From Caulobacteraceae bacterium (lineage in GTDB: Bacteria; Pseudomonadota; Alphaproteobacteria; Caulobacterales; Caulobacteraceae), in assembly GCA_947447115.1 (NCBI GenBank), contig CANFKD010000010.1:1-35710 (forward strand): a stretch of 35,710 bases of DNA, read 5' to 3'. Made by a program: the position numbers and the translations under genes. Shown piece by piece: positions 1-35,710 of this stretch; the first letter of the stretch is position 1; each line of letters starts with the position of its first letter. The notes beneath the pieces were generated by a model. That model ran no database searches and was not told where the DNA came from. It worked only from the letters and a program-made list of their open reading frames with translations.

Positions 1-135
1 ATCCCGGCGAATTTACGTTCGCGACATTTTGCGAAATCAAGGTTTGCCGTTGGGACAGATATCCCAAGCGGCTCTTTAATATCGAAAATAAGGGAATTCC
101 GTTGATGTCCATTGGCAAAAGATGAACGAACAGGG

Positions 136-150
136 TTAATCAGGCGTTAA
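136..150 (+). promoter_or_regulatory. CtrA-type box upstream of fliO-fliP
   Basis: The sequence reads TTAA-TCAGGCG-TTAA, an exact match to the Caulobacterales CtrA full site (TTAA, seven bases, TTAA). It lies 50 bases before the fliO start, where class II flagellar promoters in Caulobacter place CtrA over the -35 region. I infer CtrA-activated transcription of fliO-fliP. The rest of 1-199 has no convincing gene; it also holds a small inverted repeat (TTCGC at 18-22, GCGAA at 31-35). Confidence 0.7.
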
Positions 151-199
151 TCAGCTTGGTTCAATTCCTAGCTCAAAGGCCATTCGTGGCCGGTTCATC

Positions 200-529
200 A
201 TGTCGGATCAGGTCAAGTCCATGGTTGAGATCATCCGTATGTTGTTGGCCCTCGCGGTGACGCTGGGCCTCCTCGGCCTAGCCGCTGTCGGCATGCGCCG
301 GTTTGGTCCTGATGCCCTTGCTCGGCTGCAATCTCTTAAGTCCGCACCCAAACGGTTGGCCGTAATCGAGAGCCTGATGCTTGATCCAACCCGTCGCCTC
401 GTCCTGATCCGCGTCGATCAGGAGGAAAAGCTTCTGCTGCTCGGCGACGGCAAGATCTTGGTGGAGCATCCGATGGGACCCGCTCCCCTCCCCCCATCCA
501 CGCCTGACCAGACGGAGCCTGCGACCTGA
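200..529 (+). CDS. fliO: Flagellar biosynthetic protein FliO
   Basis: This 109-residue protein has one membrane segment (about residues 9-31) followed by a small cytoplasmic domain containing a basic stretch and the pattern LAVIESLMLDPTRRLVLIRVD, typical of FliO-family proteins, which help assemble the FliP ring of the flagellar type III export gate. FliO is poorly conserved, so the call leans on this domain and on fliP following directly: the fliO stop and the fliP ATG overlap by one base. The short size matches alphaproteobacterial FliO. A CtrA-type box lies 50 bases upstream. Confidence 0.85.
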   Translation: MSDQVKSMVEIIRMLLALAVTLGLLGLAAVGMRRFGPDALARLQSLKSAPKRLAVIESLMLDPTRRLVLIRVDQEEKLLLLGDGKILVEHPMGPAPLPPSTPDQTEPAT

Positions 530-1311
530 TGCGTCTCGATCCCAGCTTCAGCCTTAAGCGCATTGGCCTCATTGCGCTTCTCACCACCCTCGCCTCGGTG
601 GCTGCGCCTGCCATCGCTGCCGCACAGGCCTTGAACATCAATCTCGGCAGTGGCGCAGGCCTGACCGAGCGCGTGGTGCAGTTGATCGGTCTGATGACCG
701 TCCTGTCACTGGCGCCGTCCATCGTCATCATGACCACGGCCTTTGTTCGGATCGTGGTGGTCCTGTCGCTGCTCCGGACGGCGATGGGCCTGCAGCAGAG
801 CCCGCCCAATGCTGTGATTGTCAGCTTGGCGCTGTTCCTAACAGCCATTGTTATGGCCCCCACCTATGAGGCGGCTTACGAGGCCGGCATCAAGCCCTTG
901 ATGGATCAGCAGATGTCGCTGACCGATGCCTTTGATGCCTCATCAACCCCGGTCAAGACCTTCATGCTCAGTCAGGTCGACGACAAGGACCTTGGCCTGT
1001 TCATTCGCCTGTCCAAGATCGACAAGCCTGAGACCCGCGCCGACACACCTTTGCACGTCCTGACGCCCGCCTTCATGATCAGCGAGTTGAAGCGTGCCTT
1101 CGAGATCGGCTTCCTGCTGTTCATCCCGTTCTTGGTGATCGATCTGGTGGTGGCCAGTATCTTGATGAGTATGGGCATGATGATGTTGCCGCCAGCGGTC
1201 GTATCGCTGCCGTTCAAATTGATCTTCTTTGTGTTGGTCGATGGGTGGGGACTGGTCTGTGGATCTCTGGTCGAGAGCTTCCATCAGGGCCGAGTACCGC
1301 CTCCGGGATAG
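529..1311 (+). CDS. fliP: Flagellar biosynthetic protein FliP
   Basis: FliP forms the pentameric core of the flagellar type III secretion gate in the inner membrane. The 260-residue length fits the family. A cleavable-looking N-terminal signal (to about residue 33) is followed by the family signature region with MTTAFVRIVVVLSLLR, GLQQSPPNAV and LALFLTAIVMAP, and then by C-terminal membrane segments including LLFIPFLVIDLVVASILMSM. It overlaps fliO by one base and ends one base from the stop codon of the convergent TPR gene, leaving no room for a separate terminator. Confidence 0.97.
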   Translation: MRLDPSFSLKRIGLIALLTTLASVAAPAIAAAQALNINLGSGAGLTERVVQLIGLMTVLSLAPSIVIMTTAFVRIVVVLSLLRTAMGLQQSPPNAVIVSLALFLTAIVMAPTYEAAYEAGIKPLMDQQMSLTDAFDASSTPVKTFMLSQVDDKDLGLFIRLSKIDKPETRADTPLHVLTPAFMISELKRAFEIGFLLFIPFLVIDLVVASILMSMGMMMLPPAVVSLPFKLIFFVLVDGWGLVCGSLVESFHQGRVPPPG

Positions 1312-1312
1312 G

Positions 1313-4279
1313 CTAAGCGGCGGGGCGAGCCGGCGCTGCAGATTTAGCCGTTCGAGACGTCACCGGCGGTGCGCGATCGCGAAACCGCTGCTTCATCTTA
1401 ACGACCCAGCCGGCAAAGATTTCATTGTCCGAGACCTTCTGAGCGAAGTCGGAGGTCGTCGTGTCTCCATCCGGTCCGACCAGAGCGACCCGCAGAGCAT
1501 CGGCCTGTTTTGCTCCATTTACAAAGGGCTTGAAGCGCTGGTTCAGCCTTGCGAGGGACACGTCGTCACCGGCCAGACTATAGCCGATCGCCGCCCGCAG
1601 GAGCCGCGTTTCATCCTCTTCGGTCAGAGGCGTCGCAGGGGTCTTCCAACGATCCCCAAGGCTCTTTTCAAAGACGGGTCCAACCTGCGGCCACGCGCGC
1701 TGGCGCCATGCGGCTTCGCCGCGCACTTCGCTGGCGTCGTTACTCTTGTCATTTTCTAGGATTTCCAGCGCATGATCCATCCGACCAACGGCGACCAAGG
1801 CCTTGGCCTCAATGATCCGTCGTTCAGCGTTCAACGATGACGGCAAAACCGTCGTGCGTGAACTGTTGATCGCCTCAAGCGCCTGCTCAGGCTTTCGGTT
1901 CATCAGATTGATTAGGGCCAGATCCGTGGCGACGACCGCACGTGGCACCCCGTCCAAGCGTTCGTTGGCTTGATATTTCAAAAGCTCCGCCGCCTGATCC
2001 AACAGATCGACATCGACCAGACGCCGGGCAAGGCGACGCACCATCAGGTCGCCATCGGCACCCATCGGGGTCAATTCTTTAAAGTCGTAGAACAGGGCGA
2101 GGGCCTGAATGGGCTCCAAGCCATCGGCATCACCATCAAGGAACAGTGCCCTAAAGGCATTGCTCAACTGGCTCTGAATGGCCTGAGAATCCGGCATATC
2201 AGGCTGACGATTGCCCGCCGAGCGCAGGACGTCCAGTGCCTCCCGATAACGCCCTAAGCTGATATAGAGTTCACCCAGTGTGCGAATGGTTTTCAACTCA
2301 TTGGCATCACCGCGCCAGCGGTACCGAAGGCCGTCATAGACCCCCGCAGCCGTTGGCGGCGTGATCATGCCTCGGTCAAGCTTGATCCGCGTGGCATTGA
2401 GCAGGGCCGGCGCATTGACCTCTTCGGTCCGAGCGCGTGCGAGGGCGTCGTACATATGCATCGCCCGAGGCGCGTCGCCCATGGCTTCGAAAATCTGCGC
2501 CTGTACCAGCAAGGTCTTCAAGGTCTCGACAATGTCGACATCGGAGATCTGGGCACTGCGCAACAGGGCCCGCGCGCCATCAACGTCACCCGTCGCCAGC
2601 GTTGCCTCGGCATTGGCCCTAGCAAACCGCGCCTGCCAGGTCGGTGAGAACAGCTTTAGGGCTGGCATGCCTTGCTGAAACTGGTCACGCGCTTCAGGCC
2701 ATTGGCCTTGCTTATAGGCGATATATCCCCGCCAGAGCGCACTGGACGGATCGCCCTGCAGAACCGGAGAGGCCAGATCAGTAGAGGCTTCTTTATAACG
2801 CCCCGCCATGACCTTGGCCGCGCCACGAAGCCCACGGAATTCGGCATTGCCCATCATGGTCTGGTTGACCTTGGCCACCAGATTGAGCATCCCGATGCCT
2901 TCAAAGGACAGGTCAGAGCCGATCAAGAACCGGGCCATCGCCATCCGCGCTGTGACGTCTCCATCCTTATTCTTGGTGGCCTCATCGGTCGCGGCATCCA
3001 TCAAGGCATGATAGCGGCCCAAGAACCCGCCGGATCCCGTCTCGGACCAGCCCTTGAAATCGATCAGGGCGGGCATGGACGCCGGTTGCGGTGCGCCGGA
3101 CTGAGCGGCGATCTGCTTGACCGCGGCCTTGCCTGAGAGGGCTAGGCCCCTCGGCCTGCCAATACGGACAATATCGCCTGTGACAAAGACTTCGAGATCA
3201 TCGACATAGGGCTCAATGGCGAGGCCTTGAGACGAGCGCAAAAAGGCTGCCTCAACATAATCTCGCCGCGACGGCAGACCCTTTGCCGGGGCCAAGGCGG
3301 TGACCACGCCAATCCTATCCCCGACCACAGGATCATTCACCCACGCCACATGGGTCGCACCCGCCACGGCAGCCGTCAGGCTGGGGGGCACGCCCCGCTC
3401 GTCCCGCCCGACCCTGATCAAGGTTGAGGCCGTCGCTGATGAGGGACCAATGCCGATGGCCCAAACAGGGCCCTCAGAGCTGGCATTGACCGAAGTCGCC
3501 TGAGGCACAACCAGCCTTAGGGCCGTATAGTCATCGCCCTGAACCGCCCGAAGATCGCGAACCTGGGGCAAGGATTTGGCGACCTTGGACAGGTCCAGTT
3601 GGGCCTTGCCATCGAACACAATCCAGAGCGCGTCCCCGCGACGGAATATCGCCGCGCCTAACGGGGCCTTCCAAGGGAACCGCAGCACCGACTGCCCGCT
3701 CTCGACCTTCCCAGAGACCGGAACGATGCCATTGTCGGGTCGGGGATCTGCTCGGTTCGCTCCGGCCCCCTCTGCGCCGCCGTCTGAAACGGGATCGAGC
3801 TGCGCCGCTTCGGTGGCAGCAGCCTTCGCCTCAGGGTCCTTGCGCTTAAAAATATTAATATAACTGCCGCCATCGGCCTGACCGGAGATGAAATCAGCAT
3901 CTTCGGTCAGTTCAATCCGGACTTCCAAGCCGGTGCCAACAGGCTTGGCTTCAGCGGTCTTAATATAGTCCGGTGGGCTGACCCTCAGACGCGAAATGTC
4001 TGGCTTGGCATTGCGGTTGAACCGCACAAGGATCGCTTGCCCGTCCCGACTGATGGTCGCCCGCGTTGGAACCGACCATCGAAACTCAACCCGTGAAAAG
4101 GCCTCGCTCTTCGCCACGCGAACCTCAAGGGGTCCAACAGTTTCAGAGCCTGCAGACGCTGGCGCTGACTGAGGCCTACGGACCTGCGCCACGCCCGGAG
4201 GAGGTAAGGCAACCGCCAGCATAGAGGCCAGCGCGACGCTGGCCTTCAATCTGCTTCGGCGGTTAGACGTCAGGACCAT
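1313..4279 (-). CDS. Large exported TPR protein of the flagellar operon, function unknown
   Basis: This 988-residue protein starts with a probable signal peptide (basic RRSRLK, hydrophobic core, PPPGVAQ near residue 31). Residues about 45-150 are beta-rich (VEVRVAKSEAFSRVEFRW-like segments) and resemble AMIN-type or secretin-associated domains; this is a guess. From about residue 430 onward it is alpha-helical with recurring TPR-like units such as SALWRGYIAYKQGQWPEARDQF and GELYISLGRYREALDVL. It is the last gene of the fliL-fliM-DUF6468-MotE series, 10 bases after the MotE-like gene, so it is probably co-transcribed with the flagellar switch genes. A periplasmic scaffold for flagellar or polar structures is plausible but unproven. 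Confidence 0.8.
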   Translation of the reverse strand: MVLTSNRRSRLKASVALASMLAVALPPPGVAQVRRPQSAPASAGSETVGPLEVRVAKSEAFSRVEFRWSVPTRATISRDGQAILVRFNRNAKPDISRLRVSPPDYIKTAEAKPVGTGLEVRIELTEDADFISGQADGGSYINIFKRKDPEAKAAATEAAQLDPVSDGGAEGAGANRADPRPDNGIVPVSGKVESGQSVLRFPWKAPLGAAIFRRGDALWIVFDGKAQLDLSKVAKSLPQVRDLRAVQGDDYTALRLVVPQATSVNASSEGPVWAIGIGPSSATASTLIRVGRDERGVPPSLTAAVAGATHVAWVNDPVVGDRIGVVTALAPAKGLPSRRDYVEAAFLRSSQGLAIEPYVDDLEVFVTGDIVRIGRPRGLALSGKAAVKQIAAQSGAPQPASMPALIDFKGWSETGSGGFLGRYHALMDAATDEATKNKDGDVTARMAMARFLIGSDLSFEGIGMLNLVAKVNQTMMGNAEFRGLRGAAKVMAGRYKEASTDLASPVLQGDPSSALWRGYIAYKQGQWPEARDQFQQGMPALKLFSPTWQARFARANAEATLATGDVDGARALLRSAQISDVDIVETLKTLLVQAQIFEAMGDAPRAMHMYDALARARTEEVNAPALLNATRIKLDRGMITPPTAAGVYDGLRYRWRGDANELKTIRTLGELYISLGRYREALDVLRSAGNRQPDMPDSQAIQSQLSNAFRALFLDGDADGLEPIQALALFYDFKELTPMGADGDLMVRRLARRLVDVDLLDQAAELLKYQANERLDGVPRAVVATDLALINLMNRKPEQALEAINSSRTTVLPSSLNAERRIIEAKALVAVGRMDHALEILENDKSNDASEVRGEAAWRQRAWPQVGPVFEKSLGDRWKTPATPLTEEDETRLLRAAIGYSLAGDDVSLARLNQRFKPFVNGAKQADALRVALVGPDGDTTTSDFAQKVSDNEIFAGWVVKMKQRFRDRAPPVTSRTAKSAAPARPAA

Positions 4280-4289
4280 CGGTTTTGCT

Positions 4290-5222
4290 CTAGCCCGCCT
4301 TGCGCGGCGCAGCCTTTGCCGGACCAGCGGCAGGCTTGGCCGGGGTCGCAGGCGGAGCCGCCGTCACAGCCGCGCGGGCATCAGCGACGGCGCGGGCAGC
4401 GGCAAATCGGTTGGCGAGACGCTCGGTCAGGGCCTTGGCATCCGGGGGCGACATCTGCGCCAAGATGGCCGACAGCGATTTTTCTTTCATCTTCGACGCG
4501 ATGGGCAGACGAACACTGTCTTCCAACAGGCTAAAGCGCGCTGCAGCATCCTTGGGCTTCATGGCCTCATAGACGCGGATCAACCGATCATTTTCCGCCT
4601 GCTGCTGCGCGTCGGCTTGGCCAATCAAAGACTGAACCTGCCCCTTTAAGCCCGTCAGAGACTTAATCTTTCCGTCGAGCTTGGCTTCTGCTGCCGCTAT
4701 AAGTTGGAGTTGGACATCAAGGTCCTTCTCGCGCTGGTCCAACTGCCCCCGGCGTGTGCCGAGGCTCTGCAACACACGAAGTTCAGCAGGCGACATACCG
4801 GCCTCCTTGGCCAGTTCAGCCGCCGTCGGCGCACAGATCGCCGCTGACTTGGCAACGGATTTGGTGGCGGGAGCCGCCAAGGCGCCGGACTTGCTGGCTG
4901 CCAAGATGGATCCAGCATAGGGACTGTTGGTGGCATTGGCGGCCATTTGGGTCGCGGCACCGTCGGCCGGGGTCGTCGCCGCTTCCGCTAGCTTTGCACT
5001 GTCTAAGGGAACCGCTGGCTTTTCACCGGCCTTGGGTGCAACTGCGCCCTTGGCCGGAGCGCCCTTTGCCACATCTGGTTTGGCTCCCGCCACGCCCTGA
5101 GCAAAGGCCTTCGCGCCCGACATCAATTTCGGCAGATCCCGAACGCCTGACAGGGCGTTGATCGCCAGAACGCCACCGATGGTCACGGCAATAATAGGCA
5201 GGATGCGAGGGATGGGCCTCAT
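4290..5222 (-). CDS. MotE-like flagellar protein (MgtE N-domain-like)
   Basis: The 310-residue protein has an N-terminal membrane anchor (about residues 8-25), a long Ala/Pro/Lys-rich linker (about 35-130), a coiled coil with the pattern LDQREKDLDVQLQLIAAAEAKLDGK, and a C-terminal MgtE-N-like helical repeat (YEAMKPKDAAARFSLLE, LAQMSPPDAKALTE). This architecture matches the MotE family of alphaproteobacterial motility proteins; in Sinorhizobium MotE is a periplasmic chaperone for MotC. Its start overlaps the end of the DUF6468 gene by four bases (ATGA), indicating translational coupling. It most likely acts in the periplasm beside the motor. Confidence 0.85.
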   Translation of the reverse strand: MRPIPRILPIIAVTIGGVLAINALSGVRDLPKLMSGAKAFAQGVAGAKPDVAKGAPAKGAVAPKAGEKPAVPLDSAKLAEAATTPADGAATQMAANATNSPYAGSILAASKSGALAAPATKSVAKSAAICAPTAAELAKEAGMSPAELRVLQSLGTRRGQLDQREKDLDVQLQLIAAAEAKLDGKIKSLTGLKGQVQSLIGQADAQQQAENDRLIRVYEAMKPKDAAARFSLLEDSVRLPIASKMKEKSLSAILAQMSPPDAKALTERLANRFAAARAVADARAAVTAAPPATPAKPAAGPAKAAPRKAG

Positions 5223-5752
5223 CGACGGCCTCCGAAAAGATTACGCCGCGATTGGGCGGGTTTGGGCTGGGGATTGGGCTCGATGTCGGCCTCCGACAGG
5301 TTCGGTCCGGTAAAGAGCTCGTCGTCCATTTCCATCAAAGGCATACGGCTACGCTGCGCTGGCGCGGCAGGCACGCGATCGGCAGGCGAGAGTTCCAAGG
5401 TATCGGGCTGACTGCGAGCGCGCACACGAACGGGTGGTTCTGGCGCAGGGCGTCGCTCTTGGCTGACCTTCTGGGCTGTCGCGATCAGGGCTTGCAGTTT
5501 TTCGGACATTTCCCGTGCCCGGATCAGACGGTCGCCCAAAACATCTCCGGCCTCGTCCGCGGCGATGCGCAACTGATCAAGACCGGCCTGAGCGCGAAGG
5601 GCGGCCACATCCAACTCTTGCACCGCCTTGGCGAACCCAAGGTGGCTCTGACGCAACTCCTTGAGCCGACGCTCGAGGCGCCAGCCGACCAAGAGCGCTG
5701 CCATCAGCAACACTGCGAGCAAGACATTAAGGATGATCGGGATCAGGCTCAT
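5219..5752 (-). CDS. DUF6468 bitopic membrane protein of the flagellar cluster
   Basis: This 177-residue protein has one N-terminal membrane helix (about residues 5-26), then a coiled-coil stretch (about 28-100, the DUF6468-like part) and a proline-rich hydrophilic tail (about 105-177) ending NLFGGRR. It is wedged between fliM and the MotE-like gene with four-base overlaps on both sides, so it is surely part of the fliL-fliM operon. The layout (bitopic, proline-rich, next to early flagellar genes of a polarly flagellated alphaproteobacterium) makes it a candidate for the Caulobacter polar flagellum placement factor PflI. That identification rests on context and memory of the literature, so no symbol is given. 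Confidence 0.8.
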   Translation of the reverse strand: MSLIPIILNVLLAVLLMAALLVGWRLERRLKELRQSHLGFAKAVQELDVAALRAQAGLDQLRIAADEAGDVLGDRLIRAREMSEKLQALIATAQKVSQERRPAPEPPVRVRARSQPDTLELSPADRVPAAPAQRSRMPLMEMDDELFTGPNLSEADIEPNPQPKPAQSRRNLFGGRR

Positions 5753-6831
5753 AGGTCCTTCCGAATGGCCCTCTTTGTCGATTCCGACAAAGAGGTCTCG
5801 ACCCGAACCGCGATGGAATGGTTGCGTCGACCCATGCGGCCTTGGGTCAAAGGAATAGACCCTGCTCGAAGCTCAACAAGGCTGTCAGCCGTCGCGTTGA
5901 GCATCAGCGTATCACCCACCTTGAAATCCAGAACCCGCTGAAGGTTGATCTTCTGCTCATCCAGAACGCAGCGGACCTCCATCTGAGTGGTCCAAAGCTC
6001 GGTCGCGAGGTGGCTCTCCCAGATATTATCGCGGCCGAACTTTTCGCCCATGAACTGCTGCAACAGCATTTTACGAATGGGCTCGAGCGTAGCGTAGGGC
6101 AAGAGCAGCTCGACGCGACCGCCCCGGTCTTCCATATCGATCCGCAGCTTGACCAGAATGGCCGCATTGGCCGGACGAGCAATGGCCGCAAATCGAGGAT
6201 TGGTTTCCAGACGATCCAGATTGAAGGTCAAGGGGGTCAGGGGTTCAAAGGCCAGCTTGGCATCGGCCAAGATCACTTCGATCATCCGCTGGACCAGCGC
6301 CCGCTCGATGGTGGTGTAGGGACGCCCTTCAATGCGCATGGCCGCGGTACCGCGACGACCGCCAAGCAGCACGTCAACGATGGAATAGATCAGGTTGGAA
6401 TCGACGGTCAGTAGCCCGTAATTGTCCAGTTCCTCGGCGCGAAAGACGGCGAGAATGGCGGGCAATGGAATGGAATTGAGGTAATCTCCGAACCGGATAG
6501 ACGAGATACTATCCAACGACACTTCGACATTGTCAGAGGTGAAGTTACGCAGGCTCGTGGTCATCAACCGCACGAGGCGGTCAAAGACGATCTCCAGCAT
6601 GGGCAGCCGCTCGTAGCTGACCAAAGCCGAATTGATGATCGACCGAATGCCGGTATTTTCGTCATCTTCGTCATCATTGAGATAGAAGCCGAGAAGACTG
6701 TCGATCTCTTCCTGATTCAGGATCCGCTCAGCACCGGGCAAGGGTTCCTGACCACCACCCAAGCCATCGGCGGCGTTCGCTGGATTGGCTCCAGCGTTCA
6801 AATCAGTCGAGGGTTCGTTTTCGTCAGCCAT
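5749..6831 (-). CDS. fliM: Flagellar motor switch protein FliM
   Basis: FliM is the C-ring subunit that binds phosphorylated CheY and sets motor rotation. The 360-residue protein has the N-terminal CheY-binding motif LNQEEIDSLL at residues 38-47, preceded by an acidic, Asn/Gly-rich leader longer than in enterobacteria. The middle CheC-like domain (SYERLPMLEIVFDRLVRLM through GGRRGTAAMRIEGRPYT) and the C-terminal SpoA domain (VRCVLDEQKINLQRVLDFKVGDTLML) are complete. It lies 27 bases after fliL and overlaps the DUF6468 gene by four bases. FliN is not in this window. Confidence 0.97.
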   Translation of the reverse strand: MADENEPSTDLNAGANPANAADGLGGGQEPLPGAERILNQEEIDSLLGFYLNDDEDDENTGIRSIINSALVSYERLPMLEIVFDRLVRLMTTSLRNFTSDNVEVSLDSISSIRFGDYLNSIPLPAILAVFRAEELDNYGLLTVDSNLIYSIVDVLLGGRRGTAAMRIEGRPYTTIERALVQRMIEVILADAKLAFEPLTPLTFNLDRLETNPRFAAIARPANAAILVKLRIDMEDRGGRVELLLPYATLEPIRKMLLQQFMGEKFGRDNIWESHLATELWTTQMEVRCVLDEQKINLQRVLDFKVGDTLMLNATADSLVELRAGSIPLTQGRMGRRNHSIAVRVETSLSESTKRAIRKDL

Positions 6832-6858
6832 GATTCCCGTTCGGCTAGGATAACACCC

Positions 6859-7461
6859 TTAGCTGATCAACATCTCCTCGATCAGCACTGCATTCACTTT
6901 GGCCGGAGCAATAATCAGATTGACCCGCCGCTGAATTTCCATCCGCAATTGATAGTTGCCCTGGCTGCCCTGCATATCCTCAGGCCGCAGCTCGCGCAGG
7001 AAGGATTGGAACATGTCCTGCATCCGCGGCATGTTCGGTTCCAGCACCTCGACAAGTTCGGCATTCGGCAATTCGAGCGTCAATTTTAACTTGATATAGG
7101 TCGGACGATTGTCCGGGGACTGCATGTTCACCGTGATGTCGGGCAGAGTGTAGAAGGTCACTCCATCGGGGCCCTCCTTAACGATGCCAATCGGCTTGGC
7201 CCCCTCACCTTCCTTGCCTTCCTTTTTCTTTTCTTCCTTTTTCTCCGGCTTCTTTTCACCGTGAGCTTCGGGTGGCTTTTTCTTGCCAAAGATCAAGAAT
7301 GCCGCCGTGCCGCCGCCGCCCAGGACAAGGGCCACGGCGACGCCGATGGCGATAAATAGGACCGGAAGCTTTTTCTTCGCGGGTGCGCCCTCTTCGCCTT
7401 CGACGGCTTCTGCGGCTTCGCCCTCGGGGGCCTCTTTGCTCTTACCTTTATCTTTGGCCAT
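6859..7461 (-). CDS. fliL: Flagellar basal body-associated protein FliL
   Basis: FliL is an inner-membrane protein that surrounds and supports the stator at the basal body. I chose the ATG at 7461 (protein MAKDKGK..., 200 residues): GGTGAG stands just before it, while the longer frame would need a TTG at 7485. A charged N-terminus precedes one membrane helix (VLFIAIGVAVALVLGGGG...), then a strongly Lys/Glu-rich linker (EKKPEKKEEKKKEGKEGEG) and the conserved periplasmic FliL domain (FYTLPDITVNMQ, YIKLKLTLELPN, IQRRVNLII, NAVLIEEMLIS). It is the first gene of the fliL-fliM operon and divergent from flgF. Confidence 0.95.
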   Translation of the reverse strand: MAKDKGKSKEAPEGEAAEAVEGEEGAPAKKKLPVLFIAIGVAVALVLGGGGTAAFLIFGKKKPPEAHGEKKPEKKEEKKKEGKEGEGAKPIGIVKEGPDGVTFYTLPDITVNMQSPDNRPTYIKLKLTLELPNAELVEVLEPNMPRMQDMFQSFLRELRPEDMQGSQGNYQLRMEIQRRVNLIIAPAKVNAVLIEEMLIS

Positions 7462-7583
7462 CGTCTCACCGCTGTTCGCGTTCAAATCTCGAGGCCCAAA
7501 AGCCTTAGCGAGAATCTTTGCACTACACTTCTTTATACATTGCTTACACGGGTTAAGGATCGGTTTTTAACCAAGGCCGATTT

Positions 7584-7598
7584 CGGCAGGTCTTGCCG
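7584..7598 (+). promoter_or_regulatory. Inverted repeat resembling a FlbD (ftr) enhancer site
   Basis: CGGCA-GGTCT-TGCCG is a perfect 5-5-5 inverted repeat about 80 bases upstream of the sigma-54 -24 element. In Caulobacter, the NtrC-type activator FlbD binds ftr sites with CGGC/GCCG-like arms about 100 bases from sigma-54 flagellar promoters, and also represses the class II fliF promoter from such sites. Position and symmetry fit; the exact consensus was not checked. Confidence 0.45.
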
Positions 7599-7613
7599 GG
7601 TCAAACCCGCTTG

Positions 7614-7628
7614 CTAAGCGAAAATTAA
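7614..7628. promoter_or_regulatory. Near-CtrA site between fliL and flgF
   Basis: The plus strand reads CTAA-GCGAAAA-TTAA, one mismatch from the TTAA-N7-TTAA CtrA full site. It lies about 150 bases upstream of the fliL start and about 35 bases upstream of the flgF sigma-54 promoter. A second TTAACC half site is at 7567-7572. It could drive fliL-fliM as a class II promoter or influence flgF; the distance to fliL is long, so this is tentative. Confidence 0.35.
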
Positions 7629-7663
7629 CCACACTCTACATTGAAATGGTTCAGTTTTCAAAC

Positions 7664-7679
7664 TGGCCCGCCCTTTGCA
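7664..7679 (+). promoter_or_regulatory. Sigma-54 promoter for flgF operon
   Basis: TGGCCC-GCCCT-TTGCA matches the sigma-54 -24/-12 consensus TGGCNC-N5-TTGCA, with GG and GC separated by the required ten bases. The predicted transcription start is near 7690, leaving about 35 bases of leader before the GTG at 7725. Rod and ring genes of this class are sigma-54 dependent in Caulobacter. Confidence 0.85.
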
Positions 7680-7724
7680 TGGGCCCTTGTGCAGAATTTG
7701 ACTCAAGAGCAAAGGGAGCGCGCC

Positions 7725-8459
7725 GTGGATAATGCAATGTATGTCGGACTGTCGCGCCAGATGACCTTGCGCCGTCAGATGGATGTCGTCGCCAACAATA
7801 TCGCCAACCAAGACACGGTCGGCTTTAAGGTTGAGCAACTGATCCTTGCCGAAGACCCGGAAAGCCCCGCTAAGACCCTTGGCGGACCTGCGCCGGTCAA
7901 GTTCGTGCTGGATACCGGCCTTGCGCGCGACTTTAGCCAAGGCGCGCTCCGCACCACGGGAAACAGCCTAGACATTGCCATTGAGGGCGAAGGCTTTTTC
8001 CAGATCGATACGGCTGACGGCCCGCGCTACACCCGCGATGGACGCTTTACGCTCGATGCCGGCAGCCGCCTGACCACTCAAAAGGGCGACCAGTTGGTCG
8101 GCGATGGCGGCGCGATCTTGGTCGACACCCAAAAGGGGCCGCTCAGCATCAGCAAGGACGGCATCATCAGCCAAGCCGGTCAGCGCATCGGAGCGCTTCG
8201 TCCGGTTCAATTTGCCTCGATGTCCAGCCTCGAAAAGACGGGCGACGGGCTCTATCGGAACACCTCAAATGTTCAGCCGACCCCGGCCACCACGGCCCAG
8301 ATGCATCAGGGGATGCTCGAAGGGTCGAACGTCAATGCCATCAAGGAAATCACCCAGATGATCGAGGTGAGCCGTGCCTATGAACGCATGGCCCGCCTCG
8401 TCGAACAGACCGCCAAGCTCTCCGAAGATGCCATCGCGCGCCTCGGCAAGTTGAGCTGA
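7725..8459 (+). CDS. flgF: Flagellar basal-body rod protein FlgF
   Basis: FlgF is a proximal rod subunit of the flagellar basal body. The GTG at 7725 is the start because it follows the RBS-like AAAGGGAG at 7711-7718, lies downstream of the sigma-54 promoter, and gives the expected MDNAMYVGLSRQMTLRRQMD N-terminus. An upstream TTG at 7641 in the same frame precedes the promoter and cannot be used from it. The protein is 244 residues, with the rod signature DVVANNIANQDTVGFK, the GEGFFQI loop, and the C-terminal NVNAIKEITQMIEVSRAYERM. It is followed 31 bases later by flgG. Confidence 0.95.
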   Translation: MDNAMYVGLSRQMTLRRQMDVVANNIANQDTVGFKVEQLILAEDPESPAKTLGGPAPVKFVLDTGLARDFSQGALRTTGNSLDIAIEGEGFFQIDTADGPRYTRDGRFTLDAGSRLTTQKGDQLVGDGGAILVDTQKGPLSISKDGIISQAGQRIGALRPVQFASMSSLEKTGDGLYRNTSNVQPTPATTAQMHQGMLEGSNVNAIKEITQMIEVSRAYERMARLVEQTAKLSEDAIARLGKLS

Positions 8460-8490
8460 ACCCCATGACCCACGATCAGGAATTGTCGCA

Positions 8491-9279
8491 ATGAGAGCTC
8501 TTCGCACCGCCGCTTCGGGCATGTCTGCCCAGCAGACCAACGTTGAAGTTATCTCCAACAACATCGCCAACATGAACACGATTGGCTTCAAGCGTCAGCG
8601 GGCAGAGTTTCAAGACCTGCTCTATCAGAACGTCGAGCGGATGGGCGCTCAGTCATCGGATACGGGCACCATCGTCCCGACCGGCATTCAGATCGGTTCA
8701 GGTGTTAAGGCCGGAGCCATCTACCGGATCACCGAGCAGGGCACGCCAACCTTGACCGGCAACAAGCTGGACATGGCTATCGATGGCAGAGGCTTTTTCC
8801 AGGTCCTAATGCCTTCGGGGGAAACCGGCTACACGCGGGCAGGCAACTTCTCCAAGAACGACCAAGGCCAGCTGGTGACCAAGGACGGCTATCTGGTTCA
8901 GCCCGCCATCACCATTCCGCAAAATGCGACCGACATTTCCATTTCCGCCAGCGGTCAGGTGCAGGTGGTTCAGCCGGGCGCGACCGCTCCGGTTTTGCTC
9001 GGCCAACTCCAATTGGCGACCTTCTTCAATGAGGCCGGTCTCGAAGCCATCGGCGGTAATATGTACCTTGAAAGCGGTGCCTCTGGCGCAGCCGTGATCG
9101 GCACACCCGGCGTCGAAGGGGTCGGCAAGATCATGCAGTCCTATACCGAGGCCTCAAACGTTGACGCGGTGACCGAAATCACCAGCCTGATCGTGGCCCA
9201 GCGCGCCTATGAGATGAACTCCAAGGTCATCACGACCAGCGACCAGATGCTGGCCGCCGCTTCACAGCTGAAGGGCTAG
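8491..9279 (+). CDS. flgG: Flagellar distal rod protein FlgG
   Basis: FlgG builds the distal rod that crosses the periplasm. The 262-residue length is exactly that of the family. The N-terminus MRALRTAASGMSAQQTNVEV with SNNIANMNTIGFKRQRAEFQDLLYQ, the IDGRGFFQV region and the C-terminal SNVDAVTEITSLIVAQRAYEMNSKVI are all canonical. An AGGAA-type ribosome site precedes the ATG. It is the second gene of the flgF-flgG-flgA-flgH operon, four bases before flgA. Confidence 0.97.
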   Translation: MRALRTAASGMSAQQTNVEVISNNIANMNTIGFKRQRAEFQDLLYQNVERMGAQSSDTGTIVPTGIQIGSGVKAGAIYRITEQGTPTLTGNKLDMAIDGRGFFQVLMPSGETGYTRAGNFSKNDQGQLVTKDGYLVQPAITIPQNATDISISASGQVQVVQPGATAPVLLGQLQLATFFNEAGLEAIGGNMYLESGASGAAVIGTPGVEGVGKIMQSYTEASNVDAVTEITSLIVAQRAYEMNSKVITTSDQMLAAASQLKG

Positions 9280-9283
9280 AGCC

Positions 9284-10087
9284 ATGCGCGCCGTTGCTAT
9301 CGCTTTCAGTCTCGCCGCCAGCTTGATCAGCAGTTCGGCCCTGGCCGGACAGCCGGTGACCTTGCGCAGCGAACTGGTGGACGGCAATGGCCAAGTCACC
9401 CTCAGCGACCTGTTCGACAATACCGGATCGGCCGGCAATGTGTTGGTCGCCAACGGCGCCGAGCCTGGCCGCAATCAGGTGCTCGATGCCACCCAAGTTC
9501 AGCGGATGGCACAGCGTTATGGCCTCGACTGGTCCAACAGCACGGGCCTGCGCCGTCTGATCGTCCGATCAGGGTTAGAGGCCGAACCAACAGCGCCAAC
9601 AGCACAGGCGGCTCGGCCCGCCGCGACCGCCCGCTCGGCCTCAGCCGCCATGACCGAAGTCTTGACCTACAGCCGCAGCCTGTCCTCGGGCGATATCATC
9701 CAAGCCGAAGACCTGACCTATAGCCAAGTGCTGGTTCAGGCCGTACCGAGCGATGCGCCGCGCAGTGCCGACGATGTGATTGGCCTGAGCGTTAAGCGTC
9801 CCCTGCGCACGGGCCAAGCCGTATCAGGCCGTGACCTTCTGGCCCCCTTGGTGATCCACCGTGATGACCTGGTCCAAGTCACCTATCGTGACGGCAGCAT
9901 TGTTCTGAGCCTTGAGGCCAAGGCCATGGGCAATGCCGCTGTGGGCGAGCTTTTCACCCTCCAAAATACCAGCTCCAAAAAATCCATCGAAGCGGTGGCG
10001 ACCGGTCCGGGCAAGGCCTTAACCGGTCCTGAAGCTGCCCAAGTTCGCCGCGAGTCAACCTCACGCCGGTTGGCTTTCGCCCAATGA
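9284..10087 (+). CDS. flgA: Flagella basal body P-ring formation protein FlgA
   Basis: FlgA is a periplasmic chaperone for P-ring (FlgI) assembly. The 267-residue protein has a signal peptide ending near SSSALA-G, a variable N-terminal half, and a conserved C-terminal SAF-type domain with VLTYSRSLSSGDIIQAEDLTY, VKRPLRTGQAVSGRDLLAP and LVQVTYRDGSIVLSLEAKAMGNAAVGELFTLQN. The gene for its client, flgI, is not in the window. Its stop codon overlaps an ATG in the flgH frame (ATGA). Confidence 0.93.
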   Translation: MRAVAIAFSLAASLISSSALAGQPVTLRSELVDGNGQVTLSDLFDNTGSAGNVLVANGAEPGRNQVLDATQVQRMAQRYGLDWSNSTGLRRLIVRSGLEAEPTAPTAQAARPAATARSASAAMTEVLTYSRSLSSGDIIQAEDLTYSQVLVQAVPSDAPRSADDVIGLSVKRPLRTGQAVSGRDLLAPLVIHRDDLVQVTYRDGSIVLSLEAKAMGNAAVGELFTLQNTSSKKSIEAVATGPGKALTGPEAAQVRRESTSRRLAFAQ

Positions 10088-10110
10088 TCCTGACTAAGCG
10101 AGTTCATCCG

Positions 10111-10854
10111 ATGACATCTGCAAAAACGCTTCGTTCGCTACTCGTCCTTATGGCTCTGCCCATGGCGGCCTGCTCAACAGTGACGAGTGCCGTCCGAGGG
10201 CCTGAGATGGCCCCGATGGGCTATCCCGCCCAGTTGGTGCCACAATATCAACAGGTTATGATGCAGCCGACCTCGCGTGAAACAGGACCGGCCTCGGCCA
10301 ATTCCTTGTGGCGCAACGGGGCGAGAGCCTTCTTTATTGACCAGCGCGCCAGCCGGATCGGCGATATCCTCACCGTCCAGATCGAGATCGACGACAGCGC
10401 GGATGTGTCCAACGCAACCGACCGGGCGCGCAACAGTACGACAACGGGCCAGATTGGTGGGCTGTTTGGGCTTCAATCTTCGATCGGACGGCTATTGCCA
10501 CCGGGCTTCGATGCCGAACCGGGTCTAAACTTTGGTGGCACGACCACCGGATCGGGCAGTGGCTCGGTCAAGCGGCAGGAAAAGATCTCCCTCACCGTCG
10601 CCGCTCTGGTCTCTCAGGTCCTGCCCAATGGCAATATGATCATTCAGGGCCGCCAAGAGGTTCGCACCAATGGCGAGGTGCGTGAACTGACCGTTGCCGG
10701 GATCGTGCGTCCCGAGGACATCACCTCGACCAACACCATCAAGCACACGCAAATTGCCGAGGCGCGTATCTCGTACGGTGGCCGCGGCGATATCAGCCGT
10801 ATGCAAAAGACCCCCGCAGGACAGGCTCTGATCGAGACCTTCTCGCCCTTTTAA
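10111..10854 (+). CDS. flgH: Flagellar basal body L-ring protein FlgH
   Basis: FlgH forms the outer-membrane L-ring. The start at 10111 gives a lipoprotein signal (MTSAKTLRSLLVLMALPMAAC) with the lipidated cysteine at residue 21; an upstream ATG at 10084 overlaps the flgA stop and would add nine residues before the signal peptide, so it is possible but less likely. Family patterns include SLWRNGARAFFIDQRASRIGDILTVQI, the SVKRQEKISLTVAALVSQVLPNGN region and RPEDITSTNTIKHTQIAEARISYGGRG. It ends the operon; no hairpin terminator is seen in the 15 bases before the next gene. Confidence 0.95.
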   Translation: MTSAKTLRSLLVLMALPMAACSTVTSAVRGPEMAPMGYPAQLVPQYQQVMMQPTSRETGPASANSLWRNGARAFFIDQRASRIGDILTVQIEIDDSADVSNATDRARNSTTTGQIGGLFGLQSSIGRLLPPGFDAEPGLNFGGTTTGSGSGSVKRQEKISLTVAALVSQVLPNGNMIIQGRQEVRTNGEVRELTVAGIVRPEDITSTNTIKHTQIAEARISYGGRGDISRMQKTPAGQALIETFSPF

Positions 10855-10869
10855 ACAGGGAAAGGCAGT

Positions 10870-11343
10870 ATGGACGCAGACCCCACGTTCTGGATCCAAC
10901 CTGATGATCTGAGCAGCAATCAAACCCGCGCCCTGCTGCGCTTTCATCTCGAACAGATGCATGCGAATTCACCCGCTGAAGGTGTCTTCGCGCTCGATTT
11001 GGCAGGCCTGATGCAACCCAATATCGAGGTTTGGTCCGTCTGGTCTGGAGATCAGATTGCAGGTATTGGGGCGCTTAAAAACCATGACGGCCAGTTTGGT
11101 GAAATCAAGTCGATGCGGACTCACTCTGATTTCCTGCGCCGCGGAGTCGCAGCACGGCTGCTGGACCATGTAATCAAGGCGGCCTTTCAGTGCGGGCTGA
11201 AGCGTATCAGTCTAGAGACAGGCACCGGGCCAGCATTCGATCCGGCCATCCGCCTCTATCTCAAGCGCGGATTTATCCAAGGCGACGCTTTTGGCGACTA
11301 TAAACCGGGGCCATTCAACCAGTTTTTCCATCTGGACACCTAA
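10870..11343 (+). CDS. GNAT-family N-acetyltransferase
   Basis: This 157-residue protein has the GNAT fold: beta strands around IAGIGALKNHDGQFGEIKSMRT, the acetyl-CoA loop RRGVAARLLDHVIKAA, and the late LETGTGPAFDPAIRLYLKRGF motif with YKPGPFNQFF near the end. This resembles YsnE/PhnO-like small acetyltransferases; the substrate cannot be read from the sequence. It lies 15 bases after flgH but is not a flagellar gene by content, and may be read through from that operon. GAAAGGCAG before the ATG is a possible ribosome site. Confidence 0.85.
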   Translation: MDADPTFWIQPDDLSSNQTRALLRFHLEQMHANSPAEGVFALDLAGLMQPNIEVWSVWSGDQIAGIGALKNHDGQFGEIKSMRTHSDFLRRGVAARLLDHVIKAAFQCGLKRISLETGTGPAFDPAIRLYLKRGFIQGDAFGDYKPGPFNQFFHLDT

Positions 11344-11418
11344 CAGGTCCCCCTCACCAATAAGCGCTTGATCGAGATAGGCTTGAGGCCAGCAGATTAC
11401 CCCTGCTAGCATAGGCCC

Positions 11419-12339
11419 ATGACCCTTGCGCTCTACTCCCATGCTGACATGGAGCACCATCAACCCGGCCCCGGCCATCCTGAGCGTTCTCAGCGCTTGG
11501 GGGCCGTGCTCGATGCCTTGGCAGATGCGTCGGACTTAAGCCTACTGCGGCGCGAAGCCAGCCTTGCGTCTTTGGAGGATTTGCAACGGGTTCATCCCCG
11601 CGCCCATCTGGATCGCCTGATCGCCGCCTCGCCCGATCAAGGCCTGCACGAGCTAGACCCTGACACGTTCCTATCGCCGGGCAGTGTCGCGGCAGCGCAG
11701 CGCGCGGCGGGCGCCGTGATCGATGCGGTCAGAGGCGTGGTCAATGGCGATCATGACCGGGCCTTCTGCGCTGTCCGTCCACCGGGCCACCATGCAGAAC
11801 CGGGCACCGCCATGGGCTTTTGCGTCTTTAGCAATGTGGCCGTCGCTGCGCGGGTGGCCTAGAGCCTTGGCGTCGCCCGCATCGCCATCGTCGATTTTGA
11901 TGTCCATCACGGCAACGGCACCCAAGCTGTGGTGGAACGTGACGCCAGTCTGTTTCTCGCCTCGATCCATCAGGCCCCGCTCTATCCCGGCACCGGCGAT
12001 CCGTCCGAGACGGGGGTTGGCAATGTCGTCAACAGCACTGTGCCGCCCCATGCTCCAAGGTCTCAATGGCAAAAGCGCTTTGAAAGCATGATGCCCGCCT
12101 TGGATGATTTCGCGCCTGACCTCATTTTGATCTCAGCGGGGTTTGACGCCCACGCGCGAGACCCCCTTGGCGGGCAGTCCCTGCAAGCCGAAGATTATGC
12201 TTGGGCGACCCGCGCCATCTTAACCGTCGCGCGGCGTCATTGTGCAGGGCGGGTTGTGTCGTCGCTCGAGGGCGGGTACGACCTAGAGGCTTTGGGGCAA
12301 TCAGCATTGGCGCATGTCCGCGCCTTGCAGGAGGGGTGA
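11419..12339 (+). pseudogene. Histone-deacetylase-family amidohydrolase, interrupted by an in-frame amber codon
   Basis: One reading frame encodes a full-length (about 306 codons) class II HDAC/acetylpolyamine amidohydrolase-type protein, except for TAG at 11860-11862 (codon 148). Before it lie HPERSQRL and the active-site RPPGHHAEP (His124-His125). After it, in the same frame, lie the zinc-binding IVDFDVHHGNG (Asp161, His163), SAGFDAH (Asp243) and EGGYDLEAL. Family members normally run uninterrupted here, and CAG, AAG or GAG to TAG would be a single base change. No frameshift is present and both halves keep all key residues, which suggests a recent mutation, a sequencing error or read-through. 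If real, the 147-residue product lacks the zinc ligands. Confidence 0.85.
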
Positions 12340-12381
12340 AGTCTTAGATCGCGAATCTCGTCGTTCTAAGAGCACAGCAAA

Positions 12382-13014
12382 ATGGCTACTGAACCGTCGC
12401 CGAACCCGTCTGACCTGCCAACCGCCCGTTCGGGTGCGAGTGCGCCCGTGCGCATCGTCTTGGCCCGACATGGTGAGCCCGCCCTGTCGCGAAAGATCAA
12501 ACTGCCTCCCAAGGGCTATCTGTCCTGGTGGGCGAAATATGAAGAGGGCAGCCTGAAGGCGGGGCAGACGCCTCCGGCCGACTTGGTTGCCATCGGCAAA
12601 GCGGCAGACGTCATCATCGCCTCCACCCGCCCCCGCGCGATAGAGAGCGCCCAGGCGGTTTGTGATGGCCGGGCCTTTAGCTCTGACGCCCTGTTCATCG
12701 AAGCGCCCCTTCCCCCGCCACCCTTTCCAAGCATTGTGCGCTTGTCGCCGAGACATTGGGGATTTCTGTCGCGCTTCTGGTGGTGGTTTTTCAACAATCA
12801 CGCGGGCCAAGAAAGCCGTGCCGAGGCGACCGTTCGCGCCGTTGAAGCTGCGCGGCAGTTGAGCGAAATGGGCGATCAGGGCCGTAGCGTTCTGGTCGTC
12901 GCCCACGGATTCTTTAACGAAATGATCGGTCTGGAATTGAAACGTCTGGGCTGGAAGTTGGTCAAGGATCAGGGCTACAACTACTGGGCCCAAAAGCACT
13001 TTGTTCGGCGCTAA
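12382..13014 (+). CDS. Histidine phosphatase (phosphoglycerate mutase-like) family protein
   Basis: The 210-residue protein has the branch-2-type catalytic RHG motif in VRIVLARHGEPA (about residues 28-39), a second catalytic block ADVIIASTRPRAIESAQAV, and the late SVLVVAHGFFNEMIG histidine. The insert PPPPFPSIVRLSPRHWGFLSRFWWWFFNNHAG, rich in Trp and Phe, is characteristic of an alphaproteobacterial subgroup and gives no clue to the substrate. It probably removes phosphate from a small metabolite or protein. It follows the interrupted deacetylase gene by 42 bases. Confidence 0.85.
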   Translation: MATEPSPNPSDLPTARSGASAPVRIVLARHGEPALSRKIKLPPKGYLSWWAKYEEGSLKAGQTPPADLVAIGKAADVIIASTRPRAIESAQAVCDGRAFSSDALFIEAPLPPPPFPSIVRLSPRHWGFLSRFWWWFFNNHAGQESRAEATVRAVEAARQLSEMGDQGRSVLVVAHGFFNEMIGLELKRLGWKLVKDQGYNYWAQKHFVRR

Positions 13015-13071
13015 GCTTGAACCGACAGACGACCATTGCCCCGAGGGTGATGGATTAGGACCGGAGACCGC

Positions 13072-13314
13072 ATGACCACCGCCACTGACATCGCCGCCCT
13101 CAGCTTCGAACAGGCCCTCGCCGAGTTGGAAAAGATCGTCGCGGAACTGGAATCCGGTCAGGCGCCGCTCGAGCGTTCAATCGAGGTCTATGAGCGCGGT
13201 GCCGCGCTTAAAGCCCATTGCGAAGCCAAGCTTGAAGCGGCGCGCCTGCGGGTCGAAAAGATTGTTGTCGGTGCTCAAGGTGCCGTGGGCTCAGAGCCCG
13301 CCGAATTTAACTAG
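13072..13314 (+). CDS. xseB: Exodeoxyribonuclease VII small subunit
   Basis: XseB pairs with XseA to form exonuclease VII, which degrades single-stranded DNA. The 80-residue protein has the full family pattern: [53 protein letters not shown]. The gene begins the xseB-csaA-ispA-dxs run; xseB next to ispA and dxs is a widely conserved order. The xseA gene is not in the window. Confidence 0.95.
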
Positions 13315-13322
13315 AGCCCGGC

Positions 13323-13673
13323 ATGACCGCCGCTGCGCCCATCATCACCATCGACGATTTCGACCGCGTGGATATCCGTGTCGGCACGATCCTGAAGGCC
13401 GAGCCCTTTCCTGAGGCGCGCAAGCCCGCTTTCAAGCTGACCATCGATTTTGGCCCAGCGATTGGCATCAAGCGGTCGTCGGCTCAAATTACCCAGCACT
13501 ATGTGATTGACGAACTGATCGGTCGACGCGTCGCTGCTGTGGTCAATTTCGCGCCGCGCCAGATTGGGCCCTTCATGTCAGAGGTGCTCTGCCTTGGTTT
13601 CCCAGACCCCCACGGCCATGTGGTTCTCGTCGACGTTGATCGCGCCGTTCCCAACGGGGGGCGTCTGTTTTGA
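13323..13673 (+). CDS. CsaA-like tRNA-binding protein
   Basis: This 116-residue protein is a stand-alone OB-fold tRNA-binding domain, like CsaA and the C-terminal part of methionyl-tRNA synthetase. Visible motifs are [37 protein letters not shown], and [25 protein letters not shown]. CsaA has been described as a chaperone-like protein that binds tRNA. It sits 8 bases after xseB, and its stop overlaps the ispA start. The insertion of a csaA homologue between xseB and ispA is less usual. Confidence 0.92.
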
Positions 13674-14572
13674 GTTCCGCCCCTGATGCCCTAGACCTGC
13701 GCGACCGGATTGCGCGCGCCGCAGATCTTGTGACCGTCGCGCTGGATGAGTTGCTGCCGCGCTCGGATGGGCCAGAGCAGCGGCTGATGGAGGCGATGCG
13801 CTATGCCGCCCTTGGTCCGGGCAAGCGCTTACGGCCCTTCTTCGCGCTCGAAGCAGCCAAGATGTTTGACCTCGACGAGCGTCCGGTTCTTCGCGCCGCC
13901 TGCGCGCTTGAATCTATCCACGCCTATAGTCTGGTCCATGACGACCTGCCCTGCATGGATGATGACGATCTGCGTCGAGGCCGGCCCACCGTCCATAAGG
14001 CCTATGATGAGGCCACCGCTGTCTTGGTCGGCGACGCGCTACAGTCTGTCGCATTTGAGATTATGGCCCATCCCGATACGCACGAGGACGGCAATATTCG
14101 GGCCCAACTGCTCTATCGGCTCGCCGTCGCCTCGGGGGCTACCGGCATGGCCGGTGGTCAGATGATCGACATTTTGGGTGTGCCCGATGATCTGGGGACC
14201 GCAGCACGGATGCAGCGGCTAAAGACCGGCGCGCTCATCACCTATGCCTTTGAAATACCTCTGATCTTGGCCCGCGCGGGCGACAAGGAACAGCATGCCC
14301 TGCTGGGCTTTGCCCATGATTTGGGTCTCGCCTATCAGATTGTCGACGACCTTCTTGACGCCGAAGGAGAGGCCGAACTGCTCGGCAAGGCGGCAGGCGG
14401 CAAGGACGCGGCCAAGGGCAAGGCCAACTTTGTTACCCTTTTGGGCCTCGAACCGGCCCGCGAGCGCGTACAGATGCTGGCCGATCAGGCCCGCGCACAC
14501 CTTGCCCCCTTCGGTAATCGCGCCAAATTTCTAAAGGACAGCGTCGATTTCGTGCTAGATCGTCGCTCCTGA
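13670..14572 (+). CDS. ispA: Polyprenyl (farnesyl) diphosphate synthase
   Basis: IspA condenses IPP with DMAPP and GPP to make farnesyl diphosphate. The 300-residue protein contains the first Asp-rich motif in [20 protein letters not shown], the basic GKRLRPF, and the second Asp motif YQIVDDLLD. The start is a TTG at 13670 overlapping the TGA of the csaA-like gene (TTGA), so translation is probably coupled; no better ATG exists nearby. Followed by dxs, which supplies the same pathway. Confidence 0.95.
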
Positions 14573-14628
14573 CCGTCTGTATGGCTCTCAATTTTCTGTA
14601 AGGATCGGACCCTAAGTCCGAACGCATC

Positions 14629-16542
14629 ATGGTTTCCAACACGCCTCTTCTCGACACTGTGACCATGCCTGCGGACACGCGCGGTATGACGCTTGGCCAG
14701 CTTCGTCAGTTGGCCGATGAGGTGCGGGCAGAGATGATCGACGCGGTATCGACCACGGGCGGCCATCTGGGCGCGGGCCTTGGCGTGGTTGAGCTGACCG
14801 TTGCCCTGCACCATGTGTTCGAGACCCCTCGTGACATCCTGATCTGGGACGTGGGCCATCAGGCCTATCCGCACAAGATCCTGACCGGACGCCGGGACCG
14901 GATGCGCACCCTGCGCCAAGGCGGCGGCCTGTCGGGTTTCACCAAGCGGGCCGAGAGCGAGTATGATGCTTTCGGCGCGGCCCACGCAGCAACCTCGATC
15001 TCAGCCGCCCTTGGCTTCTGCGCCGCCCGCGACCAGCGCGGCGACAATAATAAGGTCATCGCGGTTATCGGTGATGGCTCGATGAGCGCGGGCATGGCCT
15101 ATGAGGCGATGAACAATGCCGCCGAGACAACCAAGCAGTTGATTGTGGTCCTCAACGACAATGACATGTCGATCGCGCCTCCCGTCGGCGGCATGAGCGC
15201 CTATATGGCCAGGCTTGTTTCAGGTGGCGGCTATCAGTCCCTGCGCAAGCTCGGCAAGACCATGGCCGGAGCCCTGCCCAAGCCCCTGCAAGAGGCGGCG
15301 CGAAAGGCTGAGGAATTTGCCCGTGGCATGGTCACTGGCGGCACATTCTTCGAAGAGCTCGGCTTCTATTATATAGGCCCGATTGATGGACACGATCTGG
15401 ATAACCTGATCCAAGTTCTGAAAAATGCCAAAGAGTTCAATGATCGCCCGGTCTTGGTTCACGTTGTGACGCAAAAGGGCAAGGGCTATGCCCCGGCTGA
15501 AAATGCCGCCGACAAGTATCATGGCGTGGTCAAGTTCGATGTCGTGACCGGCAAGCAGGCCAAGACCCCGGCCGCCACGCCCAGCTACACCAAGGTCTTT
15601 GCGACCGAACTGATCAAGCAGGCTGAGCGCGATGATCGCATCGTCGCCATCACCGCCGCCATGCCCTCCGGTACCGGCCTTGATCTCTTTGGTCAGCGCT
15701 TCCCGGACCGCACTTACGACGTTGGAATCGCCGAGCAGCATGCGGTGACCTTTGCTGCCGGTCTGGCCGCCGATGGCATGAAGCCCTTTGCCGCGATCTA
15801 CTCGACCTTCCTTCAGCGCGGCTATGATCAGGTCGTGCATGATGTGGCAATTCAGGGTCTGCCCGTGCGCTTTGCCATCGACCGCGCCGGACTGGTCGGG
15901 GCTGATGGTCCAACCCATGCCGGATCTTTTGATGTTGGCTTCCTCGGCGCCCTGCCCGGTTTTGTCGTCATGGCAGCTGCGGACGAGAACGAGTTGGCCC
16001 GGATGGTGGCGACCAGCGCCGCCATCGATGACCGTCCCAGCGCCTTTCGCTATCCCCGCGGCGACGGCACCGGGGTCGGGGTTCCTGACTTCGCTGAACC
16101 GCTAGAGATCGGCAAGGGCCGCATTCTGCGAGAAGGCAATGCGCTGGCGATCCTTTCCCTAGGCACGCGACTGGCCGAGGCCCTTCATGCCGCAGACATC
16201 TTGGCCGCCCATGGCTTGACCGCCACGGTCGCAGATGCCCGCTTTGCCAAGCCGCTCGACGAAGAGATGATCCTGCGCCTTGCTCGCGAGCATGAGTGCC
16301 TAATTACCATCGAGGAGGGCTCTGTCGGCGGCTTCGGGGCCTTTGTGCTGCAGATGTTGGCCGAACGCGGGGCCCTGGACCGAGGCCTGAAGGTTCGCAC
16401 CCTGACCCTGCCCGATATTTTCCAAGATCAGGACAGGCCTGAGGTCATGTATGCGCAGGCCAACCTCGATGCAGAGGCGATTGTTCGCACGGCTCTCAAA
16501 GCGCTAGGCGTCGATCAGGCAACCGCCAACCTTCGGGCTTAG
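14629..16542 (+). CDS. dxs: 1-deoxy-D-xylulose-5-phosphate synthase
   Basis: Dxs joins pyruvate and glyceraldehyde 3-phosphate using thiamine diphosphate, the first step of the MEP isoprenoid pathway. The 637-residue length is typical. The N-terminal [15 protein letters not shown], the thiamine motif [17 protein letters not shown], then [44 protein letters not shown] and [15 protein letters not shown] are all intact. It lies 56 bases after ispA; the gap contains a small CGGAC/GTCCG hairpin. Confidence 0.98.
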
Positions 16543-16549
16543 GTCAGCC

Positions 16550-17053
16550 ATGATCACGATCCGATTGGCAACAGTCGATGACGCCGCCGCTCTGGAATCG
16601 GTGGGTCGCGAGACCTTTACGGAGACCTTTGGCCATCTCTATCCGCCCATGGACCTGAAGGCCTTTTTGGACAGCGCCCATCTGGCCGAAAACTATCGCG
16701 CTTGGATCGCGTCGGAAGCTTACGGCGTATGGATCGCCGAGCAGGACGGTCAAGCTGTCGGCTATGCCGTCGCAGGGACCTGCGACCTGCCCCATCCAGA
16801 CGTGACCCCGGCCTGCGGCGAGCTGAAACGCATCTATCTGCTCAACCGCGCGCAGAACGGTGGGGCTGGCACCCGCCTCATGACCGCCTGTTTCGATTGG
16901 CTCGTAAAGCCGGGTCGTCGCCTTTGGATCGGTGTCTGGTCGGAGAACTATGGTGCCCAGCGGCTCTATGGGCGCCACGGCTTTACCAAGGTCGGCGAAT
17001 ATGAATTCCCCGTCGGTGAAGTCCGGGACCGAGAATTCATCCTCAGCCGGTAA
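16550..17053 (+). CDS. GNAT-family N-acetyltransferase
   Basis: The 167-residue protein has the GNAT pattern: ITIRLATVDDAAALESVGRETFTETFGHLY at the N-terminus, a central GELKRIYLLNRAQNGGAGTRLMTACFDWL acetyl-CoA block, and WIGVWSENYGAQRLYGRHGFTKVGEYEFPVG near the end. It resembles PaiA-like or general small-molecule acetyltransferases. The gene starts 7 bases after the dxs stop and is probably co-transcribed, but the substrate is unknown. Confidence 0.9.
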   Translation: MITIRLATVDDAAALESVGRETFTETFGHLYPPMDLKAFLDSAHLAENYRAWIASEAYGVWIAEQDGQAVGYAVAGTCDLPHPDVTPACGELKRIYLLNRAQNGGAGTRLMTACFDWLVKPGRRLWIGVWSENYGAQRLYGRHGFTKVGEYEFPVGEVRDREFILSR

Positions 17054-17121
17054 TCTTATTTAAAGTAGTGATGATAATTATATAACCCAAAGTCACAGTT
17101 AGAGATTTACACCCCCGTTTT

Positions 17122-17135
17122 GTGTCACGTAACAC
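17122..17135. promoter_or_regulatory. Near-palindrome upstream of the recombinase-like gene
   Basis: GTGTCACGTAACAC is a 14-base palindrome with one mismatched pair. It lies in an AT-rich 170-base gap (17054-17224), about 90 bases before the start of the recombinase-like HTH protein, where an operator could stand. No regulator is identified. Confidence 0.25.
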
Positions 17136-17224
17136 TGTCTTGGCTGAACAACAGCCATCAGGGTCGCGACGCCGTAACATCGGTAGACTTGCGACCTGAC
17201 GATCATCATCGGGGCTCGATCGCT

Positions 17225-17779
17225 ATGCTGCGCATTGGTTATATCTGTGACATCAACCTTGTCTCAAACAGGGGCACCGACGAACAGTCATCCATCCCCC
17301 CTCAAATGGAGGCGGATCGCACCGCGCTGGTTGAAGCAGGCTGCAGGGTCATACGTGTTGAGACCGCACGGCCACCGCGCGCGGCCTGCGGTGTCGTCCT
17401 ACAGTCCATCGTAGATTTTGCCGAACAGGGCGACGAGATCGTGGTCGCCCGTTTAAACCAGATCGGCAGTTCCAGCGGGGCAGTGCTTGGCCTCTTACAG
17501 ACCTTGAAGACGCGCGGGATTGGTCTGCGCTTGCTGGACCCTGGCCTGAACCGGCCCGGGTTGGTCGACGATGGGTTCATCCATACGTTGGAAATGATCT
17601 GTAGCCTTGATGGCCGCCTCGGCAATCGCCAGATGGCAAGTCACGGAACCGGTCGTCGCAACCGTGTCACCACCGACGACATCCGCTCACTTCAGGCGCG
17701 TGGCATGGGCGCTGGACAGATCGCCGAAACCCTCCACGTCTCGCGCATGACGATCTGGCGTAAGCTGAAAGAGGCCTAA
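17225..17779 (+). CDS. Serine-recombinase-like protein with lost catalytic residues and C-terminal HTH
   Basis: The 184-residue protein has the length and layout of Tn3/gamma-delta resolvases: an N-terminal domain beginning MLRIGYICDI, a PPQMEADRTALVEAGC helix, EIVVARLNQIGSS, and a C-terminal HTH (VTTDDIRSLQARGMGAGQIAETLHVSRMTIWRKL, residues 148-181). Aligned to gamma-delta resolvase (GYARVS), the catalytic Ser10 is Ile10 and Arg8 is Cys8; Arg45 falls on Ala, and the LDRLGR motif is LNQIGS (Asp67 to Asn, Arg68 to Gln, Arg71 to Ser). It cannot plausibly cut DNA but its HTH looks intact, so a DNA-binding regulator is likely. The ATG at 17225 matches family starts; an upstream TTG at 17120 is less likely. 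Confidence 0.85.
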   Translation: MLRIGYICDINLVSNRGTDEQSSIPPQMEADRTALVEAGCRVIRVETARPPRAACGVVLQSIVDFAEQGDEIVVARLNQIGSSSGAVLGLLQTLKTRGIGLRLLDPGLNRPGLVDDGFIHTLEMICSLDGRLGNRQMASHGTGRRNRVTTDDIRSLQARGMGAGQIAETLHVSRMTIWRKLKEA

Positions 17780-17869
17780 AGCTGCTCCAACATCACTTTG
17801 AGCGCCTGAAACCGTGCTTGGCGCGTCCGCAAACACTGGACAGTGAGGGCTCGCGGCCTCATCTTTAGA

Positions 17870-17883
17870 CGAACAACTGTTCG
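17870..17883. promoter_or_regulatory. Palindrome before the VWA gene
   Basis: CGAACAACTGTTCG pairs at all but its two central bases and lies 24 bases before the VWA start. GAAC-N4-GTTC is the Bacillus-type LexA box, but alphaproteobacterial LexA uses GTTC-N7-GTTC, so an SOS role is not supported. It could be an operator for the co-transcribed TetR protein, which would fit TetR sites near their own operons. Confidence 0.3.
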
Positions 17884-17907
17884 AAACCCTGCACGGGCCT
17901 AACCACC

Positions 17908-19086
17908 ATGTTCATGCGCTTCTTTTCCGAGCTTCGTCAGGCCCGCGTCCCGGTCTCCCTCAAAGAGTATCTGATGCTGATGGAGGCCATGGACAAGCAG
18001 GTCATCGACCGCACGGTCGAGGATTTCTACTTCCTGTCCCGTTCGGCCTTGGTCAAGGACGAGAAGAACCTCGACAAGTTCGACCGGATCTTTGGCAGCG
18101 TCTTTAAGGGCCTGGAAAAGATCGACGACGACCATACGTCTGAAATTCCCTCCGAGTGGTTGCGGCTCCTGACTGAAAAGTTCCTCACCGATGAGGAAAA
18201 GGCCGAGATCGAAGCCCTCGGCGGCTTTGATAAGCTGATGGAGACCCTTCAGGAGCGCCTGAAGGAGCAGAAAGAGCGCCATGAGGGCGGTAATAAGTGG
18301 ATCGGCACGGGCGGCACCTCGCCCTTTGGTGCCAATGGCTACAATCCCGAAGGGGTCCGCATTGGCCAAGACAAGGGCCGTCACGGACGCGCCGTAAAGG
18401 TCTGGGACAAGCGTGAATATAAGAACCTCGACGACACGGTCGAGCTTGGCACCCGCAACATCAAGGTCGCCCTGCGCCGCCTGCGCAAATTTGCCCGCCA
18501 AGGCGCTCCGGACGAGCTAGACCTGCACGGCACCATCAAGGAAACCTCGAACAAGGGCTATCTGGATCTGGTCATGCGGCCCGAGCGTCGCAACACCATC
18601 AAGCTTTTGGTGTTCTTCGACATTGGCGGCTCGATGGACAGCCACATCAAGCTGGTCGAAGAGCTGTTCAGCGCCGCGCGGACCGAGTTTAAGAACCTCG
18701 AATTCTTCTATTTCCACAACTGCCTGTACGAGTCCGTTTGGAAGGATAACAACCGCCGTCACACCGAGAAGATCAACACCTGGGACGTGCTCCACAAATA
18801 TGGTCACGACTACAAGGTCATCTTTGTCGGCGACGCGACCATGAGCCCCTACGAGATCACCTATCCCGGCGGCTCGGTGGAACATTGGAACGAAGAGCCC
18901 GGTGCCATGTGGGTTGACCGCGTCACCCAGATCTATCCGAGCACCGTCTGGCTGAACCCGACCGCTGAACGCCATTGGGACTATACGCCCTCGGTCGGTG
19001 TCATGAAGCAGTTGGTCAGCGACCGGATGTTCCCCCTGACCATTGAGGGGCTGGACAAGGCCATGAAGGAACTGGTTCGGGGATGA
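17908..19086 (+). CDS. CoxE-type VWA domain protein
   Basis: The 392-residue protein belongs to the CoxE-like VWA family, whose members usually work with MoxR AAA+ ATPases in metalloenzyme maturation or complex remodelling. The N-terminal half is helical and charged (FMRFFSELRQARVPVSLKEYLMLMEAM), the middle contains RRLRKFARQGAPDELDLHGTIKETSNKGYLDL, and the VWA domain has a metal site D238-I-G-G-S242-M instead of DxSxS. LNPTAERHWDYTPSV and a final IEGLDKAMKELVRG complete it. No moxR gene is adjacent. The stop overlaps the TetR start by four bases (ATGA), so the two are co-translated. Confidence 0.9.
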   Translation: MFMRFFSELRQARVPVSLKEYLMLMEAMDKQVIDRTVEDFYFLSRSALVKDEKNLDKFDRIFGSVFKGLEKIDDDHTSEIPSEWLRLLTEKFLTDEEKAEIEALGGFDKLMETLQERLKEQKERHEGGNKWIGTGGTSPFGANGYNPEGVRIGQDKGRHGRAVKVWDKREYKNLDDTVELGTRNIKVALRRLRKFARQGAPDELDLHGTIKETSNKGYLDLVMRPERRNTIKLLVFFDIGGSMDSHIKLVEELFSAARTEFKNLEFFYFHNCLYESVWKDNNRRHTEKINTWDVLHKYGHDYKVIFVGDATMSPYEITYPGGSVEHWNEEPGAMWVDRVTQIYPSTVWLNPTAERHWDYTPSVGVMKQLVSDRMFPLTIEGLDKAMKELVRG

Positions 19087-19781
19087 CCCAGCCAGACCCA
19101 TCCTTGGACCTCACGGACCAGGATTTGTCACTCGACGACGAGGCGCACCTGACCCAAGCTGGATGCGCCGCCACACGCGATCTGGTGTTCGTGGCGGCAG
19201 AGCGCCTGTTTGCGGTCCACGGCTTTCAAAAGGTGTCGGTGCGCGACATCACCGCCGAAGCCAAGGTCAATCTGGCCTCGATCAACTATCATTTCGGCTC
19301 GAAAGACGCCCTTCTGCTCGAAATCTTCACCCGGCGGACGGCTGAGCTCAACCGAGCCCGGGCCAAGATGTTACATGAGGCCAATGCCGCCCATGCTGGC
19401 AAGCCGCCCGTTCGCGCGGTCCTTCATGCCCTGATCGCGCCGCCGGTGCGTTGGATGGACCCGAAGGGCGAACGTCTGATCTCGGTCCAGTTCCTGATCC
19501 GCGCACGCAGTGAAGGCACAGACCAGATGCGCGACATCCTGCGCACGGACGTGTCCCACCTTCGCCGCTTCTCCGACGCCCTGCTGGTCGCCTGCCCGCA
19601 ACTGTCTGAGGAGGAGGTCTATTGGCGGCTCCATTTTAGCCTTGGCCTGATCCACAATAACCGGTTCGCCGAGTTTGATCGCCTAAACACCCTGTCTGGC
19701 GGCATCACCCGCGAGGACGAGGTCGATCTGCTGATCCAGCGCATGGTCGATTTCGCCGAGGCGGGGTTCTTGCGGGCTTAG
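19083..19781 (+). CDS. TetR-family transcriptional regulator
   Basis: The 232-residue protein has a TetR N-terminal HTH at about residues 30-75 (RDLVFVAAERLFAVHGFQKVSVRDITAEAKVNLASINYHFGSKDALLLEIF) and a helical C-terminal ligand domain (RAVLHALIAPPVRWMDPKGERLISVQFLIRARSEGTDQM...). The longer N-terminal tail (MTQPDPSLDLTDQDLSLDDEAH) is acidic. It overlaps the VWA gene by four bases and is probably in its operon. The ligand and the regulated genes are unknown. Confidence 0.9.
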   Translation: MTQPDPSLDLTDQDLSLDDEAHLTQAGCAATRDLVFVAAERLFAVHGFQKVSVRDITAEAKVNLASINYHFGSKDALLLEIFTRRTAELNRARAKMLHEANAAHAGKPPVRAVLHALIAPPVRWMDPKGERLISVQFLIRARSEGTDQMRDILRTDVSHLRRFSDALLVACPQLSEEEVYWRLHFSLGLIHNNRFAEFDRLNTLSGGITREDEVDLLIQRMVDFAEAGFLRA

Positions 19782-19811
19782 CGGATGATGTGCGGCGCAT
19801 CGCGCCAAAGC

Positions 19812-19920
19812 AACAAGACCCCCTTCGGCCCTTCGGGCCACTTCCCCCAGAGGGGGAAGATTTGCGCATCTAAGATCTTCCCCCTCTGGGGGAAGTACCG
19901 GCGAAGCCGGGGTAGGGGGT
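19812..19920. repeat. Palindromic intergenic repeat, family 1 copy A
   Basis: Four hairpins follow one another: GGCCCTTCGGGCC-like, CTTCCCCC-AGA-GGGGGAAG (19841-19859), CTTCCCCC-TCT-GGGGGAAG (19877-19895) and CCGGC-GAA-GCCGG (19898-19910). The two middle hairpins are themselves inverted copies around ATTTGCGCATCTAAGAT. Near-identical copies lie at 25533-25639, 33685-33792 and, reversed, 34632-34748. The gap 19782-20154 otherwise holds a second repeat and the Fur-like box. Confidence 0.9.
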
Positions 19921-19942
19921 TCTTTTACAATAGAAAACAAGG

Positions 19943-20024
19943 CCCTCACCCAACCCTCTCCCACAGGGAGAGGGCTTGATCGTTCTTAGCCCTCGCCCCC
20001 TTGGGGGGGAGAGTTGGGTGAGGG
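19943..20024. repeat. Palindromic intergenic repeat, family 2 copy A
   Basis: The outer arms are CCCTCACCCAACCCTCTCCC at the left and GGGGAGAGTTGGGTGAGGG at the right. Inside is the hairpin CCCTCTCCC-ACA-GGGAGAGGG (19954-19974) and CCCTCGCCCCCTTGGGGGGG. A reversed copy lies at 34531-34615 and a partial one at 33833-33872. Confidence 0.85.
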
Positions 20025-20069
20025 GTCTCCACGAACCCTGCGACATAACCACCCCGACGCCCTTTACTA

Positions 20070-20086
20070 TTGCGAGGCATTCGCAA
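20070..20086. promoter_or_regulatory. Fur-box-like palindrome before the iron transporter operon
   Basis: TTGCGAGGCATTCGCAA has perfect six-base arms (TTGCGA/TCGCAA), with 7 of 8 base pairs symmetrical or near so around one centre. It resembles the Caulobacter Fur pattern TTGCGAAT-N-ATTCGCAA. It lies 69 bases before the start of the ferric iron binding protein, at promoter distance. I infer Fur repression under iron sufficiency. Confidence 0.65.
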
Positions 20087-20154
20087 CTATGGCACTGACA
20101 GGGGAACGAAGGTCGCTCAGCGGTCTTTGACGTTGAAATGTCAGGACGTCCCCT

Positions 20155-21201
20155 ATGTCGCGCCTCTTGCCGATCCTTCTGGCTGCTGCCGCCCTCGGTG
20201 TCAGTGCCTGTAGCCCCGCCAAGCAGGCCGCGCCTGAAAGCGCGAGCGCGGGATCGCTGAATATCTACACGGCCCGGCACTATGATGCGGACACGCTGGT
20301 CTATGACGGCTTCACCAAGGCGACCGGGATCAAGGTCAACCGCCTGGAAATGCAGCCTGATCAACTGGTTGAGCGCATGAAGGCCGAGGGCGAGGCCTCC
20401 CCGGCTGACATCATCCTCATGGCCGATGCTGGTGCCCTATGGCGCGCGGAAAGCGCAGGCCTGTTCCAGCCGATCACCACGCCGACCCTCGAAAAGCGTA
20501 TTCCCGTCGCCTTGCGTGACCCCAAGGGCCTGTGGTGGGGCTTTACCCGCCGCGCCCGAGTCATCGCCTATGACAAGGCGGCTGTGAAGCCCGAAGAGGT
20601 CGCGACCTATGAGGCTCTGGCCAGTCCGCGCTTTAAGGGCAAGGTCTGTGTGCGCTCGTCGGACAATGTCTATAACCTGTCCCTGATGGCCGCTTTGATC
20701 GAGCATTGGGGCGAACCCAAGGCTCTGGATTGGGCCAAGGGCGTGGTGGCCAATATGGCCCGCCCACCGCAAGGGGGCGATATTGATCAGATCCGCGCTG
20801 TTGAGGCCGGTGCCTGCCAAGTGGCCCTGACCAACACCTATTACTATCTGCGCCTCGCCGCCTCGCCTGAAGCCGCCGACAAGGCTGCCGCCGCGCGCGT
20901 GGCCCTGTCCTTCCCCGAGCAGGCCGGTGTTGGCACCCATACCAATGTCTCCGGCGGAGGCCTGGCCGCCCATGCGCCAAACAAGCCCGCAGCGGTCAAG
21001 TTCCTCGACTATCTGGCCAGCGACGAGGCTCAGGCGATCTTTGCTGGGGCCAACCACGAATATCCGGCCGTTGTGGGCGTGCCCTCCCCGCCCGACGTGG
21101 CCGCCATCTCACAGTTCAAGGCGGACCCGATGTCCGTCACCGTCTATGGCGAGCGTCAGGCTCAGGCTCAGAGCCTCTATGATCAGGCAGGTTGGCGATA
21201 G
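20155..21201 (+). CDS. Ferric iron ABC transporter, substrate-binding lipoprotein (FbpA/FutA-like)
   Basis: This is the periplasmic binding component of a ferric-iron importer. The 348-residue protein has a lipoprotein signal (LLAAAALGVSAC, Cys19), then the class II binding-protein fold: LNIYTARHYDADTLVYDGFTKATGIKVN, PADIILMADAGALWRAESAGLFQP and the paired tyrosines of the iron site in ALTNTYYYLRLAASPE. The permease gene starts with GTG immediately after its stop codon, and the ATPase gene follows, so the three form one operon. A Fur-like box lies upstream. Confidence 0.93.
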   Translation: MSRLLPILLAAAALGVSACSPAKQAAPESASAGSLNIYTARHYDADTLVYDGFTKATGIKVNRLEMQPDQLVERMKAEGEASPADIILMADAGALWRAESAGLFQPITTPTLEKRIPVALRDPKGLWWGFTRRARVIAYDKAAVKPEEVATYEALASPRFKGKVCVRSSDNVYNLSLMAALIEHWGEPKALDWAKGVVANMARPPQGGDIDQIRAVEAGACQVALTNTYYYLRLAASPEAADKAAAARVALSFPEQAGVGTHTNVSGGGLAAHAPNKPAAVKFLDYLASDEAQAIFAGANHEYPAVVGVPSPPDVAAISQFKADPMSVTVYGERQAQAQSLYDQAGWR

Positions 21202-22809
21202 GTGACAGACCTCGCCGTCCCGCTGCATGGTGCTAGACCCGCTCGGCCATCGGCCCTGAGGATCGGCGCGTGGCTGGCGGCAGGGTTGGCGATCCTCCCC
21301 CTCTTGGCCATTGTCTGGCTGGCCCTGACCCGACCCTCAGCGACGGCCATGCCGCTGTCGCTGATCCTGCGATATGGCCTCACCACCGCCGCGCTCGGCA
21401 GCCTAACAGCCGTCGCCGTTACCGTTCTGGGCACCAGCGCGGCATGGTTGGTGGTCATGTATCGCTTTCCGGGACGTAGCCTGTTCAGCTGGGCGCTTGC
21501 CCTGCCCCTCGCAGCCCCAGCCTTTGCACTGGCCTATGGCTATGCCGACCTGCTTGATGTCGCTGGCCCCATCCGTACGGCCCTGCGCGCCAGTTTCGGC
21601 AGCGATTTTTGGCCGATGGAGATCCGCAGCCTGCCCGGGGCGGCCTTTGTCCTATCCATGGCCTTCTATCCTTACGTCTATTTGACAGCCCGTTCGGCCT
21701 TTATCAGCCAGTCGGTCTGTGCGCTTGAGGCCTCTCGCACCCTTGGCAGCACGCCTTGGGAGACCTTGACCCGTGTCGCCCTACCGCTGGCTCGTCCAGC
21801 CATCATAGCCGGAACCGCGCTGGCCCTGATGGAGGTCTTTGCCGACTATGGCGCGGTCAGTTTTCTCGGCGTCCAGACTCTGACCACCGGCGTTGTCCGC
21901 GCCTGGTCAGTCTATGGCGCGCCAGGATCAGCGGCCCGCCTGTCACTGCTGTTGCTGGCCGTCGCGGCGATGCTGCTCTGGCTGGAACGGTCCGGACGGC
22001 AAGGCCAGTCCTTTGGAGCCAACAGTGCTCGCTGGCGTCCGCTCGAGCCTAAGCCGCTTAAGGGCTGGGCATCGTTGGGCGCGAGCCTCTTTTGCCTGTC
22101 ACTGATCAGCTTTGGCCTTTTGATCCCCGCCGGATGGCTCGCCTATCGCGCCCTTTCGGCAGCCCCCGAAGCCGACCGTCTGATCCAAGCGGCCATGACC
22201 TCCTTTAGCCTTGCCGGTATGGGGGCCTTGGTCACCGTAACGCTCGCGGCTCTGATCGCCTTTGGCGCCCCCCACAGCCACAGGATCAAGCGCTTGGCCA
22301 GCCTTGGCTATGCCACACCCGGGGCCGTGATGGCGGTCGGCCTTCTGGCACCCGCCAGCCTCATCTGGCGCGGCGCTGGATCGGGTGGCAGTCAGACGGT
22401 CGCTCTGGCCCTCGGCCTGCTCATCCTCGCCTATGCCGCGCGCTTGATGGCCTCAGCCCTTGGCCCCATCGAAGCCGGGCTGGCGCGCGTGACCCCGTCG
22501 ATGGACCGCGCCTCCCGCACCCTGGGCGAGACCGAGAACGGAACCCTGCGCCGGGTCCACATTCCGATTGCCAAGGGGGCGCTTTGGACCGCGACCTTGC
22601 TGGTCTTTGTCGATGTGCTCAAAGAGTTACCGGCAACCTTGATCCTGCGACCCTTTAACTTTGACACCTTGGCCGTTCTGGCCGATCGCTATGCCTCTGA
22701 CGAGCGACTGGCTCAGGCGGCTTGGCCGACCTTGCTGATCGTGCTGACGGCGAGCCTGCCCATCATCATCCTGTCGCGCAAAATCATGCAGTCGCGGCCG
22801 GGGGAATAG
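21202..22809 (+). CDS. Ferric iron ABC transporter, fused permease (FbpB-like)
   Basis: The 535-residue integral membrane protein carries two BPD-type permease domains in tandem, about 12 helices. Each half has its EAA-loop for contact with the ATPase: LEASRTLGSTPWETLTRVALPLARP in the first and DRASRTLGETENGTLRRVHIPIAKG in the second. This double-domain layout is usual for FbpB/AfuB. The GTG start directly abuts the fbpA-like stop. Confidence 0.93.
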   Translation: MTDLAVPLHGARPARPSALRIGAWLAAGLAILPLLAIVWLALTRPSATAMPLSLILRYGLTTAALGSLTAVAVTVLGTSAAWLVVMYRFPGRSLFSWALALPLAAPAFALAYGYADLLDVAGPIRTALRASFGSDFWPMEIRSLPGAAFVLSMAFYPYVYLTARSAFISQSVCALEASRTLGSTPWETLTRVALPLARPAIIAGTALALMEVFADYGAVSFLGVQTLTTGVVRAWSVYGAPGSAARLSLLLLAVAAMLLWLERSGRQGQSFGANSARWRPLEPKPLKGWASLGASLFCLSLISFGLLIPAGWLAYRALSAAPEADRLIQAAMTSFSLAGMGALVTVTLAALIAFGAPHSHRIKRLASLGYATPGAVMAVGLLAPASLIWRGAGSGGSQTVALALGLLILAYAARLMASALGPIEAGLARVTPSMDRASRTLGETENGTLRRVHIPIAKGALWTATLLVFVDVLKELPATLILRPFNFDTLAVLADRYASDERLAQAAWPTLLIVLTASLPIIILSRKIMQSRPGE

Positions 22810-22815
22810 ACCGAC

Positions 22816-23835
22816 ATGACGACCGCCCTAACCCTTGATGGTGTCCGCAAGCTCTATGGCGCTAAGGCCGCTGTTGATCGGGTCAGCCTCACGCTCGAGG
22901 CGGGAAAGATCACCTGCCTGTTGGGTCCGTCTGGTTGTGGCAAGAGCACGCTCCTGCGCCTCATTGCCGGACTAGAACCCCTTGATGGCGGCACCGTCTC
23001 GACCGACCATATCCTGTCAGGACCACGCTCACACCTCCCACCAGAAAAGCGTGATATTGGCTTTGTTTTTCAAGACTATGCGCTATTTCCTCACATGTCG
23101 GTTGAAGACAATGTCGCCTTCGGACTGAAGCGTTTAAGCCCCGCTGAACGCCAGAAACGCGCCCTATTACAGTTACAAAGGGTGCACCTCGCAGACCGCG
23201 CCAAGGCCTTCCCTCAAGCCCTGTCCGGCGGTGAGCAGCAGCGTATCGCGCTGGCCCGCGCCTTGGCCCGCGAACCGGCGCTAGTCCTGCTCGACGAGCC
23301 TTTTTCAGGCCTAGATGCCCACCTCAAGGCTGGGGTTCGCGACGCCACCCTCGAGGCCCTGCGGCAAGCGGGGACGGCGGCACTGATCGTCACCCACGAT
23401 GCAGAGGAGGCCCTGATGATGGCCGACCATCTGGCCCTGATGGACCAAGGCCAGATCCTCCAGACCGGCACACCGCAGGCCTGTTACCGCCATCCGGTTT
23501 CGCTGGCAGCCGCACGCCTGTTGGGTCCGGCCAATCCCATTGATCTGCTTGTGAAGGACGGTAAGGCAGACACGGTCTTAGGCAGTCTCGATGCGCCCGG
23601 CCTCACCGATGGCACGGCCATGGCCATTGTTCGCCCTGAAGCCCTGACCCTCACGGCTGATGGCACGCCCGCCTTGGTGCTCGCCAATCGGTTTGCGGGC
23701 GCCGAAAGCTGGATCAAACTTCGTATCGGCGGGCTAGACCTTGAGGCCCGAATGGTGACGCGGGCATCGCCGGTCGTCGATAGCCAGGTCTTCATCACCC
23801 TTGACCACAGCGCCTGCACCGTCACGCGAGCCTGA
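22816..23835 (+). CDS. Ferric iron ABC transporter, ATP-binding protein (FbpC-like)
   Basis: The 339-residue ATPase has Walker A GPSGCGKST, Q-loop VFQDYALFPHMSV, signature LSGGEQQRIALARAL, Walker B LVLLDEPFSGLD, and the switch histidine in IVTHDAEEAL. A C-terminal TOBE-like domain (about residues 240-339, MAIVRPEALTLT) follows. It powers import through the FbpB-like permease. It lies 6 bases after the permease gene; no clear hairpin terminator follows. Confidence 0.94.
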   Translation: MTTALTLDGVRKLYGAKAAVDRVSLTLEAGKITCLLGPSGCGKSTLLRLIAGLEPLDGGTVSTDHILSGPRSHLPPEKRDIGFVFQDYALFPHMSVEDNVAFGLKRLSPAERQKRALLQLQRVHLADRAKAFPQALSGGEQQRIALARALAREPALVLLDEPFSGLDAHLKAGVRDATLEALRQAGTAALIVTHDAEEALMMADHLALMDQGQILQTGTPQACYRHPVSLAAARLLGPANPIDLLVKDGKADTVLGSLDAPGLTDGTAMAIVRPEALTLTADGTPALVLANRFAGAESWIKLRIGGLDLEARMVTRASPVVDSQVFITLDHSACTVTRA

Positions 23836-23975
23836 CCCAACAAAAGGGTGACCGCGACCGACAATTCCATTTCCGGTACAGTAAATAGCTGTATGTATCG
23901 ATTGTCTTAAATGCGGCCTTGGAAATCTCTGCACGCGACCAAGATCAATGGGTTGATGGTTCGTCTCGAGAGGAC

Positions 23976-25142
23976 ATGATGAAGACGCTTTTGATGTTGG
24001 CTTCGGCCCTCGCGCTGAGCTGCGCCGTCGAAATGGCCCACGCTGAAGCCACCTCATCGCCTAAGGCCATCAGCTTTGTCGGCACCACCACCACCGACCT
24101 TTGGCAAAATACCCGCGGTGGCGTGAAGCGCGGCGGCGTGATGATCAATACCGCAGACGCCATCTTCGATTTTGACGGTTCAGCGATTGGCCATGAAGGC
24201 TGGACCGCAAACCTGCATATGCTGGCCACCGACGGCCATAGTCTCAGCGCCCTGCTCGGCGACCTTCAGACCGCCACCAATATTGAAGGCGACGGCGCAA
24301 CCCACCTGTTCGAGGCCTGGGTTCGCCGCCAAATTACGCCCACCACCGCGATCAAGGTTGGGATCATCGACCTCAATGCCGACTTCGACGCCAATGAGAC
24401 TCCGGGCCTATTCATCAACAGCTCGCACGGGGTGGGCCCGGAGCTCTCCGGTGCTGGTCCCAATGCCGCGCCGGTTTGGCCGAACGGCACAGCCGGTATC
24501 GAGCTCCAGATGACGCCGACCGAGAACAGCCGCTTCACCGCGGGCCTGTTCAACGGCACCCCCCGAGATGTCGACCATCCTCTAGCCCTGGCGGCTGTGA
24601 CCCTTCACGAGGATGATGGTGTGATGGCCATCGCGCAGGGCGACTGGACCAGTTCAAAGGGCGTCCATTGGTCTGCCGGCCTGTGGCACCACACCGCCGA
24701 TTTTAGCCCCCTTGATCCTTCGGCCGCCAAGCCAGTGTCCGGACAAACCGGGGCCTATGGACTGGTCGAGGCTCCCCTGCCCTTCCTCGATCGGTCCAGC
24801 GGCTGGATCAGGGTCGCGCGGGTCGATGATGCCTCATCCTATGTCGCCAGCTATGTGGGCGGCGGCGTGACCCATGACGGGCTCTTTGCGGCAAGGCCCG
24901 ACGATAAGATCGGTCTGGCCTTTGCCTATGCCGGGATCAGTGACAAGGCCCGCGCCGCCTCGGCGCTCGGCGGCGTTCCTTTAGAGTCTGGCGAATTGGC
25001 TTTCGAGCTGACCTATGCGGCCCAAATCACGCCAGCCTTGGCGCTACAGCCGGACCTGCAGTACATCATCCATCCCGGCGGCGATTCGTCTCTGGGCGAT
25101 GCCTTGGCCATTGGTCTAAGGATATCGCTGCAAACCTATTAA
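23976..25142 (+). CDS. Carbohydrate-selective porin family (OprB-like) outer-membrane protein
   Basis: The 388-residue protein starts at the ATG at 23976 (or 23979), behind GAGAGGA, with signal peptide MMKTLLMLASALALSC...AHAEA. The mature part reads as an outer-membrane beta-barrel: alternating hydrophobic strands, HLFEAWVRRQITPTTAIKVGIIDLNADFDANETPGLFINSSHGVGPELSG, and the C-terminal LALQPDLQYIIHPGGDSSLGDALAIGLRISLQTY with a terminal aromatic. These are OprB-family hallmarks. It sits downstream of the iron transporter, 140 bases away, so it may have its own promoter. The solute it passes is unknown. Confidence 0.85.
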   Translation: MMKTLLMLASALALSCAVEMAHAEATSSPKAISFVGTTTTDLWQNTRGGVKRGGVMINTADAIFDFDGSAIGHEGWTANLHMLATDGHSLSALLGDLQTATNIEGDGATHLFEAWVRRQITPTTAIKVGIIDLNADFDANETPGLFINSSHGVGPELSGAGPNAAPVWPNGTAGIELQMTPTENSRFTAGLFNGTPRDVDHPLALAAVTLHEDDGVMAIAQGDWTSSKGVHWSAGLWHHTADFSPLDPSAAKPVSGQTGAYGLVEAPLPFLDRSSGWIRVARVDDASSYVASYVGGGVTHDGLFAARPDDKIGLAFAYAGISDKARAASALGGVPLESGELAFELTYAAQITPALALQPDLQYIIHPGGDSSLGDALAIGLRISLQTY

Positions 25143-25154
25143 GGACGACCGCCC

Positions 25155-25448
25155 GTGACCTCGCCCATCGAAGAGACGATCTTTGCTCAGTTGGCGTTGG
25201 TTGGAGAGGGAAAATCAATCGATCCTGCCGCTGTCGCTAAGGCGTTGGAGCCTGAGGGCTGGCGCCGCATGCTGGGGCAGGTCCGCTCTACCTCTGTGGG
25301 TCTGGCCCGCCAAGGCAAGCTGGTCATTACCCGCCACGGCAAGCAGGCCGATCCGGAGGCCTTCAAGGGCGTCTATCGCTTGCGGCTGTTGCTGGACAGT
25401 GACCGCAGGCCTGAGCCCATCGTTGAGATCGTGGCTGAGGATGAATAG
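25155..25448 (+). CDS. DUF3253 domain protein
   Basis: The 97-residue protein matches the DUF3253 pattern: IDPAAVAKALEPEGWRRMLGQVRSTSVGLARQGKLVITRHGKQADPEAFKGVYRLRL. It reads as a winged-helix-like small protein. It starts with GTG at 25155, 12 bases after the porin gene. Its role is unknown. Confidence 0.85.
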   Translation: MTSPIEETIFAQLALVGEGKSIDPAAVAKALEPEGWRRMLGQVRSTSVGLARQGKLVITRHGKQADPEAFKGVYRLRLLLDSDRRPEPIVEIVAEDE

Positions 25449-25486
25449 CTAAACAAGGCCACCAGAGGGTCGCTTTCCGCCTAAGC

Positions 25487-25519
25487 GAAAGGGTCTGGGT
25501 CCCCGCCTGCGCGGGGAAC
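25487..25519 (+). repeat. Short repeat, family 3 copy A
   Basis: The motif GAAAGGGTCTGGGTCCCC-GCCTGCGCGGGGA contains a CCCCGC/GCGGGG hairpin. It recurs at 34075-34104 and, reversed, at 34775-34806. The type CCCGCGAAGGCGGGG next to CTGGGTC is widespread in intergenic DNA of Caulobacterales and sphingomonads. Confidence 0.75.
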
Positions 25520-25532
25520 ACGGGTGGGGGGA

Positions 25533-25639
25533 AACAAGGCCCCCTTCGGCCCTTCGGGCCACTTCCCCCAAAGGGGGAAGATTTGCGCGCCTAGATCTTC
25601 CCCCTTTGGGGGAAGTACCGGCGAAGCCGGGGTAGGGGG
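25533..25639. repeat. Palindromic intergenic repeat, family 1 copy B
   Basis: This copy shares the ACAAGGCCCCCTTCGGCCC start and the two CTTCCCCC/GGGGGAAG hairpins, with compensating changes at the loops (AAA/TTT instead of AGA/TCT), then CCGGC-GAA-GCCGG and GTAGGGGG. It lies between the convergent DUF3253 and acyl-CoA dehydrogenase genes and ends one base before the dehydrogenase stop codon, so it may stop transcription for both. Confidence 0.9.
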
Positions 25640-25640
25640 A

Positions 25641-26789
25641 CTACCCGCCCCGCTTCATGGTTTCGCGGGCGATAATGACCTGCTGGATCTGGCTGGTGCC
25701 TTCATAGATGCGGAAGATGCGCACATCGCGATAGAGGCGCTCGATGCCATAGTCGGCGACATAGCCTGCGCCGCCAAAGATCTGCACGGCCCGGTCCGCG
25801 ACCCGGCCTACCATTTCAGAGGCATAATATTTCGCAGCAGCCGCTTCGAGTGTGACATTGACGCCGGCGTCGCGTTGGCGGGCGGCATCCATCACCAGAG
25901 CCTTGGCCGCGAGGGCTTCGGTCTTGCAATCAGCGATCATGCCCTGCACCAGTTGGAAATTGGCGATGGGCTGGCCGAACTGCTTGCGTTCTGCCGCATA
26001 GGCCACACAGTCGCGCAAGAGCCGCTCCGCAACGCCAACGCAGACCGAGGCAATGTGCAGGCGGCCACGGTCTAGGACCTGCATGGCGACCTTGAAGCCT
26101 TCGCCTTCTGCCCCAAGACGGTTTTCGACGGGCACGCGCACATTGTCAAAGGTCACGTCACAGATGTGAGCCCCTTGCTGACCCATCTTCTTTTCAGGCT
26201 TGCCGATGGTAATGCCAGGCAGGTCGCGCGGGACCAGCAGGGCCGAAACGCCGCCGCCGCCCTTAATGTCGGGATTGCTACGAGCCATGACCGTGAACAG
26301 ACCGGCCTTGTTCGCGTTGGTGATGTAACGCTTGGCCCCATTGAGCACATAGACGTCACCGTCGCGGATGGCGCGGGTCTGGACGGCGGCGCTGTCCGAT
26401 CCGGCCTCGGGCTCGGTCAGGGCGAAGGAGGTGATGATCTCGCCCGACGCAATCCCGGCCAGATATTTTTCTTTCTGAGCGTCGGTGCCGAACATGACCA
26501 GACCCTGGCTGCCAATGCCGACATTGGTACCAAAGGCCGAGCGAAAGGCGGGACTTGCGCCGCCCAGCTCGATACCGACCAGAACCTCTTCCTCCATATT
26601 GAGGCCTAGGCCGCCATATTCAGTCGGAATGGTCAGGCCAAACAGACCAAGCTCGCGCATCTCAGCGACAATCTCGTCCGGCACAGCATCATTCTCAGCC
26701 ACCTGAGCCTCGATGGGGCGCAGACGCTCGGTCACGAAGCGTCGAACGGTTTCAATTAGCTGATTGCGGGTTTCGAGATCTAGGGCCAT
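25641..26789 (-). CDS. Acyl-CoA dehydrogenase
   Basis: The 382-residue flavoenzyme oxidises acyl-CoA at the alpha-beta bond and passes electrons to ETF. The ATG at 26789 is preferred: GAGGAAACCCC stands just before it, and it removes 13 residues of a longer frame. Visible motifs are FALTEPEAGSDSAAVQT (FAD and substrate), KRYITNANKAGLFTVMAR, CDVTFDNVRVPVENRLG, ASVCVGVAERLLRDCVAYAAERKQFGQPI and the catalytic-glutamate block RIYEGTSQIQQVIIARE. Chain-length specificity cannot be assigned. It is divergent from the thioesterase gene. Confidence 0.94.
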   Translation of the reverse strand: MALDLETRNQLIETVRRFVTERLRPIEAQVAENDAVPDEIVAEMRELGLFGLTIPTEYGGLGLNMEEEVLVGIELGGASPAFRSAFGTNVGIGSQGLVMFGTDAQKEKYLAGIASGEIITSFALTEPEAGSDSAAVQTRAIRDGDVYVLNGAKRYITNANKAGLFTVMARSNPDIKGGGGVSALLVPRDLPGITIGKPEKKMGQQGAHICDVTFDNVRVPVENRLGAEGEGFKVAMQVLDRGRLHIASVCVGVAERLLRDCVAYAAERKQFGQPIANFQLVQGMIADCKTEALAAKALVMDAARQRDAGVNVTLEAAAAKYYASEMVGRVADRAVQIFGGAGYVADYGIERLYRDVRIFRIYEGTSQIQQVIIARETMKRGG

Positions 26790-26941
26790 GGGGTTTCCTC
26801 GAATAGGGTCGGCATCTTTAGGGATCATCTAGAGCCTAAATTGCGCCCGTCCAACAGGTCTTGCACAATCATCTCTTGGAATGACGCCGAAGATATGTGA
26901 TCGGCTGCAACCTAGATCGGGATCAGACGAGGAGCAAACCC

Positions 26942-27403
26942 ATGGATGGCGGAACCGAAGAGAATATCTACAAGCCAACCACGGTCACCGAGGGCGAGTT
27001 TGCCGGTTGGCAGGCTTGGAACGGCTTTGATCCTTTCGAAGACCTGACCGGCCAGTTTGTCTACCGCGTCGAGGATGATGGCAGCGTGCGCTGCGCCTTT
27101 CGGGCGGCGGCAAAGCACATGAACGGCGGCGGCGCGATGCATGGCGGCTGTATGCTGACCTTTGCGGATTTCTCGCTTTTCTGCATCGGGCGTGAGGCCT
27201 TGAAGGATTCCAACTCGGTCACCGTGTCGCTGAACGGCGAATTTATCGGCCCGGCCTTCGAAGGCGATCTGATCGAGGCGCGCGGCGAAGTGGTCAAGGC
27301 GGGCAAATCTCTGGTCTTTATCCGCGGCATCGTCTCGACCGGCGGCAACCCGATGCTCAGCTATTCGGGCGTGGTCAAGAAGATCAGGATGCGCCAGCCC
27401 TAG
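26942..27403 (+). CDS. PaaI-type hotdog thioesterase
   Basis: This 153-residue protein has the PaaI/YigI hotdog pattern: AAAKHMNGGGAMHGGCMLTFADFSLF with the HGG signature, then SLNGEFIGPAFEGDLIEARGEVVKAGKSLVFIRGIV. Such enzymes hydrolyse acyl-CoA thioesters, which fits the divergent acyl-CoA dehydrogenase gene. The ATG at 26942 follows GACGAGGAGCAAACCC, a strong ribosome site; an in-frame upstream start would add 15 residues without support. Confidence 0.9.
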   Translation: MDGGTEENIYKPTTVTEGEFAGWQAWNGFDPFEDLTGQFVYRVEDDGSVRCAFRAAAKHMNGGGAMHGGCMLTFADFSLFCIGREALKDSNSVTVSLNGEFIGPAFEGDLIEARGEVVKAGKSLVFIRGIVSTGGNPMLSYSGVVKKIRMRQP

Positions 27404-27413
27404 AGCCAAACCC

Positions 27414-27815
27414 CTAGAGGAAGTCCCTCAGATAGGCGATCAGGGGCGCGTCGGCAGGCGGCATCTCATAGTTTGATAGGGCGTTTGGCTTTACCCAGGC
27501 TAGCGCCTCATGCTCCTTGGCGACGACCACCCCGCTCCATCGGCGGCACAGATAGAGCGGCATCATCAGGTGGAAGGTCTCGTAGGTGTGCGAGGCAAAG
27601 ACGAAGGGCGCAAGGCAGCTTTGAGTGATGGTGATGCCCAACTCTTCGTCCATCTCGCGGATCAAGGCGGCTTCTGGCGTTTCCCCCGCCTCAACCTTAC
27701 CGCCGGGAAATTCCCATAGCCCGGCCAAGGACTTGCCTTGCGGTCGCTTGCAGATCAGCACCCGGCCATCGACATCGACCAGCGCGCAGGCAACGACGAG
27801 AACGATGTTGGTCAT
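27414..27815 (-). CDS. mutT: MutT 8-oxo-dGTP diphosphatase (Nudix hydrolase)
   Basis: The 133-residue protein has the full Nudix box GKVEAGETPEAALIREMDEELGI (GX5EX7REUXEEXGU) after GLWEFPGG, which matches MutT enzymes that clear oxidised guanine nucleotides. A start near VVACALVDVDGRVLICKRPQGKS is typical of MutT. It lies 34 bases after argJ and is probably in the same operon, an arrangement shared with Caulobacter. The specific substrate is inferred from family resemblance. Confidence 0.88.
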   Translation of the reverse strand: MTNIVLVVACALVDVDGRVLICKRPQGKSLAGLWEFPGGKVEAGETPEAALIREMDEELGITITQSCLAPFVFASHTYETFHLMMPLYLCRRWSGVVVAKEHEALAWVKPNALSNYEMPPADAPLIAYLRDFL

Positions 27816-27849
27816 GGACGGCCTAACCCATTCTTAGCTGCGCCCATCT

Positions 27850-29226
27850 TTAGCTACGATAGTCGCCATTGATCTCGATATAGCGCTTGGTTAGATCGCA
27901 GGTCCAAACGGTGGCGGTCGAACGACCCACCCCGACATCGACACTGACCTCGAGCTCGGCATTTTTCATATAGGCGCTCATGGCCTCTTCGTCATAGCTG
28001 GGCGAGACGGCGCCATCGACAGCGGCTACCAAAGGGCCAAAGCGGATGGCGAGGCGCTCGCGGCTGACAGGCTCATCGGCCCGACCGACGGCCATGACAA
28101 TGCGGCCCCAGTTGGCGTCCTCACCGGCAAAGGCGGTCTTGACCAGAGGCGATTCTGCCACCGTCTTGGCGATCTTGCGCGCAGAGGCAGGCGAGCGGGC
28201 ACCCGATACGGTAATCTTGACGAACTTGCTCGCCCCCTCCCCGTCCCGCACCAACTGCAGAGCCAGATCGAGCATGACCTGCTCGAGCTTGTCGCGGAAG
28301 TCGGCCAAGCGGCGATCCCCGGCTCGCGAGATCTTGGGCGCGCCCGCCGCGCCGGTGGCGAACAGCAGGCAGGTGTCGTTGGTCGAGGTGTCGCCATCGA
28401 CGGTCACGCCATTGAAGGTCGTGCGGGTATAGAGGCTGACCAAGGCCTGAAGGGCGGCCGGGGCGATGGTCGCATCCGTTGCGATAAAGGCCAGCATGGT
28501 CGCCATATCCGGGGCAATCATGCCCGAGCCCTTGGTGATCCCGGCAATATTAACCGGCACGCCATCGATCTCGGCAACGGCACTCGCCCCCTTGGGGAAG
28601 GTATCGGTGGTCATGATCGCCTGCGCCGCATCGGCCCAGGTCCGCTTACCGCCATCGAGATCGGCTTCCAGTTCTGGCAGGCGAACCGTCAGCTTGGCAT
28701 CGTCCAGCACCACGCCAATGACGCCGGTCGAGGCGAGCATCACGTCGCGCTGGCGAATATCCAATCGCTTGGCGACGGCAGAGGCCACCCGCCGAGCCGC
28801 ATCGGCCCCGGGCTTACCGGTAAAGGCATTGGCGCAGCCCGCATTGACCACGAGGGCCCGCACGTCCTCGCCCTCACTGGCCTCAAGCTGCTTCTTGCAC
28901 CAGTCCACGGGCGCAGAGCCAATAGCGTGGCGGGTAAAGACCCCGGCGCAGCTCGTACCCTCGGCAAAGCGCATGATCAGCACATCGTCGCGCTCATGTT
29001 TGTAATAGCCCGCCCGACCGATGGCGATCTCTACCCCAGCGACCGGCGCGATCTGGGGAAAGAGCACGGCCAAAGGCGAGACCAGCAGACCGGGCTTTCC
29101 CGGTGCTGCGGCGGCTGCCGGTTCAGGCGAAGTCGACAGGCGCTTAGCCGCCTTTTTCAAGGCGCTGGCAATGGGATCAAGGGCCCGTTCCAAAGATTGG
29201 CCGGATTTTGGCGTTTTGGCAGTCAC
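27850..29226 (-). CDS. argJ: Bifunctional glutamate N-acetyltransferase/amino-acid N-acetyltransferase ArgJ
   Basis: ArgJ recycles the acetyl group in arginine synthesis and self-cleaves into two chains at an Ala-Thr bond. The motif is clear here: TKGSGMIAPDMATMLAFIATDA, with the nucleophilic Thr of ATML, plus FTRHAIGSAPVDWCKKQL, NAGCANAFTG and VTVDGDTSTNDTCLLFATG. The conserved enzyme begins near LLVSPLAVLFPQIAPVAGVEIA, so residues 1-45 (SGQSLERALDPIASALKKAAKRL...) are an extra N-terminal segment. Its start overlaps the parvulin stop by four bases. Confidence 0.96.
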   Translation of the reverse strand: MTAKTPKSGQSLERALDPIASALKKAAKRLSTSPEPAAAAAPGKPGLLVSPLAVLFPQIAPVAGVEIAIGRAGYYKHERDDVLIMRFAEGTSCAGVFTRHAIGSAPVDWCKKQLEASEGEDVRALVVNAGCANAFTGKPGADAARRVASAVAKRLDIRQRDVMLASTGVIGVVLDDAKLTVRLPELEADLDGGKRTWADAAQAIMTTDTFPKGASAVAEIDGVPVNIAGITKGSGMIAPDMATMLAFIATDATIAPAALQALVSLYTRTTFNGVTVDGDTSTNDTCLLFATGAAGAPKISRAGDRRLADFRDKLEQVMLDLALQLVRDGEGASKFVKITVSGARSPASARKIAKTVAESPLVKTAFAGEDANWGRIVMAVGRADEPVSRERLAIRFGPLVAAVDGAVSPSYDEEAMSAYMKNAELEVSVDVGVGRSTATVWTCDLTKRYIEINGDYRS

Positions 29227-30188
29227 TTGGCGGTCTCTGGCTTGGTCAAAGAAGGGGCCGTCGCGCTCGGCGCAGCAGCAGGCGGGGTCTTGGGGGCCGA
29301 GGCCGGTTCCGTCGGCGCACCCGGAACCTCTATAGGCTGTCCAATCAAGGTCTTGATGGTCGCGCGATTTCGCAGCCGCTCCAACAGCTCGCGAACCTCG
29401 TCATAGGTTAAGAAGCGCACGATCTGTGGCCGGGCTGTTTCCAGCGAGATGGGTTGCTCAGGACGTCGGTCCTCGACCTTGAGCACAGCAAAGCCGGCGT
29501 CGGTCTTAAAAGGGCCAACCAACTCGCCCTTCTTGGCCGTCTTGAGGGCCAAGGCATAGGCTTCCGGCATGACGTCAGAGGTGAAATAGCCCAGATCCCC
29601 GCCATTGAACCTTGTCGCCGCATCGGTCGAGCGTTCCATGGCGAGGGCCTCAAACGACCCCCCGGCCGCGATAAGCTTCTTGACCGCGTCGGCCTCGGCT
29701 TGGCTATTGAGCAGGATTTGGCGGGCGCGGAACTCTTCGGACTGCTTGGCCTGTTTGAGTTGGTCTTGATAAAGGGCACGGATCGCGTTTTCGTTGACCG
29801 CCGTCTCGACCACCTTTTCAACGAGCATATCGCCTAAAATACGTTCGCGCGCGGCCTCAAGCCGGCGCTGCGCCCTCGGGTCCTGATCCAGTTTGCGTTT
29901 CAGAGCCTCGGCGGCCAACAGCTTTTGATCGACCACCTGATCGAGCATGCGACGAAACAGGTCCGAAGACACGTCCAAGGGCTCGCCCTCGCCGATCAGG
30001 CCCTGAGCCACGGCTTCGCGTTTGACGTCTGAAGACCAGATGGTCTGATCGCCAACCTTGGCGGCGGCAACGTCCCCCGGCTCAGGCGGAGAATCGGTCG
30101 ATTTTCCAGGACCGCAGGCGGTCAGGATTGTCAAAACGCAGACCGCAGAAAGGATCGTGCGCGCTACTGTAGCGGGGCTGGAGCGCAT
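29223..30188 (-). CDS. Parvulin-type peptidyl-prolyl isomerase lipoprotein
   Basis: The 321-residue protein has a lipoprotein signal (MRSSPATVARTILSAVCVLTILTACG), a SurA/PrsA-like N-terminal helical domain (AVAQGLIGEGEPLDVSSDLFRRMLDQVVDQKLLAAEALKR) and a parvulin domain (about residues 180-270: FRARQILLNSQAEADAVKKLIAAGGSFEALAMERSTDAATRFNGGDLGYF). A Pro/Ala tail closes it. I chose the ATG at 30188 because it gives the lipoprotein signal and has GGGAG upstream; a longer frame adds 16 residues. It probably helps fold exported proteins, and it is divergent from secA. Confidence 0.88.
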   Translation of the reverse strand: MRSSPATVARTILSAVCVLTILTACGPGKSTDSPPEPGDVAAAKVGDQTIWSSDVKREAVAQGLIGEGEPLDVSSDLFRRMLDQVVDQKLLAAEALKRKLDQDPRAQRRLEAARERILGDMLVEKVVETAVNENAIRALYQDQLKQAKQSEEFRARQILLNSQAEADAVKKLIAAGGSFEALAMERSTDAATRFNGGDLGYFTSDVMPEAYALALKTAKKGELVGPFKTDAGFAVLKVEDRRPEQPISLETARPQIVRFLTYDEVRELLERLRNRATIKTLIGQPIEVPGAPTEPASAPKTPPAAAPSATAPSLTKPETAK

Positions 30189-30228
30189 GAAGCCAAACTC
30201 CCGTACTGAAAAAGAAAAAGGGCGTCTC

Positions 30229-30258
30229 GTTGACACGGGTATGGGCGGTGCTTAAGTC
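30229..30258 (+). promoter_or_regulatory. Possible housekeeping promoter for secA
   Basis: TTGACA at 30230-30235 is a good -35; a weaker -10-like GCTTAAGTC follows after about 14-17 bases, close to the Caulobacter sigma-73 pattern (TTGACG...GCTANAWC). It points toward secA and would give a leader of about 155 bases. The -10 is imperfect and the call is tentative. Confidence 0.3.
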
Positions 30259-30421
30259 TCGCGCGCGTGCAAGTCGAGCGGTTTTTCGTTGTCGGCGGTC
30301 CATCCACAGCTTGTGGCGGGACTCATGATAAGCGAACAGGCCTCACTCGCGCTTTTGCGTTATAGTACAGACGCGCTGCGGCCCTCGCCGTGCGTTTTCC
30401 TCGCGACCATCGGACCAGTTC

Positions 30422-33187
30422 ATGCTCGGCTTCGCTAAAAAGCTCTTCGGCTCTCCCAACGACCGTAAGGTTAAGGCCTTCTCCACCCGTGCCTTGGCCA
30501 TCAATGCCCTAGAGCCAAAGTTCTCGGCCCTCTCGGATGAGGAGCTTCGAGCCAAGACCGCAGAGTTCAGGGCGCGGCTCGAAAAGGGCGAAACGCTCGA
30601 TAATCTGCTCAATGAAGCCTTTGCCGTGGTGCGGGAAGCCTCCAAGCGGACCCTTGGTCAGCGCCAATATGATGTACAGCTGGTCGGCGGCATGGTTTTG
30701 CACGAGGGCGGCATCTCGGAGATGCGTACCGGTGAAGGCAAGACGCTGGTTGCGGTTGCGCCCACCTATCTCAATGCCTTGAGCGGTAAAGGCGTGCACG
30801 TCATCACCGTCAATGACTATCTGGCCAAGCGCGACAGCGAGTGGATGGGTCAGGTCTATCGGTTCTTGGGCATGACCGTCGGCGTTATCGTCAATGGCCT
30901 GAGCCAAGGCGACCGTCAGCGCGCCTATCGCAGCGACATCACCTATGGCACCAACAACGAGTTCGGCTTCGACTATCTGCGCGACAATCTGGTCTATTCG
31001 ACCGAAGAGATGGTCCAGCGCGGCCATCACTTCACCATCGTTGACGAGGTCGACTCCATCCTGATCGACGAGGCCCGCACGCCTCTGATCATTTCTGGCC
31101 CGACCGAAGACCGGTCCGACTTCTATCGAATCATCGACGGTGTCGTGAAAGAGATGATCGTCGATGAGGCGACCTTCGACCTCGACGAAAAGCAGCGCCA
31201 GGTCCTCTTGACCGAATATGGCTCTGAAAAGGTCGAAGAGATGCTGATGGAGGCCGGTCACCTGGAGCCCGACTCAGCCGGTCTCTATGATCCTGCCAAT
31301 GTCTCGGCGGTGCACCACATCAATCAGGCCCTGCGTGCTCACAAGCTTTACCAGCTTGACAAGGACTATATCGTCAAGGGCGGCGAGGTCATCCTGATCG
31401 ATGAGTTCACTGGCCGGATGATGAGCGGACGGCGCCTGTCCGAAGGACTGCACCAGGCCATCGAGGCCAAGGAGGGCGCGGACATCCAGCCCGAGAACCA
31501 GACCCTCGCCTCGGTGACCATTCAGAACTATTTCCGTCTCTATTCCAAGCTGTCGGGCATGACCGGCACGGCCTCGACCGAGGCCTCGGAATTCCACGAC
31601 ATCTACAAGATGGACGTGACCGAGATCCCAACCAACCGCCCCGTCATGCGTATCGACATTGATGACGAGGTCTATCGTACCGAGCGCGAAAAGAACGCCG
31701 CCATTCTGGTCCAGATCGAAGACTGTTTCACACGCGGTCAGCCGGTTCTGGTCGGTACGGTCTCGATTGAAAAGTCCGAGACCCTGTCCGAGATCCTCAA
31801 GACTCACAAGTTCGAGCATGAGGGCAAGACCCGCACCGGCATCCCGCACAATGTGCTGAATGCGCGCTATCACGAGCAAGAGGCCATGATCGTGGCTGAT
31901 GCCGGATCGCCCGGCTCGGTGACCATCGCCACCAACATGGCTGGCCGCGGCACCGATATTCAGCTCGGCGGTAATGCCGAAATGCGCATCACCCGCTGGC
32001 GTCAAGAACAGCGCGGCATGGGCATTGAAGTGACGCCGGAAATGGACAAGGCACAGATCGATGTGATCGAAGCCGACATTGCCGACCGCCGGTCCAAGGC
32101 CTTGGCCGCTGGGGGCCTGTTCGTTCTGGGCACCGAGCGCCACGAGAGCCGCCGCATCGACAATCAGCTGCGCGGCCGGACCGGTCGTCAGGGCGACCCG
32201 GGCACCTCGAAATTCTTCCTGTCCTGCGAAGACGACCTGCTGCGCATCTTTGCCGGTGACCGTCTGGACAGCATCATGCGCACCTTCGGCGTTCAAGAAG
32301 GCGAGGCCATTACCCACAAGTGGCTGAACAGCGCCATCGCCACCGCCCAGCGCCGGGTGGAGCAGCGCAACTTTGAAATCCGTAAAAACCTGCTCAAGTA
32401 CGACGATGTGGTCAATGACCAGCGCAAGGCCGTCTTTGAACAGCGCCAAGAATTTATGGAGGCTGAAGACCTCTCGGAAATCATCACCGAGATGCGTCAG
32501 GACACGGTCGAAGACCTCGTCCATCGCCACCTGCCCCCCAAGGCCTATGCCGAAAACTGGGATATTGAAGGCCTGCTAGAGCGAACCGAGAACGTCCTAG
32601 GCCTGACCTTGCCTCTGCGCGAATGGGCGGCCGAAGACGGTATCGCCAACGAAGAGATGCAGGCCCGCATTCTGGCCGCAGCCGATGAACGCGCCTCAGT
32701 CCGCCTCGCCGAATTGGGCGACGAGCAGATGCGCAAGCTGGAAAAGAACTTCCTGCTTCAGATGATCGACCTGCAATGGCGCGAGCATCTGATGCATCTG
32801 GACCATCTGCGCAACGTCATCGGCCTGCGCGGCTATGGCCAGCGTGACCCGCTGAACGAATATAAGACCGAGGCCTTCTCGCTGTTCGAAAAGCTGCTCA
32901 GCGACCTGCGCATGAACACGACGCGCTGGCTGATGACCGTCGAGTTCCGCTTCCAGCCCGAAGAGGCACCAGCGCCCAATGCCGGTCTGTTCGAGGTCCA
33001 TATGGACCCCAATACGGGCGAGAACGAGCGCTATAGCGGCGGCATCCCTGACGCCATACCCGCCGACCAGCGCGCCAGCCTGCCCATCACCGCCCTGCCC
33101 GACGGCTGGGACCGCACAAGCCGTAACGCGGCCTGCCCTTGCGGTTCGGGGCGTAAATTTAAGCATTGTCATGGGTCATTGATCTAG
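30422..33187 (+). CDS. secA: Preprotein translocase ATPase SecA
   Basis: SecA drives unfolded precursors through SecYEG using ATP. The 921-residue protein starts [20 protein letters not shown] and has Walker A MRTGEGKT (residues 101-108), the DEAD-type [20 protein letters not shown], the preprotein cross-link and scaffold regions, [19 protein letters not shown] and a C-terminal zinc finger [14 protein letters not shown] (from residue 905) for SecB binding. All parts are intact. It is divergent from the parvulin gene. Confidence 0.99.
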
Positions 33188-33199
33188 GCTGAGGGCGTC

Positions 33200-33676
33200 A
33201 TGGACGAGCGCCTCCTACCGCTAGAGCCGTCCGCGGCCCTTTTGGCGCTCAACAATGCCCATGAGGTGGAACTGTCTTGGCTGGAGCCAGAGCGGTTCGC
33301 CGCTCTGGTCGCCATGGCCTTCTGGGCTCGGCAGGTCGGCGAGAACGACGCCTTTCTGATCGCGATGGATCAGGATGCGGCCTATGATAGCCCTAACTTC
33401 CAGTGGCTACGCGCGCGCTATGACCGGTTCGTCTATGTCGACCGCGTGGTGGTCGCAGATCACGCCCGTGGCCGAGGCCTCGCCCAGCGCCTCTATGCCG
33501 CCCTGTTCGCCGCTGCGACCGAGGCCGGACACGTTCGCGTCCTCTGCGAAGTCAATTCCGCGCCACCCAACCCCGCCTCCGACCGTTTCCATCAGGCCCA
33601 AGGCTTTAGCGAGATCGGGTCGGCGGAGATTTTGGGTGGGGAAAAGACGGTGCGCTATTTAATGCGGGCGGTTTAG
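33200..33676 (+). CDS. GNAT-family N-acetyltransferase
   Basis: The 158-residue protein carries a GNAT core: RFVYVDRVVVADHARGRGLAQRLYAALFAAATEAGHVRVLCEVN with the RGRGLA acetyl-CoA loop, and ASDRFHQAQGFSEIG near the end. The N-terminal half (LEPERFAALVAMAFWARQVGENDAFLIAMDQDAAYDSPNFQW) resembles predicted GNAT proteins of proteobacteria next to secA. It starts 12 bases after secA. Substrate unknown. Confidence 0.9.
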   Translation: MDERLLPLEPSAALLALNNAHEVELSWLEPERFAALVAMAFWARQVGENDAFLIAMDQDAAYDSPNFQWLRARYDRFVYVDRVVVADHARGRGLAQRLYAALFAAATEAGHVRVLCEVNSAPPNPASDRFHQAQGFSEIGSAEILGGEKTVRYLMRAV

Positions 33677-33684
33677 AGGGATTA

Positions 33685-33792
33685 AACAAGACCCCCTTTG
33701 ATGCTTCGCATCGCTTCCCCCAGAAGGGGAAGATCTTGGAACGGTAAATCTTCCCCCTTTGGGGGAAGTCCCCGCGAAGCGGGGGTAGGGGG
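33685..33792. repeat. Palindromic intergenic repeat, family 1 copy C
   Basis: A diverged copy: the first hairpin is GATGCTTCGCATC instead of GGCCCTTCGGGCC, and the left inner hairpin is CTTCCCCCAGAAGGGGAAG, but the overall order is kept. The stems change while pairing is kept, which suggests selection on RNA or DNA structure. Lies 8 bases after the GNAT stop. Confidence 0.85.
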
Positions 33793-33832
33793 CCGGTTCT
33801 CGCTTGAGTGACCTGACGCAGGTAAATCAAAG

Positions 33833-33872
33833 CCCTCTCCCCCCTTGAGGGGGAGAGGGTTGGGAGTGGGGG
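33833..33872. repeat. Partial family 2 repeat
   Basis: CCCTCTCCCCCC-TTGA-GGGGGAGAGGG forms a stem of 11 pairs and continues TTGGGAGTGGGG, the right end of family 2. It lies just downstream of the family 1 copy, the same order as at 19812-20024. Confidence 0.75.
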
Positions 33873-33886
33873 GTGTTCATCCACTA

Positions 33887-34003
33887 TCCCCTCTCGCGTC
33901 ATTGCGAGCGCAGCGAAGCAACCTAGGGGACTGACACGGACCTGAAGTGATGTTCCCCTCGGTTGCTTTGGCGCGATGCGCCTCGCAATGACGCGGGAGG
34001 GGG
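33887..34003. repeat. Long inverted repeat with GTCATTGCGAG core (family 5)
   Basis: The left arm (33888-33930) holds CGCGTCATTGCGAG, then GAAGCAACC and GGGG; the right arm (33954-34003) is its reverse complement with GGTTGCTT and CTCGCAATGACGCG. A 23-base spacer separates them. The GTCATTGCGAGCG...AAGCAA type is common in intergenic DNA of many bacteria. Confidence 0.85.
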
Positions 34004-34074
34004 CGGCTCAAAGCTCACCTGCCTCGCGTTCCCAACAAAAACGGGAATCCAGCGCGGGTCTTCCCGTCTGAGTA

Positions 34075-34104
34075 AAAGGGTCTGGGTCCCTGCCTTCGCG
34101 GGGA
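34075..34104 (+). repeat. Short repeat, family 3 copy B
   Basis: AAAGGGTCTGGGTCCCTGCCTTCGCGGGGAAG repeats the 25487-25519 motif with one change in the stem. It lies just after a related inverted-looking piece ACGGGAATCCAGCGCGGG at 34041-34058. The gap 33677-34125 holds repeats only; I see no gene in it. Confidence 0.75.
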
Positions 34105-34125
34105 AGACGGATAAGGGGTCGAGGC

Positions 34126-34470
34126 CTAGAACAGCCCTTCATAGAGCTCAGGCTTGAAACCGAGCACCCGGCGATCGCCCAGATCGAGCAGGGGGCGCTT
34201 GATCATCGAGGGCTGAGCCACCATCAGGGCGATGGCCTTGGCGGCATCCAGATCGGTCCGGTCCGCTTCCGGCAGCTTTTTGAAAGTCGTTCCTGCCCGG
34301 TTCAGGACCTTGTCCCAACCCAGTTCCTCGACCCATTGGCTCAGGCGCGCGGCGTCAATGCCTTGGGTCTTATAGTCATGAAAATCATAGGCAATCCCCC
34401 GGTCGCCCAGCCACGCCCGAGCCTTGGCGACCGTGTCGCAGTTCTTGATAGCGTACATTGTCGGGGTCAT
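34126..34470 (-). CDS. ArsC/Spx-like reductase of the YffB family
   Basis: The 114-residue protein starts at the ATG at 34470 (or 34458) and matches E. coli YffB along its length: MYAIKNCDTVAKARAWLGDRGIAYDFHDYKTQGID, LGWDKVLNRAGTTFKKLP, and QPSMIKRPLLDLGDRRVLGFKPELYEGLF. It is a thioredoxin-fold relative of arsenate reductase with a single cysteine in KNCDT. A glutathione-dependent thiol reductase role has been suggested for YffB; arsenate reduction is not shown. A longer frame to 34542 runs into repeat DNA and is rejected. Confidence 0.9.
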   Translation of the reverse strand: MTPTMYAIKNCDTVAKARAWLGDRGIAYDFHDYKTQGIDAARLSQWVEELGWDKVLNRAGTTFKKLPEADRTDLDAAKAIALMVAQPSMIKRPLLDLGDRRVLGFKPELYEGLF

Positions 34471-34530
34471 GGGAGGGTCCGTGAGAGGGTGGGAGGGGTG
34501 TTTAACATCTTTCGTTGGGTGGATGAACAC

Positions 34531-34615
34531 CCCCTCACCCAACCCTCTCCCCCAAGGGGGCGAGGGCTAAGAACGGCAAAGCCCTCTCCCTGTGGGAGAG
34601 GGCCTAAGTGAGGGC
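34531..34615. repeat. Palindromic repeat, family 2 copy C (reversed)
   Basis: CCCCTCACCCAACCCTCTCCCCCAAGGGGGCGAGGGCTAAGAACG-like outer sequence and the CCCTCTCCC-TGT-GGGAGAGGG hairpin (34582-34602) match the 19943-20024 element in reverse order. Confidence 0.85.
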
Positions 34616-34631
34616 CTTTCTTGTTTTTCTT

Positions 34632-34748
34632 AAACAAGGCCCCCTACCCCGGCTTCGCCGGTACTTCCCCCAGAGGGGGAAGATTTAAGGATCCAAGATC
34701 TTCCCCCTCTGGGGGAAGTGGCCAGAAGGGCCGAAGGGGGCCTTGTTT
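34632..34748. repeat. Full-length family 1 repeat, copy D, with terminal inverted repeats
   Basis: This reversed copy starts AAACAAGGCCCCC (34632-34644) and ends GGGGGCCTTGTTT (34736-34748), perfect 13-base terminal inverted repeats, and is flanked by TCTT on both sides (34628-34631, 34749-34752). It is therefore the copy that best defines the element ends; the other copies lack one of these ends. The flanking repeat may be a target duplication. Confidence 0.8.
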
Positions 34749-34774
34749 TCTTATTTCTTATTTTCTGTCTACCG

Positions 34775-34806
34775 CTTTCCCCGCGAAGGCGGGGATCCAG
34801 ACCCTT
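34775..34806 (-). repeat. Short repeat, family 3 copy C
   Basis: CTTTCCCCGCGAAGGCGGGGATCCAGACCCTT is the reverse complement of the family 3 motif, with the CCCCGC-GAAG-GCGGGG hairpin. Confidence 0.75.
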
Positions 34807-34826
34807 ACACACGGTCGGATCATTCG

Positions 34827-34945
34827 TGGAACATCCTCGTCCTTCGACAGGCTCAGGATGAGGATGAAAGATGGGGGAGAGGATGACGAGACATCACCCC
34901 CTCGGACGTCCTCATGCTGAGCCTGTCGAAGCACGAGGACGTTCC
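34827..34945. repeat. Long inverted repeat with CTTCGACAGGCTCAG core (family 4)
   Basis: The left arm (34827-34864) and the right arm (34908-34945) are reverse complements over about 37 bases with about three mismatches, centred on CTTCGACAGGCTCAG / CTGAGCCTGTCGAAG. The type is widespread in Caulobacterales and sphingomonad genomes. The gap 34471-34951 contains repeats only. Confidence 0.85.
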
Positions 34946-34951
34946 ATCTCC

Positions 34952-35710
34952 CTAGAGGCTCGGATTGATCAGATATTTCTCACCCGTTGCCCGGCGATTA
35001 TAGGCGCTGATCGCATCGAGGCTGAGGGTCTCTTGCAGCGAGATCACCTTGGTATAGTGGCTGGCGAAGGTGGTCTTCAGTTCGGAGGCAACGCGAAGAC
35101 GCAGCTTTTGCGCCGCTTCGGCACCGATCTTGACCAAGAACGGGGTCAAGAGCCAGCCACCGACGCCCCAGAACATGCCAAAGCCACGGCCAAACTCGGT
35201 CGGGCGGATATCGAGGCCGCCATAGATATAGACCTGCTTATGAACCGAGGAGCCGTAACGGCTATATTCCTTGGCCATCAGATTGATCGCCGCCTCCATG
35301 CAGGTCAGGATCTGACCGGCCAGCTTGCCGCCGCCGATGGCGTCAAAGGCGATGGTCGCGCCCGTCTCGGCCAAGGCCTTGGTCAGGTCGTCCATGAAGG
35401 TCGGGGCCGTGGAATCGACGACATATTTCGCGCCAATGCCGCGCAAAAGCTCGGCCTGCTCGGCGCTGCGGACGATATTGACCAGATTAACGCCGTCCGC
35501 GATGCAGATCTTGTTGAGCATCTGGCCAAGGTTCGAGGCTGCTGCTGTATGCACCAAGGCGGTGTGACCTTCGCGGCGCATGGTCTCGACCATACCCAGA
35601 GCGGTCAAGGGATTGACGAAGCAGGAGGCGCCTTCCATCGGGGTCGTGCCCTCCGGCAGAGGCAGGGCATCGGCCACGCGAACACAGCGATATTGCGCAT
35701 ACATGGCACC
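34952..35710 (-). CDS. Zinc-type alcohol dehydrogenase family protein (partial, N-terminus beyond the window)
   Basis: The frame is open to the window edge at 35710, so the N-terminal part is missing; 252 residues are visible. The Rossmann part TALVHTAAASNLGQMLNKICIADGVNLVNIVRSAEQAELLRGIGAKYVVDSTAPTFMDDLTKALAETGATIAFDAIGGGKLAGQ places it in the medium-chain dehydrogenase/reductase group. The final FASHYTKVISLQETLSLDAISAYNRRATGEKYLINPSL is typical of quinone-oxidoreductase-like members. Zinc ligands, if any, would lie outside the window. Confidence 0.85.
   Translation of the reverse strand, partial: GAMYAQYRCVRVADALPLPEGTTPMEGASCFVNPLTALGMVETMRREGHTALVHTAAASNLGQMLNKICIADGVNLVNIVRSAEQAELLRGIGAKYVVDSTAPTFMDDLTKALAETGATIAFDAIGGGKLAGQILTCMEAAINLMAKEYSRYGSSVHKQVYIYGGLDIRPTEFGRGFGMFWGVGGWLLTPFLVKIGAEAAQKLRLRVASELKTTFASHYTKVISLQETLSLDAISAYNRRATGEKYLINPSL

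Follow-up and report, generated by a model that had tools for sequence, protein, structure and literature searches.

A DNA-cutting enzyme has probably become a gene switch, and has probably ceased to be a recombinase, in some 80 related species, among them the Caulobacteraceae bacterium from which the 35,710-nucleotide stretch analysed here (the window) derives. We interpret the gene as a domesticated pseudo-resolvase that would have lost recombination, kept its fold and helix–turn–helix (HTH) and become a local autoregulator at half-sites in its own leader, a reading to which we give a probability of about 0.62. That the protein binds DNA, forms dimers and regulates its own gene, and in which direction, are all things that we infer. 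If true, the case would show how an enzyme of a selfish element is converted into a gene switch of its host, and intermediate stages can still be seen (Arg8 is present in most orthologues and gone in the window's genus). The small family, fixed locus and predicted site make the idea cheap to test.

Protein fold and catalytic residues

The pseudo-resolvase coding sequence (17,225–17,779, forward strand) is an uninterrupted frame of 184 amino acids, annotated from open reading frames, Pfam, phmmer, Foldseek and an orthologue search. The protein matched gamma-delta resolvase (1GDT) at E = 2.7e-10 with phmmer and the phage DNA-invertase family phrog_125 at 2.1e-7, while its Pfam HTH_7 match exceeded the cut-off and its Resolvase N-domain match (4.2e-4) fell slightly under it. 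An AlphaFold (AF2) model, with a mean pLDDT of 78.5, had Tn3/gamma-delta resolvase–DNA complexes as its top Foldseek matches in the PDB (E = 1e-9). Together, Pfam, phmmer, AF2 and Foldseek indicate that both the Resolvase N-domain fold and the C-terminal HTH are present, as in small serine recombinases. These results bear out the original prediction, made from the sequence alone, of a resolvase homologue with an intact frame and a retained HTH, which had proposed modelling against 1GDT as a check. A phage source was also considered and was rejected, with 0 matches among 50,697 phage records.

The degenerate serine-recombinase catalytic domain comprises residues 1–136 (17,225–17,632, forward strand), as delimited by the AF2 model, Foldseek and residue mapping, and includes the dimerisation helix E (residues 116–136), after which the model has a low-confidence linker. 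Relative to gamma-delta resolvase, the alignment lacks about 11 residues where the E-helix arm enters the minor groove, and the arm residues R119, R121 and E124 are gone in the window protein. The HTH (HTH_7; residues 144–184; 17,654–17,776, forward strand) is unchanged at the amino-acid level in the four closest sequences (dN = 0), and its recognition helix reads SRMTIWR (residues 173–179; 17,741–17,761, forward strand), a motif conserved as SRMT[VI]WR in 76/76 orthologues.

We then examined catalytic residues on a family alignment of these 76 orthologues, which come from two Caulobacteraceae genera. The full six-residue catalytic set, retained as RSRDRR by the closest active relatives, was kept by none of them (0/76), and the most that any retained was four, in a single protein. 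An orthologue with an intact Ser/Arg set, which the original prediction had named as counter-evidence, is absent from this set. The window protein has lost all six residues as predicted (R8 to C8, S10 to I10, R45 to G56, D67 to N78, R68 to Q79 and R71 to S82), except that R45 is replaced by Gly on the family alignment and not by Ala; the alignment is gappy in this region, and Arg is absent under either reading. Retention among the orthologues varied by position, with Arg8 kept in 66/76, Asp67 in 26/76, R68 in 15 and R71 in 5, and with R45 gone in 75/76. The Ser10 position is Arg in 57 proteins and Ser in 1, and is variable across the family (R, I, Q, V, T, G and others); most larger-genus orthologues have a GYVRLRD motif where GYARVS would stand. 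Two positions, Tyr6 and Asp59, do not vary. The expectation that the same six positions would be lost in all orthologues thus held only in part: none is intact, but loss of all six is peculiar to the window's genus. Arg8 is gone in 7/7 members of that genus and still present in 66/76 orthologues, which suggests that it was lost there at a later stage. Strand-cleavage chemistry has probably been lost, judging from the missing catalytic residues.

Conservation, selection and genomic context

All six congeneric genomes searched contained the gene, at 98–46% identity, and a profile search of 390 genomes of the family revealed a second, larger genus, probably Phenylobacterium, with the same gene. 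Orthologues were present in 7/7 genomes of the window's genus and 74/100 of the larger genus, their proteins having diverged to about 38% identity, and no comparably strong match was found in any other genus among 337 genomes drawn across the class. A maximum-likelihood tree placed a long branch (1.04, support 100/100) between active and inactive relatives, and the window's genus formed a long branch amid larger-genus sequences, whose branching order is mostly poorly supported. Within the window's genus, dN/dS was 0.08–0.21 over dS values of 0.10–1.02, far from the value near 1 that the original prediction associated with decay. The gene is not decaying and is under purifying selection. It is nevertheless dispensable, because roughly one in four larger-genus genomes is without it (23/100) and a few copies are broken: G360 (L127) has a frameshift, G313 (L173) an internal deletion and G315 an in-frame stop. 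In G348, also of the larger genus, only a contig-edge fragment of the gene is present.

The gene occupies a single shared locus in both genera. In the window it lies between a GNAT acetyltransferase gene (16,550–17,053, forward strand) and a VWA/CoxE-like gene (17,908–19,086, forward strand), both assigned by Pfam and synteny, and congeners share the order dxs, GNAT, pseudo-resolvase, VWA/CoxE and TetR where contigs extend that far. The GNAT gene is a near-constant neighbour: almost every orthologue has it upstream in the same orientation, mostly 175–185 bp from the start codon. An empty site, with GNAT followed directly by VWA, was found in outgroup genera whose names (Caulobacter-like and Brevundimonas-like) we infer, and also in most of the gene-less larger-genus members checked. 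No mobile-element gene was recognised adjoining the pseudo-resolvase in the window or in close orthologues, and a Tn3-type neighbouring transposase is absent, both genera having GNAT and VWA/CoxE genes as the neighbours. At the level of gene neighbours, this agrees with the earlier statement that the gene lies apart from transposon remnants. Elsewhere in the window, a dispersed intergenic repeat of about 108 bp with internal stems occurs in four copies and in both orientations (19,812–19,919, 25,533–25,639, 33,685–33,792 and 34,635–34,747).

Upstream elements and half-sites

In the larger genus, the gene is preceded by an element of about 65 bp. Anchoring 68 leaders on TTAA revealed a common block, ATTGC-N3-GA[TA]TTAAC, some 82 bp upstream of the start codon, followed by CTTTGACG or CTTGGCG and then TTTGSGAC; the compact form is ATTGC-N3-GAWTTAAC...CTTGGC/CTTTGAC...TTTGSGAC, and the core can also be written ATTGC-N3-GATTTAAC. 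A scan of larger-genus genomes with a sequence-only profile gave a single strong site, immediately ahead of the gene, in every genome where the gene is intact (74/74, a count that takes in G315, whose copy has the in-frame stop) and none in the gene-less genomes (0/23). The element was retained at the two other broken copies (G313 and G360). At loci that lack GNAT (L116, L118 and L122), the element is still present beside the gene, which rules it out as part of the end of the GNAT gene. A broad regulon defined by the element was likewise rejected, since it is single-copy per genome and the next matches are at noise level. RNAalifold predicted no consensus base pairs in the larger-genus element, which fits a DNA element, and the window region had no Rfam match; an RNA leader or riboswitch was set aside on these grounds. 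The element could be a promoter, or the site of another factor that co-occurs as part of the same gene.

The window's leader, from the GNAT stop codon to the pseudo-resolvase start (17,054–17,224, forward strand), occupies the place of this conserved control region but has diverged from the larger-genus element, with TAAC...CTTGGC common to both and in register. CTTGGC (17,139–17,144, forward strand), shared in the alignment, may be −35-like. The leader contains three TGTKAC candidate half-sites in a single orientation, all on the reverse strand: GTCACA (TGTGAC) at 17,092–17,097 and CGTAACA (TGTTACG) at both 17,128–17,134 and 17,173–17,179. It has no canonical three-dyad res. The three six-mers compare with 0.28 expected (P = 0.001 by count) and the top-two PWM score had P = 0.005, values to be read with the motif having been sought only after CGTAACA was noticed in the leader. 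The CGTAACA-N38-CGTAACA pair is unique in the window's genome.

The original prediction had proposed a near-palindrome in the leader, GTGTCACGTAACAC (17,122–17,135), as the protein's own operator. This sequence exists, is the sole copy in the genome within 2 mismatches and overlaps one candidate half-site, but it is conserved only at the genus level, being identical in 3/5 of the closest genomes and changed at the outer bases in the other two, and was rejected as a family-wide operator. The three TGTKAC half-sites, the middle one of which lies inside the palindrome, appear to be the better-supported candidate sites. Two other repeats were observed in leaders of this genus. Just past CTTGGC, an inverted repeat, GGCTG-AACAA-CAGCC (17,142–17,156), is conserved in five congeners, two of which have an A-to-G change that would preserve U–G pairing. 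Separately, the leaders of two more distant congeners, G006 (L031, 5,750–5,912) and G004 (L032, 2,080–2,244), carry a perfect dyad, AACACT-TTAAAT-AGTGTT.

The half-site motif goes with a particular recognition helix, as far as upstream sequences indicate. Active relatives with an SRMTVYR helix had TGTKAC upstream of their own genes in 6/6 cases, with 2–4 copies each, versus 1/26 active resolvases of the same family that have a different helix. Ten plasmid relatives, fetched as an independent check, followed the same pattern: all nine with SRMTVYR had 1–6 copies, and the one with GRASVYR had none. Pooled, TGTKAC was upstream of 15/15 active SRMTVYR resolvases versus 1/27 with other helices, although many of these sequences are related and not independent. 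No TGTKAC was found upstream of four inactive SRMTVWR paralogues (L134–L136 and L208). It is also absent from the conserved block of the larger genus, despite the same recognition helix as in the window's genus, and TGTGAC-like sites near −160 occur there in a subset only. Either specificity has drifted in the larger genus, or its conserved block serves as a promoter and the operator is separate.

Weighing of explanations

One alternative is a different non-catalytic role. The protein might bind DNA across a wider regulon or act architecturally, bridging sites as a dimer or tetramer, with the leader element a mere promoter; the fold would permit bridging, S10A resolvase still synapses sites (PMC4499144), and the element has a −35-like CTTGGC/CTTTGAC. 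We consider this unlikely: genomes of the larger genus have one copy of the extended element, the window's genome has one copy of the paired half-sites, and no second strong site was found. We regard as improbable an auxiliary subunit that would support an active resolvase in trans, such as an architectural partner on the res sites of plasmids or transposons. Active resolvases with a near-identical SRMTVYR helix and TGTKAC sites do occur on alphaproteobacterial plasmids and in Caulobacteraceae, but the window's own genome (84% complete) yielded no other Resolvase-family match, and the locus is fixed and chromosomal, with no mobile gene recognised alongside.

Slow decay of a relic, its frame surviving by chance or after a recent loss of function, could account for the broken copies and for the larger-genus genomes that lack the gene. 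It is very improbable in view of 76 intact orthologues, all sharing an invariant recognition helix, and a closest set with no HTH amino-acid change, and the dN/dS values largely refute it. Least probable of all is that the protein is still an active recombinase, its active site rearranged around a new nucleophile: GYVRLRD is a new conserved motif in most larger-genus orthologues, yet position 10 is variable, R45, R68, R71 and R119 have mostly disappeared, and helix E has a shortened arm.

The domesticated-regulator reading gains support from the constant association of element and gene in the larger genus and from the retention of the recognition helix. Under this reading, a small Tn3-type serine resolvase gene with a res-like upstream region would have been fixed between the GNAT and VWA/CoxE-like genes in the ancestor of the two genera. 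The protein would then have lost the chemistry of strand cleavage and, from helix E, most of the half that forms the DNA arm, with the dimerising catalytic fold and HTH retained. At present, the protein would act as a local DNA-binding regulator on repeated half-sites in its own leader, controlling its own transcription and perhaps also, in the window's genus, the downstream VWA gene. The simplest route would be that the recombination job was lost and the resolvase's existing job of binding res was kept.

Comparison with known systems

Inactive serine recombinases and resolvase autorepression are already known; a bacterial single-locus pseudo-resolvase family with a gene-linked element was not found in the literature searched. 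The sole parallel found for an inactive serine recombinase, in a search with most subscription papers outside it, was a poxvirus annotation: vaccinia virus F16, a nucleolus-targeted protein of a eukaryotic virus, is annotated as a predicted inactive serine recombinase (PMC11980589). Like the window protein, F16 appears to be a homologue retained without catalysis, with a relation seen only at the superfamily level, and the available part of that paper states no regulator function for it. Transcription factors recruited from prokaryotic mobile-element genes are covered by a 2022 review, which in its available part describes other routes and not one from resolvase to regulator (PMC8987985).

Other inactive resolvase homologues in Caulobacteraceae (L134–L136, L137, L138, L035, L037/L038 and L208) also lack the catalytic set and have open frames, but they lie at different loci with no common upstream element seen, and L037 has no resolvase HTH match in Pfam. 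These separate groups suggest repeated inactivation. About 110 bp upstream of one inactive paralogue we observed a palindrome, CGTGTCCCGGACACG, common to L134 and L135, the outer flanks of which have otherwise diverged. More tentatively, and at slightly less than even odds, a serine-recombinase lineage may have turned into dedicated transcription factors, comprising vertically inherited pseudo-resolvases and parallel inactive paralogues, with operators derived from ancestral res.

The active SRMTVYR proteins, annotated as 'recombinase family protein' (for example, L036, L228 and L229), occur on alphaproteobacterial plasmids and Caulobacteraceae chromosomes. The plasmid set shares 37–42% identity with a larger-genus orthologue, a near-identical recognition helix and upstream TGTKAC. 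Unlike the inactive family, these proteins keep RSRDRR where checked on the alignment, many are plasmid-borne, and their helix has Tyr where the inactive family has Trp. Finally, TnpR of Tn3 binds res, a site that includes the tnpR promoter, and represses its own transcription (PMC7157771). In contrast to Tn3/gamma-delta TnpR, the pseudo-resolvase is without the catalytic residues, has a shortened E-helix arm and sits at one conserved chromosomal locus with no transposase or transposon among its gene neighbours; it resembles TnpR in its fold, domain order and resolvase HTH, and in having a putative site region immediately ahead of its gene.
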